A stretch of DNA of 64,000 nucleotides from Synechococcus sp. HK05. GTDB taxonomy: Bacteria; Cyanobacteriota; Cyanobacteriia; PCC-6307; Cyanobiaceae. The translations under genes and the position numbers were made by a program. Shown in pieces: positions 1 to 64,000 of the stretch (position 1 is the first letter of the stretch; the number at the start of each line of letters is the position of its first letter). Below the pieces are notes generated by a model, which was not told where the DNA came from, did no database searches, and saw only the letters and a program-made list of their open reading frames with translations. The DNA is taken from NCBI RefSeq assembly GCF_019104765.1, contig NZ_JAHRXJ010000002.1, positions 195,069 to 259,068 of the forward strand. The letters are read 5' to 3'.

Positions 1-288
1 GAGCTGGTGCAGCAGGCCTGGCAGCGCTCCCTCACCTATCTGGCCGATGGTGAACGCAAGTTGGTGGTGCTCGATGAGGTGAATGTGGCCCTCAAGTTGG
101 GCTACCTCGAGCTCGATCAGGTGCTGGAAGGGCTGGCCCTGCGGCCTGAGCTCACCCACGTGGCCCTCACCGGCCGTGGAGCTCCGGCTGGCCTGCTGGA
201 GCGGGCCGACCTGGTAACGGAGATGAAACTGCTGCGCCACCCCTTCCGCGAGCAGGGGGTGAAAGCCCAGGCCGGCATTGAGTTCTGA
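1..288 (+). CDS. cobO: Cob(I)alamin adenosyltransferase, C-terminal part (cut by window edge)
   Basis: This is the last 95 codons of a CobO/BtuR-type corrinoid adenosyltransferase, which transfers the 5'-deoxyadenosyl group of ATP to cob(I)alamin late in B12 synthesis. The visible part carries the family's VVLDEVNVAL strand, the LTGRGAP motif, the ADLVTEM segment and the HPFREQGVKAQAGIEF tail that closes most family members. The P-loop should lie upstream, outside the window, and the frame is open to base 1. It ends with TGA at 286-288. The assignment rests on the near-consensus C-terminus; only the true start is missing. Confidence 0.93.
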   Translation, partial: ELVQQAWQRSLTYLADGERKLVVLDEVNVALKLGYLELDQVLEGLALRPELTHVALTGRGAPAGLLERADLVTEMKLLRHPFREQGVKAQAGIEF

Positions 289-294
289 GGGCCC

Positions 295-450
295 CTAGCC
301 CGAGCTGGTTGGGTGCTCCTGCAGCAGCGCCAGGCTGCTCAACAGCACCGACAGGCCGCTCACCAGCAAGGCCCGATGCACCATCGGTTCACGCCAGCCA
401 CCGGGTTCGGCCACGAGCTGCTCCACGGCCGAAAGGGTGAGCCGTGCCAT
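295..450 (-). CDS. Small hypothetical protein with one hydrophobic segment
   Basis: A possible 51-residue protein read convergently to cobO, starting at ATG 450 (MARLTL). It has a charged N-terminal half and a hydrophobic stretch ([17 protein letters not shown]) that could be a single membrane helix. An in-frame ATG at 501 would add 17 residues of Pro/Gln-rich sequence that look non-native. It fills the cobO-pyrH gap, which would otherwise hold no gene. I do not recognise a family, and it could be a chance frame in high-GC DNA. Confidence 0.35.
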
Positions 451-601
451 CACACCGGAGTTGCGCGGTGGCTGGGGATTGGGCTGTGAAGCGCCTGCCA
501 TGGGCGGGAAGCCGTTGCCCTATCGAAGCGCCAGTGGCCTGGCTCGGCAAGGGATCTCACGCTTGCTACTGTTCGGCCAACTGACGTGCAAGCGCGAACG
601 G

Positions 602-1315
602 ATGGCTTACCAGCGCGTGTTGCTCAAGCTCAGTGGTGAAGCCCTGATGGGAGAACAGGGCTACGGCATTGATCCGGCCATCGTGAATGCCATCGCCAAA
701 GACGTGGCCGCGGTGGTGGCCGACGGCAGCCAGCTGGCGATCGTGGTAGGCGGCGGCAACATCTTCCGCGGCCTGAAGGGCTCAGCCGCCGGCATGGACC
801 GCGCCACAGCCGACTACGTGGGCATGCTCGCCACGGTGATGAACGCCATCACCCTGCAGGACGGCCTTGAGCGCGCCGGCATTCCCACCCGCGTGCAAAG
901 CGCCATCTCGATGCAGGAGGTGGCTGAGCCTTACATCCGCCGCCGGGCCATTCGCCACATGGAAAAAGGGCGGGTGGTGATTTTTGCCGCCGGCACCGGC
1001 AACCCCTTCTTCACCACCGACACCACCGCCGCCCTGCGCGCCGCGGAGATCGGCGCCGATGTGGTGTTCAAAGCCACGAAGGTGGATGGCGTCTACGACA
1101 AAGACCCCAACAAGCACGCCGATGCCGTGCGCTACGAGAGCCTCTCGTTCCTCGACGTGCTCAGCGGCGAGCTGGAGGTGATGGACAGCACCGCCATCGC
1201 CCTCTGCAAGGACAACGCCATCCCCATCGTGGTGTTTGATCTGTTCGGCGCCGGCAACATCGGCCGGGCGGTGCGTGGTGAGCCGATCGGCACCAGCATC
1301 CTTCCTTCGGCCTGA
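602..1315 (+). CDS. pyrH: UMP kinase
   Basis: Bacterial-type UMP kinase (237 aa), which phosphorylates UMP to UDP with ATP in pyrimidine nucleotide synthesis; the family is hexameric and belongs to the amino-acid kinase fold. It shows the N-terminal LLKLSGEAL lysine/glycine loop, the [10 protein letters not shown] segment, the [11 protein letters not shown] signature and the [10 protein letters not shown] motif. ATG 602 was chosen because homologues start just before the first strand; an in-frame extension back to 437 encodes low-quality sequence. It is followed 24 bp later by frr, the common bacterial pyrH-frr order, so they are probably co-transcribed. Confidence 0.97.
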
Positions 1316-1339
1316 GCCCTCTTTTTCCCGTCAGCACCC

Positions 1340-1879
1340 ATGGATCTCGAAGCCAGCATGCGCAAGTCGGTGGATTCCACCCAGCGCACCTTCAACACCA
1401 TCCGCACCGGCCGGGCCAATGCGACCCTGCTCGACAAGATCCAGGTGGAGTATTACGGCGCCGATACGCCGCTGAAATCGCTGGCCACGATCAGCACGCC
1501 CGATTCCTCAACCATTCAGCTGCAGCCCTTTGATGCCAGCTCGCTGTCGTTGATTGAGAAGGCGATCTCGATGAGCGATCTGGGCCTCACCTGCAACAAC
1601 GATGGCAAGGTGATCCGCATCAACATTCCGCCCCTCACCGAGGATCGCCGCAAGGACCTCTGCAAGCTCGCCGCCAAATACGCCGAAGAGGGCAAGGTGG
1701 CGCTTCGCAACATCCGCCGCGATGCCATCGACAAGGTGAAGAAGCAGGAGAAAGAAGGCGAGTTCTCGGAAGATCAGAGCCGCGACGAACAAGACAAGGT
1801 GCAGAAGCTCACCGACAAGTTCATTGCTGAGATCGAGAAGCTGCTGGCTGATAAGGAAGCCGACATCCTCAAGGTGTGA
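1340..1879 (+). CDS. frr: Ribosome recycling factor
   Basis: Ribosome recycling factor (179 aa; the family is usually about 180-185), which with EF-G splits post-termination ribosomes. The N-terminal helix ([17 protein letters not shown]), the [11 protein letters not shown] beta domain, the [16 protein letters not shown] segment and the charged C-terminal three-helix-bundle sequence rich in [10 protein letters not shown] are all present. It starts at ATG 1340, 24 bp after pyrH. Its stop codon overlaps the GTG start of the next gene by four bases (GTGA), so a flavoprotein is translationally coupled to this factor. Confidence 0.97.
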
Positions 1880-3027
1880 GCGTCGCTCAGCTGGTCGACG
1901 CGATCGTGGTCGGTGCCGGCGCCGCCGGTGCTGCCTCGGCCTATCACCTGGCGTCCCGCGGTCATCGGGTGTTGATCCTTGAGGCCCAAGCCATGCCTCG
2001 CCGCAAACCCTGTGGCGGCGGCATGGCGGCATCGGTGCAGCGTTGGTTTCCCTTTGATCTCAGCCCAGCTGTGGATCAGGTGATCGAGCAGGTGCGTTTC
2101 ACCTGGTGCCTTGAGGATCCCGTTACAGCTGTGCTGCCGGGCGATGCACCGTTTTGGATTGTGCAGCGCTCCCGCCTCGATCAATTCATCACGCAACAGG
2201 CTGTGGCGGCTGGCGCTGAACTGCTGGATGGTGCACCCGTGGTGGCGATCTCGCGCGACGGCGACCATTGGAGTGTGGATGCCGGAGGCGATCGCTACAG
2301 CAGCCGCGCCGTTGTGGTGGCGGATGGCTCCAGCTCTCGCTTTGCAGGCCAGCTCGGCCTCGGCAATCCCCGTCCCCGTTTTGCCAGTGCTGTGGCCGTG
2401 GAGGTCGACACCCCGGTGCTCGATCCGAACACGGCCCGCTTTGAATTCGGCCTGGTGAAGCATGGCTTCAGCTGGGCCTTCCCGCGCCAGGGTGGTTACA
2501 GCATCGGCGTGGGTAGCTTCATCGGCAACAGCAGCGTGGATGCTGATGCTGTGTTGGCTCAGCTCTTGCCCAGCCTTGGCCTGCCTGCCGATGCCGGCAC
2601 GCGGCTGGAATCACCGCTGCGGGTGTGGGATGGTCACTACCCCCTGCATGGCGCCGGGGGTGTTGTGGCCGTGGGTGATGCCGCGTCGCTCTGTGATCCC
2701 TTCCTGGCCGAGGGATTACGGCCCGCCCTGCTGAGTGGTGTGCGCAGCGCCGAGGCCCTGGATCGTTATCTCGCGGCTGATGATTCCCGCCAGGCTGAGC
2801 AGGCGCTGCAGGGGTACAGCCAGGTGATGCGCCAGCAATGGGGAGAGTCGATGGCGTGGGGACGCCGCATTGCCCAGGTGTTTTACCGGGTGCCGAAGGT
2901 GGGCTATCAGCTCGGCATCAAGCGCCCTACGGCTCCCCAGCGCATCGCCCAAATCCTCTCCGGCGAGATGGGCTACGGCGATATTGCCCAGCGGGTGATC
3001 AAGCGCCTGCTGTTCCAGCGGGGCTAA
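1876..3027 (+). CDS. Geranylgeranyl-reductase-family FAD oxidoreductase
   Basis: A 383-residue flavoprotein of the geranylgeranyl reductase/ChlP-like family. It opens with an FAD-binding Rossmann motif ([16 protein letters not shown]) followed by the acidic strand end VLILE, then has the family motif KPCGGGM (about residues 43-49) and the second FAD motif [19 protein letters not shown]. Family members reduce prenyl double bonds of chlorophyll, tocopherol or membrane-lipid side chains. It looks too divergent from cyanobacterial ChlP to be named chlP, so the substrate is unknown. The GTG start at 1876 overlaps the frr stop by four bases. The gene ends 11 bp from the convergent gene at 3039. Confidence 0.85.
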
Positions 3028-3038
3028 GAGCGGATCGC

Positions 3039-3428
3039 TCAGCTGAAGCGAGTGCAGTCTTTGAGCTGCCGCAGGCGCTTATCAATGGAGCCGAGCAGTT
3101 CGATGGCAAACATCGGAGATTCCTGAACAGCGAATAGAAACTTCTCGCGGTTCATCACCAGCAGCTTGCAGGGGCTGAGGGCCTTGGCGTTGCCATAACG
3201 CCGGTGCTCCGGTGTCACCAGGGCGCCAGCCCCGAAGACATCGCCCGCCTGGATGATTTCCTGGCTGCTCTCGTCATTCCAGCTCAGTTCCACACTGCCT
3301 TCGAGCACGCCGAACATGCAGTCGCCGGTTTCACCGGAACTGAAGATCGGCGCACCAGCGGCAACATCCAGCACCTCGCCCTGGCTGGCCAGGGCACGCA
3401 TGGTGTCGAGAGCGTTCAACGCAGGCAC
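3039..3428 (-). CDS. Stand-alone cyclic-nucleotide-binding-domain protein
   Basis: A 129-residue protein consisting of essentially one cNMP-binding (CRP N-terminal-like) beta-roll: VAAGAPIFSSGETGDCMFGVLEGSVEL, then GDVFGAGALV, then a C-terminal helix. There is no helix-turn-helix after the domain, so it is not a complete CRP-type regulator. The phosphate-binding cassette is not canonical (no clear GE-L-x5-RA), so ligand binding is uncertain. It starts at GTG 3428 and lies just downstream of the transaldolase on the same strand. A regulatory or adaptor subunit is possible. The fold is clear; the function is unknown. Confidence 0.8.
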   Translation of the reverse strand: MPALNALDTMRALASQGEVLDVAAGAPIFSSGETGDCMFGVLEGSVELSWNDESSQEIIQAGDVFGAGALVTPEHRRYGNAKALSPCKLLVMNREKFLFAVQESPMFAIELLGSIDKRLRQLKDCTRFS

Positions 3429-3460
3429 TCAAACAGTGCCCCCAGTGTGGGGTAGGAAGG

Positions 3461-4633
3461 TTAAGAACCGCTGATGGCCAGCGCTGCTCCCAGGCCGCCG
3501 CGCACATCAGAGGGCATCAGGCGACCGTCATGGTCGGTGTCGAGGGCATCGAACACCGCATCGCTGCCCAACCACTCCTCGCGGGTGATGCAGCCGTCGC
3601 CGTCGAGATCATTCAGCAGAAAGATCTCCTGGGCGGCGTGCTGGAAGGCGCCGGCGCCCTCGAGTTCGCCCAGGCGATGGGCGAGCTGCGCTTCGAGGGT
3701 TTCGATGGCGCGGGTGAAGCCGGTGATCCCCTCCTGCAGTTTTTCGGTGGCCATCGGGTCTTTGTGCATCATCGCTTCAAACCCCTGGCGATCGAGATGC
3801 AGTTGCTCTTCGGTGGGCGCTGGATTGAAGGCGTTGAGCTTGCGGATCAGTTCTCCTTCGGTTTGGCGGAGCTGATCGAGCAGCTTCGGCGAGATGGTGA
3901 GCAGATCGCAGCCCGCCAGTTCGATGATTTCATCGATGTTGCGGAAGCTGGCACCCATCACCTCGGTTTTGTAGCCGTAGGTTTTGAAGTAGTTGAAGAT
4001 CTGCGTGACCGACACCACGCCGGGATCTTCCGGGCCGGGATAGCTCTCGCGGCCGGTGCTCTTCTTATACCAATCGAGGATGCGCCCCACGAAGGGAGAG
4101 ATCAACGTCACGCCCGCTTCAGCGGCGGCCACGGCCTGGGCAAAGCTGAACAGCAGGGTGAGGTTGCAGTGAATGCCTTCTTTCTCCAGCACCTCGGCCG
4201 CTTTGATGCCCTCCCAGGTGGAGGCGATCTTGATCAACACGCGATCGCGGCTGATGCCGGCCTGGCGGTAGAGGCCAATCAGCTTGCGGGCTTTGGTGAT
4301 CGTGGCTTCGGTGTCGAAACTGAGGCGTGCATCCACCTCGGTGGACACGCGCCCGGGCACGATCTTGAGGATCTCGGTGCCGAAGGTCACGCAGATTTCA
4401 TCGAGGGCCTCGCGCACCACCTCTTCGGCCGGTGCGGCCGTGCCGCACACCTCGCGCGATTGCTGCAGCGATCGATCGATCAGGTTTTGATAGGTGGGGA
4501 TCTGGGCCGCCGCCAGGATCAACGAGGGATTGGTGGTGGCGTCCCGCGGTGTGAACTGACGGATGGCGTTGATGTCACCGGTGTCGGCGACCACCACGGT
4601 CATGGCGGCCAGTTGATCGAGCAGGTTGGCCAT
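3461..4633 (-). CDS. tal: Transaldolase with C-terminal EF-hand pair
   Basis: A 390-residue transaldolase fusion. The N-terminal ~330 residues are a TalB-type barrel with the TNPSLIL motif and the Schiff-base lysine segment [12 protein letters not shown]; the enzyme interconverts sedoheptulose-7-P/GAP and erythrose-4-P/fructose-6-P in the pentose phosphate pathway. The last ~50 residues hold two EF-hand loops, [13 protein letters not shown] and [13 protein letters not shown], both with Asp at loop positions 1, 3 and 5; the first has Glu at position 12, while the second has Asp there. E. coli TalB is about 317 aa, so the extra length is the calcium-binding module. It starts at ATG 4633. Confidence 0.95.
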
Positions 4634-4696
4634 GCAGGGCCCCGTGAGATGGGCTCAAGCTAGCGACGCGATCCTGGGAACAACCGCCTCTGTCAT

Positions 4697-4714
4697 CAAG
4701 CGGTTACCCGCTTG
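4697..4714 (-). terminator. Hairpin downstream of ftsI (possible terminator)
   Basis: A perfect 7-bp inverted repeat CAAGCGG-TTAC-CCGCTTG lies 8 bp beyond the ftsI stop codon, in the gap before transaldolase. There is no T-run after it on the minus strand, so intrinsic termination would be weak. It may instead protect the 3' end or mark a pause. Confidence 0.35.
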
Positions 4715-4722
4715 CCAAGGCT

Positions 4723-6528
4723 TCAGCCAGCCACTGGCTTGGTGGGTGGGATCTTCTCAATCACCAGCAGCGATTCGATGATCTGCCGCGCCACGGGCAC
4801 GGCCACCGTGGATCCGTAGGCATTGGCTCCCTTGGGCTCATCCACCACCACCAGCACCACATAGCGCGGGTCGTTGATCGGCAGGTGGGCCACAAAGCTG
4901 GTGATCCGCGCCCCGGCGATGTACACCCCGTTTTCGGCTTTCTGCGCTGTGCCGGTTTTGCCGCCGATGCGGTGCCCGGGGATGTAAGTGCCCTTGCCGC
5001 TCCCCTTCTCCACCACCGTTTCCATCCAGTTCAACACCGTTTGGGCAATTTCCGGACGGATCAGCTGGAGGCCATTGGCCGCGGGAGCCGGTGCCAGATC
5101 GTCGCCCGAGCGCAGGCCGCGGGTGATGTGGGGGCTCACCAGCTTGCCGCCGTTGGAGAGCATGGCGTGCAGTTGGATCAGCTTCAGCGGCGTGAGGTTG
5201 AAGCCCTGGCCGAAGGCGGCCGTAGCCGGTTCGATCGGTTGGGTTCGGAAGGTGTCCAGGCTCTTGAGCTGGCCGGCCACGGCGCCAGGCAGGTCGGTAT
5301 CGGGCTTGGTGTCGATCCCAAGGGCATGCAGCCAGTTCCAGAACTTGGCGGGCTTCACCCGCTGCATCGCCTTCACCATCGCCACGTTGCTCGACACCTG
5401 CAGCACCGTGGGGAAATCGATCACCCCGTTGCCCTTGCGGTCGTGGTTGAAGATCGGCCAGCCACCAATGGTGAGCTGACCGTTGTCGTTCACCTTGCCC
5501 GCTGGATCGATGGCGTTTTCCTGCAGGGCGATGGCGAGGTTGATCGGCTTGAACGTCGACCCGGGCTCGTAGAGATCCTGCACGGACCACTCCCGGAACA
5601 GCCCTGGCTTGTACTTCCAGAACTGGTTCGGGTCGTAGGTGGGGGTGGAGGCCAGCGCCAGCAGTTCGCCGTTGCGCACATCCATCACCAAGGCCACGCC
5701 GCGCTTGGCCTTCCACTGCTTCACCTGCTTGGTGAGCGCCATCTGCGCCACCTGTTGCAGGCGCGCATCGAGGGTGAGCTGCAGGCGTAGATCGTCGCCA
5801 TAGAGCACACCAGCCTTGAGCCCATCCGGCAACGGCGTGCCATCGGCTCCGCGCCGAAGCTGACGGGTGGCCTCATGGCGCCGCAGGTCGCTGTTGCGGC
5901 TTTGCTCCAGGCCGGCCTGGGGAACCCGCTCCAGGTTAAGGAAGCCCACCACGTTGGCGAACAGGTTGCCCTGCGGGTACACCCGCTGGGGGTAGGGCTC
6001 GAGATCGATGCCGCTGATGCCGAGTTCACGCACCCGTTGGGCGGTTTCTGGATCCAGATCGGTGCTGAGCTTCACGCCCGATTTGCGGCCCTCCATGGCG
6101 CGCACCAGATCGGCCATGGGCAGGGCGAGCACGCTCGAGAGCTTGCGAGCGACATCCAGGGGACTGCGCAGCTTGCCGATGTCGTCGCCGGGGAAGGCGA
6201 AATAGCGGGGGTGTGCCCAGAGGGTGAAGCGCTCCTCATCGAGGGCCACAAGGCTGCCCTGGCGATCCACGATCGTGCGGCGACGGCCCAGGGGGGTGAT
6301 GGTTTGGGTTTGAACCGCCCGGGCGCGATCCAGCAGCTCGGGCCCCTGCACCACCTGCACCCAGGCCAGCCGCAGCGCCAGGCCACTCAGGCCTGCGGCC
6401 ATCAGCAGATACACCGCCCAGAGCCTGCCCGAGGGCACGGGGTTCAGCGTTAACACGCGCCGCTGGCGCCCATCGCTCCTGCTGCTGCGGGGGGCCGGCC
6501 GCCGGCTCTCGAGGCGGTGAACCGCCAT
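4723..6528 (-). CDS. ftsI: Septal peptidoglycan transpeptidase (class B PBP, FtsI/PBP3)
   Basis: A 601-residue class B penicillin-binding protein that cross-links septal peptidoglycan. A short basic cytoplasmic tail precedes one membrane helix (about residues 36-56), then the PBP dimerisation domain, then the transpeptidase domain with all three catalytic motifs: STFK at 324-327 (nucleophile Ser324), SSN at 379-381 and KTGT at 524-527. Length and order fit FtsI. Its ATG overlaps the stop of the upstream FtsL-like gene in a TGATG junction, which supports co-translation of divisome partners. Confidence 0.95.
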   Translation of the reverse strand: MAVHRLESRRPAPRSSRSDGRQRRVLTLNPVPSGRLWAVYLLMAAGLSGLALRLAWVQVVQGPELLDRARAVQTQTITPLGRRRTIVDRQGSLVALDEERFTLWAHPRYFAFPGDDIGKLRSPLDVARKLSSVLALPMADLVRAMEGRKSGVKLSTDLDPETAQRVRELGISGIDLEPYPQRVYPQGNLFANVVGFLNLERVPQAGLEQSRNSDLRRHEATRQLRRGADGTPLPDGLKAGVLYGDDLRLQLTLDARLQQVAQMALTKQVKQWKAKRGVALVMDVRNGELLALASTPTYDPNQFWKYKPGLFREWSVQDLYEPGSTFKPINLAIALQENAIDPAGKVNDNGQLTIGGWPIFNHDRKGNGVIDFPTVLQVSSNVAMVKAMQRVKPAKFWNWLHALGIDTKPDTDLPGAVAGQLKSLDTFRTQPIEPATAAFGQGFNLTPLKLIQLHAMLSNGGKLVSPHITRGLRSGDDLAPAPAANGLQLIRPEIAQTVLNWMETVVEKGSGKGTYIPGHRIGGKTGTAQKAENGVYIAGARITSFVAHLPINDPRYVVLVVVDEPKGANAYGSTVAVPVARQIIESLLVIEKIPPTKPVAG

Positions 6529-7037
6529 CAGTACCCCGGCAGGATGACGCGAGGATTCACCTGGGCCAGCAGCGTGCGCAGGCGGGGCTGGGGATTGGCC
6601 GCCGGCGGTTCGAGGTACACGAGTTTCTGGCTGGAGGTGGGTTCGAGCAGGGCCGGTTTGCGGGTCATGCCCAGGTGATGCTGCTCCAGCACGGCGGCCG
6701 ATTCCTGCAGGCGGTGCTCAAGTCGCTGCGCGGCCTCCAGCTTCTGGAAGTTCTGGGTCCACTGCCCTTGCCAGTGCAGCGTGAGGCCGCTCAGGCCCAG
6801 CACCGCTACACCCAGGCCGATCAGGCTGCCATCGGCGATGCGATGCAGGTTGCCGAGCAGGGGGGATTGGCGATCAGCCTTCCGCGACGACAGCGACCCT
6901 TGGATCAGTTCCAGGGGCCGCGCGGTGGATCGCCGTTGACCCTCCTGGGTCTGTTGAAGCGGGGCGGCGACCACAGGTGCGCGGCAGAACTGCGCAAGTG
7001 AACCATGGGCCAGGCCCTCCAGCAAGGGGGCGATCAC
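6528..7037 (-). CDS. FtsL-like small bitopic membrane protein upstream of ftsI
   Basis: A 169-residue protein, starting at GTG 7037 (the first start after the upstream stop at 7063), directly upstream of and overlapping ftsI. It has a long Gln/Arg-rich cytoplasmic N-terminus, one membrane helix (GSLIGLGVAVLGLSGLTLHW) and an extracytoplasmic region likely to be coiled-coil (QNFQKLEAAQRLEHRLQESAAVL), ending in a Pro-rich tail. Topology, size and position match FtsL, the poorly conserved divisome protein that activates FtsWI. No diagnostic sequence motif exists, so the call is by architecture and synteny. An in-frame start at 7115 would overlap the upstream gene and is less likely. Confidence 0.6.
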   Translation of the reverse strand: MIAPLLEGLAHGSLAQFCRAPVVAAPLQQTQEGQRRSTARPLELIQGSLSSRKADRQSPLLGNLHRIADGSLIGLGVAVLGLSGLTLHWQGQWTQNFQKLEAAQRLEHRLQESAAVLEQHHLGMTRKPALLEPTSSQKLVYLEPPAANPQPRLRTLLAQVNPRVILPGY

Positions 7038-7062
7038 GCACTGAGACTCACCGCCCTGCCGG

Positions 7063-8490
7063 CTACCAGCCCAGCACCACCAGGTTGGCGAAGGTGAGGC
7101 CGTTCCAGAGGGCATGCATCAGCACACAACTGCCCAGCCGCCCGCTGCTCCAGCGCACCCAGCCGAGCCCGATGCCGAGCACCAGCAGCGGCAGCAGTTC
7201 CCCAAGGCTGAGGTGGGCCACGGCAAACACCGCGCCACTCAGCAGGATGCCGCCCGTGGCCCCCAGCTTGCGCCCCGCCACTGGCAGCAGGGCACCGCGG
7301 AAGATCGTTTCTTCAAACAAGGGCGCCAGCACCACGGCCGTGAAACCGAAGCAGGCCAGGGCCGGCACGTTGTGGCTGTTGAGCACCAGCTCCAGCAGCG
7401 GATTGCTGCCACCCGGATCACCCCACAGTTGCCCCTGCAGCCAGCCCACCAGGCTCACCAGCGGCAGCACCATCAACAACCCCTGCAGTGCCTGGCGAAC
7501 GCTCAAGCCCAGCGGGGTCCAGCGGAACTGCAGCCAGCCCGCTTCTCCTTTGCCCCGCAGCATCAGCGCCAGGATCAGCAGGGGCCCCGCCATCAGGGCC
7601 AGATAGAGGCTCACCACGCTGATGCCCTCCCGCAGGGGGCTGGCCACCGCCAGCCGTTGCAGCAGGCCGGCGATCACGGGGCCCACCAGCAGGGGGGTGA
7701 GCAGCTCGCCCACCACCACGAAGCCGCCGGCGATCAGCAGCACAGCATCGAGGCCACTGAGCGCAGGGCCTTGCAGGGGCAGGGCGTCGGCAGCCCGGCC
7801 GCGCCAGCGCTGCCAGAGCTCCCGCAGCAGCGTTCCACTGCCCACCACCAACAACGCCACCGGCAGCACGCTCACGGCGATCAGCTGCAGAGCGGCTTGG
7901 CGGCTTGCCCGTGCAGCGCCGCAAGCGGCGTCCGGCGAGAGGGCTTCGCAGCTCCAGATGCGCAGCACGCCGCCTTCGGGCAGCGCGGCGATCAAGGCGC
8001 TGTTGGGCGCGCGTGATGCGGTGGCCTGAGGCTCCAGGAGCGCCTGGGCGAGGTTGGCCTGGGGTCCGCTGCCGCTGGCCACTTCCGCCAGCAGGGCATC
8101 GGATGCCACAGGAGAGGCCTCTGAAGAGGTCTGGCCCTGGTGCTGCCGCCGCAACAGCAGGGCCTGTTCCAACAGCAGATCGGGATCGGGCGTGCGGCCC
8201 GCTTCCCTCTCCTCCTGGAGCTCATCGGCGATGGCCTTGCGCAGGGTTTCGATGGGGTTGCGCCCGGCCAGCACGTTGCGCAGGGGACCGCTCAGCTCGG
8301 GTTCAGCCAACACAGCCAGTTCCAGCTGGCGGCGGTTGAGATCGTTGCCCACGGACGGGCGGCTGAGGCTGTCGATCAGGCCGTTGAGCCAGAGCAGCAG
8401 GCTGAGGGCCAGGCTCACCAGGGCCAAAGCCACCTTCCAACTCGGCGCCGCCCCATCCGCTCGGCCGCTGGGCCTGTTGGCTCCTGTCAC
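7063..8490 (-). CDS. CPBP-family intramembrane metalloprotease
   Basis: A 475-residue polytopic protein. The first 200 residues hold one helix (about 19-40) and a large soluble Gln/Glu-rich domain. The C-terminal half has several membrane spans and the CPBP/Abi motifs: EETIFR at 393-398, His426 in AHLSLGE and HALWN at 459-463. The family comprises Rce1-like intramembrane proteases; bacterial members act in prenyl-protein or bacteriocin-type processing or are uncharacterised. It starts at GTG 8490, divergent from the phosphatase at 8591. The intermotif residues suggest an active enzyme; the substrate is unknown. Confidence 0.88.
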   Translation of the reverse strand: MTGANRPSGRADGAAPSWKVALALVSLALSLLLWLNGLIDSLSRPSVGNDLNRRQLELAVLAEPELSGPLRNVLAGRNPIETLRKAIADELQEEREAGRTPDPDLLLEQALLLRRQHQGQTSSEASPVASDALLAEVASGSGPQANLAQALLEPQATASRAPNSALIAALPEGGVLRIWSCEALSPDAACGAARASRQAALQLIAVSVLPVALLVVGSGTLLRELWQRWRGRAADALPLQGPALSGLDAVLLIAGGFVVVGELLTPLLVGPVIAGLLQRLAVASPLREGISVVSLYLALMAGPLLILALMLRGKGEAGWLQFRWTPLGLSVRQALQGLLMVLPLVSLVGWLQGQLWGDPGGSNPLLELVLNSHNVPALACFGFTAVVLAPLFEETIFRGALLPVAGRKLGATGGILLSGAVFAVAHLSLGELLPLLVLGIGLGWVRWSSGRLGSCVLMHALWNGLTFANLVVLGW

Positions 8491-8590
8491 CCTGCGCCTG
8501 CTCCCTGGTGCTGATCAGCGCAGCATCTCATCGTTTGGCGTTGGGCTGAAAGCCCACCAAATACGATGCCTTTTGCTCAATCCTGCGCCT

Positions 8591-9943
8591 GTGTCTCTCC
8601 GGATCCTGCTGGTTCGCCATGGGTTGAGCAGCTTCAACCTCGAGCACCGCATTCAGGGCCGCGACGATCTGTCGAGCCTCACCGAGGAGGGCGTAAAGCA
8701 GGCCCTGGCTACTGGTGAAGCCCTGCGGGATGTAGCGATCACGGCGGCCTACAGCTCCCCCCTGCGCCGGGCCCATGACACCGCCACAACGCTGCTCGCC
8801 GCCCACGGTGGTGGCCTGGAGCCCCAGCTCGACGACGACCTGCTGGAGGTGGATCTCGCTCCCTGGAGCGGCCTGCTCAGCACGGATGTGCAGGAGCGCT
8901 TCCCGGAGGCCTACCGCACCTGGAAGCAGCACCCCGAGCAGCTCCAACTGCAGCGCGCCGACGGCAGCAGCTACGCCCCGATTCCCGAGCTGATGGAGCA
9001 GGCGCGGCGCTTCGTGGATCGCTTGCTTGCCCAGCACAGCCCTGCCAGCTCTGCATCCCAGACCGTGCTGGTGGTGGGTCACAACGCGATCCTGCGCTGC
9101 CTGTTGCTCAGCCTGCTGGGCCTTGATGCGTCGGGGTTCCGCCGTCTGCGCGTCGATAACGCTTCCCTGTCTGTGCTCAACCTCAGCGCCGAGGCCGATG
9201 GCGCCGTGGCGGTGCAGATCGAGTCGCTCAACGGCACCACCCATCTCCACGGCGAGGTGTGCGGCGGACGCCTGCCCGCCAAGGGGGCCGGCCCGCGCCT
9301 GCTGCTGGTGCGCCATGGCGAAACCGACTGGAACCGCCAGGGCCGCTTCCAGGGGCAGATCGATATCCCCCTCAACGAGAACGGCCGCGCCCAGGCCGCT
9401 GCCGCCGGTGATTTCCTACGCAAGGTGGCGTTCCAGCGGGCCTACACCAGCTCGATGTCGCGCCCGCGCCAAACGGCCGAGGGCATCCTCAGCCACCACC
9501 CCGGCGTTCCGCTCACCAGCGTGCGCGATCTGGTGGAGATCGGCCACGGCGAGTGGGAAGGCTGCCTGGAATCGGAGATTTCCGAGGGTTGGGGGGAGCT
9601 GCTCGCCGCTTGGAAGAGCGCCCCGGAAACGGTGCAGATGCCCGCTGGTGAAACCATCCACGACGTGTGGGATCGCTCCCTGCGGGGCTGGAACACCATC
9701 GCCGCCAGCCTGCACAGCGATGAAACCGCCCTGGTGGTGGCCCATGACGCCGTGAACAAAACCATCCTCTGCGCCCTGCTGGGCCTCGGCCCTGCCGACA
9801 TCTGGGCGGTGAAACAAGGCAACGGTGGCGTCACCGTGATCGATTACCCCCACGGGCCCGATCAGCCTCCGGTGGTGGTGTGTCTGAACCAAACGGCCCA
9901 TCTTGGGGGTGTTCTGGATCGCACCGCCGCCGGCGCTCTATGA
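8591..9943 (+). CDS. Tandem-domain histidine phosphatase (phosphoglycerate-mutase superfamily)
   Basis: A 450-residue protein with two complete histidine phosphatase domains. Domain 1 has VRHG at 8-11, acid candidate Glu86 and the second His in VVGHNA (His164). Domain 2 has VRHGETDWNRQGRFQGQ from residue 240, the LVEIGHGEWEG segment and VVAHDAVN. Domain 2 is the closer match to GpmB/CobC-like phosphatases; domain 1 lacks the usual RHGET threonine (RHGLS). The GTG at 8591 is placed four residues before the first catalytic strand; upstream in-frame sequence is antisense to the CPBP gene. The substrate cannot be read from sequence. The stop overlaps the next ATG by four bases. Confidence 0.87.
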   Translation: MSLRILLVRHGLSSFNLEHRIQGRDDLSSLTEEGVKQALATGEALRDVAITAAYSSPLRRAHDTATTLLAAHGGGLEPQLDDDLLEVDLAPWSGLLSTDVQERFPEAYRTWKQHPEQLQLQRADGSSYAPIPELMEQARRFVDRLLAQHSPASSASQTVLVVGHNAILRCLLLSLLGLDASGFRRLRVDNASLSVLNLSAEADGAVAVQIESLNGTTHLHGEVCGGRLPAKGAGPRLLLVRHGETDWNRQGRFQGQIDIPLNENGRAQAAAAGDFLRKVAFQRAYTSSMSRPRQTAEGILSHHPGVPLTSVRDLVEIGHGEWEGCLESEISEGWGELLAAWKSAPETVQMPAGETIHDVWDRSLRGWNTIAASLHSDETALVVAHDAVNKTILCALLGLGPADIWAVKQGNGGVTVIDYPHGPDQPPVVVCLNQTAHLGGVLDRTAAGAL

Positions 9944-11238
9944 CCTCCAACCCCGAGCAGCCGTTGCTGCTGCATCAGGTTCAGCTGCTCGAAGCGGAGG
10001 GCTCCGAACTGCGCCGTTGTGATGTGCTCATCCAGGCGGGGAGGCTTCGGGCCATCGGTGCGGAGGCGGCCCAGCAGGCAGAGGCCTGTGGGGCCAGTTT
10101 GCTGGAGGCAAAGGAGTGGTTGCTGGCACCGCCGCTGGTGGATCCCCATTCCGAGCTGGAGGATCCAGCCACCGGATCCGCCGAAACCCTGGCCTCCCTG
10201 GAGCGTTCCGCTTTGGCGGCCGGTTACGGCACCGTGGCGCTGCTGCCCCGGGCCACGAGCTGGCGTGACCGCCCGGAGCGCTTGCAGGGCCTCGTGCCCC
10301 TCGGCCGGCTTCAGCTGCTGCTGTGGGGCAGCTTCAGCCGTGGCGCCGGGGGTGCAGAGCTGGCCGCCCATGCCGATCAGCTGGCCGCCGGAGCGATTGG
10401 CCTGGCCGAAGCCGATCAGCTGCCCCCGTTGGCGTTGCTGGAGCGCGGCTTCACCCTGGCCGAATGCGGCCGTGCGCCGCTGCTGCTGGCCCCACGCGAT
10501 CCCAGCCTCAGCCAGGGGGGCTTCGTGCGCGAGGGGGTGGAAGCCCTGCGCGCCGGCTGGCCCACCGATCCCTGCATCAGCGAAACCCTGCCGCTGCAGA
10601 GCCTGCTGGCCATGGCCCAGCGCCATCCCGCGCGGCGGCTGCAGCTGATGAATCTCTCCACCGCCGAGGGTGTGGCCCTGCTGCGGGCGCTCCCCGTCGA
10701 GCAGCGCCCGGAAGCCACGGTGTGCTGGTGGCACCTGCTGGCCGATAGCGGCAGCCTCGATCCGATTGCGGAGGGCTGGCGCGTGGTGCCGCCCCTGGGC
10801 ACACCCAACGATCGCCAGGCGCTGCAGCAGGCCCTGGCCGATGGCGTGATCACGGCGGTGGCGGTGCATCACCAGGCGCTCGATGCGGAGGAGCAGTTGC
10901 TGCCGCTGGATCAGCGCAAGCCTGGGGTGGCGGGCCATCGCTGCGTGCTGCCTGGCCTCTGGCAGGAGTTGGTGGTGCGGCGCGGCTGGACTGCGGCCCA
11001 GCTCTGGCGTGTGCTGTGCTTCGCTCCCGCCCGTTTACTGGGGCTCGAGCCCCCCTGCCTCAGCCTCGGTAGCGATCAGTGGGTGCTGTTTGATCCCCAC
11101 CGCCCGTGGATCCCCGCGGACGACCACTGGGGCCCCTTAGCGGCCAATCAACCCGGCGCGGCTGGCAGCCTCACCGGTCAGGTGTTGGCCTCTGGGCTTA
11201 TCCCTGAGCTCCAGCGCTGGAAGGCTTCTGCGGCTTAA
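9940..11238 (+). CDS. Dihydroorotase-like protein lacking metal ligands (probable pseudoenzyme)
   Basis: A 432-residue amidohydrolase of the PyrC/dihydroorotase type by layout: N-terminal small beta domain, LLAPPLVDPHSELEDP in place of the usual DxHxH strand, a central barrel, and a C-terminal APARLLGLE segment. The catalytic residues are altered. The second His of the first metal motif is Glu72, the His before the ST loop is Asn (LMNLST), and the ATDH aspartate motif reads AVAVHH. Such proteins resemble the non-catalytic PyrC' partners of aspartate transcarbamoylase. It is translationally coupled (ATGA) to the phosphatase. Its 3' end overlaps convergent lepB by 41 bp. Confidence 0.78.
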   Translation: MTSNPEQPLLLHQVQLLEAEGSELRRCDVLIQAGRLRAIGAEAAQQAEACGASLLEAKEWLLAPPLVDPHSELEDPATGSAETLASLERSALAAGYGTVALLPRATSWRDRPERLQGLVPLGRLQLLLWGSFSRGAGGAELAAHADQLAAGAIGLAEADQLPPLALLERGFTLAECGRAPLLLAPRDPSLSQGGFVREGVEALRAGWPTDPCISETLPLQSLLAMAQRHPARRLQLMNLSTAEGVALLRALPVEQRPEATVCWWHLLADSGSLDPIAEGWRVVPPLGTPNDRQALQQALADGVITAVAVHHQALDAEEQLLPLDQRKPGVAGHRCVLPGLWQELVVRRGWTAAQLWRVLCFAPARLLGLEPPCLSLGSDQWVLFDPHRPWIPADDHWGPLAANQPGAAGSLTGQVLASGLIPELQRWKASAA

Positions 11239-11947
11239 GCGGGTCGCGGCTGTTTAAATCGCCGGCGGTGCCGAGCGGCCAGAAGCGCCAGAAGGCGCGG
11301 CCGATGATCTCCGTTTCCGGCAGGAAGGCTCCGCCGGGCCAGTAGCGGCCATCCCAGCTGTTGGCGCGGTTGTCGCCCAGCACCAGCACGTGGCCCGGCG
11401 GCACCGTGGCATTGAGGGTGCGGCATACGCTCATGCCCTGCTCGTCCACCGCGCAGTAGTTGTTCACATAGGGCTCGTTGAGCCGTTGGCCGTTCACCGT
11501 CACTTCCCCGCGCGGGTTGATCACCACGCGGTCGCCGGCTACGGCCACGACGCGCTTGATGTAGGCCTCGCAGGCCGGCTCCTGCAGGCCCGGCACCAGG
11601 TTCACCAGCGGCAGATTCACCAGCAGGCAGCGCAGCGGGCCCGCTTGGTGGTTGGCCTTGAGCACCGGGTCGAAATGGTGGGGCGCATGGAACACCACGA
11701 TCTCGCCGCGCTGGGGAGGGCGGCGGCGGTAGCTGAGCTTCTCCACCAGCAGCCGATCCTGCAGCTGCAGCCCGGGCAACATCGATCCCGACGGGATGTA
11801 GCGGGCCTCAATCACCGTCTGGCGAATGCCGAGGGCCACGCCCAGGGTGATCAGCACACCACGCCAGAACACCCAAGGGCTCTCCTGGGGCGTGCTGGTT
11901 TGCGGTTCTGCCTGCGATTCGGGCGCGTCTTGATCGGTGCTGGACAA
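11198..11947 (-). CDS. lepB: Signal peptidase I
   Basis: Type I signal peptidase (249 aa), which cleaves signal peptides of exported pre-proteins at the periplasmic or lumenal membrane face. It has a Pro/Gln-rich N-terminal tail, one membrane helix (about 27-41), the nucleophile box IPSGSM with Ser55, RGEIVVF, the general-base lysine in AYIKRVVAVAGD (Lys131) and the GDNRANSWDGR box at 191-201. All catalytic elements are present. The insertion between boxes C and D, including two leucine-rich turns, is longer than in short Gram-positive enzymes. The last 13 codons overlap the end of the opposite-strand dihydroorotase-like gene. Confidence 0.95.
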   Translation of the reverse strand: MSSTDQDAPESQAEPQTSTPQESPWVFWRGVLITLGVALGIRQTVIEARYIPSGSMLPGLQLQDRLLVEKLSYRRRPPQRGEIVVFHAPHHFDPVLKANHQAGPLRCLLVNLPLVNLVPGLQEPACEAYIKRVVAVAGDRVVINPRGEVTVNGQRLNEPYVNNYCAVDEQGMSVCRTLNATVPPGHVLVLGDNRANSWDGRYWPGGAFLPETEIIGRAFWRFWPLGTAGDLNSRDPLKPQKPSSAGAQG

Positions 11948-12009
11948 GGGCTCGTGCTGCCGGATGCAGGTGCAAGTGAGGCAGATTAGGGCCGTTGCCT
12001 GGCCTTGAG

Positions 12010-13476
12010 ATGGTTCGTCCGCGTTGGTTGTCGGCCCAGAGGGTCACGGCCTCGCGGCTCTGGCGCCACTGGGATCGCGCCGTCGCCCTGTGGGCCGGGG
12101 TGAACCTGGTGCTGGTGTTGTTTGACATCACCTACATCCCCCTGCGCACCTTCTGGCTGCAGCGCAACCTCACGCCCCTGCCCCAGGTGCCCCTGGTGGT
12201 GCCGTTGCGCGTGCTGCCCGATCTCACCCCCCTCTACGACCCGGTGAAGGGGATCGAGCCCCATCGCGAAACCCAGGCCTATCTCGAGGCCTTTGAGCGC
12301 CTGGATCAGGCCCTGCTGGCAGGTGCCACTCCGGCCCAAACCGCCGCTCAGCGTCAGCGCCTGGTGGGGCTCACCGAGGCGATGATCAATGAGAACCCGT
12401 TTGCGGCCTCGGGCAACAGCGGCACCCTCGAGAAAATCAAAATCCGTTTGCGGCAGCGTGCCGCCGATGAAAGCGCCAAACAGGCCGCGGCTCAGCTGCT
12501 GGGCGATGCCTGGCTGAGCCAGCGCCGTTGGAGCGAGGAGCGCCGCTTCTGGCAGCAGCAGGTGCTGCCGCTGGTGGCAACCAGCTACTGGCGCTCCATC
12601 GATGAGAACGGCCGCCCCACCGATCATTTCTGGCGGCTGGATCTGCTGCTCTTCCAGAGCGTGTTTGGCCTCGACATCCTGCTGCGCATGCTGCGGATGC
12701 GGCGCCGCTTCCCCGGATTGAGTTGGCGGGATGCGCTGCTGCGGCGCTGGATTGATTTACCGCTGCTGCTGCCCTTCTGGCGTTGGATGCGGGTGGTGCC
12801 CGTGGTGGAGCGCCTCAGCCAGGCGCAGCTGATCAATGTGGAGCCTCTGCGGGCTGCCGTGAGCCGGGCCGTGGTGTCGCTGCTGGCGCTGGAGCTGTTT
12901 GAGGTGCTGGCGTTGCAGCTGGTGGATGGCACTCAGTCGCTGGTGCGTTCCTCCCAGTGGCCCCGCTGGATTCGCAGCCTGCGCAGCCACCAAAGCGTGA
13001 GCGGCGCCGACGAGCAGCAGCTGGTGGATCTGGTGCGCCTGTGGGGGCCGATGGTGCTGGGGCAGGTCACGCCCCGGCTGGCGCCCGAGTTGCAGTCGCT
13101 GTTGGGCCACACCCTCCAGCAACAGCTGCGGGATGTGCCTGGAGGAGCCATCGTGCCCGCCGGCGTGAGCCGCCAGTTGGCCGCTGGGGTGGTGGAGAGC
13201 CTGCTGGATCTCTCCCGTGGCACGGCCCAGCGCCTGGCCCGCAGCGATGATCGCCAGAGCGCCCTGCTCCAGCAGGCGATTGATCGCTTTTGGGAGGAGT
13301 TGGCCGCCGCCCTGGAGCAGGCCGGCACGCTGGAACGCAGCCAGGAGCTGCTCTGCGGGCTGCTGCAGCAGCTCAAGCTCAACTACGTGGCCCAGGTGAA
13401 TCGCGCGGGCATCGACGCCCTCATGGATGAGCTCGATGAGCTCACCTCAGAGCCGACTCCCACTCCTCCGGTTTGA
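12010..13476 (+). CDS. Conserved-looking multi-span membrane protein, function unknown
   Basis: A 488-residue protein beginning at ATG 12010. It has one membrane helix near the N-terminus (AVALWAGVNLVLVLFDITYI), an extracytoplasmic-looking domain, then a membrane region around residues 215-275 with an Arg-rich turn (LLRMLRMRRRFPG) followed by WIDLPLLLPFWRWMRVVPVVERL. That region loosely resembles the S3-S4 part of voltage-sensor-type channels. The C-terminal third is a helical, Gln/Leu-rich soluble domain. I do not recognise a named family. The gene is divergent from lepB by about 60 bp. Its end overlaps the convergent ArsC-like gene by 35 bp. Confidence 0.75.
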   Translation: MVRPRWLSAQRVTASRLWRHWDRAVALWAGVNLVLVLFDITYIPLRTFWLQRNLTPLPQVPLVVPLRVLPDLTPLYDPVKGIEPHRETQAYLEAFERLDQALLAGATPAQTAAQRQRLVGLTEAMINENPFAASGNSGTLEKIKIRLRQRAADESAKQAAAQLLGDAWLSQRRWSEERRFWQQQVLPLVATSYWRSIDENGRPTDHFWRLDLLLFQSVFGLDILLRMLRMRRRFPGLSWRDALLRRWIDLPLLLPFWRWMRVVPVVERLSQAQLINVEPLRAAVSRAVVSLLALELFEVLALQLVDGTQSLVRSSQWPRWIRSLRSHQSVSGADEQQLVDLVRLWGPMVLGQVTPRLAPELQSLLGHTLQQQLRDVPGGAIVPAGVSRQLAAGVVESLLDLSRGTAQRLARSDDRQSALLQQAIDRFWEELAAALEQAGTLERSQELLCGLLQQLKLNYVAQVNRAGIDALMDELDELTSEPTPTPPV

Positions 13477-13813
13477 ATCCCACCAGGGCGGTGCCGCCGG
13501 CGGTGATGGCGAAGGGGCGTTTGATCAACTTGCCATCGGCCGCTAAGGCCGCCAGGGCAGCTTGGTCATCCATGGCGGCCACGGTGGCGCTGCCAAGGGC
13601 GCGATAGCTCTGGCCGCTGGTGTTGAACAGGCGTTTGCGCCCCAGTTGCTCAAAGGCTGTGGAGAGCTCCTCGAGACCGGGGGGCTGCTCAGTGATGTTC
13701 ACCACGTCGAGGTTGCCTTCTGCCACAGAAAAGCCCTGCTGGGCGAGCCATTGCAGGGCATTACGGCAGGTGCCGCATTGGGGGTAGCTGTAGATCCGGA
13801 GCCGCTGGCTCAC
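13442..13813 (-). CDS. ArsC/Spx-family thioredoxin-fold protein
   Basis: A 123-residue ArsC/Spx-like protein with an N-terminal strand and a CxxC site (Cys13-Gly-Thr-Cys16 in YPQCGTCRNA), a central helical region (FNTSGQSYRALG) and the KRPFAITAGG cis-proline segment near the C-terminus. Family members are arsenate reductases or Spx/MgsR-like regulators; the arsenate-binding arginine triad is not obvious, so arsC is not assigned. It starts at GTG 13813, overlapping the ferredoxin stop by four bases. The coupling to a 2Fe-2S ferredoxin suggests a redox role. Confidence 0.85.
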   Translation of the reverse strand: MSQRLRIYSYPQCGTCRNALQWLAQQGFSVAEGNLDVVNITEQPPGLEELSTAFEQLGRKRLFNTSGQSYRALGSATVAAMDDQAALAALAADGKLIKRPFAITAGGTALVGFKPEEWESALR

Positions 13814-14169
13814 TTGCCGATCAGGCTCTTGAGAGCGCCCACGAGGCTGTTGGAGCCTGCGCCTGTACCGGCCTGGGGACGGGTGCGAACGGTCACATCC
13901 CCATTCACGCTGGTGCGGCAGCTGAGGCGGTAGTTGGCGGGGCGATCGGCCAGATACACCTGCTCCACGTCGCTGCGGGGGGAGAGGTTCTGCATGCCTT
14001 CCACCACTTCCACCACGCAGGTGCCGCACTGGCCCACGCCACCGCAGTTGTTGAGGTTGTTCAGGCCCTTGTAAGGGTTGATGCCGGCATCGATGGCGGC
14101 CTTACGCAGGTTCGCTCCCTCGATGCATCCGACCTGCTGGCCTTCCTGTTCGAAACGGATGGTGGGCAC
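13810..14169 (-). CDS. 2Fe-2S ferredoxin
   Basis: A plant-type [2Fe-2S] ferredoxin of 119 residues from GTG 14169. The four cluster ligands are Cys42, Cys48, Cys51 and Cys84 (NCGGVGQCGTC ... LSC), giving the C-x5-C-x2-C-xn-C spacing. It carries a Gly/Ser-rich C-terminal extension ending in LKSLIGK, beyond the usual ~97-residue PetF fold, so it is probably not the main photosynthetic ferredoxin. An ATG at 14250 would add 27 Arg-rich residues and is not preferred, though it cannot be excluded. It is followed by the coupled ArsC/Spx-type gene. Confidence 0.9.
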   Translation of the reverse strand: MPTIRFEQEGQQVGCIEGANLRKAAIDAGINPYKGLNNLNNCGGVGQCGTCVVEVVEGMQNLSPRSDVEQVYLADRPANYRLSCRTSVNGDVTVRTRPQAGTGAGSNSLVGALKSLIGK

Positions 14170-14299
14170 GGTCGGACGGGGATCTTCGGCGCCGACAAAC
14201 TTACCTGGCCGCAGCCGCGTTCTGCGCCAGATGTTGAGGGCTGACACCAAATGCCGCGTTGGCCTGCCTGCCTAGCATTGGGGTCTTGGCTAGACCGCA

Positions 14300-14956
14300 G
14301 TGCAGACCTCCGGCTACGAACGGCTTCAGAGCCAGGTGATCCCCGGTTACGGCAGCCTGGCGCGGCTGTCGGTGGCCCTGTTGGCGGCCTCCCCCGTGGC
14401 GGCTGAGTCGGGTGCGGATGTGCTGGTGGCTGGTTGCGGAACGGGATCGGAGCTGCTGGAGGCGGTGGCCCAGCGGCCCGATTGGAGCCTTACCGCCCTG
14501 GATCCCAGCGCCGACATGTTGGAGGAAGCGCGCCAACGGTTGGGCGATCAGCCGGGCCTTCAGTGGCAGCAGTCCACCGTGGAGGCGCTAGTGGATACCC
14601 CCGGGATGGCGGGGCGCTTTGCCGGAGCCCTGTCGGTGCTGGTGTTGCAGTCACTCCCGGATGACGGCAGCAAACTCGCCTTCCTCACGGCCCTGGCCCG
14701 CTGCCTCAAGCCCGGTGCCCAGTTGGTGCTGGTGGATCTGATGCAAACCAGCCTTCCCTCGCTGGAAGGGCAGTTGGATCAGGCCTGGCGTGGCTTTCAG
14801 CGGGCCAGCGGCCTGGAGGATGCGCTGCAGGAAGGGCTGCATCCGATTGGCCTTGCCCGGCTCACCAGCTTGGTGAACGCGGCGGGCTTTGGTGATCCCG
14901 CCCGCATCTTCCAAGCCTTGGGCTTTGAAGGCTTCCTGCTGCAGCGCCTCAGCTAA
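14300..14956 (+). CDS. Class I SAM-dependent methyltransferase
   Basis: A 218-residue Rossmann-fold methyltransferase. It shows motif [18 protein letters not shown] (about residues 40-56), the acidic end of strand 2 ([11 protein letters not shown]), a motif around [11 protein letters not shown] and the strand-5 segment AQLVLVDLM. These are the SAM-binding elements of UbiE/COQ5- or Tam-like enzymes. No substrate domain is diagnostic, so the methylated molecule is unknown. GTG 14300 is the first start after a divergent gap from the ferredoxin. Its last three codons overlap the convergent pyrophosphatase-like gene. Confidence 0.85.
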
Positions 14957-15464
14957 CCCGCGCTGCAGCGATGCACCGTTCCAGCAGGGCGGGCACCGCA
15001 TCCGCATCGAGCCAGCCCGTGATCTCGATCACGCGGCCCTCCAGGTTTTTGTAGGTGCGAAAGAATTCCGCAACCTCCTCCAGCTGGTTGGCCGCGATCT
15101 GGCGAATGCTGCAGATGTCGCGCTGACGCGGGTCGGCAGCCGGAACACAAAGCAGCTTGCCGTCGTGGGCGCCGCAGTCGACCATGTCGAGAATGCCGAT
15201 CGGCCGGGCGGTGATCAGGCAGCCCGCAAAGGTGGGTTCATCCATGATCACCATCGCGTCGAGCGGAGCCCCGTCCTCGGCAAGGGTGTTGGGCACGAAG
15301 CCGTAATCAAACGGATAGCGCACCGATGAGTGCAACACCCGATCCAGCACCATCAGGCCGGCTTCGGCGTTGAACTCGTATTTATTGCGGCTGCCGGCGG
15401 GGATCTCCACCATCAGGTTCACCAGCCCGGGCGCCGGAGAGGCCTGCAGACTGCGCAAATCCAT
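14949..15464 (-). CDS. Family I inorganic pyrophosphatase paralogue lacking a catalytic Asp
   Basis: A 171-residue soluble family I pyrophosphatase relative. Most active-site positions are present: KYEF (Lys28/Glu30), [10 protein letters not shown] (Arg49, Tyr50, Tyr54), VDCGAHDGK (Asp96, Asp101, Lys103) and TYK (Tyr138/Lys139). The signature DxDPxD, however, reads EDGAPLDAM, so the aspartate equivalent to E. coli Asp67 is Ala66. In the family this residue helps activate the nucleophilic water. A second, fully canonical ppa lies at 36863-37450. This one is therefore either much weakened, altered in mechanism, or a non-catalytic paralogue. Confidence 0.88.
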
Positions 15465-15675
15465 GGGCAGTGGCGGGTGAGGGGGATGGGGGGCCCGGGC
15501 GGCGATCGCTGATCACAGTTGCCAGGGGCACCACAACAGTAAAGAGGGCGACCACAAGGCCGAACAGGGGAGCAGCCGTGTGGAACAGGCTGCCGGAACC
15601 ATAAGGCGGACTGAAGGGTTCGTCGCTCGACTCAGACGGTTGGTCGGAGGCTCGGGGAGGGGGTTCTGAAGCCAT
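15382..15675 (-). CDS. Small hypothetical protein with one membrane helix
   Basis: A possible 97-residue protein: a Pro/Ser/acid-rich N-terminus followed by a convincing hydrophobic span ([26 protein letters not shown], about residues 32-57), then a Pro/Arg-rich tail. The final 28 codons overlap the 5' end of the downstream pyrophosphatase-like gene in another frame, which is unusual. The tail may be spurious, or the overlap may reflect coupling. No family is recognised. The hydrophobic span with flanking charges is the only positive evidence. Confidence 0.45.
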
Positions 15676-15794
15676 GCAGGCGGCTGGGCATGGCCGGCAG
15701 CCCGAGGGGGCCGCGAGCCGAAAACCCAGCGGTTCGATTGCTAAGTCTTCTCAGCTTGACATTTCCACCCCAGCTGGCAAGGGCGGAAAGCCGT

Positions 15795-16265
15795 TCAGGC
15801 GGCTGGACGGGCTTGATCATGTTGATCGCGGCGGCTTTCCAGCGAGGTGGGGCGTCCCTCCGCTTCACTCAGCAGGCTGCGGATCGTGCGCAGTTCTTCA
15901 AGGATCGAGCCCAGCAGTTGTTGCGTTGCTGTGGAGGGTGAATTGAGCACCTCAACGGTGACTTCCTTGATCCGCAGCACGTCGCGGGCAAAGCGGGCCA
16001 CCTCGTTGGGGTGAAACAGCAGCGCTTCTTTCTGGTCGCTGCGGTATTCGGGATTGAGCTTGCGGGGATTGAAGGGTGGGTTGAGATTGCGCGGGTCGGT
16101 GTTGGTGTAGCGATACACCGAGGCGCGGGAACGATTCAGGCAGCGCTGAACTTCATCGATGCCGATCAGATTCTCGTTCACCTCGCCAGCCGGAACGCCG
16201 GGCTCGGCGGTGGTGTTGAACTGTGCGCCTCCGCCCATTGCCGTTGAGACCGAATGGGCTTGCAT
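15795..16265 (-). CDS. Small cyanobacterial HTH protein (often labelled possible resolvase)
   Basis: A 156-residue protein. After a variable 30-residue start comes NLIGIDEVQRCLNRSRASVYRYTNTDPR, a helix-turn-helix of MerR/AlpA/excisionase style. This is followed by an Asn/Pro-rich wing (LNPPFNPRKLNPEYR), a LLFHPNEVARFARDVL helix and a leucine-rich helix (LLGSILEELRTIRSLL) that could dimerise. I recall close homologues in picocyanobacteria annotated as possible resolvase, but no catalytic serine-recombinase domain is present. A small DNA-binding regulator is more likely. ATG 16265 was chosen; it is divergent from proS, with 163 bp between the two starts. Confidence 0.78.
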   Translation of the reverse strand: MQAHSVSTAMGGGAQFNTTAEPGVPAGEVNENLIGIDEVQRCLNRSRASVYRYTNTDPRNLNPPFNPRKLNPEYRSDQKEALLFHPNEVARFARDVLRIKEVTVEVLNSPSTATQQLLGSILEELRTIRSLLSEAEGRPTSLESRRDQHDQARPAA

Positions 16266-16428
16266 GAGACGTGGATGCGACAGGTTGGACTTGCTGCGGA
16301 AGTTAGCAGAGTTTTCGCTGCTGAACTGGAAATCTTTCTGCTTTCGCCCGGGCCTTGTGGCGCTTCCGTAGCCGGTTGCGGCCTGAGCTCGGTGGTAGCT
16401 TCCGGCCTCCTTCTGTGCTGAGCATCCC

Positions 16429-18258
16429 ATGCGCGTCTCCCGCCTGATGCTGGTGACGCTGCGGGATGACCCCGCCGAAGCCGAGATCCCCTCCCACAAG
16501 CTGCTGCTGCGGGCCGGCTACATCCGCCGGGTGGGCAGCGGCATCTATGCCTACCTGCCGCTGCTCTGGCGGGTGCTGCAGAAGATCTCCGCGATTGTGC
16601 GCGAAGAGCTCAACGCCGCCGGCGCCCTGGAAACCCTCCTGCCCCAGCTGCAACCGGCAGAGCTCTGGCAGCGCAGTGGCCGCTGGGCCGGTTACACCGC
16701 CGGCGAGGGGATCATGTTTCACCTGGAGGATCGCCAGGGCCGTGAGCTGGGTTTGGGGCCGACCCATGAAGAGGTGATTACGGCCCTGGCCGGCGATCTG
16801 CTGCGCTCCTACCGGCAACTGCCGGTGAACCTCTATCAGATTCAGACCAAATTTCGCGATGAGATTCGGCCGCGCTTTGGTCTGATGCGGGGGCGCGAAT
16901 TCATCATGAAGGATGCCTATTCCTTCCACGCTGATGAGGCCTGCCTGCAGCAGACCTATGCGGCCATGGATCAGGCCTACCGCCGCATCTTCAGCCGGTG
17001 TGGCCTGCGGGCCGTGGCGGTGGAGGCCGACAGCGGTGCCATCGGCGGTTCCGCCAGCCAGGAGTTCATGGTCACCGCTGACGCCGGCGAAGACCTGATC
17101 CTCGCCAGTGGCGATGGCCGCTATGCCGCCAACCAGGAGCGGGCTGTGTCGCGCCCGGCTGAGGCGGTGCCCCTGCCTGGTGGTGCGCAAGCCGGTGGCG
17201 CTGGCGACGCCCTCTCCACCCCAGGGCAAACCGCCATTGAGGAGCTGTGCAGCGCCCATGGGTTTGATCCCAGCCAAACGCTGAAAGTGCTGCTGTTGCT
17301 GGCTCGCTTTGAAGATGGTTGTCTGCAGCCCCTGCTGGTGAGCCTGCGGGGCGATCAACAGCTCAATGAGGTGAAGCTGGCTAATGCCGTGACCTCCCGC
17401 TGCAGCAGCGAGCACGGCACGTTGCTCGACATCACTCCTCTCACCGCAGAGGCGGCTGGCAAGGAGGGCCTCGCCCCGATTCCCTTTGGCTACTTGGGTC
17501 CTCACCTCGACGATGCCGTGCTCCAGGGCGCTCGCAGCTGGCAGCCCCGCTTCCTGCGCCTGGCTGACGCCACCGCCACCGCCCTGGAGAGCTTCGTGTG
17601 CGGCGCCAACAGCCTCGACTCCCACCGCGTGGGCGTGAGCTGGGGCGGCCTCTGCCCTGCTCCCGAAAGCCTGGATCTGCGGGCCGCCCAGCCGGGTGAT
17701 CGCTGCCTGCACGATGCCAGCCAGCAGCTGGAGGCCAGCCGCGGCATTGAGGTGGGGCACATCTTCCAGTTGGGCCGCAAGTATTCCGCTGCGCTCGAGG
17801 CCACCTTCACCAACGAAGCCGGCCAGGAAGAACCGCTCTGGATGGGCTGCTACGGCATCGGTGTGTCGCGCCTCGCCCAAGCCGCCGTGGAGCAACACCA
17901 CGATGCCAATGGCATCTGCTGGCCCACGGCGATCGCGCCCTTTGAGGTGATCGTGGTGATCGCCAACGTGGCTGACGCTCCCCAGCGCGAGCTCGGTGAA
18001 CAGCTCTATGCGGAGTTCCAGGCCGCCGGCATCGATGTTCTGCTCGACGACCGCACGGAGCGCGCCGGGGTGAAATTCAAGGATGCCGACCTGCTGGGTA
18101 TCCCCTGGCGTGTGGTGGTGGGCCGCGGTGCCGCCGAGGGGCAAGTGGAACTGGTGCAGCGCGCCGGTGGTGAGCGCAGCGACCTCGCTGCTGCCGAGGT
18201 GTTGGCTCAGCTGCAGGGGCAACTGGAGCGTGAACGAGCTGGGCTGGCCTCGGCCTGA
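16429..18258 (+). CDS. proS: Prolyl-tRNA synthetase (bacterial type)
   Basis: A 609-residue class II aminoacyl-tRNA synthetase that charges tRNA-Pro. Motif 1 lies around SGIYAYLPLLWRVLQKI, the GPTHEE segment and motif 2 (KFRDEIRPRFGLMRGREF) form the active site, and motif 3 is GCYGIGVSRL. The region between motifs 2 and 3 carries the editing (INS) insertion of about 180 residues, as in other bacterial ProRS. The C-terminal anticodon-binding domain (VIANVADAPQRELGEQLY ... LDDRTERAGVKFKDADLLGIP) is intact. The start at ATG 16429 matches the family beginning MRVSRL. Confidence 0.97.
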   Translation: MRVSRLMLVTLRDDPAEAEIPSHKLLLRAGYIRRVGSGIYAYLPLLWRVLQKISAIVREELNAAGALETLLPQLQPAELWQRSGRWAGYTAGEGIMFHLEDRQGRELGLGPTHEEVITALAGDLLRSYRQLPVNLYQIQTKFRDEIRPRFGLMRGREFIMKDAYSFHADEACLQQTYAAMDQAYRRIFSRCGLRAVAVEADSGAIGGSASQEFMVTADAGEDLILASGDGRYAANQERAVSRPAEAVPLPGGAQAGGAGDALSTPGQTAIEELCSAHGFDPSQTLKVLLLLARFEDGCLQPLLVSLRGDQQLNEVKLANAVTSRCSSEHGTLLDITPLTAEAAGKEGLAPIPFGYLGPHLDDAVLQGARSWQPRFLRLADATATALESFVCGANSLDSHRVGVSWGGLCPAPESLDLRAAQPGDRCLHDASQQLEASRGIEVGHIFQLGRKYSAALEATFTNEAGQEEPLWMGCYGIGVSRLAQAAVEQHHDANGICWPTAIAPFEVIVVIANVADAPQRELGEQLYAEFQAAGIDVLLDDRTERAGVKFKDADLLGIPWRVVVGRGAAEGQVELVQRAGGERSDLAAAEVLAQLQGQLERERAGLASA

Positions 18259-18293
18259 CGCCATAGGATCCGCCCAATCCTTGCGGGAACCCC

Positions 18294-18701
18294 ATGGCGG
18301 CTGGTTGGCGTCAACTCAAAGCAGCCGTCGTGGCGGTGTGTCTGTGCCTTTCGCTGATGCTCACGGCCTGTTCCGGCGGTGGGCCCCTCACCGGCAACTA
18401 CGTGGAAGACACAGTGGCTGTGGCCGACACCCTGATCGCCACCATTGCTCTGCCCGCCGACGATCCGGGGCGCAGCGAGGCGGAAACCTCGGCCCGCGCG
18501 CTGATTAACGACTACATGGCCCGCTACCGGCCTCAGCCCAAGGTGAATGGCCTGGCTTCGTTCACCACGATGCAGACCGCCCTCAATTCTCTGGCGGGCC
18601 ACTACGCCAACTACCCCAACCGGCCGGTGCCCGATGCCCTGCGCGATCGTGTGTCGAAGGAGCTGAAAAAAGCGGAAACCGGCGTGGTGCGTGGCGCCTG
18701 A
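18294..18701 (+). CDS. psb27: Photosystem II assembly lipoprotein Psb27
   Basis: A 135-residue lumenal lipoprotein. The signal peptide ends in the lipobox LTAC with Cys26 as the acylated residue, followed by SGGGPLTGNYVEDTVAVADTL and a four-helix body containing RYRPQPKVNGLASFTTMQTALNSLAGHY, all highly typical of cyanobacterial Psb27. Psb27 binds CP43 on PSII intermediates lacking the oxygen-evolving cluster and is needed for assembly and repair. It follows proS by 35 bp and is followed by a strong intrinsic terminator, so it closes this transcription unit. Confidence 0.96.
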   Translation: MAAGWRQLKAAVVAVCLCLSLMLTACSGGGPLTGNYVEDTVAVADTLIATIALPADDPGRSEAETSARALINDYMARYRPQPKVNGLASFTTMQTALNSLAGHYANYPNRPVPDALRDRVSKELKKAETGVVRGA

Positions 18702-18750
18702 GGCCTGCCCTCCAGCCCCTTGTTCTGGGCACATCCCGATCCCATCCCCA

Positions 18751-18774
18751 AGCGGCCCTCAGGCCGCTTTTTTT
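18751..18774 (+). terminator. Rho-independent terminator after psb27
   Basis: A perfect 7-bp stem AGCGGCC-CTCA-GGCCGCT is followed directly by a run of T residues (to 18774), 49 bp after the psb27 stop. This is one of the clearest intrinsic terminators in the window. Confidence 0.92.
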
Positions 18775-18851
18775 GTGTCAAGCAGCTGCTTCTGCGGCTG
18801 AAACTTTGACGGAGGGCAGCTCGATCTGAGATCCTCTTTCTTTGTGCTTAG

Positions 18852-20189
<1,338 letters not shown>

Positions 20190-20197
20190 TCCCTTTG

Positions 20198-21205
20198 ATG
20201 GCCCCAACCAAAACCCTCGACGTTGTCGGCATCGGCAACGCCATCGTTGACGTGCTCGTGCATGCCGACGACGACCAGCTCGACAACCTGGAACTCACCA
20301 AGGGCACGATGGCCCTGGTGGATGAGCAGCAGGCCGAGCGCCTTTACGCCAGCGTTGGCCCCGGCCTGGAGACCTCTGGTGGCTCAGCCGCCAACACCCT
20401 TGCTGGCATTGCCCAGCTGGGCGGCCGTGCGGGCTTCATCGGCCGGGTTCGCAACGACCAGCTGGGCAGCATCTTTGCCCATGACATTCGCTCGGTGGGG
20501 GCGCGTTTCGAGACCCCTGCGGCCAGCGATGGTCCTTCCACGGCCCGTTGCCTGATCCTGGTCACCCCGGATGCCCAGCGCACCATGTGCACCTATCTGG
20601 GCGCATCCGTTGGGCTTGATCCCGGCGACCTCGATCTGGAGATGGTGGCCCAGGCCAAGGTGCTCTATCTCGAGGGCTATCTCTGGGATAGCGATGAGGC
20701 CAAGCGGGCCTTCATCGCTGCGGCTGAAGTTGCCCGGGCCCATGGCGCTGAAGTGGCCCTCAGCCTCTCGGATGCCTTCTGCGTGGAGCGTCACCGCGAG
20801 AGCTTCCAGGAGCTGGTCGATGGCCACGTCGATATTTTGTTCGCCAACGAGATGGAGATCACCTCCCTCTACAAGGCCAACAGCTTCGAGGAGGCCGCCG
20901 AGGAGGTGCGCGGCCGCTGCCGCATCGCAGCGCTGACCCGCAGTGAGCAGGGGTCGTTGATCCTCAACGGCAGCGGTACCCATCGGATCGCTCCGGTGAA
21001 ACTTGGCCCCCTGGTGGACACCACCGGCGCCGGTGACCTGTATGCCGCCGGCTTCCTGCACGGTCACACCCAAGGGTTGGATGTGGACGCCTGCGGCCGG
21101 CTTGGCTCCCTGTGCGCCGGGCAGGTGGTGACCCAGCTGGGACCGCGGCCCCAGGTGGATCTGCGTCAGCTGATGGCGCAGCATTCGTTCAGCCAGGCGG
21201 CGTAG
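20198..21205 (+). CDS. PfkB-family carbohydrate/nucleoside kinase
   Basis: A 335-residue ribokinase-fold kinase. It has the N-terminal GIGNAIVDVLV segment, SGGSAANTLAGIAQLGG substrate loop and the catalytic signature DTTGAGDLYAAGFLHG (PfkB signature 2, with the base Asp). The overall pattern is like adenosine kinase/sugar kinase members found next to purA in picocyanobacteria. Adenosine salvage would fit the purA neighbourhood, but specificity is not readable. ATG 20198 was chosen over TTG 20195. The last 13 codons overlap convergent cutA by 40 bp. Confidence 0.9.
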   Translation: MAPTKTLDVVGIGNAIVDVLVHADDDQLDNLELTKGTMALVDEQQAERLYASVGPGLETSGGSAANTLAGIAQLGGRAGFIGRVRNDQLGSIFAHDIRSVGARFETPAASDGPSTARCLILVTPDAQRTMCTYLGASVGLDPGDLDLEMVAQAKVLYLEGYLWDSDEAKRAFIAAAEVARAHGAEVALSLSDAFCVERHRESFQELVDGHVDILFANEMEITSLYKANSFEEAAEEVRGRCRIAALTRSEQGSLILNGSGTHRIAPVKLGPLVDTTGAGDLYAAGFLHGHTQGLDVDACGRLGSLCAGQVVTQLGPRPQVDLRQLMAQHSFSQAA

Positions 21206-21486
21206 GCCTCCCCGGCCTGCGCCGACCACACCAGCCATTGGGGTGTGCTGTAGCTGTGGAGGCTGTGCACCGCCTCCTCCAGGGCGGCCGCGCAGGCTGG
21301 GTGGCTTTTGATCAGGATTTGCACCTCCTCGCTTCGCTCGATGCGGCCTTGCCATCGGTAGAACGAGTGCACCGGCTTCAGGGCCACACAGGCCGCGAGC
21401 TGGCGTTCCAACAGCGTCGTGGCCAGCTGTTCCGCCAGGGCCTGATTGGCTTCGGTGGTGAGCGCCAGGATCGCGGGGTTGGCCAT
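21166..21486 (-). CDS. cutA: CutA-family divalent-ion tolerance protein
   Basis: A 106-residue CutA1-like protein: beta strand AILALTTEANQALAEQLATTLLERQLAACVAL, then the FYRWQGRIERSEEVQILIKS motif with the conserved Trp/Glu positions, and the C-terminal strand-helix LHSYSTPQWLVWSAQAGEAYAAWL. The usual final sequence is YP-x-I-x-x-P; here it is PQWL, slightly divergent. The family forms very stable trimers with a poorly understood link to copper tolerance and signalling. It starts at ATG 21486, eight bp after cobK on the same strand. Its end is antisense to the PfkB kinase gene. Confidence 0.9.
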   Translation of the reverse strand: MANPAILALTTEANQALAEQLATTLLERQLAACVALKPVHSFYRWQGRIERSEEVQILIKSHPACAAALEEAVHSLHSYSTPQWLVWSAQAGEAYAAWLNECCAIS

Positions 21487-21493
21487 GGGGGGA

Positions 21494-22291
21494 TCAAGGG
21501 TGCCCCAGCTTCTCCAGCAGCGCGGCCAGGGGCAACCCGGCGGCAGGCTGGGGGCGGCGCAGCAACAGCAGGGGCAGCCCCAGCCGTTGGCACACCTGGC
21601 GCCAGAGCCTCTCGCTGCGCCCTCCCCCCTGGCGGCAGAGCACGCGGCTGATGCGCCAGCGGCGGCAGAGGGCCTCCTCCAACTGCCCATCCCCCGAGGC
21701 GGTGGGCCGCAGGCAGGCGATGTGGTGATCGGGCAGCCCGCAGGCCAGGGCCGCTTGCAGGCTCCCCGGCTGATCGAGCACCCGGGCGTAGTGATGGCAC
21801 TGGGGGGTGGCCGCCAGGGCGTGCGGCAGCTGGCGTGCCCCGATCGCCAGCAGCAGGCGTTCCTCGCTGAGGGCCATCGCCTTCAGCGAGGCCAGGTTGT
21901 GCAGGGGCTGCACCAGTGGATCGGCATCAGGAGAAGACGACGCGCGCCGATCGAGTTGCAGCCAGGGCTGCTGCCGTTGCTGGCAGACCCGCTCCAGCCG
22001 GGCTGTGATCTGCAGCGCAAATGGGTGGGTGGCATCCACCAGCCAGAGGGGCCGCCACGCCCTCAGCTGTTGCTCCAGGGCAGCGTCGCTGCCAATCGCA
22101 CCCACCTGTAGCTCCAGGTTGGGGTGCGGGCGGTAGGCACGCGCCGCAGCCGCGGTGACCACGCTCACCCGCACGCTCCAGCCCCGCTCGAGCAGGGTTG
22201 CCGCTAATGGCGGCCCCTCAGCCGTGCCGGCAAACAGCCAGATCCGGCCTCCGGCCGCCGCTCCCCCCTGGTGCAAACGCAGCCCGTGCAT
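21494..22291 (-). CDS. cobK: Precorrin-6A reductase
   Basis: A 265-residue CobK/CbiJ-type NADPH-dependent reductase of the corrin ring in cobalamin synthesis. It has the N-terminal nucleotide-binding motif IWLFAGTAEGPPLAATLLERG, the hallmark DATHPFA segment, the LLLAIGARQL motif and a C-terminal domain with VLCRQGGG, near the usual KxSGG loop. The variable tail after this loop is Leu/Arg-rich. It starts at ATG 22291, only 20 bp from the divergent ssb start, so the two promoters must overlap coding sequence. It fits the B12 theme with cobO at the window start. Confidence 0.9.
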   Translation of the reverse strand: MHGLRLHQGGAAAGGRIWLFAGTAEGPPLAATLLERGWSVRVSVVTAAAARAYRPHPNLELQVGAIGSDAALEQQLRAWRPLWLVDATHPFALQITARLERVCQQRQQPWLQLDRRASSSPDADPLVQPLHNLASLKAMALSEERLLLAIGARQLPHALAATPQCHHYARVLDQPGSLQAALACGLPDHHIACLRPTASGDGQLEEALCRRWRISRVLCRQGGGRSERLWRQVCQRLGLPLLLLRRPQPAAGLPLAALLEKLGHP

Positions 22292-22311
22292 CAGGATGTG
22301 GCCCCCTGCCT

Positions 22312-22809
22312 GTGAACACTGCCGTGAACCATTGCTTGCTGGAGGTGGAGGTGCTGGAGGCGCCCCAGGTGCGCTACACCCAGGACAACCAAACTCCGGT
22401 GGCGGAGATGGCGGTGCAGTTCGATGGGCTTCGCCCCGATGATCCGCCGGGCCAGCTGAAGGTGGTGGGCTGGGGCAGCCTCGCGCAGGACCTGCAGAAC
22501 CGGGTGCAGGTGGGTCAGCGCCTGATGGTTGAAGGGCGCCTGCGGATGAACACCGTGACCCGCCAGGACGGGGTGAAGGAAAAGCGCGCTGAATTCACCC
22601 TTTCGCGCTTGCATCCACTGGCGGGTGGTGCCGCCCCAGCCGTTGGTGCCCCAGCCCCCATGGCCAGCCGTGCGGCCGTCCCGGCACCGGCTCGCGCCGC
22701 CGCGGCTCCTGCAGCAGCGGCCGCTCCGGCGGCGCCTCAGCCCCCCGCTTGGAACGCTTCGCCCCTGGTGCCGGACCTGCCTGAAGGGGAAGACGAAATC
22801 CCGTTCTAA
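22312..22809 (+). CDS. ssb: Single-stranded DNA-binding protein
   Basis: A 165-residue OB-fold SSB. The N-terminal ~105 residues carry the OB strands (CLLEVEVLEAPQVRY, VAEMAVQFDG, LKVVGWGSLAQDLQNRVQVGQRLMVEGRL, KEKRAEFTLSRLH). These are followed by an Ala/Pro-rich low-complexity linker of about 45 residues and an acidic tip EGEDEIPF, the conserved partner-binding tail of SSB proteins. GTG 22312 and GTG 22324 are both possible starts. It is divergent from cobK. It is the only ssb in the window and is probably the replicative SSB. Confidence 0.92.
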   Translation: MNTAVNHCLLEVEVLEAPQVRYTQDNQTPVAEMAVQFDGLRPDDPPGQLKVVGWGSLAQDLQNRVQVGQRLMVEGRLRMNTVTRQDGVKEKRAEFTLSRLHPLAGGAAPAVGAPAPMASRAAVPAPARAAAAPAAAAAPAAPQPPAWNASPLVPDLPEGEDEIPF

Positions 22810-22813
22810 AGCC

Positions 22814-23041
22814 TCAGTTGTTGGCCGGCAGGTGGAGCTTCTCCTGGGCCTGCTCCAACACCTGACCCAGCTCCCGCTCGAGCGCAGCGAGATCCAGCCG
22901 CAGCTCCGGCCAGCGCCCGCCATCGATCTGCTGCAACAGCCAGAGGCGATCGGCGCGCAGCTGCTCCACCAGCTCAGCCGTGGACGGTTCAAGGGTGGAT
23001 GGTTCGCCGCTGCTCCCCCCGCTGACCGAAGATGTCGCCAT
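22814..23041 (-). CDS. Small hypothetical coiled-coil protein
   Basis: A 75-residue protein from ATG 23041. A Ser/Thr/Gly-rich start is followed by a charged, heptad-like helix (AELVEQLRADRLWLLQQIDGG ... ALERELGQVLEQAQEKLHL). No family is recognised. It ends 4 bp from ssb (convergent). Its ATG lies on the complement of the DUF2854 ATG, sharing a CATG tetranucleotide, so at most one of the two starts may be exact; in-frame alternatives at 23050 and 23074 would overlap more deeply. A real small protein is likely because the helix is regular and amphipathic. Confidence 0.6.
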   Translation of the reverse strand: MATSSVSGGSSGEPSTLEPSTAELVEQLRADRLWLLQQIDGGRWPELRLDLAALERELGQVLEQAQEKLHLPANN

Positions 23042-23585
23042 GCTTTCCATCGCTTCCCCCGGCAGCCTAGTCACGATCGCTGGGGCCTCCCTCTCGGTGA
23101 TCGGCTGGATCGGCTACGCCACCAGCAACCCCAACCTGAGCCTGCCCACGATTTTTTACGGGATCCCGATCCTGCTGGGCGGCCTGGCACTCAAATCCTC
23201 CGAGCTTCCCCCGGCCCAGCTGTTGGCACCCTCCCCTGAGGCCATGGCCCTGCGGGATGCGCCCGCCAGCCAGACCCTGCGCAAGTTGGTGAAGGATGTG
23301 ACCCGCTGGCGCTACGGCCAGAAGGCGCACCTGGAGAGCTCGCTCGAGGCCCTCAAGCTCTGGGATGAGGAGGCACCTCCCCAGCTCGAAAGCGTGAGCG
23401 AACTGGCGGTGGATGGTCGCTATGGCCTGGCCCTGCGTTTCCGCACCGAAGGCGTGCCCTTTGAGCGCTGGCAGGAGAAGCAGGATCGCCTTGGGCGCTT
23501 CTTCGATAAGGGCCTGGAGGCCCGCCTGAGCCAGCCTGCCAGCGGCGAGCTGCTGCTGGAACTGCTGCCCGTACAGCCTGCCTGA
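23040..23585 (+). CDS. DUF2854 membrane protein
   Basis: A 181-residue protein of the cyanobacterial/plastid DUF2854 type. Two adjacent membrane helices occupy the N-terminus (SLVTIAGASLSVIGWIGYAT and TIFYGIPILLGGLALKSSELPPA), followed by a soluble alpha/beta domain with RKLVKDVTRWRYGQKAHLE and YGLALRFRTEGV. Members are found in oxygenic phototrophs; the function is not established. ATG 23040 is used. It overlaps the opposing ATG at 23041 head to head. Followed by argB after 9 bp. Confidence 0.85.
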   Translation: MLSIASPGSLVTIAGASLSVIGWIGYATSNPNLSLPTIFYGIPILLGGLALKSSELPPAQLLAPSPEAMALRDAPASQTLRKLVKDVTRWRYGQKAHLESSLEALKLWDEEAPPQLESVSELAVDGRYGLALRFRTEGVPFERWQEKQDRLGRFFDKGLEARLSQPASGELLLELLPVQPA

Positions 23586-23594
23586 TCCACGTTC

Positions 23595-24485
23595 ATGACC
23601 GCCGACCTTCAGCACGACCGCAGCGATGCCCTGAGGGTGTCGGTTCTGAGCGAAGCCCTTCCTTATATCCAGCGTTTCGCAGGCCGCCGCGTGGTGGTGA
23701 AGTACGGCGGTGCCGCGATGGTGCGCGCCGATCTACGCGACGCGGTGTATCGCGATCTGGTGCTGCTCGCCTCGGTGGGGGTGAAGCCAGTGGTGGTGCA
23801 TGGCGGCGGCCCGGAAATCAACGATTGGCTCGGGCGGCTGCAGATTCAGCCCGAGTTCCGCAATGGCCTGCGGGTCACCACGCCCGAAACCATGGATGTG
23901 GTGGAGATGGTGTTGGTGGGGCGGGTGAACAAGCAGATCGTGAATGGCCTCAACCGCCTCGGCGCCCGTGCTGTGGGGTTGTGCGGCAGCGATGGCGGCC
24001 TGGTGCGGGCCCGCACCTATGGCGATGGCAGCAATGGCCTGGTGGGGGATGTGGCCGCCGTGGATCCGGCGGTGCTCTTCCCGCTGCTGGAGGCGGGCTA
24101 TATCCCTGTGATTTCTTCGGTGGCTGCCGATGCCGACGGCCAGGCCCACAACATCAATGCCGATACCGTTGCCGGTGAGCTGGCGGCGGCCCTGCAGGCC
24201 GAGAAGCTGATCCTGCTCACCGACACCCCCGGCATTCTTCAGAACCGCGACGATCCGGAGTCGTTGATTCGCTCGGTGACGCTCTCCGAGGCCCGCGGCC
24301 TGATCGCCAGCGGTGTGGTGGCCGGCGGCATGACGCCCAAAACCGAGTGCTGCATCCGCGCCCTGGCCCAGGGGGTTTCGGCGGCGCACATCGTGGATGG
24401 CCGCACTCCCCACGCCCTGCTGCTGGAGGTGTTCACCGATGCCGGCATCGGCACCATGGTGGTGGGAAGCACCCAGCCCCGTTAG
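23595..24485 (+). CDS. argB: Acetylglutamate kinase
   Basis: A 296-residue N-acetyl-L-glutamate kinase, the second step of arginine synthesis and, in cyanobacteria, the regulated target of PII protein. Visible motifs are [10 protein letters not shown] (phosphate-binding Lys), [41 protein letters not shown] and the [15 protein letters not shown]-terminal arginine/effector region. Length and N-terminal helix are of the arginine-sensitive, PII-binding class. ATG 23609 would remove only the N-terminal helix, so TTG/ATG choices further in are not preferred. Followed 7 bp later by the DUF3153 gene. Confidence 0.96.
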
Positions 24486-24492
24486 CCGGTCC

Positions 24493-25620
24493 GTGCAGCA
24501 GAGCGAGTTCGAATCCCTGGAGGCGCTGAGCGAGCCCGCCCGTCAGGCGCTGGAGCGTGGCGATTACGGCCGGTGCCAGCAGTTGCTGGCTCCCCTGCTG
24601 GAGCAGCACCACGTCAGCACTCCGTTCGGCGGGCAACTGCGCCTGCTGCTGGCCACCGCCCAGATGGGGCAAGGCAATAGCACCGCTGCAGCGGCCACCT
24701 GCCGCAGCCTGCGGGCCTGCCGCGATGCCAGCCTGCGCAGCCAGGCCAAGGATCTGCAGGAGGTGCTGGAGGCCCCGGCGCTCGAACGTCCGCGGGAGTG
24801 GTCGATGACCCTGCCCCCACTGGGAGAGGTGCAACCCCTCGAAGGGCAAGTGCAGGCCCTGGCGCGCCGCCGCCGCCGCCGACAGCCGCCCCCTCCGCCG
24901 GCACCGCCCACCGGCCCCACCAGCGCTCCGCTCGGCTTTGCCGTGGTGGTGATCGTGTTGCTGTTGATCACCGCCCTGCTCGGCGGCTGCGTGGATGTCG
25001 ACACCACCCTGCGCTTCCCGGCACCCGGGCGGCTGCAGGTCAGCCAGACCAGCACGTCGAGCACCGGCAGTGCCTTGCCCTGGCAGCGCCAGCTCATGGC
25101 CGCTGTGAAGTCCACACCGTGGAGTACGCGCCAGGATCATGGCCAGCTCAGCCTGCGGGCCCCGGCGCTGCCGGCTAGCCAGGCCCTGGATTTGCTGACT
25201 GCCACCCTGGAGCAGGCCGCAAGCCTGGCTGCCGTGCCGCTGCCGCCGCCAGAGCTGAACCTGGTGGAGCGCAATTGGCTGCTGGGGGTGAGGCAGCAGT
25301 TCAGCTGCAGCCTGGATCTTCGCGCTTTGCAGACGCTGCCGGGGCTGGAGTTGAGCCTGTCGCTCGAACCCTTGCCCCAGCGGGCGGTGCGTCGCGCCGA
25401 ACCGCTGGCGGTCCAGGCCATGGCGCCCCGGCGTGGACGGCCTGCCCGAGTGATCTGGCGGCTCCAGCCCGGATCGCTCAACCAGCTGGAGGTGTCGTGC
25501 TGGCGCTGGAGCCGGCTGGGGGTCGGCTCTGTGCTGATCGGGCTGTTGCTGGCGCTGGTGGCTCTGCTGCAGCGGCTCAAGTTGGCGGCGGGGTTTGGGC
25601 TGCCCCAGCTGCCGGCCTGA
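24493..25620 (+). CDS. DUF3153 protein with TPR-like N-terminus
   Basis: A 375-residue cyanobacterial protein. Residues 1-95 look like a helical repeat region (LSEPARQALERGDYGRCQQLLAPLLEQHH). An Arg run and a Pro-rich stretch precede one membrane helix (GFAVVVIVLLLITALLGGCVDV, about 150-172) with an embedded GGC. Then comes a beta-rich domain typical of DUF3153 (DVDTTLRFPAPGRLQVSQTS), and finally a C-terminal membrane helix (LGVGSVLIGLLLALVALLQRL). The GGCVDVDT junction is like a lipoprotein site moved internally, which suggests a fusion of a cytoplasmic domain to an exported one. GTG 24493 is the first start after argB. Confidence 0.8.
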   Translation: MQQSEFESLEALSEPARQALERGDYGRCQQLLAPLLEQHHVSTPFGGQLRLLLATAQMGQGNSTAAAATCRSLRACRDASLRSQAKDLQEVLEAPALERPREWSMTLPPLGEVQPLEGQVQALARRRRRRQPPPPPAPPTGPTSAPLGFAVVVIVLLLITALLGGCVDVDTTLRFPAPGRLQVSQTSTSSTGSALPWQRQLMAAVKSTPWSTRQDHGQLSLRAPALPASQALDLLTATLEQAASLAAVPLPPPELNLVERNWLLGVRQQFSCSLDLRALQTLPGLELSLSLEPLPQRAVRRAEPLAVQAMAPRRGRPARVIWRLQPGSLNQLEVSCWRWSRLGVGSVLIGLLLALVALLQRLKLAAGFGLPQLPA

Positions 25621-25621
25621 G

Positions 25622-27967
25622 CTAGAGCTCCAGAGGGTCGGGGTCGATCGCCAACGACACATCCCGCGGCAGCAGCGCCCGCAGCTCCCGCTCCATCGGC
25701 ACGGGCAGGTCGCCGGCGGCGGGGCCATGCAACAGCAACTGCCAACGGCTGTTGCCCGCCACCCGGGCCACCGGTGCCGGCGCGGGGCCGATGATCAACC
25801 AGCCGAGCGCCTCGCTGCGGGGCCGGATGTGTTCCGCCAGCAGCGCGGCGGCGGTGGCGGTGCGGCTCGCTGAAGGGCCCGCCAGCCGTAACAGACAGGC
25901 GCGGCTGAAGGGCACCAGCGCAGCGGCGCGCCGTTCCGCCAGCTCCTCGTTCATGAAGGCCTCATAGCGTCCATCCACCAGGTGGCGAATCACCCGGTGC
26001 TCGGGGCTGTAGGTCTGAACCAGCACTTCCCCGGGGCGTTCGCCCCGACCGGCCCGCCCCGCCAGCTGCAACAACAGCTGCAGGCATTCCTCCGCGGCCC
26101 GCAGATCCGGGCGATGCAGCAGGCCATCGGCCGCCAGCACCGCCGCCAGGGTCACCTGGGGCAGGTCCATCCCTTTGGCCAGCATCTGCGTGCCCACGAG
26201 CACGTCTGCTTCCCCGGCGGCAAAGCGTTCCAGCAGCAGCCGATGCCCATCGCGGCCGCGGGTGGTGTCGCGATCGAAGCGCAGCAGCCGCAGCCCCTCA
26301 AGCTCCTGCTCGAGATGCTCCAGCACCTGCTGGGTTCCGGCCCCGAAGGGCTTGAAGGCCGTGGATCCGCAGGCACCGCAGCGTTCACCGATCTCGGCGC
26401 GGTGGTCGCACCAGTGGCAACGCAGCCAGGAGCGCTCCCGCTGGCGATGGACCGTGAGGGCCACATCGCAGTGGGGGCACTGCACCACCTCGCCGCAGCT
26501 GCGGCAGCTCAGAAAGCTGCTGTAGCCCCGTCGCGGCACCAGCACCACCGCCTGGCCGCCGCTGCCGGGCAAGGCTTCCAGCCGTTCCATCAACGGCCGG
26601 CTCACCAGGCGCCGGTGGCCCTCCGCCAGCTCCTGGCGCATGTCCACCACACGCACGGGCGGAAGGGGGCGTCCGCCGATGCGCTGCGGCAACTGCAGCA
26701 GCCTGCAGCGGGGGGTGCTGCCCCCGCAGGCCAGCCAGGTTTCGAGGCTGGGCGTGGCGGAGCCCAGCAGCAACTGAGCGCCGCTGGCCTGCGCCCGCAG
26801 GGCCGCCACATCCCGGGCGTGGTAGCAGGGCATGGGGCTGTCTTGCTTGTAGGAGCGGTCGTGCTCCTCATCCAGCACGATCAGCCCAAGGCCTTCCAGT
26901 GGCAGGAAGATCGCCGAGCGGGTGCCCACCACCACCAGGGGCTCGTCGCCGCTGAGGCAGCGGCGCCAGGTTTCGATCCGTTGGCCATCGCTGCAGCCGG
27001 AGTGGTACTCCAGCACCTGGGTGCCGAACCGCCGCCGGCAGCGATCCAGCAACTGCGGGATCAGTCCGATCTCAGGGGTGAGCAGCAGCACTGAACGCCC
27101 CTGCTGCAGGTGCTGGGCAGCTGCCTGCAGGTACACCTCGGTTTTGCCCGCGCCGGTGACGCCCCACAGCAACAGCTGCTCTCCGGCAGCGGCTCCCTGG
27201 AGGGCGGTGAGTGCTGCCCGTTGATCCGGGGTGAGGGGTTGCGGCGACTCCAGGGCCTGATGGGCCAGGGGCCCCGCAGCGCTTTGGCGGTTGAAGGGAC
27301 GGGACGTGCGCGTGAGCCACTGTCGTTTCAGCAGGGCATCCGCCACGCTGCGGCTCACGCTGGCCTGCTCGAGCAGTTGTTGTTGCCAGCCGCATCCGTT
27401 CTGCTGGCGCAACTGCTCGATCAGCCGTGCCTGGGACGGGCTCAACGCGTCGAGCGGTTCGCTACACCCGGTATCGCTCAGTTCCAGCCAGAGCTGCCGG
27501 CGGCTGCCGAGGCTTCGGCCCGCTTTGCGCTGCCCGAGCCAGCCCGGGGGGAGGGCTGTTTTCAGGGTGCGAAACACGCTGGTGCGGCACTGCTCGGCCA
27601 CGGCCTCGATCAGCTGCTGCCAGTGGGGATCCACGGCGGCCCGATGGTGCAGCGCTTCGATCGGTTGGAGTTGGCGGCTGCTGAGTTCGGCTGGCGGTAC
27701 CTGCAGCAGCTCCACCACCAAGCCGATATGCCGTTGCCCCCGCAGGCGCACCTGCACCAGGTCGCCGCAGCCCAGCTCGAGGGCGGCCGGGTTGCTGTAG
27801 GTGAACACCTGCCCTTCGCGGCCAGCCTCCAGCCACACCTGAAGCCAGCCCGGTTGGCTGCAGCCCTGCTCAGGCTGCATGGCGTGCTGAGGCTGCGCTT
27901 CGCTCAGGGTGGCAATCAGGGCTGCGTTGGATCGACGGTTGCTCAGGCTTGCGGAGCCGGCAGCCAT
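25622..27967 (-). CDS. priA: Primosomal protein N' (replication restart helicase)
   Basis: A 781-residue superfamily 2 DNA helicase that reloads the replisome at stalled forks. The 3'-OH-binding N-terminal domain is followed by the Walker A WGVTGAGKTEVYL, the DEEHDRSYKQ box, GSATPSLE, and paired zinc-binding cysteines (CRSCGEVVQCPHCDVAL ... CHWCDHRAEIGERCGACGS). Helicase motifs V/VI are GTQMLAKGMDLPQVTLAAVLAADG and QLAGRAGRG. The first ~28 residues from ATG 27967 are variable; ATG 27880 is a plausible alternative. It ends one base pair from the convergent DUF3153 gene. Confidence 0.95.
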   Translation of the reverse strand: MAAGSASLSNRRSNAALIATLSEAQPQHAMQPEQGCSQPGWLQVWLEAGREGQVFTYSNPAALELGCGDLVQVRLRGQRHIGLVVELLQVPPAELSSRQLQPIEALHHRAAVDPHWQQLIEAVAEQCRTSVFRTLKTALPPGWLGQRKAGRSLGSRRQLWLELSDTGCSEPLDALSPSQARLIEQLRQQNGCGWQQQLLEQASVSRSVADALLKRQWLTRTSRPFNRQSAAGPLAHQALESPQPLTPDQRAALTALQGAAAGEQLLLWGVTGAGKTEVYLQAAAQHLQQGRSVLLLTPEIGLIPQLLDRCRRRFGTQVLEYHSGCSDGQRIETWRRCLSGDEPLVVVGTRSAIFLPLEGLGLIVLDEEHDRSYKQDSPMPCYHARDVAALRAQASGAQLLLGSATPSLETWLACGGSTPRCRLLQLPQRIGGRPLPPVRVVDMRQELAEGHRRLVSRPLMERLEALPGSGGQAVVLVPRRGYSSFLSCRSCGEVVQCPHCDVALTVHRQRERSWLRCHWCDHRAEIGERCGACGSTAFKPFGAGTQQVLEHLEQELEGLRLLRFDRDTTRGRDGHRLLLERFAAGEADVLVGTQMLAKGMDLPQVTLAAVLAADGLLHRPDLRAAEECLQLLLQLAGRAGRGERPGEVLVQTYSPEHRVIRHLVDGRYEAFMNEELAERRAAALVPFSRACLLRLAGPSASRTATAAALLAEHIRPRSEALGWLIIGPAPAPVARVAGNSRWQLLLHGPAAGDLPVPMERELRALLPRDVSLAIDPDPLEL

Positions 27968-28425
27968 TTCTTAAGATGACATTGTTGAACAGTCCACCGG
28001 GCTGTCGTCGGAACCCGGCAAAGTTCCGTCCAGCGGGAAGATTCGAGGAAAGCCAGGCTTGATCCTGTGCTCCCGATCTGCGACCACCCCTGACAGCGTT
28101 GCCTGGGCTCCTGCCCGTCGTTCCTGCTTCCGTCAGTCCGCTTCCACGCCACCTGTTTGATGAGCTGGGGCTCCGCTCCTCCTGCTTGCTTCAACCCTGC
28201 ATCTGAGCACCGATCCGTTCACGCGCTTGTCGTGGGCCGAGCGGTCAAAACCGTTGAGAGCACCAGGCTGAGCGATCTCGTCCCTTATCGCCCACATCTG
28301 TATCCCGCGCCCCAACGTTTGTTGTGGCGGAGCCGCTCTGCTCGATCCCTTGCTGGGTTGGGCCGTTGTGTTGCTCCAGGTCTGGGTTTGTCCTGTTGAT
28401 CGCCTCGCCCGTCTCTCTGAACCCG
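27968..28425. other. Intergenic region between divergent priA and rpoD
   Basis: A 458-bp stretch without a supportable gene. It must hold both divergent promoters. A CCGGG ... CCCGG inverted repeat lies near 28000-28020, a GGTCAAAACC near-palindrome near 28243, and GCGGAGCCGC near 28330. None is followed by a T-run. Short reading frames here look like chance. No tRNA or known small RNA was recognised. A long leader for rpoD, with regulated or multiple starts, is possible. Confidence 0.6.
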
Positions 28426-29841
<1,416 letters not shown>

Positions 29842-29878
29842 TGCTCGGGCCCTCAGGGGCTCGTCCTACGGTGCTTTT

Positions 29879-29907
29879 GCCGGCGGCTGGTCCGCCGGCT
29901 TTCTCTT
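29879..29907 (+). terminator. Terminator after rpoD
   Basis: An 8-bp perfect stem GCCGGCGG-CTGGT-CCGCCGGC followed by TTTCTCTT starts 38 bp after the rpoD stop. The tail is T-rich but interrupted. It ends only about 11 bp before the next ATG, so the following gene needs a promoter inside rpoD or read-through. Confidence 0.75.
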
Positions 29908-29917
29908 GCGCGGCGCC

Positions 29918-31012
29918 ATGGCTCTGAGGCTTTCGATTGTGCTGCCCACCTACAACGAGCGGGGCAACATCGAGCCGCTGTTGGCACAGCTGTTGCCGCT
30001 GCAGCACCACTACAGCCTGGAAATTCTGGTGGTGGACGATGACTCCGCCGATGGCACGGCTGAGCTGGTGCGCCAGCTCGCCCACCGTGAACCGCGCCTG
30101 CGCCTGATCCGCCGCGTGGGGCGATCCGGCCTGGCCAGTGCCATCAAAGAAGGCTTGCTGGATGCCACCGGTGATGTGGCCTTGGTGATGGACAGCGACG
30201 GCCAGCACGAGCCCGCTTCCGTGCAGCGAGCGATCGAGACCCTGGCCCAGGGTGATCTGGATCTGGTGATTGGCAGCCGCTTCCATCCCGAGGCTGAAAT
30301 TCTGGGCCTCAGCGGCCGGCGGGAGCGGGGCTCCAATTGGGCTAACGCCAGTGCCCGCTTCAGCTTGCCGCGTCGCTACGGGCACCTCAGCGATTACATG
30401 AGTGGCTTCTTCGCGCTGCGGCTCGAACCTCTGCTCCCGTTGATCCGGGCGGTGGATGTGAACGGCTTCAAGTTTTTGTATGAGCTGCTGGCGGTGAGTG
30501 GCGGAGCCCTCGCCACCGCTGAAGTGCCCCTCAGTTTTCAGCCCCGCAGCTACGGCAGCTCCAAGCTCGATCTGGCGATCTTCTGGGATTTCCTGATCTC
30601 CATCCTTCATAGCCTCAGCCTGCGGCTGTTGCCCCGCCGGGCGATCAGCTTTGGCTTGGTGGGGGTGAGCGGCGTGGCCGTGCAACTGATTGCCACCCAG
30701 TTGTTGATGCTTATGGGCCTGGGCTTTGAGCAAGCCTTGCCCTTCGCGGTGGTGGTGGCCGCCAGCTCCAACTACCTGATCAACAACGCCCTCACCTTCC
30801 GCTTCCAGCGGCTGCAAGGTGTGGCCTTGCTGCGTGGATTGCTCAAGTTTCTGCTGGTGGCCTCCCTGCCGGTGCTGGCCAATGTGGGGCTGGCCTCGGC
30901 CTTCTACAGCCTGGTGGCGCGCGACACCCTCTGGGCGCAGCTGGCGGGAATCCTGGTGGTGTTCGTGTGGAACTACGCCGCCAGTAGCCGTTTCGTGTGG
31001 AACACCCCCTAA
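29918..31012 (+). CDS. GT2 polyprenyl-phosphate sugar synthase fused to GtrA domain
   Basis: A 364-residue fusion. The N-terminal ~230 residues are a DPM1/GtrB-like GT-A glycosyltransferase: LSIVLPTYNERGNIEPLL, VVDDDSADGTAELV, the MDSDGQHEP metal site and the GSRFHPEAEI loop. It makes polyprenyl-phosphate-hexose from a nucleotide sugar. The C-terminal ~130 residues form a four-helix GtrA domain (FGLVGVSGVAVQL ... NYLINNALTFRF ... FVWNYAASSRFVW), thought to flip the lipid-linked sugar. ATG 29918 begins MALRLSIV. It leads an operon with GT39 and PAP2 genes. Confidence 0.92.
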   Translation: MALRLSIVLPTYNERGNIEPLLAQLLPLQHHYSLEILVVDDDSADGTAELVRQLAHREPRLRLIRRVGRSGLASAIKEGLLDATGDVALVMDSDGQHEPASVQRAIETLAQGDLDLVIGSRFHPEAEILGLSGRRERGSNWANASARFSLPRRYGHLSDYMSGFFALRLEPLLPLIRAVDVNGFKFLYELLAVSGGALATAEVPLSFQPRSYGSSKLDLAIFWDFLISILHSLSLRLLPRRAISFGLVGVSGVAVQLIATQLLMLMGLGFEQALPFAVVVAASSNYLINNALTFRFQRLQGVALLRGLLKFLLVASLPVLANVGLASAFYSLVARDTLWAQLAGILVVFVWNYAASSRFVWNTP

Positions 31013-31021
31013 TTTCTCGGC

Positions 31022-32776
31022 ATGCAACGCTTCAATGCCTGGCTCGACCGGGACGCCCGCCGCAGCCTGCTGTTGGCTGTGCTCGCCTTGTGCGCCCTGT
31101 GCGCGGGGTTGTTTGGTCAACAGCTCGGTGGGCTGGGGCTGATGGACAAGACCGAGGGGCTGTTTGTGGAGATCCCTCGCCAGATGCTCGAGAGCGGCGA
31201 TTGGATCACCCCCCGTTGGAACGGGGAGCTCTTCTTCGACTACCCCGTTTGGGGCTACTGGATGGTGGGCCTTTGTTTCCGCCTGTTTGGTGTGAGCGAA
31301 TGGGCGGCCCGCCTGCCGGCGGCGCTGGCGGCGAGCGCCACCGTGTTGGCAGTGTTTGCGGTGTTACTGCTAGTGGCTCCTGCCGCTGAGGCCGCGCATC
31401 AGCGCCTCGGCCGCGCCCTGCTGGGCGGCACGGTCTTGGCCCTCTGCCCCGGTTGGATCGGCTGGGGCCGCTCCTCGGTCACCGACATGTTTCTGGCCAG
31501 CGGCATCAGCTTGGCCTTGCTCAGCTTCGTGCTGGCCCACACCGCTTCAGCCCAGAGACCCTGGCAGCGGCCGTTTGGCTTTGTGGGCCTGGCGGTGTTC
31601 TGCGGTGTGGCGGTGCTGGCGAAGGGGCCTGTCGGCCTGCTGCTGCCGGGGCTCGTGATGCTGGCCTTCTGGGCCTTGAAAGGCAGCCTGCTTCAGGAGA
31701 TCAGGCGGACGCCCTGGCTGCCCTTGGTGGCGCTGTTTCTGGGGGTGGCTGCCCCCTGGTACGGCCTGGCCACCGCTGCCAATGGCACTGAATTTCTGGG
31801 GCGGTTTCTCGGGTTCAGCAACCTCGAGCGTTTCACCTCGGTGATCTACGACCACCCCGGCCCGCCTTGGTTCTATTTGCCCTGGGTGGTGCTGCTGTTG
31901 CTGCCTTGGTCGTTGTATCTGCCAGTGGCGGCTGCTCGGTTGCGCTTCTGGCGGTTGCCGGTGTGGCGCCGCACACCGGCTGGTGAGGATTTGCCCCTGT
32001 TGGCCCTGCTGTGGCTGGTGTTGATGGTGGCCTTTTTCTCGGCTGCCGCCACCAAGTTGCCGGGTTACATCCTGCCGGCCCTGCCGGGGGGGAGCCTCCT
32101 GATCACCCTTTTGTTCGCGCCCTTGCAGCCGGCTTCCCCACCGTTGGGGGCGGGTCTGCGGATCAGTGGTTGGGGCAATGCAACCCTGCTGGCCTTGATG
32201 GGGGTGGCTGCGGTGCTGGCTCCTCGCTGGCTCGACACCGATCCCTCCTATCCCGCCTTTGCGGATGCCCTGCGGGCTTCCGGCTTGCCCTGGCTGTTGG
32301 CGATCCCTCTGCTGTTGGCCGCTGCAGCCCTGGTGCTGCTGCTCTGCCGCGCTGGCCTGGGTTGGTTGTGGCTCCCGAATGCGGCCGGGGTGGCGGCGGC
32401 CCTGGCCCTGGTGATCCCTGTGCTGGTGCCCCTGATTGATCGTGAGCGGCAGCTGCCGATTCGGGAGCTGGCGAGGCTGGCGGCGGATCAGGGCAAGCCC
32501 GGCGAGCCCCTGATGGTGGTGGGCTACAAGCGCTACAGCGTGGTGTTTTACAGCGGCCGCCCGGTGCTGTTTGTGAGCTCGCCTCGCAAGGCTGCCCGCA
32601 GCCTCAGCCAAGGGCCTCGCTCCACGCCGCCAGCCAGTGTGCTGCTGCTGGGGAGCGATGCGGAACTGCTCGACTTCGGGATCGGTCCTGGTGACGGCAC
32701 TCCCTTGGGCCGCCGCGATGCCCATCGCCTGCTGCGCCTGCCGGTGGAGCAGCTGCAGCAACTGGAGCCCAGCTGA
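31022..32776 (+). CDS. GT39/ArnT-type polyprenyl-phosphate-sugar transferase
   Basis: A 584-residue polytopic glycosyltransferase of the PMT/ArnT (GT-C) fold. The first extracytoplasmic loop has the family features MDKTEGLFVEIPRQMLESGDWITP, an acidic-Glu version of the catalytic DE(P) motif, followed by GELFFDYPVWGYWMVG. About ten to twelve membrane segments and a C-terminal soluble domain follow (VVGYKRYSVVFYSGRPV). Such enzymes move a sugar from polyprenyl phosphate to a periplasmic acceptor (lipid A, protein or lipid). It starts 10 bp after the GT2-GtrA gene that could make its donor. Confidence 0.9.
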   Translation: MQRFNAWLDRDARRSLLLAVLALCALCAGLFGQQLGGLGLMDKTEGLFVEIPRQMLESGDWITPRWNGELFFDYPVWGYWMVGLCFRLFGVSEWAARLPAALAASATVLAVFAVLLLVAPAAEAAHQRLGRALLGGTVLALCPGWIGWGRSSVTDMFLASGISLALLSFVLAHTASAQRPWQRPFGFVGLAVFCGVAVLAKGPVGLLLPGLVMLAFWALKGSLLQEIRRTPWLPLVALFLGVAAPWYGLATAANGTEFLGRFLGFSNLERFTSVIYDHPGPPWFYLPWVVLLLLPWSLYLPVAAARLRFWRLPVWRRTPAGEDLPLLALLWLVLMVAFFSAAATKLPGYILPALPGGSLLITLLFAPLQPASPPLGAGLRISGWGNATLLALMGVAAVLAPRWLDTDPSYPAFADALRASGLPWLLAIPLLLAAAALVLLLCRAGLGWLWLPNAAGVAAALALVIPVLVPLIDRERQLPIRELARLAADQGKPGEPLMVVGYKRYSVVFYSGRPVLFVSSPRKAARSLSQGPRSTPPASVLLLGSDAELLDFGIGPGDGTPLGRRDAHRLLRLPVEQLQQLEPS

Positions 32777-33462
32777 TGGCGGCCTGGCTTCGCCTCCTGC
32801 GCGACTGGCTCAGGGCACTGGGGCCCTGGCGCTTGGGTTTTGCCGTGGTCACGGCGCTGGTGCTGGGTTGGGCTGGTCCTCAGTTGGCGTCCCTGCGCCA
32901 TCCCCGCCTCGATGAGCAGCTGCTCGATGGGGTGCACCGCTTGATCCCGGAGCCGATCGGTGACCTGCTTCTGCGGGTGTATCAGATGAGTGGCGTGCAC
33001 CTCACCGCCGTGCTGGTGTTGGCGGTGCTGATCTTTCTGGCTCTGAAGCGCTTCTGGGCTGAGCTGATCTGTTTGGTGATGGGCACCGGCGGCATCCTGC
33101 TGATCGTGGATCGCTGGCTCAAGCCGCTGTTTGACCGGCGCCGGCCCAGTGGGCGTCTGTTGGACGACATCAGTGGCCGCAGCTTTCCCAGCGGCCATGC
33201 CGCGGGATCGGTGGTGTTTTATTTCCTCACCTGCTGCCTGCTCTCGGCCCACTACCCCCGCTTGCGCCGCCCACTGTTTCTGTTCTCGAGCGCTTGGGTG
33301 GGCTTGGTGTGGCTCAGCACGATCTATTGCCGAGCCCATTGGCTGAGCGATATCGCGGCCGGAGCCGCCGTGGGGTATGTGTGGCTCAGCTTCTGCCTGG
33401 CCGGCTTCACCGTCTGGGAGCAGCGTTGCCGCCCTGCCTCGCCCCTTTCCCCCCATGGCTGA
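32776..33462 (+). CDS. PAP2-family membrane phosphatase
   Basis: A 228-residue PAP2-type lipid phosphatase. The three phosphatase motifs are KPLFDRRRPSG (KX6RP), FPSGHAAGS and the third, STIYCRAHWLSDIAAG, with the catalytic His and Asp. Roughly six membrane helices surround them. This class removes phosphate from undecaprenyl pyrophosphate or related lipids. It follows GT39 in a TGATG overlap, so it is likely to recycle the polyprenyl carrier used by the two upstream enzymes. Its last 8 bp overlap the start of the DUF1824 gene. Confidence 0.9.
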   Translation: MAAWLRLLRDWLRALGPWRLGFAVVTALVLGWAGPQLASLRHPRLDEQLLDGVHRLIPEPIGDLLLRVYQMSGVHLTAVLVLAVLIFLALKRFWAELICLVMGTGGILLIVDRWLKPLFDRRRPSGRLLDDISGRSFPSGHAAGSVVFYFLTCCLLSAHYPRLRRPLFLFSSAWVGLVWLSTIYCRAHWLSDIAAGAAVGYVWLSFCLAGFTVWEQRCRPASPLSPHG

Positions 33463-33862
33463 CGCCTCGGTTTCCCTCGACAGCCTCCGCGGCCTGCGCA
33501 CCGCCCCCCAGCTCGATGCGGCGGCGACTGAAGAGCTACGCGCTGCGTTGCTGCCGCGCCTGCAGCGTTGTGAATGGTTCACGGTTGGGGTGATGGCGCC
33601 GTCGGCCGAAGCTGCTGTTCAGGCGCTCCGTGCCTTGGAAGGTGCCCTGGGCTGGGACGCCCATGAGCTCGATCCGGCCGGAGAGGCCCTGGCCAGCATC
33701 GAGGGCCCGGTCTTCCTCAAGGCCAATCAAAACAACGGCCGGTTTCTGGTGCGCCGCGAAAGCGGGTTGGGCCAAGGCGTGCTGATCACGGGCCACAGCC
33801 CTGTGGAACCCGAGGCGGAAGACACCTGGGGCCCCCTGCCCCTCGATCTGTTCGCGGCCTGA
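33455..33862 (+). CDS. DUF1824 cyanobacterial protein
   Basis: A 135-residue protein of the DUF1824 family of oxygenic phototrophs. Visible features are an N-terminal helix (LDAAATEELRAALLPRLQRCEWFTVGVMAPS), the FLKANQNNGRFLVRRESGLGQGVLITGHSP core and an acidic C-terminus ending in PLPLDLFAA. The function is not established. ATG 33455 overlaps the PAP2 stop region by 8 bp. The upstream in-frame ATG-less extension is antisense-free but is coding sequence of PAP2 in another frame and was rejected. Confidence 0.85.
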   Translation: MADASVSLDSLRGLRTAPQLDAAATEELRAALLPRLQRCEWFTVGVMAPSAEAAVQALRALEGALGWDAHELDPAGEALASIEGPVFLKANQNNGRFLVRRESGLGQGVLITGHSPVEPEAEDTWGPLPLDLFAA

Positions 33863-33970
33863 TCGCGACGACTGATCACGACTTGGGCGTTCTCATCCAG
33901 CCCAGGCACACCGATCCTTAGGCTTGCCGGCTGTACGTCGGCGGCCTAGCGCTGCCTCCTCCCGCTTCCG

Positions 33971-34924
33971 ATGGCCGCTTCCCAACTGCGCATTGCCTCC
34001 CGCCGCAGCCAGCTGGCCATGGTGCAGACCCATTGGGTGCGCGATGAGCTGGCCAAGGCCCACGAGGGCTTGGAGATCACCATCGAGGCGATGGCCACCC
34101 AGGGCGACAAGATCCTGGATGTGGCCCTGGCCAAGATCGGCGACAAGGGCCTGTTCACCAAGGAGCTTGAGGCTCAGATGCTGGTGGACCGGGCCGATAT
34201 CGCCGTCCATAGCCTCAAGGATCTGCCCACCAACCTGCCCGAGGGGTTGATGCTCGGCTGCATCACCGAGCGGGAAGACCCCGCCGATGCCCTGGTGGTG
34301 CACGAAAAGCACAAGGACAAAACCCTCGCCACCCTTCCCGAGGGCTCGGTGGTGGGCACCAGCTCCCTGCGCCGCCTGGCCCAGCTGCGCCACCACTTCC
34401 CGCACCTCACCTTCAAGGACGTGCGCGGCAACGTGATCACCCGCCTCGAGAAGCTCGATTCTGGTGAATTCGATTGCCTGATCCTGGCGGCTGCCGGCCT
34501 CGGTCGCCTCGGCCTGGGCGACCGCATTCACGAACTGATCGATCCCTCCATCTCGCTGCACGCCGTGGGCCAGGGTGCCCTCGGCATCGAGTGCCGCGAG
34601 GGCGACACCGCCGTGCTGGAGCAGATCAAAGTGCTGGAGCATCTGCCCACCGCCCGCCGCTGTCTGGCGGAGCGCGCTTTCCTGCGGGAGCTCGAGGGTG
34701 GTTGCCAGGTGCCCATCGGCGTGAACACGCGCTTCGAGGGTGAGGAGCTGGTGCTCACGGGCATGGTGGCGAGCCTCGATGGCCAGCGCCTGATCCGCGA
34801 TGAGGCCCGCGGCAACCAGAACGATCCCGAGGCGATCGGCATCGCCCTGGCCCATGCCTTGCGGGCCCAGGGCGCCGGCGAGATCCTGGAGGAGATCTTT
34901 GCCACCGTCCGGCCTGAGGCCTGA
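33971..34924 (+). CDS. hemC: Porphobilinogen deaminase (hydroxymethylbilane synthase)
   Basis: A 317-residue HemC, which joins four porphobilinogens into hydroxymethylbilane for heme and chlorophyll. Visible are [14 protein letters not shown], the [11 protein letters not shown] loop, [42 protein letters not shown] and the dipyrromethane-cofactor cysteine in [11 protein letters not shown]. All catalytic features are present. It starts at ATG 33971 after a 108-bp gap likely to hold the promoter. The order hemC then ClC channel on this strand and ppa on the other recurs in picocyanobacteria (recalled, not checked). Confidence 0.97.
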
Positions 34925-34943
34925 TTCACCAGCCCCCGATTCG

Positions 34944-36899
34944 GTGGCGAGCGGCTCGGCTGAGGCCCGCTCGCTGCCTTTTCAGTGGAGCCTGCTCGCC
35001 TGGGCTGCCCTGGTAGGTGGGTTAACGGGGTTGGCCGTGGTGGGATTCCACTTCCTGCTGGGCTTCATCAACAACTTTCTCTACGGCCCAGTGGTGGAGG
35101 GCCTGATCGGCCTGTTCAGCGCCGCCCCTCCCGAACCGCCCGTTGTGCCGGAACCAACGGCTGTTCCCGGCACGCCCCTGGGGGCGTTGCTGCAGATCGG
35201 CCTTGGGGGGCTGGCGTTTCTGCCACCGCCGCCGCCACCACCCGATCCGATTCCCCTCCCGGGTGATCCCTTGCCTTTGTGGCTCTCGGCCTGGCCGGTG
35301 GTGCTGGTGCCCTTGCTCGGTGGCGTGGCGGTTGGGGCGTTGCGCCAATGCACCCGTGATCTGGGGCCTAGCCTGCCGAGCCTGATGGCCATGGCCGACG
35401 GCAGCGTGCAGGCAGCACCCAGGCTGCCGTTTGTGCGTTTGCTGGCCGCCTCCCTCAGCCTGGGCAGCGGCGCCTCCCTGGGCCCGGAAGGCCCGAGTGT
35501 GGAGAGTGGCGGGAATATCGGCCTGTGGGTGGCTGGCAAAGGTGGCTTGTCGCCTGATTCCCAGAAGGCCCTGGTGGCGGCGGGCGTGGCGGCAGGTCTG
35601 GCGGCGGGTTTCAAGGCGCCGATCGCTGGCTTGTTTTTTGCCTTTGAAGGCAGTTACAGCACGATCCCCGGACGCCCCAGCGTGCGCGCCGTGTTGGTGG
35701 CCGCTGTGGCGTCGTCGCTGGTCACCCAGCTGTCGCTGGGGGATGAGCCGATCTTCAGGCTCCCGGCCTATGAGGTGCGCTCCCCGCTCGAGCTGCCCCT
35801 GTATCTGGGCCTGGGAGTGGTGGCGAGTGGCATGTCGCTGGCGCTGCTCAATCTGTTGGCGGCGGGCCGCAGCGAGCGGGTTCAACGGCAGCTGCAGCGG
35901 CTGCCGGCCTGGGTGGTGACCGGCCTTGGCGGCCTCGCCGTTGGCCTGATGGCCCTCGGTTTCCCTCAAGTTTTGGGGGTTGGCTACGACACCATCGGCG
36001 CGCTGCTGGGCCGGGATGGCGGTATTGCCCTGTTGAGCCTGCTGGGGCTGTTGGTGGTGAAGTTGCTCGCCACGGGCCTCAGCAGTGCCATGGGCTTCGT
36101 GGGCGGTGGCTTTGCACCGGCGCTGTTTCTGGGGGCCGTGCTTGGCAATGTGTATGGCCAGCTGCTCGGCGAGAGCGGATTGCAGCTCGCGGTGGCTGAA
36201 CCACCGGCCTACGCCATGGTGGGCATGGCGGCCGTGTTGGCGGGCAGTGCCCGGGCGCCGCTGACCGCCCTGCTGCTGCTGTTTGAGCTCACCCACGACA
36301 TTCGCATCGTGCTGCCGTTAATGGCGGCCGCTGGCTTGAGCGCGCTCCTGGTGGAGCGCTGGAAGGGCATGGCTGATCCCGGGTTGCTCGGTCCCGATCG
36401 TCCGGAGGAGCAGCGGCGTGCACGCCTGGCCTCGATGGCGGTGATGGAGGCCCTCGAGCCGGAGTCGCCCCTGGTGCTTGCTGGATCCACGCCGGCGGGA
36501 GCAGCGTTGGAGCAGCTGCTCGATGCCCATGGCCATTGCCTGGTGGTGGAGGAGGGCGGCTGGGTGCTGGCGCTGGTCACCCTCGAAGATCTGCAGCGTC
36601 CGATCTCCGCGGGGCTCAGCCAGCAACCCCTGCGCGATTGCCGCCGCTCCGATCTGCTTTGGCTCTCGGCCGAGGCCAATCTCTGCCAGCTGGAGGATCA
36701 ACTCCAGCCCAATGGCCTGCGGCAGGTGCCGGTGTTTGCGCTCGATGATCAGGCCCTGCCCGCCTTGCCGGTGGGCGTGCCAAGCACGGGCCTGCCGTTA
36801 GCAGCGCTCCAGGGGCTGGCCAGCCGGGATGGCATGGCCCGCGCCCTGGCGCGCTCCAGCGCTCAGTTCACCAGCTTGGGGTCGATGACCTCCATGTAG
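34944..36899 (+). CDS. ClC-family chloride channel/transporter with C-terminal CBS-like region
   Basis: A 651-residue ClC protein from GTG 34944. The membrane domain has LGPEGPSVESGGNIG (gating Glu of GxEGP present) and GFVGGGFAPALFLGAVLGN (GGxFxP motif). The first selectivity motif, normally GSGIP, reads GPSLP, so the chloride-binding Ser is replaced. Between the first two helices is a ~70-residue Pro-rich loop with a run of seven prolines. After about residue 480 a soluble tail shows CBS-like elements (LVVEEGGWVLALVTLEDLQRPI). Transport of Cl- or another anion is expected; selectivity may differ from ClcA. Confidence 0.9.
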   Translation: MASGSAEARSLPFQWSLLAWAALVGGLTGLAVVGFHFLLGFINNFLYGPVVEGLIGLFSAAPPEPPVVPEPTAVPGTPLGALLQIGLGGLAFLPPPPPPPDPIPLPGDPLPLWLSAWPVVLVPLLGGVAVGALRQCTRDLGPSLPSLMAMADGSVQAAPRLPFVRLLAASLSLGSGASLGPEGPSVESGGNIGLWVAGKGGLSPDSQKALVAAGVAAGLAAGFKAPIAGLFFAFEGSYSTIPGRPSVRAVLVAAVASSLVTQLSLGDEPIFRLPAYEVRSPLELPLYLGLGVVASGMSLALLNLLAAGRSERVQRQLQRLPAWVVTGLGGLAVGLMALGFPQVLGVGYDTIGALLGRDGGIALLSLLGLLVVKLLATGLSSAMGFVGGGFAPALFLGAVLGNVYGQLLGESGLQLAVAEPPAYAMVGMAAVLAGSARAPLTALLLLFELTHDIRIVLPLMAAAGLSALLVERWKGMADPGLLGPDRPEEQRRARLASMAVMEALEPESPLVLAGSTPAGAALEQLLDAHGHCLVVEEGGWVLALVTLEDLQRPISAGLSQQPLRDCRRSDLLWLSAEANLCQLEDQLQPNGLRQVPVFALDDQALPALPVGVPSTGLPLAALQGLASRDGMARALARSSAQFTSLGSMTSM

Positions 36900-37450
36900 C
36901 GGGCTTCGCACTCCTTGATGATCTTCACGGCCTCAGCGGCATCGAAGAAGCCGTTCACGCGGCAGGTGCCGGGCTTCTTGAGATCCTTGTAGTGCTCCCA
37001 GTAGTACTGGGTTTCCTTCAGCCAATGCTCACCGAGCTGGGTGTAGCTGGTGATGTGATCCATGCGCTTGTCATCGGCGAGCACGGCGATCACCTTGTCG
37101 TCGACTTCGCCGCCGTCGTCGAACTTCATGATGCCGATGATGCGGGCCTCCACCAGGGAGCCGGGCACCAGGGGCTCGGTCACACCCACGATCTCGATGT
37201 CGAGCGGGTCGCCATCTTCATCCCAGGTGCGGGGGATGCAGCCGTAGGCGAAGGGATAAGCCAGCGAGGAGTAACCCACGCGATCGAGCTTCAGGTGCCC
37301 GGTTTCGGTGATCAGCTCGTACTTGTTGATCGTGTTGCTGTTGAGCTCCACGATCGTGTTCAGGCGCAGCTCGGCTTCATCGGCGAAGGCGGGCAGCACG
37401 TGCAGCAGGTTGAGCATCGTGCGGCTCGGGGCGTGGTCGATGTTCGCCAT
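36863..37450 (-). CDS. ppa: Inorganic pyrophosphatase (canonical copy)
   Basis: A 195-residue family I soluble pyrophosphatase, which hydrolyses PPi. Catalytic positions are intact: KYEL, YPFAYGCIPRTW, the signature DEDGDPLDIEIVG (Asp79, Asp81, Asp84) and FDDGGEVDDKVIAV with the metal-binding Asp cluster. Length and sequence match picocyanobacterial Ppa, which begins MANIDHAPSR; ATG 37450 was therefore chosen over ATG 37480. Contrast the paralogue at 14949-15464 that lacks the second Asp. Its 3' end overlaps the ClC gene by 37 bp on the opposite strand. Confidence 0.96.
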   Translation of the reverse strand: MANIDHAPSRTMLNLLHVLPAFADEAELRLNTIVELNSNTINKYELITETGHLKLDRVGYSSLAYPFAYGCIPRTWDEDGDPLDIEIVGVTEPLVPGSLVEARIIGIMKFDDGGEVDDKVIAVLADDKRMDHITSYTQLGEHWLKETQYYWEHYKDLKKPGTCRVNGFFDAAEAVKIIKECEARYMEVIDPKLVN

Positions 37451-37494
37451 CAGGGCAGCGGCAAGGGATGTGGGCGGCATCCTACGGATGGCAC

Positions 37495-39027
37495 TCAGCC
37501 CGCTAATCGCTCCAGCTTCTGGCGCAGGTAGCGCTCAAAGGGCTCAGGGCTGAGGGGCTGGCCGCTCACCTGTTGCACCAGCTCAGCAGCATTCACGCTG
37601 CGGCCCAGTGGGTACACCCGCTGCTGCAGCCATTGGCCGAGCTCGGCGTCGCGGCCGGCCTCCAGCAGCGCCTCAATCGGCCCCAGCTCCCGCTCCAGGG
37701 TTTCGCTGAGCTGGGCGCTGATCAGATGGCCCAGGGCATAGGAGGGGAAGTAGCCGAACAGGCCTTCGCTCCAGTGCACGTCCTGAAGGCAGCCTTCGGT
37801 GTTGTTGGCGGGCGTGACCCCCAGCAGCTCCTGCATCCCACGGTTCCAGGCCTCAGGGAGCTCGGCCACCGGCATGCCGCCCTCCACCAGGGCCAGCTCG
37901 AGCTCGTAGCGCAGCAGCACGTGCAGCCCGTAGCTCACCTCATCGGCCTCCACCCGCGTGAGGCCGGCGCGGATCGGATTGAGATCGCGCCAGAAGGCCT
38001 GCGGGCTTTCCCACACATCGCGGCCGAGTGCAGCTGCGAAGCGCGGGTGCCAGCGCCGCGCCAGGGCCTGGCTGCGGCCGAGCCGGTTTTCATAGAAGAG
38101 GCTCTGGCTTTCGTGCACGGCCATCGACGTGGCCTCCCCCAGGGGCCAGGGGAACCAGTGCTCGCCGCTGCGGGGCAGCCCCTGCTCGTAGAGGCTGTGG
38201 CCCCATTCGTGGGCTGTGGCCAGAAAGGCGGAAAAGGGCTGTCCCTCCACCACGCGGGTGGTAATCCGGAAGTCGTCTGGGCCGAGGGTGCAGGAGAAGG
38301 GATGGGGGGAGCGGGCGCGGTGGCAGCGCTCCGGGTTGTAGCCCCAGTCCTGGAGCAGCTCAGCGCAGAGGGAATCTTGATCGGCTTCGCTCAGATCCCA
38401 GGCCTCGCGGCTGCCCGATGGCAGGCTGCGGGCCTGCTCCAGCAACGGCGGCAGCAGCTCCCGCAGGGGCACCAGCAGGGCCGCCAGTTGCTGTTGGCTG
38501 ATATCGGGCTCGAAGGGTTGGGCCAGGATTTCCCAGGCACTGCGCGGCGTGCCATCGGCCTGGGCTTCCACGGGGGCCAGCTGCGCGGCTTGCTCCAGTC
38601 GCAGGGCGATCAACTGCTGCAGGGCCGGGGCAAACAGCTCGAACTGGTTGTTGCGCTTGGCCTCTTGCCAGCAGCTGTATCCCTCGGCCTGGGCCTTCGC
38701 GATGGCGCCCACCAGTGCTGGGTCGAGCCGGCTTTGGCGCGCTAACTCACGCTGCAGCAAGCGAAGGTTGTGGCGTTGTTCGGCTGGAGCCTCAGCTGAG
38801 AGCTCCTGTTCGGCGGCGGCCAGCAACTCTTGGTACGCCGCGCTGGTTTGCCGTTCGTGCAGTTGCTGCGCCAGCAGGGCCAGCTGTTCTCCACGCCAGC
38901 CGGCGGCTGCCGCTGGCATCACCGTGTTTTGGTCGAAGTAGAGGCTGCTGTGGATGCCGCCGATCAGCTGGGTGGTGTGGAGATGGGCGCGCAGGCGCTC
39001 CCAGGTGGTGGAAGGGGTGGTGCTCAT
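37495..39027 (-). CDS. M32 (Taq-type) metallocarboxypeptidase
   Basis: A 510-residue M32 carboxypeptidase, a zinc enzyme that removes C-terminal residues. The HEWGHSLYEQGLP motif (HExxH) and downstream HESQSLFYENRLGRS (third ligand Glu) are both present, with family blocks FDQNTVMP, RITTRVVEGQPFSAF and RVEADEVSYGLHVLLRYELE. Length fits the family (about 500). ATG 39027 is preferred over 39084 because it forms a TGATG overlap with the upstream OsmC gene and excludes 19 unlikely residues. It is probably cytoplasmic, acting in peptide turnover. Confidence 0.94.
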   Translation of the reverse strand: MSTTPSTTWERLRAHLHTTQLIGGIHSSLYFDQNTVMPAAAAGWRGEQLALLAQQLHERQTSAAYQELLAAAEQELSAEAPAEQRHNLRLLQRELARQSRLDPALVGAIAKAQAEGYSCWQEAKRNNQFELFAPALQQLIALRLEQAAQLAPVEAQADGTPRSAWEILAQPFEPDISQQQLAALLVPLRELLPPLLEQARSLPSGSREAWDLSEADQDSLCAELLQDWGYNPERCHRARSPHPFSCTLGPDDFRITTRVVEGQPFSAFLATAHEWGHSLYEQGLPRSGEHWFPWPLGEATSMAVHESQSLFYENRLGRSQALARRWHPRFAAALGRDVWESPQAFWRDLNPIRAGLTRVEADEVSYGLHVLLRYELELALVEGGMPVAELPEAWNRGMQELLGVTPANNTEGCLQDVHWSEGLFGYFPSYALGHLISAQLSETLERELGPIEALLEAGRDAELGQWLQQRVYPLGRSVNAAELVQQVSGQPLSPEPFERYLRQKLERLAG

Positions 39028-39428
39028 CAGCTCCAGTGCAGCTCCATGGGCACGGCACCTTCGAGGCTGCGTTTCACCGGGCACTGCTCGCCGGCGCGGA
39101 TTAACACGGCGCGCTGCTGATCATTCAGGTGGGCCGGCAGCTGAATCCACACCGCGAGCAGGGCGATCCGCCGCGGCGCTTCGCTGGTCATTGTTTTTTC
39201 CACCTTGGCGTCGGCGCCCGTGAGGTCCCAGCCATGGCGCTCTGCCACGATCCCCATGATCGTGAGGATGCAAGTGCTCAAGGCCGTGGCCACCAGGTCG
39301 GTGGGGGAGAAACGCTCTCCTTTGCCCTGGTTGTCGGTTGGAGCATCGGTTTCCAGCTCCGTGCCGGATGGCCCGTGTTGCGCCAGGCAGCGCAGCTGTC
39401 CCTGATAGCGGCTGTCGATCAATGTCAT
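39027..39428 (-). CDS. OsmC-family peroxiredoxin-like protein
   Basis: A 133-residue OsmC/Ohr-type protein. The first catalytic cysteine lies in DLVATALSTCILTIMG and the second in EQCPVKRSLEGAV; the FSPTDLVA segment is typical. Members reduce organic hydroperoxides through a Cys pair or protect against osmotic stress. It starts at ATG 39428. It is translationally coupled to the M32 peptidase downstream. The pairing gives no clear joint function. Confidence 0.92.
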   Translation of the reverse strand: MTLIDSRYQGQLRCLAQHGPSGTELETDAPTDNQGKGERFSPTDLVATALSTCILTIMGIVAERHGWDLTGADAKVEKTMTSEAPRRIALLAVWIQLPAHLNDQQRAVLIRAGEQCPVKRSLEGAVPMELHWS

Positions 39429-39483
39429 CGCCAGGGCGGTGGCTGCGGGCAGCTTGGCAGTTTCGCCGCGCTTCGCTTGAGTG

Positions 39484-39942
39484 ATGGTCTGCGTTGGATG
39501 CGATGTGCCCGTGTTCGCCCTGATTACAGCGCCCCATCCGGGTGCGCCGGTGATGGGCCTGGCGAAGGCGATTCAGCTGTCGGTGGCACCGGTGTTTCTG
39601 CTCACGGCCATTGCCGGCGTGCTGAGTGTGATCAGTAATCGCTTGGCTCGGGTGCTGGATCGTTCCCGGGATCCCAGGGGGCCGAGTGCGGGCAGTCAGG
39701 AGCTGCTGTTGCTGCGCAAGCGGATGGGGTTGCTGTCGCGAGCGATCGAGTGCGTCAGCGTCACCGGTGTGCTCGTGTCGACCGTGGTGGCCGTCACCTT
39801 CATCAGTGCCATCACGGTGCTCGATCTGGCCGCGATTGTGGTGCCGCTGTTTGTGTTGGCGATGCTCACCTTGATCGCCGGGTTGTTGCTGCTTTTGATG
39901 GATACGCGCGTGGCCTCACAGATGATGCGGCGCCGTTTCTGA
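39484..39942 (+). CDS. DUF2721 membrane protein
   Basis: A protein of about 150 residues in the DUF2721 family: AIQLSVAPVFLLTAIAGVLSVISNRLARVLDRSR, a charged turn, then two helices (VTGVLVSTVVAVTFISAITVLDL and AIVVPLFVLAMLTLIAGLLLLLMDTRVA). The function is unknown; members are common in cyanobacteria and proteobacteria. The start is uncertain. ATG 39484 gives a 17-residue lead containing two Cys, while ATG 39553 begins at MGLAKAIQ, closer to typical family N-termini. The last 27 bp overlap the convergent DCC gene. Confidence 0.8.
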   Translation: MVCVGCDVPVFALITAPHPGAPVMGLAKAIQLSVAPVFLLTAIAGVLSVISNRLARVLDRSRDPRGPSAGSQELLLLRKRMGLLSRAIECVSVTGVLVSTVVAVTFISAITVLDLAAIVVPLFVLAMLTLIAGLLLLLMDTRVASQMMRRRF

Positions 39943-40350
39943 TCGACAGCTGCAGAGTTGATCCAGGTTCGGGCGGCGCGTCAGCGGCAGGCGCCAGCGT
40001 GCCCACAGGCCATAGAGCCCATCGGCAATCGCGCGCAGCACTGGCCAGCCGCTGGGGGCGTAGAGCCATCCCAGCTCAATCAGGCGGTAGGCCGCACGAA
40101 ACACCTCCACATCCCGTAGCACCGTGCCATCGGCTTGGAGGGCGTGGATCCGCCCCATGGCTTGGCGGTAGGTGATGCCCCCATGGGCTTGCGGGTCGTA
40201 GTCGGCGGCGTCGATGTCGACAAACGCCAAACGGGGCTGGCTCGGATGCAGGCGCTGGTCGCGCTGGCGCAGGAAGGTCACTTCACGCAGGCAGAGCGGA
40301 CAGCCGCCGTCGTAAAGCAAGGTGAGGGCAGGACCTTGGGGGTTGCTCAT
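39916..40350 (-). CDS. DCC (DUF393) thiol-disulfide oxidoreductase-like protein
   Basis: A 144-residue DCC-family protein. It opens with LTLLYDGGCPLCLREVTFLRQRD, the DGxCxxC thioredoxin-like site, then FVDIDAADYD and YRQAMGRIHALQADGTVLRDVEVFRAAY, and a C-terminal RWRLPLTRRPNLDQLCSCR tail with another Cys pair. Such proteins are predicted to act on protein thiols. The ATG at 40350 overlaps the stop of a secreted Cys-rich mini-protein gene by 4 bp, so the two are translated together. The enzyme itself has no signal peptide. Confidence 0.88.
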   Translation of the reverse strand: MSNPQGPALTLLYDGGCPLCLREVTFLRQRDQRLHPSQPRLAFVDIDAADYDPQAHGGITYRQAMGRIHALQADGTVLRDVEVFRAAYRLIELGWLYAPSGWPVLRAIADGLYGLWARWRLPLTRRPNLDQLCSCRSETAPHHL

Positions 40351-40586
40351 TTCTGGCGGCAGTAGCCACCGCCCACATTCATCCAGCCGGATGGGCAGGC
40401 CTGGCCGTTGGTGGGCTGAAGTGTGTAGTTCATCAAGCCGAGGGTTGAGCACTTGCCGTTGAAGGTGTCCACATAGCCGAGGGGGCAGATGTTTCCGATC
40501 TTGGGCACCACGCGCTGGGCATGGGCTGGGGTAGCCAGGCCCAGGCAAGCGCTGATTGCTGCCAGGGGAATGGCGATTCTGTGCAT
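40347..40586 (-). CDS. Secreted Cys-rich mini-protein with two 13-residue Cys repeats
   Basis: A 79-residue protein. A signal peptide (MHRIAIPLAAISACLGLATPAHA) is followed by about 56 residues that contain two repeats of the same spacing, CPLGYVDTFNGKC and CPSGWMNVGGGYC, each C-P-x-G-[YW]-x5-G-x-C. The mature form has four Cys, probably two disulfides. No named family is recognised. An ATG at 40646 would add 20 residues and is rejected because ATG 40586 gives the clean signal peptide. It is coupled to the downstream DCC oxidoreductase. Confidence 0.75.
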   Translation of the reverse strand: MHRIAIPLAAISACLGLATPAHAQRVVPKIGNICPLGYVDTFNGKCSTLGLMNYTLQPTNGQACPSGWMNVGGGYCRQK

Positions 40587-40654
40587 CAGACGCTCCTGCA
40601 TTGTTGGGAATGAATGAGGCTGCGAGCCTAACCAGAACCTGAACACTGCAGCTC

Positions 40655-40680
40655 AAAAGGCCCCGCGGTTGGGCGGGGCC
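40655..40680 (-). terminator. Intrinsic terminator of the Ca-binding repeat-protein gene
   Basis: On the minus strand an 8-bp perfect stem GGCCCCGC-CCAACC-GCGGGGCC is followed by TTTT, 27 bp after the stop codon at 40708. It separates that gene from the Cys-rich/DCC operon downstream. Confidence 0.9.
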
Positions 40681-40707
40681 TGATCGATTGGGATGCGGTG
40701 ACGGCGA

Positions 40708-41472
40708 TCAGAGCCCCATGCCACCGAGATTGGGCTCAAGTTGCAGGCCGGTGGGAGGATTGATCACATCCATGTTGAAGATGTTCACCAGTTCCTGTTG
40801 GTTGAAGCCTGAGCCAGGGGTGAGAAGGAGGCCTGGCAGATCGCCGATCGGGTTGTTTTGCTCGGCGATGGCGTCGACGGTGCCGGGGCTCAGCTCCGTT
40901 TGGCGCAGCAGCGTGAAGCGGTCGGGATCGATCAGCAGATCACGGCTGTTGAACACGCCATCGCCGTTGGTATCGAGCTGGCTGATCCAGTCGTTCAACT
41001 GTTGACCAGTGGCCCCGCCGGTTTGACCGCCGCCGGTTTGGCCGCCACCGGTTTGACCGCCTCCGGTTTGGCCGCCTGTGCCGCCACCACCGGTGATCGG
41101 GTCGTCGCCACCATCATCAGGGCCGGGACGCTCTTGTTCGAGCGATAGATCGTGGTCAATAACCTTGTTGCGGCTGTTCTTGGTGAGTTTGATCTTCACC
41201 CGCTCGCCTGGGGTGAAGTCGTAGTCCTTGCCTTGGTAATTGAAGCTGGCATCCATCCCGTCACCGGGCAGATCTTCCACCGTCAGCCATCCTTTGACCT
41301 TGTTGCCTTTGGCCTTGAAGCTGGAGTTGAAGCTGCCGTCGTCGTTGCAGGCGCCTGAAAGATCGATGGCTTTTTTACCGCCTTTGCCTTTCGAGAATCC
41401 CTCGAAAGACCAGCCGATGCCGGCGAGGGTGTCAACATTGCCGAGGTCGCCAGAGAAACCGAAGCGTGCCAT
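40708..41472 (-). CDS. Hypothetical protein with Gly/Gln/Thr repeat and EF-hand
   Basis: A 254-residue protein of unknown family. The N-terminal ~105 residues are a Gly/Lys/Asp-rich domain (FGFSGDLGNVDTLAGIGW ... GKDYDFTPGERVKIKL) that looks beta-structured. An acidic stretch (GPDDGGDDP) leads to a low-complexity linker of GQTGG units, encoded by a 15-bp tandem repeat. Then comes an EF-hand-like loop DTNGDGVFNSRDL and a C-terminal tail with LDPN-like loops. There is no signal peptide. A perfect CRP-type palindrome lies about 100 bp upstream, and an intrinsic terminator follows. Confidence 0.7.
   Translation of the reverse strand: MARFGFSGDLGNVDTLAGIGWSFEGFSKGKGGKKAIDLSGACNDDGSFNSSFKAKGNKVKGWLTVEDLPGDGMDASFNYQGKDYDFTPGERVKIKLTKNSRNKVIDHDLSLEQERPGPDDGGDDPITGGGGTGGQTGGGQTGGGQTGGGQTGGATGQQLNDWISQLDTNGDGVFNSRDLLIDPDRFTLLRQTELSPGTVDAIAEQNNPIGDLPGLLLTPGSGFNQQELVNIFNMDVINPPTGLQLEPNLGGMGL
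41020..41079. repeat. 15-bp coding tandem repeat (four units)
   Basis: Four consecutive 15-bp units start at 41020, 41035, 41050 and 41065, each beginning GGTTTG. They follow the pattern GGTTTG(A/G)CCGCC(n)CC, with A and G alternating between units, so the array also reads as two 30-bp dimers. It encodes the GQTGG linker of the minus-strand gene and leaves the frame intact for any copy number. Confidence 0.9.
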
Positions 41473-41781
41473 GAATCTGTGGGGGGTGTGTGGTTGGGGA
41501 GGTGTGTTTTCCTCCGATGCACTTACCCTCGCTCGATCGTTGGCAGGCAGCTCTGATCGGCATCAACGCTGGCTGTGATCTTGCTCACAGGGAGGCCGAA
41601 GCCCTATCGCGCTCAGGCTCTGAAGCGGTTGGTGGTGTCTCAATGCAAGCGAAGCCAGGAGAACCGACCCGAACGCGGCCGTTCTGGCTGCCTCCACTCG
41701 CTCATTCACGTCAGCAGCTCACCGCTCTGAGCCATTCGAGCTCGTGTCGCGATCAATCCTTTGTGAGATGAGCGTATTCGA
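41473..41781. other. Intergenic region upstream of the Ca-binding repeat gene
   Basis: A 309-bp stretch with no supportable gene; a 93-codon plus-strand frame here has no family features. It contains the CRP-type palindrome at 41573-41590 and is flanked by the RiPP-like peptide gene, which is transcribed towards it. Confidence 0.7.
41573..41590. promoter_or_regulatory. Perfect CRP-type operator palindrome
   Basis: The sequence CTGTGATCTTGCTCACAG is an exact inverted repeat (CTGTGA-N6-TCACAG) matching the CRP/SyCRP1 consensus TGTGA-N6-TCACA. It is centred about 110 bp upstream of the start codon of the minus-strand gene at 40708-41472, a reasonable activator position. No full CRP-type regulator is present in this window. 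Confidence 0.7.
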
Positions 41782-41997
41782 TTAACGCATCACACGCCCC
41801 TTGTCAGCCTTTGAGTTTTTAGGAACCGGAAGCACATGATCCTGACTCATTATCCCGCCCGCAATGTTTGCCAGGTCTTCATCCGAAAGTGCTGTACTAG
41901 CCTTCACCGATTTTTCTGAAGAACAAGGATTGGACTCCTTGCTGAAGGTCGCTGATCCGTCGGCAATGCTTCCTGGCCTGAGTGTTTCGTCGGACAT
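41782..41997 (-). CDS. Double-glycine leader peptide (RiPP/bacteriocin-like precursor)
   Basis: A 71-residue peptide from ATG 41997. Residues 1-~47 are a leader rich in Ser, Asp and Glu that ends in ALSDEDLANIAGG, closely matching the Nif11/NHLP-type leader ending LS(D/E)E(D/E)L-x-x-(V/I)AGG. After GG comes a 23-residue basic core (IMSQDHVLPVP then a Lys/Arg-rich end) with two Ser but no Cys or Thr, so a lanthipeptide ring is unlikely. No modifying enzyme or ABC-peptidase lies in the window. Base composition is visibly more AT-rich than that of its neighbours. It is probably an accessory gene. Confidence 0.65.
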   Translation of the reverse strand: MSDETLRPGSIADGSATFSKESNPCSSEKSVKASTALSDEDLANIAGGIMSQDHVLPVPKNSKADKGRVMR

Positions 41998-42183
41998 CTG
42001 CTTGGGTTCTCGTTTTTAGAGTCCTAGCGCAGTCGCAGCAGGCATGCAACGCCGATCTCGCGCCATGCCATCGCGCCCATGGAGGGGGCAGCTTGGTGGT
42101 CTAGGCCAGCTCCACTACCCTGCGTCTGCCAGCACGTCGGACATTGGCTGGTGGCTGAAAGCCAACAGAGATACGGGACTTCA

Positions 42184-42633
42184 ATGAGGCAATTACTGTC
42201 CGAGCTGTCAGTTCAGACCAAGGGCGAGGGGTTCACGAACATCACCGCTGCGATCAATGCTCTGATCGCTCAAAGCAAGATGCGGCAGGGCATTTGCCAG
42301 ATCTTCGTTAAACACACCAGCTGCTCGCTCACGGTGAACGAGAACGCTGATCCGCGGGTGTTGCGCGATCTCACCACCTATCTCAGAGCCCTGGTGCCCC
42401 AGGAGGGGGTGCGCCCCATCAGCGGCGAGGGAGGCCTGCAGCGCTATGCCCATGACGATGAAGGCCCTGACGACATGCCGGCCCACATCCGCACGGCGCT
42501 CACCACCACGAGCCTGGGCCTCTCGTTTGACCGGGGGCGTCTGGTGCTGGGCACCTGGCAGGCGGTGTATCTGTGGGAGCACCGGGCCCACGCCCACCAG
42601 CGCCAGCTCAGCCTGCATCTGATCGGCGAATGA
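42184..42633 (+). CDS. YjbQ-family protein (UPF0047)
   Basis: A 149-residue YjbQ/UPF0047 protein. The HTSCSLTVNENADPRVLRDL segment with conserved His and Asn-Glu-Asp, the acidic HDDEGPDDMPAHIR and the C-terminal LGTWQAVYLWEHRAHAHQRQ are diagnostic. Some members have weak thiamine-phosphate synthase activity; the true role is unclear. ATG 42184 begins MRQLLSE. Its stop overlaps the cupin ATG (ATGA). It heads a four-gene plus-strand run to 43881. Confidence 0.92.
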   Translation: MRQLLSELSVQTKGEGFTNITAAINALIAQSKMRQGICQIFVKHTSCSLTVNENADPRVLRDLTTYLRALVPQEGVRPISGEGGLQRYAHDDEGPDDMPAHIRTALTTTSLGLSFDRGRLVLGTWQAVYLWEHRAHAHQRQLSLHLIGE

Positions 42634-42920
42634 CTCCAACCATGGCCACTCCCATCAGCGTCGTCCACAACCCCTCAGCTGATCAGCTCCGGCAGCTGGG
42701 CGTAGCGGATTGGCCGATCTGGAGCTGCGGGGTGAGCACGTTTCCTTGGACCTACGACGCGCAGGAAACCTGCCTGCTGCTGGAGGGTGACGTGACCGTT
42801 ACACCGGATGGCGATGAACCTGTGCGTTTCGGTGCCGGTGATTTGGTGACCTTCGCCGCTGGGCTGAGCTGCAGCTGGGATGTGCACGTCCCCGTGCGCA
42901 AGCACTACCGCTTCGGGTGA
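42630..42920 (+). CDS. Small cupin-domain protein
   Basis: A 96-residue single cupin of the DUF861/EutQ-like type. Visible are WSCGVSTFPWTYDAQETCLLLEGDVTV, then a turn and FGAGDLVTFAAGLSCSWDV. In most cupins the first motif has two His and a Glu; here Glu (QETC) is kept and the His pair is absent. Metal binding may therefore be weak or altered. Starts at 42630 (ATGA overlap with yjbQ) or 42642 are possible. Substrate unknown. Confidence 0.85.
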   Translation: MTPTMATPISVVHNPSADQLRQLGVADWPIWSCGVSTFPWTYDAQETCLLLEGDVTVTPDGDEPVRFGAGDLVTFAAGLSCSWDVHVPVRKHYRFG

Positions 42921-42950
42921 GCCAGGCTGGGCCAGACGCAACGCAGGCCG

Positions 42951-43238
42951 ATGGCTGCTGTTCCTCTCACTGCTGATCAGATTGCGGCCTTGCCCCAGCA
43001 ATGTCCGAACTGGAGCCTGGTGGGCGGGAAGCTGCGGCGTGAACTGCGGTTTGCCGATTTTGTGGAGGCGTTCGGCTTCATGGCCAGGGTGGCGCTGATC
43101 GCGGAGGCGATGGGCCACCACCCCGAATGGAGCAACGTGTGGAACCGGGTCACGATCGAGCTCACCACCCACGACACGGGTGGCCTCTCCGATCTCGACC
43201 TGCAACTGGCGCAGCGGATTGATGACCTCGCCGGCTGA
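42951..43238 (+). CDS. Pterin-4a-carbinolamine dehydratase-like protein (PCD/DCoH)
   Basis: A 95-residue PCD-fold protein: [78 protein letters not shown]. The catalytic His-His-Pro (GHHPEW) and the last-strand His (TTHDTGG) are present. Family members regenerate pterin cofactors or act in other roles when no aromatic hydroxylase is present. It ends 17 bp into the next gene. Confidence 0.93.
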
Positions 43239-43881
43239 TCTCACGCTCCTGGCACGGGTGCTGCCGCTGGCCATCGGTGCCGCCGTGAGTCCGGTGGTGT
43301 TGGTGTGTCAGCTGCTCAATCTCTCCAGCCCCCATCGGGCCCTGGCCCGCAGCGCCGCCTTTTTGCTCGGCTGCACGCTGATGGTGTTGGTGTGGCTGCT
43401 GTGTGCCGGATGGATTGCCAGCCTGCTGCCCACGTCCCAACCCGGCCCTGATCCGATCGCGGCGGCCTTGGATGCCACCTTTGCCCTGTTGCTCTGTGCT
43501 CTGGGGCAGCGGATCCTGCAACAGCCGCGTCCAAGCGAACCCAAGCCAGCAGCGTCTGGGGTGATGGCGCCGGCCCTGAGTGGTTTGGCCCTGATGGGCT
43601 GCAACCTCTCCTCGCTGGTGCTGTTTTTACCCGCCGTGCAAGACATCAGCCGTGCGCCCCTGGCGGGTTCGGCCTGGTGGGGGGCAACCCTGCTGGTGGT
43701 TCTGTTCACCTTGCTGCCAGCCTGGCTGCCGCCGCTGCTGGCACTGCTGCTCGGTCGTCGGGGGCGTGCGGCTTTGGCGCGTTTGTCGTCTTGGGTGGTG
43801 CCGCGGCAGCGGGGGATCAACGCCTCGGTTTGTTTTGTGTTGGCGCTGGTGCTCGCGCTGCGGGCGTTAGCGCGCGCTTGA
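43222..43881 (+). CDS. GAP/LysE-like membrane exporter
   Basis: A 219-residue protein with six predicted membrane helices, starting at ATG 43222. The [43 protein letters not shown] segment and two later Leu-rich pairs are typical of the GAP (Sap/SfLAP)/LysE superfamily of small exporters. The transported substrate is not known. Its start overlaps the PCD stop by 17 bp. Its last 15 bp overlap the MscS gene on the opposite strand. Confidence 0.72.
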
Positions 43882-45465
43882 TCCCCGGGGCGGAATCGTT
43901 AAGCCATTGCTGTCGCGTTGCACTTCATAGGCCGGCGAGAGAATTTCAATGCCAGCTGTTGCGAAGCTGTCTTGAATGGCAGCCAGTAAGCGCGACAGGA
44001 TCGCGCGGTATTGGTTGGCATCGTGGATTCTGGCGTCAAGCTCATAGCTCACATGCCAATCATTCAGGCTGGTTTGCACCACGTTTGGCGCCGGTTCTTG
44101 GCAGATGCCGTCGACGGTTGCAGCAGCTTCCAGCAGCAGGGTGTGCACTTGGCGCCACGGCACCTCATAGCCGATGGTGATACAGGCATTCACCGCAACG
44201 GGCTGGCCCAGTTCACGGCTGGCCAGGCTGTAGTTGGTCACCGGATTGGCGATCACCATGGCATTGGGAATGCTCACCAGTTCATTCAGGGGTGTGAGGA
44301 TGCGGGTTACGAGCAACGCCCGTTCCTGCACCGTGCCCACAATGCTGTTGATCGCTACGCGATCTCCTTCTCTGAAACCGCGCGTGTAAATCAACATCAG
44401 ACCACTGAGGATGTTGGTGGCGATGGCACTGGATCCCAGTGCCGCCAGGATGCCAAGGAACACTCCGGCCCCTTGGAAGGCACGGCTTGTGGAGCCGGGA
44501 ATGTAGGGAAGGGCAAGCGCTAAGCCCCCAGCCACGATCAGGATTGTGGTGATCCGTGCTGTAGGTAGTGCCCATTCCGGGTAAAACCAGTCGAAGCGAA
44601 TTGTCTCGCTCTCCAGCGCCCTGAAGACACGCCGATTCAGTTTCAACAAGGTGATGACGATGGCACCAAGCAGCACCAGGGCGATCAGGTTGGGCACCAC
44701 ATTGAGCACACCACCCCATAGCTGCTGTAAGGCCAGCAGCATCTGCTCGCGCAGATCAGCGGCAAGGCCCATGGTTGGTGGAAAAAAGCTCAAGAGCAGG
44801 GGCACCATCAGATAGCTGATGGCCGCCAGTGCAGCCCAGTGCAGAGCGCCTCGCCCCAGCTGAAGGCTGCGTTGGATGTGGCCCCGGCTGATCAAGCGGT
44901 TGCCCGCCAGGCTGATGTCTGGAAATCGGCGGCTGGCCCTGCCTCCCAACCAGGTTGTGGCGCGTTGGTTCAGGCGGCGTTCCAGCTGGATCAACAGCAC
45001 ATAGCCCAGCAGCACCAGCAGGGCTATGGCCGTGCCGCGCAGCCAGGCTCCCGGTGTGCGCTGGATGCGGTAGCGCTTGATTCCGGTCTGGATCGCCTGC
45101 GCGTCGCGTTTGGCTAAGGCGCTTTGGCTCGTTTTGGCCAGTGAAGCAGCCCGTTCATCAATGGCCAGCAACGGTTTGAAGCCGCCGTCTTCCTCGCGGA
45201 TGCCGACCATGACGTACGGAGGATCGGCCTTGGTGCTGATGCGGGTTGGATCGAAGCTGTAATCCTCCGCCAGGCTGGTGATCTCGTTAGAGAGATGCCT
45301 GGCCAGCCGCTCGGGGCTTTGTGCTCCTGCGGCCGATTGCACCACCAGGATCGTTTCTCCCCCCAATTGCACAATCGCGCCCTGAGGCTGCTCAGCAGCT
45401 GCTTCCAGCCGTGTGGCCAGAAGCAATTGCAGCACCAGAACGATCCCTGTCAGCCAGAGCCTCAT
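43867..45465 (-). CDS. MscS-family mechanosensitive ion channel
   Basis: A 532-residue MscS-like channel. A signal peptide (MRLWLTGIVLVLQLLLATRLEAAA) precedes a ~120-residue periplasmic domain and several membrane helices. The pore helix and beta domain are FLGILAALGSSAIATNILSGLMLIYTRGFREGDRVAINSIVGTVQERALLVTRILTPLNELVSIPN. A C-terminal alpha/beta cage follows. It should open under membrane tension to release solutes. ATG 45465 gives the signal peptide; an upstream in-frame start at 45639 is antisense to clpB and was rejected. Confidence 0.92.
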   Translation of the reverse strand: MRLWLTGIVLVLQLLLATRLEAAAEQPQGAIVQLGGETILVVQSAAGAQSPERLARHLSNEITSLAEDYSFDPTRISTKADPPYVMVGIREEDGGFKPLLAIDERAASLAKTSQSALAKRDAQAIQTGIKRYRIQRTPGAWLRGTAIALLVLLGYVLLIQLERRLNQRATTWLGGRASRRFPDISLAGNRLISRGHIQRSLQLGRGALHWAALAAISYLMVPLLLSFFPPTMGLAADLREQMLLALQQLWGGVLNVVPNLIALVLLGAIVITLLKLNRRVFRALESETIRFDWFYPEWALPTARITTILIVAGGLALALPYIPGSTSRAFQGAGVFLGILAALGSSAIATNILSGLMLIYTRGFREGDRVAINSIVGTVQERALLVTRILTPLNELVSIPNAMVIANPVTNYSLASRELGQPVAVNACITIGYEVPWRQVHTLLLEAAATVDGICQEPAPNVVQTSLNDWHVSYELDARIHDANQYRAILSRLLAAIQDSFATAGIEILSPAYEVQRDSNGLTIPPRGSSAR

Positions 45466-45547
45466 CAGCGTCGAGGTGGAAGCAGTCGCTTCCACCCTGA
45501 TGACGCCTGGCGTGGGTGACCAGGGATCGTTGTAGTTGTTACGGGAT

Positions 45548-48178
<2,631 letters not shown>

Positions 48179-48288
48179 GAAGACCTCCCTCTCTGGGTGG
48201 GTTGTCAGAACCGTATGGCCGCTGTTGGAAGCCGGAGGAGAGGAGAACCGAATCGTTTCTGACGGTCCTCCTCCCTGCGGTCGTGCAG

Positions 48289-48307
48289 ACCGGCAAGCGC
48301 TGCCGGT
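48289..48307 (-). other. Perfect 7-bp hairpin next to the secreted-protein gene stop
   Basis: The inverted repeat ACCGGCA-AGCGC-TGCCGGT lies 6 bp beyond the stop of the minus-strand gene at 48314. It resembles a terminator stem but has no T-run on either strand. It could be a 3' stabilising element. Confidence 0.45.
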
Positions 48308-48313
48308 TAGCCG

Positions 48314-48676
48314 TCAGCGAGGCGTGCCGTTGTAGCCCACGTTGGTGATGGTGCGGCCATCAGGAGACACGCTTACTTGTGTTTCGGTGGTGGGGGCAAG
48401 GCCTTCCTGCTGCCAGCCGGGGGCACCGCCGAGGAAGCGGAAGGTGAAGCCCTGGCTGTTGTTCTGAATCAGGCAGGAACCGCCGCCATCGCTGGTGTTG
48501 AACATGCAGGCCGCCGGGCGATACACGGACAGGCCGCCGTTGTTATTCACCGCCCAGTTCCTGGCAAGATTCACCGCGCGCACGTTGGAATCTGTCACCT
48601 GGGCCAGCGCCGCACCGGCAGAGAGAGCCGCTGTGGCAGCCGCCATCAGCGAGAAACGAAGAGTTTTGAGTGCCAT
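48314..48676 (-). CDS. Secreted hypothetical protein
   Basis: A 120-residue protein with a clean signal peptide (FSLMAAATAALSAGAALAQ). The mature ~95 residues are rich in Asn, Gly and Thr: VTDSNVRAVNLARNWAVNN, VYRPAACMFNTSDGGGSCL (two Cys, a likely disulfide), GFTFRFLGGAPGWQQEG and a final VSVSPDGRTITNVGYNG. No family is recognised. It lies between clpB and the tandem Gly/Trp-rich genes. It shares export but no clear sequence with them. Confidence 0.75.
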   Translation of the reverse strand: MALKTLRFSLMAAATAALSAGAALAQVTDSNVRAVNLARNWAVNNNGGLSVYRPAACMFNTSDGGGSCLIQNNSQGFTFRFLGGAPGWQQEGLAPTTETQVSVSPDGRTITNVGYNGTPR

Positions 48677-48790
48677 GACGCACGAGTCACACCATTTCAG
48701 TGTGGCGATCTGCTGCAGGTTGCGCAGCGTGGATGACGCAGCTCGTTACTGAACTGCTATCACGTGGCTATCGCTCATCCTGCATCCCTG

Positions 48791-49705
48791 ATGGGTTCCG
48801 CATCGATTCGCCGGCGTTCTGTTAGCGCATTTGCATCGGCGTTGGTCTTGGCCCTGCTCGTGCCAGCAGCCGGAGTCGCCCGCGATGGAGGTGGCGGTCA
48901 TGCCGGTGGTGGTTTTCACGGCGGTGGTGGTGGCCACGGTGGCGGCGGTCATCGCGCAGCTGGTGGTTATCACCATCAGTACGGCGGCGGGGCCCGCACA
49001 CCTGCGCTCCATCACAACATCAGCCGCGACGACTACAACCGCGCCACCAATAACGGCCGCGACCGCTTTGAGCCCAGCCGCCTGGGCTGGGGCAACCGCA
49101 ACTGGAATCAGCGTGATTGGAGCGGCGATCACTGGGGGTATGACAACTGGGGCAATCGCTGGAATGGCGGTTGGAACAACCACTGGAGCAACGGTGGCTT
49201 CTGGGGCGATCGCCCTTGGAGCTACGGCTGGTACAACTGGTCGCCCAACACCTGGGGATGGTGGGGCGGCAATGCTGAGGCCTGGGGCTTGGCTGGCTTG
49301 GCCACCGGCGCGGTGATCACCGATCTTGTGAACAATGCCAGCGATCAGCAGTCGCCTGTGATTGAGGTGCCGGATAGCAACTACCAACTCAATTACGGCA
49401 CGGTGGATGCCGTGGGCAACAGTGGTGCCAACTTCAGTTATTCGGTGGCCAGCAGCGCACCGGTTCAGGGTGGTGCCAACTGTCAGGAGGGGCTGCTGGA
49501 TGGTCAGGTTCCCTCCAGTGCTGCTCAGGCACAGCTGCTCAACGCCGCATGTCAGGTGGCCTACGGGCCAGATCCCAAGGGCTCTCCACTGACACGCCTT
49601 TGGTCACCCTCTCCTGCAGTGCGGGAGTGGTTGCTGCTCCTGCTGGGCGGTGGCATCGGCTTCGGTGGCTACGCGTTGTTCAAGCGAGCGCAGAAAACCT
49701 CCTGA
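48791..49705 (+). CDS. Secreted Gly/His/Trp/Asn-rich protein with C-terminal membrane tail (paralogue 1)
   Basis: A 304-residue protein from ATG 48791. A signal peptide is followed by a Gly/His-rich stretch (GGGHAGGGFHGGGGGHGGGG), a Trp/Asn/Gly-rich stretch (WNQRDWSGDHWGYDNWGNRW and on to WGWWGG), then a conserved domain starting AWGLAGLATGAVITDLVNNASD with a glycine-zipper look, then LNYGTVDAVGN, NCQEGLLDGQVP and AQLLNAACQVAYG. Unlike its neighbour it ends in a Ser/Pro spacer, a hydrophobic helix (EWLLLLLGGGIGFGGYALF) and a basic end. The tail suggests membrane anchoring. No function is recognised. Paralogue 2 is about 100 bp downstream. Confidence 0.82.
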   Translation: MGSASIRRRSVSAFASALVLALLVPAAGVARDGGGGHAGGGFHGGGGGHGGGGHRAAGGYHHQYGGGARTPALHHNISRDDYNRATNNGRDRFEPSRLGWGNRNWNQRDWSGDHWGYDNWGNRWNGGWNNHWSNGGFWGDRPWSYGWYNWSPNTWGWWGGNAEAWGLAGLATGAVITDLVNNASDQQSPVIEVPDSNYQLNYGTVDAVGNSGANFSYSVASSAPVQGGANCQEGLLDGQVPSSAAQAQLLNAACQVAYGPDPKGSPLTRLWSPSPAVREWLLLLLGGGIGFGGYALFKRAQKTS

Positions 49706-49801
49706 GGGTTATGTGACAGTCCGCTGCAGAACGGTCCTCCTTTTGCAGCGGGGGTGGTCACGATTGGGGCGTTGTTGTGCTGGTGTCGCCAGCTTCCTTG
49801 G

Positions 49802-50530
49802 ATGCGTCGCTCTTCACGCTTCTCGGCCGCCGTTCTCTCCGCACTGCTGCTGGGAACCATCGCCTCACCCTTGCTAGGCCACGCCCGCGGTGGCGGCGGT
49901 GGACGCGGGGGTGGTGGTTTTCATGGCGGTGGTGGCGGCCGCAGTTGGGGTGGTGCTGGCCGTGATGGCAGCAGCTGGGGCGGCGGTAACTACCACTTCC
50001 AGAACAATGACTGGAAGCGTGGCTATCAAGGTGATCACCCGATGTATGGAGCTGGTGCACGCGACAGCTTCAACAACGACAAGATCAACGTGAATAACAA
50101 CTTCTACCGCCGTGATTACAACGGCTGGAACGACAACTGGCGCAACGGCGGCTATTGGAATAACCGCCCCTGGAACCACGGTTGGTACAACAACGGTTGG
50201 GGTGGCTGGGGTTGGTGGGGTGCCAACGCCGCAGCCTGGGGTGTGGCTGGTCTGGCCACCGGCGCCGCGATCACGGGATTGGTCGATGCTGCGTCCAACA
50301 ACAGCTCACCGGTGATCGTGGTGCCCAACACCAGCTATGAGCTCAACTACGGCTCCGTTGAGGGTGTGGGCAGCTATGGCGTGAGCTTCAACTACAACGT
50401 GGATGGCAGCAGCTTGATGGGCGCTGCCAATTGCCAGCAGGGCCTGCTCAATGGTCAGGTGCCTGGTACATCTGATCAGGCACAGCTGCTCAATGCGGTG
50501 TGCCAGGTGGCCTACGGCTCCGGAAGCTGA
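49802..50530 (+). CDS. Secreted Gly/Trp/Asn-rich protein (paralogue 2)
   Basis: A 242-residue protein from ATG 49802. It has a signal peptide (SRFSAAVLSALLLGTIASPLLGHA), a Gly/Arg-rich stretch, a Trp/Asn/Gly-rich middle (NDNWRNGGYWNNRPWNHGWYNN), then the same domain as paralogue 1: AWGVAGLATGAAITGLVDAAS, SYELNYGSVEGVGSYGV, NCQQGLLNGQVP and DQAQLLNAVCQVAYG. It stops right after this domain, so it has no membrane tail. Two conserved Cys flank the GLL motif. GTG 49754 would add 16 residues and is not preferred. Its last 19 bp overlap the next, opposite gene. Confidence 0.82.
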   Translation: MRRSSRFSAAVLSALLLGTIASPLLGHARGGGGGRGGGGFHGGGGGRSWGGAGRDGSSWGGGNYHFQNNDWKRGYQGDHPMYGAGARDSFNNDKINVNNNFYRRDYNGWNDNWRNGGYWNNRPWNHGWYNNGWGGWGWWGANAAAWGVAGLATGAAITGLVDAASNNSSPVIVVPNTSYELNYGSVEGVGSYGVSFNYNVDGSSLMGAANCQQGLLNGQVPGTSDQAQLLNAVCQVAYGSGS

Positions 50531-50898
50531 CGCCGTTGGCTCAGGCCGTCCCCTGCCGGCAGGGGGACGGCCCCTTGGGCTTGTCCACACAAGCGGGTTG
50601 GGCAGCCGTCGGGTCCGTAGATCGCATCATTGGGCGAGAGGCAGCCGAGCTTGTTTTTGGCGGCCACCTCGTCGGGCGGCAGACGCATCGGTTGAATGTC
50701 GCCAGCTGAGACATTCACGATCGCTGGGCAGCTGCTGGCAGGCAGGACTGGCTGGCCTGGTTTGAACACTGCCGGTGTTCCGCCGCCGCGGATCAGCTTC
50801 AGGGCGGGGTCGCTGGCTTGCGCCTGGGCCATGGCGCTGCCGCTGAGCAACAGCAAGGGAATCGCCAGATGGCTCAGCTTGCGGAAGGCGCTCGCCAT
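50512..50898 (-). CDS. Secreted Cys-containing hypothetical protein
   Basis: A 128-residue protein from ATG 50898. It has a signal peptide (KLSHLAIPLLLLSGSAMAQAQA) and a mature part with four Cys: SSCPAIVNVSAGDIQPMRLPPDE, KLGCLSPNDAIYGPDGCPTRLCGQ, then a Pro/Gln/Arg-rich end. The central section repeats the CP and CLS pairs, with spacing suggestive of two disulfides. No family is recognised. Its 3' end overlaps paralogue 2 by 19 bp on the opposite strand. Confidence 0.68.
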   Translation of the reverse strand: MASAFRKLSHLAIPLLLLSGSAMAQAQASDPALKLIRGGGTPAVFKPGQPVLPASSCPAIVNVSAGDIQPMRLPPDEVAAKNKLGCLSPNDAIYGPDGCPTRLCGQAQGAVPLPAGDGLSQRRQLPEP

Positions 50899-50930
50899 GA
50901 TGGCGCTGCAATGGCGCTCCAGTGTGGCGG

Positions 50931-51143
50931 ATGGATCAGGAATCACGGTCTGAGTTGCTGAAGCGACTGGCGGATGAGTCGTTTGCGTTTGATGGCACCG
51001 CCAGCGATCCGGAGCGCAATTGCTGGCTGGTGGTGCACCGGCATCTCCATGGCGTCCTCCCGAGCGAATACGACATCCGGGAGATCGATGAAGCCCTCTA
51101 CCTGGAGGTGCTCGAGCAGCGGAGGGCTCTTTCGGCCCGTTGA
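50931..51143 (+). CDS. Small soluble hypothetical protein
   Basis: A possible 70-residue protein from ATG 50931. It is charged and helical (DQESRSELLKRLADESFAF ... IDEALYLEVLEQRRAL) with one Cys and a His pair (VVHRHLHGVLP). No signal peptide or family is recognised. It is divergent from the preceding secreted-protein gene by 32 bp. The even use of charged residues favours a real product, but it may be chance. Confidence 0.5.
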   Translation: MDQESRSELLKRLADESFAFDGTASDPERNCWLVVHRHLHGVLPSEYDIREIDEALYLEVLEQRRALSAR

Positions 51144-51333
51144 GAGCCGGAGCCTTGGATCAGGGGAGGAATGGCCGGCAGGGCTGATTGCCGCAGAAAT
51201 GTTGCCGCAGCAGCAGCCTGTTGGGCGGGATTGCGCGGTGGGGTGAGCCGCTGAACAGAGCCCGGCATCGTGAACGGGGCGGTGGTCTTCACCTTGGCGC
51301 CGGATCCGGCGTCCGGCAACCGCTACCGCCCAC

Positions 51334-51358
51334 AAAAAAGCCGCCCCTCGGGGCGGCT
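51334..51358 (-). terminator. Intrinsic terminator of petJ
   Basis: On the minus strand the stem AGCCGCCCC-GAG-GGGCGGCT is followed by six T residues, 24 bp after the petJ stop codon. A classic Rho-independent terminator. Confidence 0.93.
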
Positions 51359-51382
51359 TAGTGCAGCAGGGGCTGATGAGAA

Positions 51383-51724
51383 TCAGGCCCAGCCCTTCTG
51401 GCTCATCGATTCCACGTAGGCAGCCACATCAGCGATGTCATCGGCGCTGAGCTTGCCACCGAAGGCGGGCATGGCGTTCTTGCCGTTGGTCACCTGATAT
51501 TGGATGGCCTCTTCATGGCCAGCGCTGTAGTTAGCCAGGTAGGCCTCGAGGGCATCTTTCTTGAGGGTGCGCTCAGCGTTCACCACGTTGCCGCCGCCCA
51601 TGTGGCAAGCAGCGCAGTTGGCGGAGAACACCTGAGCACCGTGATCGGCGTCAGCGGCGAAGCTGGGGGCAGCACCCAGCACCAGCGCCAGGCAAAGGGC
51701 AATGACAGAGAGAAGACGGCGCAT
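51383..51724 (-). CDS. petJ: Cytochrome c6
   Basis: A 113-residue preprotein of the lumenal electron carrier that replaces plastocyanin between cytochrome b6f and photosystem I. The signal peptide ends PSFA; the mature protein has the heme site CAACH, and the axial Met in [10 protein letters not shown], with the C-terminal [17 protein letters not shown] helix typical of c6. It starts at ATG 51724. It has its own terminator, so it is likely monocistronic. Confidence 0.95.
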
Positions 51725-51839
51725 TGGAGCTCGTGCAACCTGGCCAAATTAGAAGGCCACTGTTCCATCTGTGCGGGATGCTGCAGAGGTTCGCAACATT
51801 TGAAACGTCTGCCGCTGTCAGGGTTGCTAGGGGTTGGCG

Positions 51840-52844
51840 CTAGCCGCGATGGCGCAACCCGGCGTCGTCGAACACCGCTTCGAGCGTGGGGGCGTGACTC
51901 ACCAGTCCGAAGCGCTCCGGTGGGCTGATCGGGTGGTGCACAAAGTGGCGCTGGCGAATGGAGAAGCGATCCCAGGCATTCACCTCAATGCGCAACAGCT
52001 TGATCAGCCCTTCAATCAGCCAACCCTGAAGGTCGACGCCCACCGGCGGCAGCCAGCTGCGGCGCCAGCGGCACAGCCGCTTCACCGTGTCGTTCACGCT
52101 GACAGCGGGTTGGCCCAGCACTAGGCGCCGCACCGCACCTTGCCCGGGTTCAGGATTGGCCTGATGGGGGCTGGTGGCCAGGTGCACGCACACCCGCGCG
52201 ATGTCAGCGGCATGGATGAAGTGGAAGGAGGCATCGGCGCGAAGCCATTTGGCCAGCCAGAGCCAGCGCGCGCCCTCCTTCAGGCCTTCTGTGAGGTAGC
52301 TGGTGGGAAAAGGGCCGCTCCGATCGACGCGGCCTCCGAACACGAGGGTGGGAAACACCGCCACGATCCGCTCGGCCAGGGGGTGCTGCTCGAGCTCACC
52401 CAAACACTGCGCTTTGGTTTGGATGTATTCGGTGCCATAGGCCATCGCCTCCGGCAGCAGCTCGAGATCTCGGTTGAGGATGCTGGCGGTGGAGAAATAC
52501 ACCACCTGCTCCAGCACCGCTGGATCAGTGGCCGCCAGCATCTGTTTCACCGCCACCACGTTCACCTGCTGGGCCCGCTGGGGGTCACCCCAGGCGGTGG
52601 CGGTGTGAATGATGCGCGTCGCTGAAGCGATTGCTGCCCGGTGGGGTTCAGGATCCCTCAGATCCCCCACCAGCAGCGTGATGCGCGGATGATCCGCCGG
52701 CACCGCCGTGAGCTTGGCGGGGTCCCGGAGCCAGAGCAGCAGCTGCGCGTCGGTTTCCCGCAGCAGCTGCTCCGCAATGTGTTGACCAACGCACCCGGAG
52801 GCGCCGGTGATCAGGATCCTGGCCGGCGCTGCCTGGTGGCTCAA
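51840..52844 (-). CDS. Extended SDR / NAD-dependent epimerase-dehydratase family protein
   Basis: A 334-residue extended short-chain dehydrogenase. It has the N-terminal [19 protein letters not shown] Rossmann motif, GDLRDPE, the [11 protein letters not shown] segment, VYFSTASI and the catalytic YIQTK (Tyr-x3-Lys), followed by the substrate domain. It resembles 3beta-HSD/epimerase-type members without a diagnostic substrate signature. Its ATG overlaps the hemE stop by four bases, so it is coupled to uroporphyrinogen decarboxylase. A role near tetrapyrrole metabolism is possible but unproven. Confidence 0.88.
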
Positions 52845-53899
52845 GCGGCAGCTCCGAGGCGCTCCATCACGCTCTTGCCAGCTTCGAAGAAGAACTGACC
52901 GTTCTCTTCAGGCGTGCCGGGCAGGATGCCGTGGCCCAGGTTGAGGATGTGCTTGCGGCCGCGGGCCTTGCGCACCGTGTCGTCGATGCGCTCCTGGATC
53001 GCCTTGTGACTGCCGAACAGCAGGCCGGGATCCACGTTGCCCTGCACACCCACGTGCTCCGGCAGGCGGGCGAGGCCCTCAGCCATGTCCACGGTCCAAT
53101 CGAGCGACACGATGTCGACACCGGTGCGGGCCATCCGTTCGATCACGCCGGCGCTGCCGGAGATGTAGAGGATGAAGGGGGTGTCGGGGTGGGTCTGCTT
53201 CACCAGGTCCACCACCTTCTTCTGATACGGCGCCGCGAAGGTGTCGTAATCGGCGGGGCTGAGCTGGCCGGCCCAGGAATCAAACATCTGCACCACCTGA
53301 GCGCCGGAATCGATCTGGTAGCGCAGGTAGGCCGCGATCGATTCAGCGAAGTGATCCAGCAGCTTGTGCAGCAGCTCGGGTTCGCGGAAGGCCATCGCCT
53401 TGATCACCGCGTAGTTCTTGCTGCTCTTGCCTTCCACCACATAGGCGGCCAGGGTCCAGGGAGCACCCACGAAACCGAGCACCGCGGCCTGGTTGCCCAC
53501 GGCGCTGCGCAGGCGGGTGAGCACCTCACCCACAAACGGCATGCTTTCGGCCGGGTTGAGGGGGGTCAGCGCCTCCACCTGGGCCATCGAGCGGATTGGG
53601 TCGTGGATCAGCGGGCCCTTGCTCTCCACGATGTCGAAGTTGATCCCCATCCCCGGCAGGGGGGTGAGGATGTCGGAGAAGAGGATCACGCCGTCGGGCT
53701 TGAAGGCCTCGAAGGGCTGCATCGAGATCTCAAACGAGAGATCCGGGTTCTCCGAGCGTTCGCGGAAGCCGGGATGGCGGTCGCGCAGGTCGCGGTACAC
53801 CTTCATGTAGCGGCCGGCCTGGCGCATCATCCACACCGGAGGCCGCTCCACCTGCTCACCTCGGGCGGCGCGCAGCAGCAGGGGGGCGGTTTCGGTCAT
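52841..53899 (-). CDS. hemE: Uroporphyrinogen decarboxylase
   Basis: A 352-residue HemE, which converts uroporphyrinogen III to coproporphyrinogen III for heme and chlorophyll. The N-terminal [20 protein letters not shown] signature, the [13 protein letters not shown] loop with its catalytic Asp, [16 protein letters not shown] and the C-terminal [15 protein letters not shown] motif are all intact. It starts at ATG 53899, 26 bp after glgB, and is coupled to the SDR gene. With hemC at 34 kb it represents the tetrapyrrole pathway in this window. Confidence 0.97.
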
Positions 53900-53925
53900 G
53901 AATGAAGGGGACGCGAAGCGCGAAC

Positions 53926-56268
53926 TTACCCGAGCGAACCCCCAATCGAGGCCTTCCAGCCGCTGGCTTCTGCCGCTTCGTCACGAACTTCAGCGTCGCG
54001 TTCCTGGCTGCGCTGTTCATCGCGTTGGAACACCAGCACCGAGAGGGGCGGCAGGCAGAGGTCGAGGGAGTGTTCGTAGCCGTGGATGCCCCATTGGTCG
54101 GTGAACTTGCCGCCGAGGTTCCCCAGGTTGCTGCCGCCGTAGCGCTCGGAATCGGTGTTGAACACCTCGTTGTAGAAGCCGCTCATCGGTACGCCGATGC
54201 GGTAGTGGGAGTGGCTCTGGGGTGTGAAGTTGGCCACCACCACCACCCAGCGGCCGGTGGTGCTCTCCCGGCGCATGAAGCTGATCACGGAGTGGCGGTT
54301 GTCGTTGCAATCGATCCACTGGAAGCCGAAATCGCTGAAGTCGTCGCCCCACAGCGCCCGTTCCGATTTGTAGAACACGTTGAGGTCGTCCACCAGGCGC
54401 TGCAGGCCCTGGTGCGGTTCGTACTGGAGCAGCTCCCACTCCAGATCGCCCCACACGTTCCATTCGCCCCGCTGGCCGAATTCCATCCCCATGAAGATGG
54501 TCTTCTTGCCGGGGTGGGTCCACATGTAGGCGAGCAGCGCCCGCACGTTGGCGAACTTCTGCCAGTCGTCGCCCGGCATCTTGTGCAGCAGGTTGCTCTT
54601 GCCGTGCACCACCTCGTCGTGGCTGAGGGCGAGCATGAAGTTCTCGGTGTAGGCGTACCAGATGGAGAACGTCACATTGTTCTGGTGGAACTGGCGGAAC
54701 CAGGGATCGAGCTCGAAGTAATCGAGCATGTCGTGCATCCAGCCCATGTTCCACTTGAGGTTGAAGCCCAGACCCCCCATGTCGGTGGGCTTGGTCACCA
54801 TTGGCCAGGTGGTGGATTCCTCCGCGATGGAAAGCGCGCCGGGGAAGTGCTCGAACAGCACGTGGTTGGCCTGCTGGAGGAAGCGCACCGCTTCGGTGTT
54901 CTCGCGGCCACCGTGCTCGTTGGGGATCCACTCCCCGTCAGGGCGGAGGTAGTCGCGGTAGAGCATCGAGGCCACCGCATCGACGCGGATGCCATCGATG
55001 TGGAACTGCTCAAACCAATACACCAGGTTTGCCACCAGGAAGTTGCGAACTTCGTTGCGGCTGTAGTTGAAGATCAGCGTGCCCCATTCCTTGTGCTCGC
55101 CAATGCGCGGATCGGCGTGCTCATAGAGATGCTGGCCGTCGAAGAAGGCCAGGCCATGGGCATCCTTGGGGAAGTGGCCCGGCACCCAGTCGAGAATCAC
55201 GCCGATCCCTTCGGCGTGGCAGCGATCCACGAAAGCGCGGAATTCATCGGGGCTGCCGAAGCGGCTGGTGGGGGCGTACCAGCCCGTGACCTGATAACCC
55301 CAGGAGCCATCGAAGGGATGCTCCGAGAGGGGCATCAGCTCGATGTGGGTGAAGCCCCGGGCCTTCACGTAGGGGATCACCCGATCGGCGAGTTCCGGGT
55401 AGGTGAGCAGGCGGGCACCAGGCTTGAGGTCGGCGGCCGGCACCGGCGGGCGCGCTGTGCCATCGGCCTCGATGTAGGGCTGATCGGCGCTGGCATGCAT
55501 CCAGCTGCCCAGGTGCATCTCGTACACCGCAATCGGCTGATCCAGCGGATTGCGGCTGTCCCGTTCGGCCATCCAGGCCCCATCGCCCCACTGGTAGCCG
55601 GCCAGGGCCTCAACAATCGAGCCGTTGTTGGGGCGCACCTCGTGGCGGAAGCCGTAGGGATCGGCCTTCTGGTAGCAGTGCCCCTCCTGGGTGCGGATCT
55701 CGTATTTGTAAATCTCACCGGCCTTCAGGCCAGGGATGAACAGCTCCCAGCAGCCGCCCAGGCGGGCCTGCATGGGGTGATGGCGGCCATCCCAGCTGTT
55801 GAAGTTGCCCAGCAACGACACGCTGCGGGCATTGGGGGCCCACAGGCAGAACATCACGCCGGCGACGCCATTGCGGCTCACCACATGGGCGCCCATGCGT
55901 TCCCAGATGTGGTGGTGATTGCCTTCGGCGAACAGATGGCGATCCATCTCGCCCATCCACTCGTCGCGGAAGGCCCAGGGGTCGTGGGCCACGTGCTCAA
56001 TGCCGCCCCGCAGCACGTGCACCTGATAGCCGCTGCCGGGGTCGTGGGGCAGTTCGGCCTCGAAGATCCAGGGGTGATGGGGGGTGGCCATCGGCATCGC
56101 CGTGCCACCCGTCATCAACTCAACCCGCTCGGCCTCGGGCATCCAAACCCGCACGGCCCAGTTGCCGTTGTCGAGGGGTTGGGGACCCAGCACCGCAAAC
56201 GGGTGGTCATGCCGGCATTCCGCCAGGCGCTGGGCATCGTCCACCATCCAGTCGAGCTGAGCCAGCAC
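53926..56268 (-). CDS. glgB: 1,4-alpha-glucan branching enzyme
   Basis: A 780-residue GH13 branching enzyme for glycogen. It has the N-terminal branching-enzyme domain and CBM48 ([27 protein letters not shown]), and the catalytic barrel with [11 protein letters not shown] (nucleophile Asp), [10 protein letters not shown] (acid Glu) and [11 protein letters not shown] (third acid, Asp). The final beta domain ends in [11 protein letters not shown]. Length is typical. It is followed closely by hemE. The DUF3887-like secreted-protein gene sits immediately upstream. Confidence 0.97.
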
Positions 56269-56322
56269 AGGCCTGAGTGCAAAAGCGTGGCTGGGAGCTT
56301 AAGGCTGTTTTTCGTTTGCCGA

Positions 56323-57063
56323 TCAGCTCGGTCCGGCGGGGTTCTCAGGGAAGTCGACGCCGGTGATCTGGTTGTCGCTGTTGAGGATCACGTAGAGGTT
56401 GTCGGAGAGCCGGTTGAACTGCACGTTCACCAGCACCAGGCGGGTGTCAGGGGTGCTTTCGGCCTCCACAGCACGGCCCACATTCACGAAGGTGCCGGTT
56501 TCCCGCTGCAACCCAAGCCATTTGCGTTGCAACACAGCTGGGGTGAGCTCCTTCTGCACGCTGGGGCTGAGGAAACTCTGGGCGGTGATGAAGTTGCCCG
56601 TGCTCACGGCCTGCACGAATTGCAGCGCCACGGTGCTGCTGGCGTCATCGGCACGGTCGATGTAATAGCGCTCGATCTTGCCGGCGCTGTTCAGCACCAT
56701 GAACACCACCCGCTTGCCGGCTTTGGTGGTGAGCTCGGCTTCCACGGTGCTGCCGCTCATGCCGCTGCGCACGCTCAGCAGTTCGTAGCTGAGCACCTTG
56801 GGCTGGGTGCGCATGGTGGCCGCGATCATCGACGGGCTGGTGACCGCCTGCATCTCGGGGGAGAACTGGGCAAAGCGGGCCTGGGCATTGCCGCTCTTCA
56901 CGGCGTTGAGGATGCGGATTGCGGCGGCCCGGGCCTGCTCCACCGAGAGGGCACTACCGCTGTTGGTCTGGGCGGCGCTCGGCTGTGCCTGAACCGCGGC
57001 CGGCAGGGCCGAGGCTCCGAGCAAGCTGGCGGCCAAAAGAACCGGCAGGGCAGGGCGCAGCAT
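56323..57063 (-). CDS. Secreted DUF3887-like protein with two repeats
   Basis: A 246-residue exported protein from ATG 57063. The signal peptide (MLRPALPVLLAASLLGASALPAAVQAQ) is followed by two similar cone/NTF2-like domains. The first is ILNAVKSGNAQARFAQFSPEMQAV ... VVFMVLNSAGKIERYYID, and the second is VQAVSTGNFITAQSFLSPSVQKELTPAVLQRKWLGLQRETGTFV ... LYVILNSDNQITGVDFP. The second carries the typical DUF3887 pattern of W-x-x-L-x-x-x-x-G-x-F. The role is unknown. An ATG four codons earlier (57075) is also possible. Confidence 0.8.
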   Translation of the reverse strand: MLRPALPVLLAASLLGASALPAAVQAQPSAAQTNSGSALSVEQARAAAIRILNAVKSGNAQARFAQFSPEMQAVTSPSMIAATMRTQPKVLSYELLSVRSGMSGSTVEAELTTKAGKRVVFMVLNSAGKIERYYIDRADDASSTVALQFVQAVSTGNFITAQSFLSPSVQKELTPAVLQRKWLGLQRETGTFVNVGRAVEAESTPDTRLVLVNVQFNRLSDNLYVILNSDNQITGVDFPENPAGPS

Positions 57064-57083
57064 CAGAGGGTCCAAGAGTGGGC

Positions 57084-58724
57084 TCAGTTTGCCCCAACCA
57101 TCGGCTCAATGCTGAGGCAGCCTTTGCCCAGCTCCAGCGCCACGCTGATCACCCGATGCTGCGGCCCGGCAGGACCTTGGGGCAGCGATCCATCCCCGGG
57201 ATTCACGGCGATCTGGGGCCAGGCCGCCAGGCCGATGGAGAGGCGCAGCGTTTCACCCGGGTGCAGCGTGAGCAGCAGCGGCTGCAGCTCCACATGGCGC
57301 TCGGCCATCGCGAGGCAGCTCTCGCCCAGCCAGCGGGCCACGCCGGTGCTGCATTGGCGCACCTGACCATCGCTCTGCACCACCGACAGGGCTGCGCAGA
57401 GATCAAAGCCGGGCTGATCGGCCATGGCGTCCAGCACGAGCCTCGGCCGGCCCAGCAGTTGCAGCGGCTGCATCAGCGCGTCGCCGCTGAAACAGGCCAC
57501 GTCGGTGCGTTGGTCGAGGTCGGTGCGAAGCACGATTCCTGCATCAAGCCCCAGATGACCACCTCGCCCCGGTAGCGGCCGCCAGGGGTCGTGCACCAGG
57601 CTCAGCTGACCGCTGCCTTGGGGCTGACCGTCGTCGCCCATCACGAGCCGGCCTTCCCCAGGAGCCAGCGCCGCCAGGCCTTCACTGCGGAGCCACCAAC
57701 GCTGGGCGCTGCAGGGTTCAGGCTCTGCGGCGCGCCATGCGCCGGTGCCGCAGTCTTGCAGCGCTGCCTTGATGCTGAGCCTCTGCTGCAAGGGCAGGTG
57801 GTCTGGCGCTTCGCTGGGGTTGTCGTTGGAGTGTCCGCTGGGCGCTTCGTCCATCAGGTGCTGGCGGAAGAAGGCCAGCTGCAAGGCATCGAGGCCGCCC
57901 TGCCATTGGAGATGGCTCCAGGAGCCGATCCGCAGCCAAGGCTGGCCGCCGGCCGCCCGGGCCCGCTGCCACAGGTCCAGCACCCCCAGCAGGTGGGGAT
58001 CGTGCCAGCCGCCAATCAACAGCATGGGCCTGCGCCACAGCCCGGCCGGGGGTTCATGCACCCGCCAGCCCTCGCTGCGGGCGGGGTTGAGCTGGAGCCA
58101 GCCCGCGGCCATGCCGCTGGGATCGAGCCGCTGCAGCAGCTCAACACCATCGCTCAGAAACGCGCCGCTCTCGAGGCTTCGCCGAATCGCGTGCCAGCCC
58201 TCGGCATCGCCGCGGCGCTGGCAGCCCTGGGCCGCCAACTGCAGCCCCCAAGCCAGCCCCAGGGCCCACCAATGGCATCCGCCTTCGCTGGCCCAGTGCC
58301 GCCGCTCATCCAGGCCGGCCATGGCGGGCGCCAGGGCATCGGGAAGCTCCTGGTCTCCAGCCAGAAGCAGTTGGGTGAGCCCCTGATACGAGAAGCCGTA
58401 ACTGCCCACGCGGCCGTTGCACCAGCTCTGGGCGCGCAGCCAGGCCAGGGTGCAGCTTCCATCGGCCGCTTCCTGGCAGAAGCCCTGAAACTGCCCTTCG
58501 GACTCGCCACGGCCCCGCACGTCCTGCACCACAACGGCAAACCCGTTCTGCGCGTACCAGTGGGGATGGGCGTAGGTGACGGTGGAGGCAATGGCGCGCC
58601 CATAGGGCTGGCGCATCAGCAACACCGGCCAAGGGCCTGGTGTGTCTGGGGTCCAGATCCGACAGCGCAGGCGCAGCCCATCGGATGCCGTCACCCATGC
58701 ATCGCTCGCCCTGGGGGCGCTCAC
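57084..58724 (-). CDS. CocE/NonD-family hydrolase
   Basis: A 546-residue alpha/beta hydrolase of the CocE/NonD (X-Pro dipeptidyl-peptidase S15-like) family. Visible are the oxyanion strand VLLMRQPYGRA, VVVQDVRGRGESEG, the nucleophile elbow GSYGFSYQG (Ser in G-x-S-x-x-G), LLIGGWHDPH with a candidate Asp and GSWSHLQWQ with a candidate His. The C-terminal jelly-roll domain ends the protein. Members cleave esters, cocaine or acyl-peptides; the natural substrate here is unknown. It begins one base after the upstream small secreted-protein gene. Confidence 0.92.
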   Translation of the reverse strand: MSAPRASDAWVTASDGLRLRCRIWTPDTPGPWPVLLMRQPYGRAIASTVTYAHPHWYAQNGFAVVVQDVRGRGESEGQFQGFCQEAADGSCTLAWLRAQSWCNGRVGSYGFSYQGLTQLLLAGDQELPDALAPAMAGLDERRHWASEGGCHWWALGLAWGLQLAAQGCQRRGDAEGWHAIRRSLESGAFLSDGVELLQRLDPSGMAAGWLQLNPARSEGWRVHEPPAGLWRRPMLLIGGWHDPHLLGVLDLWQRARAAGGQPWLRIGSWSHLQWQGGLDALQLAFFRQHLMDEAPSGHSNDNPSEAPDHLPLQQRLSIKAALQDCGTGAWRAAEPEPCSAQRWWLRSEGLAALAPGEGRLVMGDDGQPQGSGQLSLVHDPWRPLPGRGGHLGLDAGIVLRTDLDQRTDVACFSGDALMQPLQLLGRPRLVLDAMADQPGFDLCAALSVVQSDGQVRQCSTGVARWLGESCLAMAERHVELQPLLLTLHPGETLRLSIGLAAWPQIAVNPGDGSLPQGPAGPQHRVISVALELGKGCLSIEPMVGAN

Positions 58725-58725
58725 G

Positions 58726-59001
58726 TCAGCGCACGTCGGGGCAATAGAGACCCACCACGTAGGTGGAGAGGATTTCCGCGTCGGTGTTGCTCAGCCCCTG
58801 CCGGGCGGCGATCTGCGCCACGGCCTGGGGGGAGGTGTAGGAGAGCCCTTGGGCGTTCAGGGCCTTGAGTTCGGAGCAGAGCGCTTTCGCCCGCTGCGGG
58901 TTGTTCTTCACCGATTCCAGCAACGGTGAATTCGCGAGGGCCGGCATGGCCAGAGCGAGGGCAAGGGCCAGCCCTGTGCCGCTGAGGCGGATTGGGGTCA
59001 T
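58726..59001 (-). CDS. Small secreted hypothetical protein
   Basis: A 91-residue protein with a signal peptide (LALALALAMPALA). The mature ~65 residues are helical: SPLLESVKNNPQRAKALCSELKALNAQGL, QAVAQIAARQGLSNTDAEILSTYVVGLYCPDVR, with two Cys, one near each end. No family is recognised, although the helix pattern looks regular and real. It is separated by one base from the CocE-type hydrolase start, which strongly suggests an operon. A cofactor or inhibitor role is only a guess. Confidence 0.72.
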   Translation of the reverse strand: MTPIRLSGTGLALALALAMPALANSPLLESVKNNPQRAKALCSELKALNAQGLSYTSPQAVAQIAARQGLSNTDAEILSTYVVGLYCPDVR

Positions 59002-59073
59002 GGCAGCAGGCGTTGGCGCCAGGTTTCTCCTTCCATTTCAAGGAGGTGGTTGCGTCCTGCAGGCCCCATGGGG

Positions 59074-59478
59074 TCACTTCCCGGAGCGACTGGCGTGCGC
59101 TTGGGCCCGTTGAATCCAGCAGCGCACGGTGCTGGCGTCGATCCGTGCCGGAGCCATGCCGGTGAGCGAGCGCTCCAGCCGTCCCAGTTGGGTGAGCAGC
59201 TGTTGCGGTGAGGCCTGCGCCAAGCCCCGGCTGGAGGCGATGCCCGCGTAGAGCAACAGCGCCGCTTCATGGGGTTGGAGGTTGAGCTCCACCACCAACT
59301 GCGCCTGGCCGCGCAATTTGCGCAGCTGCCGCTCCAGGGCTCCGCCCTGGCCGGAGAGCACCCGCAACTGCCCGTCGCTCAAGGCCGCCAACTGCTCCCA
59401 GCTGGCCACGCCGTTGTTCTGGAGCACCGTCTCCTCACGGCGAAAGTGCTTGGGCAGTGGGCCTAGAGAACGGCTCAC
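59074..59478 (-). CDS. DUF4332-like helix-hairpin-helix protein
   Basis: A 134-residue protein with several short helix-turn-helix units: FRREETVLQNNGVASWEQLAALSDGQLRVL, LNLQPHEAALLLYAGIASSRGLAQASPQQLLTQLGRLERSL, ending in DASTVRCWIQRAQAH. The layout fits the DUF4332/HhH-like family, which may bind DNA or protein. It starts at ATG 59478, 7 bp after ycf51 on the same strand. Confidence 0.72.
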   Translation of the reverse strand: MSRSLGPLPKHFRREETVLQNNGVASWEQLAALSDGQLRVLSGQGGALERQLRKLRGQAQLVVELNLQPHEAALLLYAGIASSRGLAQASPQQLLTQLGRLERSLTGMAPARIDASTVRCWIQRAQAHASRSGK

Positions 59479-59485
59479 ACCTCTG

Positions 59486-59947
59486 TCATCCCTGCAGCTT
59501 CACGCTGCCATCGGCCAGGTTGCGGATGGCGCTGGCCAGCACCTGGGGGGTATCGGTGCCTGGGGCAGTGGGTTCCACGCGGCGCAGGCGCACCTCCACC
59601 TCCTGCGTGCCGCGGCCACTGCCCCGCAGGTTTAGGGCCACTTGTTGCACGGATGGGCCGAAGGCTTCTGGCGCGAGATCAGCCGGAGCAGCGGCCACCA
59701 CCAGATCAGAGCCGTTGTCGAACACCACCGGCACGCTCACCGCTCCATCCACCAGCTGGCGCGGGGCGTAGCTCACGGCGAACGCCAGGCAGGAGAGCGA
59801 GAGCAGCACCGTGAAGCTGGTGACGCCCACCAGGCGGAAGCGAATCCCCCAACGCACTACAAATCCCACCACGGTGAGCAGCAGCAGCGCCACGGATGCG
59901 ATCCCCAGCCACTCGCCGGCGGTGAGCAGCAGGGGATCAGCGCGCAT
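59486..59947 (-). CDS. ycf51: Ycf51 family (DUF2518) membrane protein
   Basis: A 153-residue protein of the Ycf51 family found in cyanobacteria and some plastids. It begins MRADPLLLTAGEWLGIASVALLLLTVVGFVVRWGIRFRLVGVTSFTVLL, with the nearly invariant WGIRFRLVGVT between two membrane helices, followed by a soluble beta-rich C-terminal domain. The function is not established. ATG 59947 was chosen; the in-frame ATG at 60025 would add 26 Arg-rich residues. It is divergent from the TamB-like gene. Confidence 0.88.
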   Translation of the reverse strand: MRADPLLLTAGEWLGIASVALLLLTVVGFVVRWGIRFRLVGVTSFTVLLSLSCLAFAVSYAPRQLVDGAVSVPVVFDNGSDLVVAAAPADLAPEAFGPSVQQVALNLRGSGRGTQEVEVRLRRVEPTAPGTDTPQVLASAIRNLADGSVKLQG

Positions 59948-60085
59948 GGGGGCTCGGCGGTTCGAAAGATCACCTTTATATTGCGGCCTGCTCAGCCGCT
60001 GAGACCCACGGGCCGCCGGATCCACCGATCCCTCCGCCGATCAGGCCGCCCTGTTGGCGCATCACCGCTGGCCGCCACCAGGCCG

Positions 60086-63000
60086 GTGTTGATTTGGGGT
60101 GGCTGCGGGTTGATTGCCCTGGCCGGCGCAGGTTGGTTCGCGGCCGATCGGCTGGTGGGTCGGCTCTACAGCGCGCGCCGCCCCTGGCTGGAGCAGCTCG
60201 TGAGCACTGCGATGGGGCAGCCCCTGGAGCTGGGCCCCTATCGCGGCTTGCGGCCTCTGGGGCTGGCGGCCGGGCGCAGTCGTTTTCTCCCTGCACCCCA
60301 GAACCCATCCAGCGTGGATGCCGAGGCGGTCGAGCTGGCGGTGGATCCGCTGGGGAGCCTGCTGCAGCGCGCCCTGGTGCTGCAGATCAAGGTGATCCGC
60401 CCCAGCGTTCAGCTGCGCCGCAATGCTCGTGGTGCCTTCTGGGAGTTGCCCAGTCAGCAGCCCGGCCGGGAACCACCACGGCTGGCCCTGCGCATTCAGG
60501 TGCCGCAGCCCGGTGAAGCGGTGTTGCACAGCGCTGCGGGCCAGACCGCGGCAACCGCGATCCCGTTCAGCCTTCGCGGTGAGGCGGATCTTCCGCTGTG
60601 GCGACGCCAGGTGGGCGTGCGGGGCACTGTTCTTCCCAAGGCCGGTGGAGCGCTGCCGTTTGCCCTGGAGGCCAATTGGCAGCAACGCGACTGGCGGCTG
60701 CAACTCAAGCCTCAGCAGGTTCCGCTGCGGCCGCTGATGCCCCTGCTGCCGGTGGGCGTGCAGGGGCAACTGGTCGGCCGATTGGATGGTCGCGTGGAGG
60801 GTGAGCTGCTGCTGCAGCGTCGCTCCGGCGTGGGCAGCTGCTCCGGTGGTGTGCGCGCTTCCGCAGTGCGCTGGCGTCCTCAGGCGGTCACCGATCCGCT
60901 CATCGCTGAGAGCCTGGCGTTCCAATGCCACAAGAGCGGCCTGCGATTGGCGCCATCGCCCGTGGCCTGGGGGCTGTGGCGTGGCCGCTTGCAGGGGCAG
61001 CTGGCCTTGCCCAAGGGCGTGCTGGAGCTGCAGCTCCAGGCCCGTGATCCTCGGGCTGGCCATCAGCTTCAGGCCCGTTTGCATGGCCCCTGGCAACGGC
61101 CCAACCTCAACCTTTCGGCTGCTTGGCAGGGGTTGCGTTGGCCCCAGAAGCCAGCCCAACCCCTGCGGCTCGAATCGTTGATCACGATTCGCTCCCAGCC
61201 CACGCTGAAGGTGGCGATGCCGCGGTTGTTGCTGCGCTACGGCGCCAGCAGCCTTCAAGCGGCTGGATCGCTCTGGCCGCAGCTGCAGCTGCGCAGTGGG
61301 GCGTTGCAGGTGGGCCGCGAGTTGAAGCCGGTGCTCGCTCCCTTGCTGGGCGCTAACCCCCAACTCAGTGCCTCCCTGCGGCAAGAAGGCGGCTGGAGTC
61401 GCCCGCAACTGCAGCTGGATCTGCGGCAACAGGGCAATCCGCTGCTGGGCGACTGGTTGGCCGAGCTGCAGCTGCAACCGCACCTGCTGGATCTGCAGCG
61501 CTTTCAATCTCCCGTGCTCGATGGGTCCGGCCGGCTGCCTCTCGTCGCGAAGGCCGGCGCTGGTTGGCGTGCCGGTGCCCTGCAGCTGGAGATCGATCTC
61601 AAGCGCTACCCCCTGGAGCGGCTCAGTGGCCTGCTTGGCACACGCCTGCGCGGCCATCTGGATGCCTGGGGAACGGTGCAAGGTCCCCTGCAGCAGCTGC
61701 AACCCAACCTGCAGCTGCTGGTGCGCGACCCAGGGGTGGGCCCGCTGCAGCTGCTCGAGAGCTGGCGAGGGGTGCTGCAGGGCTCCCGCAGCGGCGGCGG
61801 AAGCCTGGCGCTTGAGGCTTTGGCTCCCGCCGATCCCGGTCAGCTCGAGGCTCAGTTGGATCGCCGCTGGATGCCAGCCGCGGCAAGCCTGCGCCGCTCC
61901 AGCGGGGAGCTCCGCTTTGCGGGGGATCCCCGCCGTTATGCCTGGAGTGCGGAAGCGTTCCCGTTGCGCGGGCTCCAATTCGCCCTGGGGCCCAGCGGCC
62001 GGTTCCAGCCCTTGGGAGGGGCTTTGAGCGGCAAGGGACAGCTCGATCTGCAACCGCTCTGGATCAGCGGCGCGATCCGCCTGGATCGGCCCCAGCTGCT
62101 GGGGCTGTATGGCCGCAGCCTCAGCGCCAGCGGCACCTACCGCCAGGGCCGCTACAGCGCTGAAGGCAGCTGGCGGGGCGATGAAGACGACAGCGTGGCT
62201 CTGCGTTTGCGCGGTGAGCAGGGCGGCCGGCTCTGGGCCCGTTTTGAAGCGCGGCGCTTCGGCACCAACACCCTGCAGGAGCTCTGGCGTTCTGCGGCGC
62301 TCTGGCGCGTTGGCCCCCCGCGCTGGAGCGGGTCGGCTGCGGATCTTCAGGGCCTGGCCATCAACACCTTTGGGCTCAGCCTCAACGATCAGCTGCAGGC
62401 GTTGGATCTGGCCCAGCAGCAGCTCGCCGCGGTGCTGCAGAAGCAGCGCAGCGGCAGGGATCGCCTCGATCCCCGCCAGCTGCAAGCCCTGGTGGATGCG
62501 GATCTCACCTTGATGGGGCCCTCCATCCATCGGCTCTCGCTCAACCTGGAGGCGAGCGGCCATGTGTGGCTGCGCGGCAGCGACCGGGATCAGGCGCTCA
62601 CTGAAGCTCCTGTTGCGCTGAGCCTGCAGGGCCCCCTCGACGGGCCCACCAGCTTCTCGGTGGAGCATCTCCCCCTGGCGTTGCTGGCCTTGTTCACCAC
62701 CGTGCCCGATGGCTTCACGGGTGGTTTGTCAGCCAAAGGGCGCTACGCCCTCGGGGATGGTCGGCGCCGGCCTGAACTGCAGCTGGCCCTGGCGCTGCAG
62801 GATGCCTCCCTGGCCGGCCAACCCTTGCGGCTGGAGCGCGGTGATCTGGCGCTGGAGAACGGCAATCTCAACCTGGATTGGTCGTTGCGCAGCGATGGCG
62901 CAGCCAACAGCATCGATCTCAAAGGCACGGTGCCCCTCCAGCCATCCAGCGAGGCGCTGGAGTTGCGGGTGGCCAGCCGCGGCGATGGCTTGCAGTTCCT

Positions 63001-64000
63001 CTCAGTGCTGGGGGGCTCAGGCTTCCAATGGCAGGAGGGCAGCGCTGACCTGCAGCTGCTTGTGCGCGGTTCCCTCCAGGCCCCTGTGGCCAACGGCTTC
63101 TTGCGCTTCCGCAATGGGGTACTGCAGGTGGCCGGGCAGACGATGCGCGAGCTGGAGGCCACGGTGCTCTTCGATTTCAGCGAGCTCGAGCTGCAGCAGC
63201 TCACGGCCCGTGTGGGGGAGAAGGGAGAGATCAGCGGCTCCGGCCAGTTGGGACTGATGCAGGCCATCGCGGATCAACCGCGGCCGCTGAGGTTGCAGGT
63301 GAAGCAGGTGCCCTTCAAAGTGCCGCGTCTGCAGGCCCAGGCCGATGGCGAGGTGCTGGTGTCTGGTTCACTGCGCCGGCTGCAGCTCGGTGGCGAGATC
63401 CAGATCAGCAGCGGAAGTCTCAATGTTCAGCCCGGTGGCCTGGCGACAGCGTCGAATCCCACGCAGCCGGTGAGTGTGGCCCAACTCGCGGAGCAGCGTT
63501 GGAACTTCCAGGAGCCTTTGGTGGTGATGGGTCAGCAGATGGAGGGCGATACCAGCCGCGATCTGCGCTCCGCAGTGCCGAACCTGCCCTTCCTGGGCTT
63601 CAACAATCTGCGGGTGCGGCTCGGGCCGGATCTGCGGGTCAGTGTTCCCAACCTGCTCAACTTCAACACCGGCGGCCTGCTCACCCTGCGCGGAGGGCTC
63701 GATCCCTCACTCGAGGTGATCGGGGTGGTGCGGCTGCTCAAGGGCCGGCTCAGCCTCTTCACCACCACCTTCAGCCTCGATCCCGATGCGGCCAACGTGG
63801 CGGTGTTCACCCCCAGTCTCGGCCTGATTCCCTACGTGGATGTCGCGCTGCGGACCCGTGTCTCCGACACGTTGATGGCGGCCAATACCTCCAGTGAGGT
63901 GAATCTCTACAACTGGAATGTGTCCGCCGCCGACTCGATTGATCAGCTGCAACTGGTCAAGGTGCGCGTGGAGGCTTCCGGTCCGGCGGATCGCCTCTCC
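60086..64000 (+). CDS. TamB/DUF490-type translocation and assembly module protein (cut by window edge)
   Basis: At least 1305 codons from GTG 60086, open to the last base. A membrane anchor (VLIWGGCGLIALAGAGWFAADRL) precedes a long beta-helical/AsmA-like body (RLYSARRPWLEQLVSTAMGQPLELGPYRGLRPLG). The end of the window enters the TamB C-terminal region, with GGLLTLRGGLDPSLEVIGVV and GRLSLFTTTFSLDPDAANVAVF. Proteins of this kind span the periplasm and are thought to move lipids or help outer-membrane proteins. The true start could lie a few codons away; no other in-frame start is nearby upstream. The 3' end lies outside the window. Confidence 0.92.
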   Translation, partial: MLIWGGCGLIALAGAGWFAADRLVGRLYSARRPWLEQLVSTAMGQPLELGPYRGLRPLGLAAGRSRFLPAPQNPSSVDAEAVELAVDPLGSLLQRALVLQIKVIRPSVQLRRNARGAFWELPSQQPGREPPRLALRIQVPQPGEAVLHSAAGQTAATAIPFSLRGEADLPLWRRQVGVRGTVLPKAGGALPFALEANWQQRDWRLQLKPQQVPLRPLMPLLPVGVQGQLVGRLDGRVEGELLLQRRSGVGSCSGGVRASAVRWRPQAVTDPLIAESLAFQCHKSGLRLAPSPVAWGLWRGRLQGQLALPKGVLELQLQARDPRAGHQLQARLHGPWQRPNLNLSAAWQGLRWPQKPAQPLRLESLITIRSQPTLKVAMPRLLLRYGASSLQAAGSLWPQLQLRSGALQVGRELKPVLAPLLGANPQLSASLRQEGGWSRPQLQLDLRQQGNPLLGDWLAELQLQPHLLDLQRFQSPVLDGSGRLPLVAKAGAGWRAGALQLEIDLKRYPLERLSGLLGTRLRGHLDAWGTVQGPLQQLQPNLQLLVRDPGVGPLQLLESWRGVLQGSRSGGGSLALEALAPADPGQLEAQLDRRWMPAAASLRRSSGELRFAGDPRRYAWSAEAFPLRGLQFALGPSGRFQPLGGALSGKGQLDLQPLWISGAIRLDRPQLLGLYGRSLSASGTYRQGRYSAEGSWRGDEDDSVALRLRGEQGGRLWARFEARRFGTNTLQELWRSAALWRVGPPRWSGSAADLQGLAINTFGLSLNDQLQALDLAQQQLAAVLQKQRSGRDRLDPRQLQALVDADLTLMGPSIHRLSLNLEASGHVWLRGSDRDQALTEAPVALSLQGPLDGPTSFSVEHLPLALLALFTTVPDGFTGGLSAKGRYALGDGRRRPELQLALALQDASLAGQPLRLERGDLALENGNLNLDWSLRSDGAANSIDLKGTVPLQPSSEALELRVASRGDGLQFLSVLGGSGFQWQEGSADLQLLVRGSLQAPVANGFLRFRNGVLQVAGQTMRELEATVLFDFSELELQQLTARVGEKGEISGSGQLGLMQAIADQPRPLRLQVKQVPFKVPRLQAQADGEVLVSGSLRRLQLGGEIQISSGSLNVQPGGLATASNPTQPVSVAQLAEQRWNFQEPLVVMGQQMEGDTSRDLRSAVPNLPFLGFNNLRVRLGPDLRVSVPNLLNFNTGGLLTLRGGLDPSLEVIGVVRLLKGRLSLFTTTFSLDPDAANVAVFTPSLGLIPYVDVALRTRVSDTLMAANTSSEVNLYNWNVSAADSIDQLQLVKVRVEASGPADRLS

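Follow-up and report, generated by a model that had tools for sequence, protein, structure and literature searches.

Results

A short open reading frame beside yjbQ

Between yjbQ and a minus-strand gene at 40708-41472, the window (the whole stretch of 64,000 nucleotides from Synechococcus sp. HK05 that was analysed) holds a minus-strand open reading frame whose ATG starts at 41997 and whose stop codon, included in the coordinates of Table 1, occupies 41782-41784. Its translation consists of a leader, MSDETLRPGSIADGSATFSKESNPCSSEKSVKASTALSDEDLANIAGG, and a core, IMSQDHVLPVPKNSKADKGRVMR. The first-pass annotation had described a double-glycine leader with a 23-residue basic core, and the translation bears this out and places the gene on the minus strand. 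The leader is acidic (pI 4.3), and the core (pI 10.3, charge about +2.8) contains two Ser and, as had also been claimed, neither Cys nor Thr, which excludes lanthionine. The reported AT-richness held up when checked: the gene has a GC content of 50.5% and the genome one of 64.8%, and 3.6% of 216-bp genome windows are equally low, so that the gene is AT-rich, though not extreme. Of the six possible frames, its own scores highest for codon usage (0.057 versus -0.083 to -0.273), at a level resembling that of another double-glycine peptide of the same genome, C7:68082. No match to a sigma-70-like promoter or terminator was found in the focal region.

Table 1. Coordinates of the focal gene and of related features. 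Positions without a prefix are those of the window; C4 and C7 denote contigs of the host genome, and G denotes relatives.
Feature	Position	Strand	Basis or remarks
Extra DNA holding the focal gene, probably lineage-specific	41592..42183		592 bp here, ~60 bp in G064, G134 and G281
Double-glycine precursor peptide, ORF of 71 aa	41782..41997	minus	translation, codon usage, motif beyond chance
Leader, 48 aa, ending in LSDEDLANIAGG; probably a shortened, diverged Nif11-type leader	41854..41997	minus	shuffle tests, 16 Nif11 leaders
Core peptide, 23 aa, IMSQDHVLPVPKNSKADKGRVMR; 2607 Da if unmodified, charge ~+3	41785..41853	minus	translation, properties
Weak purine-rich stretch GAGAACC 5' of the ATG, possible ribosome-binding site	42005..42011	minus	sequence
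HlyD-like gene	C7:62140-63519		exporter cassette
C39-ABC gene	C7:63473-65779		exporter cassette
ABC gene without peptidase	C7:65779-67971		exporter cassette
Double-glycine precursors near the exporter	C7:68082, 68371, 75186, 79474		L/I-12, L-7, I/V-4; Cys-free cores
Double-glycine precursors, second island	C4:218200, 219134, 219823		L/I-12, L-7, I/V-4; Cys-free cores
Exporter loci near yjbQ in relatives	G227:C422 (L185, L176); G258:C86 (L184, L172); G092:C1 (L195, L180)

The double-glycine motif exceeds chance expectation

The leader ends in the arrangement L(-12)…L(-7)..I(-4).GG, with Asp at -8, and the short reading frame thereby shows the pattern of C39 substrates (L-12, E/D-8, L-7, I/V-4 and GG at -2/-1). 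The published consensus is Leu-12-X3-Glu-8-Leu-7, and V-4, L-7 and L-12 are the residues that contact the C39 peptidase (PMC6363468). When the host genome (2,527,587 bases in 14 contigs) was scanned, the strict class II leader motif occurred in four short reading frames, compared with none in 20 Markov-simulated genomes at genome composition and none in a further 20 at the composition of the islands described below. A broader motif was found in eight reading frames against 0.10-0.15 expected; this pattern was widened after examples were known, which makes the strict motif the more reliable basis for the comparison. The motif of the focal leader is far beyond chance.

The genome encodes one C39 exporter, on another contig, and further precursors

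The first-pass annotation had noted that no exporter or modification gene lies nearby. This is true within the window, and an exporter is present on a different contig. The only Peptidase_C39 domain of the genome (C7:63569-63958, E 6.6e-36) belongs to an intact three-gene cassette at C7:62140-67971 with a tRNA-Ser just upstream. The domain carries QYEVAECG, NHF and VDP, which we take to be the expected catalytic positions (Q..C, H and D) of the family. Between them, the three genes best match the NHLM models for ABC1, ABC2 and HlyD (TIGR03794, TIGR03796 and TIGR03797 taken together), with agreeing gene order; since all three scores fall short of the curated cut-offs (552 of 853, 468 of 709 and 70 of 156 bits), we call the cassette NHLM-like.

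Along with this exporter, the genome encodes seven or more further double-glycine precursors and roughly twelve reading frames with a Nif11 domain, and the cores of all eight precursors listed in Table 1, the focal one included, are free of Cys. The annotation was to be abandoned if the genome held neither a homologous leader nor a PCAT-type exporter, or if transcription and conservation in relatives were absent. Both leaders and exporter were found, so that this objection fails on these two points; as to conservation it half applies, since the relatives hold no orthologue (see below).

The exporter has a GC content of 0.49 and the precursors of 0.44-0.58, compared with 0.505 for the focal gene and 0.648 for the genome. 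Along C7, GC drops from 0.67 to 0.46-0.58 at 62 to 70 kb and lies at 0.50-0.54 at 75 to 80 kb; the region C7:62-80 kb (L035) comprises two AT-rich blocks beside the tRNA-Ser with the exporter and several double-glycine precursors. It also encodes a histidine kinase and a response regulator (C7:76154-78311), which could serve as a sensor of one of the peptides. A second AT-rich island, C4:216-223 kb (L059, L060), contains a phage-type integrase and tandem Nif11 or Nif11-like double-glycine precursors, whose cores are all free of Cys. Among these, the Nif11 reading frame C4:218703 is degraded and has lost its normal start, and C4:219823 has a strongly shortened leader, MSEKQIKA…LQEEDLEAVTGG, that retains the motif.

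No usual modification enzyme was detected

Following the suggestion of the first-pass annotation, LanM, YcaO and radical-SAM genes were sought. The 99.97%-complete genome gave no match to LANC_like, and hence to LanM or ProcM, and none genome-wide to YcaO or SPASM radical-SAM models; nor did one stand out in the partially annotated reading frames that neighbour the focal gene, the Nif11 cluster of C4 and the exporter of C7. With Cys-free cores and none of these enzymes found, we consider it likely that the peptide is exported unmodified and unlikely that it is a lanthipeptide of the prochlorosin kind; given the Cys- and Thr-free core and the enzyme classes searched, the unmodified peptide is the simplest product. 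Of the proposed unlinked, prochlorosin-like expansion, what stands is an unlinked double-glycine precursor with a probably Nif11-derived leader; what is not supported is a prochlorosin-like expansion in the strict sense, as the core lacks Cys and Thr and no ProcM-like LanM was found in the genome.

It is conceivable that the peptide is modified before export by an enzyme of another class, such as a SPASM-less radical-SAM protein, an ATP-grasp ligase or a distant methyltransferase. Peptides with Nif11 leaders are frequently modified (PMC2887384), and the searches covered LanC, YcaO and SPASM only. A core with two Ser and neither Cys nor Thr argues against such a route, as does the lack of a candidate enzyme in the three partially annotated neighbourhoods, and we consider it improbable.

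A leader probably shortened from the Nif11 type

The earlier assignment to the Nif11/NHLP type survives in part. The Nif11 models (TIGR03798 and PF07862) do not recognize the leader, which is missing from the genome-scan listing, whereas a significant residual similarity speaks for the assignment. When the 36 residues before the motif were compared with 16 Nif11 leaders from the host genome and its relatives, the true residue order scored about 4 SD above shuffled versions (z about 4), and shuffles equalled it in 0/500 or 0/400 trials or with p 0.0025, depending on the scoring scheme. The short leaders of C7:79474 and C7:68082 did no better than shuffles in comparison with Nif11 leaders, and C4:219823 showed the same pattern as the focal leader, more strongly. 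The first seven residues, MSDETLR, resemble MSEEQLK to a degree reached by 1 of 2288 reading-frame starts in the genome. The similarity is weak but significant, and a colinear alignment has to bridge a gap of about 18 residues within the leader; we suggest that this is probably a Nif11 leader from which that many residues are missing.

These comparisons bear on two further explanations. A chance reading frame in an intergenic stretch would, like this one, be short and free of orthologues; that it should also possess a strict motif absent from all 20 simulated genomes, together with a Nif11-like leader and a rarely matched Nif11-like first heptamer, makes this account very improbable. The gene might instead be a remnant in decay: once a Nif11 precursor, it would have lost some of its leader through an internal deletion and would now be drifting, with expression and export at an end. 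The missing residues, the weak overall similarity, the absence of orthologues from the genomes and contigs searched and of a recognizable promoter, and the degraded C4:218703 in the same genome are all compatible with decay. The docking motif, in contrast, is perfectly retained, and the open frame has a better codon score than any of the other five; moreover, C4:219823 has an equally shortened leader and also keeps its motif, suggesting that shortened leaders may be functional. We regard decay as possible, though rather unlikely.

The gene probably occupies a recently altered site

Three relatives (G064, G134 and G281, read as 3-kb loci) retain the block directly upstream of the 40708-41472 gene, and in them about 60 bp separate its end from the start of yjbQ. 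In the host genome the separation is 592 bp, which places the focal gene within a segment of roughly 530 bp absent from these three. No orthologue of the protein was found in 300 genomes of the family, 390 of the class, GTDB contigs or viral contigs. A DNA search of 400 family genomes with the extra stretch returned only chance-like matches of 32-42 bp, and the one in G258 falls within unrelated coding DNA. Because the stretch is missing from three relatives and no orthologue turned up among hundreds of genomes, it appears to be a recent, lineage-restricted acquisition, for which deletion in the relatives is the formal alternative. The host genome holds no second copy of the stretch. A mobile element was considered as well and is not supported, since neither target-site duplications nor terminal inverted repeats could be recognized convincingly around the stretch.

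Discussion

The focal gene is a stray, probably Nif11-derived double-glycine precursor with a distant exporter, or a recent remnant of one. We propose, with a probability of roughly 0.6, that it encodes an unlinked substrate of the only C39 exporter in the genome and that its core is exported linear and unmodified. The last 12 residues of the shortened Nif11-type leader would form a helix that docks into the groove of the C39 peptidase through L-12, L-7 and I-4, by analogy with ComA and LahT (PMC6363468). Once the peptidase has cut behind Gly-Gly, the 23-residue basic peptide would leave through the ABC/HlyD machinery, whose genes lie at C7:62140-67971. This model presumes that the gene is expressed and its leader recognized by the exporter; the gene itself probably arrived at its site recently within the small AT-rich stretch. 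Arguments for the model are the motif, the presence of an exporter whose catalytic positions are as expected, the double-glycine precursors adjoining that exporter, the low GC content common to exporter, precursors and focal gene, and the absence of the main RiPP modification enzyme classes searched. The absence of orthologues, the location on a separate contig, the unrecognized promoter, the weak ribosome-binding site and the Asp at -8 where the consensus has Glu count against it, and the exporter may fail to recognize a leader of this kind.

Such a fate is an ordinary one, not the undescribed one envisaged by the first-pass annotation. In Synechococcus elongatus PCC 7942, the unmodified double-glycine proteins EbfG1-4 are cut and secreted by the C39 transporter PteB, and other cyanobacteria have no homologues of the mature parts (PMC4997328). 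The likeness would lie in small double-glycine proteins handled by a C39 transporter; unlike the focal gene, with its unlinked position and 2.6-kDa core, the EbfG genes adjoin pteB and yield mature parts of 6-7 kDa. Cyanobacteria commonly combine three-gene transport cassettes with diverse precursors (Wang et al. 2011, PMC3140520; PMC2887384). The host system may be grouped with the bacteriocin clusters described there (PMC3140520): it, too, has HlyD, C39-ABC and peptidase-less ABC genes with diverse short precursors around them, although the focal gene lies outside the cluster.

ComC-type pheromones and class II bacteriocins of Gram-positive bacteria combine a double-glycine leader bearing L-12, L-7 and I/V-4 with a short, basic, linear core. 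The focal peptide shares these traits and differs in that no receptor kinase or immunity gene is adjacent, whereas the C7 island does have its histidine kinase and response regulator. Precursors of the Nif11-like leader family (N11P; TIGR03798 and PF07862), which includes the prochlorosins, resemble it in the MSxExLR start, the LSDEDLANIAGG end, the short hypervariable core, the lack of linkage to an exporter and the presence of several paralogues in the genome. They differ by the 18 or so leader residues missing here, by a score that falls below the model thresholds, and by the Cys-free core in a genome in which no LanM was found.

What might the released peptide do? The core is small, basic, polar and proline-containing, so that a secreted signalling or community role, of the biofilm type, seems somewhat likelier than that of a pore-forming bacteriocin.

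The locus offers a concrete case of double-glycine precursors in a genome that has an exporter and lacks the usual modification enzymes searched for, and of a lone precursor gene at a recently altered site. Should the shortened leader still be cut, it would show how little of a Nif11 leader an exporter needs, and it would suggest that genome mining by leader models alone overlooks short-leader precursors. More tentatively, and at odds we judge to be low, we speculate that the focal leader and that of C4:219823 represent a class in which the Nif11 domain, freed from docking modification enzymes, shrank towards the part read by the exporter. Former RiPP precursors would thereby have become peptides secreted without modification, whose genes spread singly, as strays, into new places on the chromosome.

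Three other relatives (G227, G258 and G092) carry a C39 exporter gene no more than about 5 kb from yjbQ, on one side or the other, and the first two exporters have tandem short-leader double-glycine peptides in view. The yjbQ neighbourhood is therefore a recurrent host of genes for the export of such peptides, with varying exact positions. There is no support for the idea that the focal site itself was formerly occupied by a complete exporter cassette, as the cassettes of G227 and G258 lie on the other side of yjbQ and that of G092 lies upstream of the neighbouring DCC1-like gene. The exporter-linked double-glycine peptides of the genus (L187 and L189-L194) share leaders of the type SDDQAELVSGG, apparently a family distinct from Nif11 leaders, and Val, Ala, Gly and Asn are often abundant in their cores. 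The 40708-41472 gene, without a Pfam match, encodes a dockerin/EF-hand-like loop (DTNGDGVFNSRDLL). Upstream of it, at 41574-41589, stands a perfect CRP-type palindrome, TGTGA-N6-TCACA (TGTGATCTTGCTCACA). About one such site per window is expected by chance if one mismatch is allowed, so the argument for it is conservation: both half-sites are kept in G064, G134 and G281.
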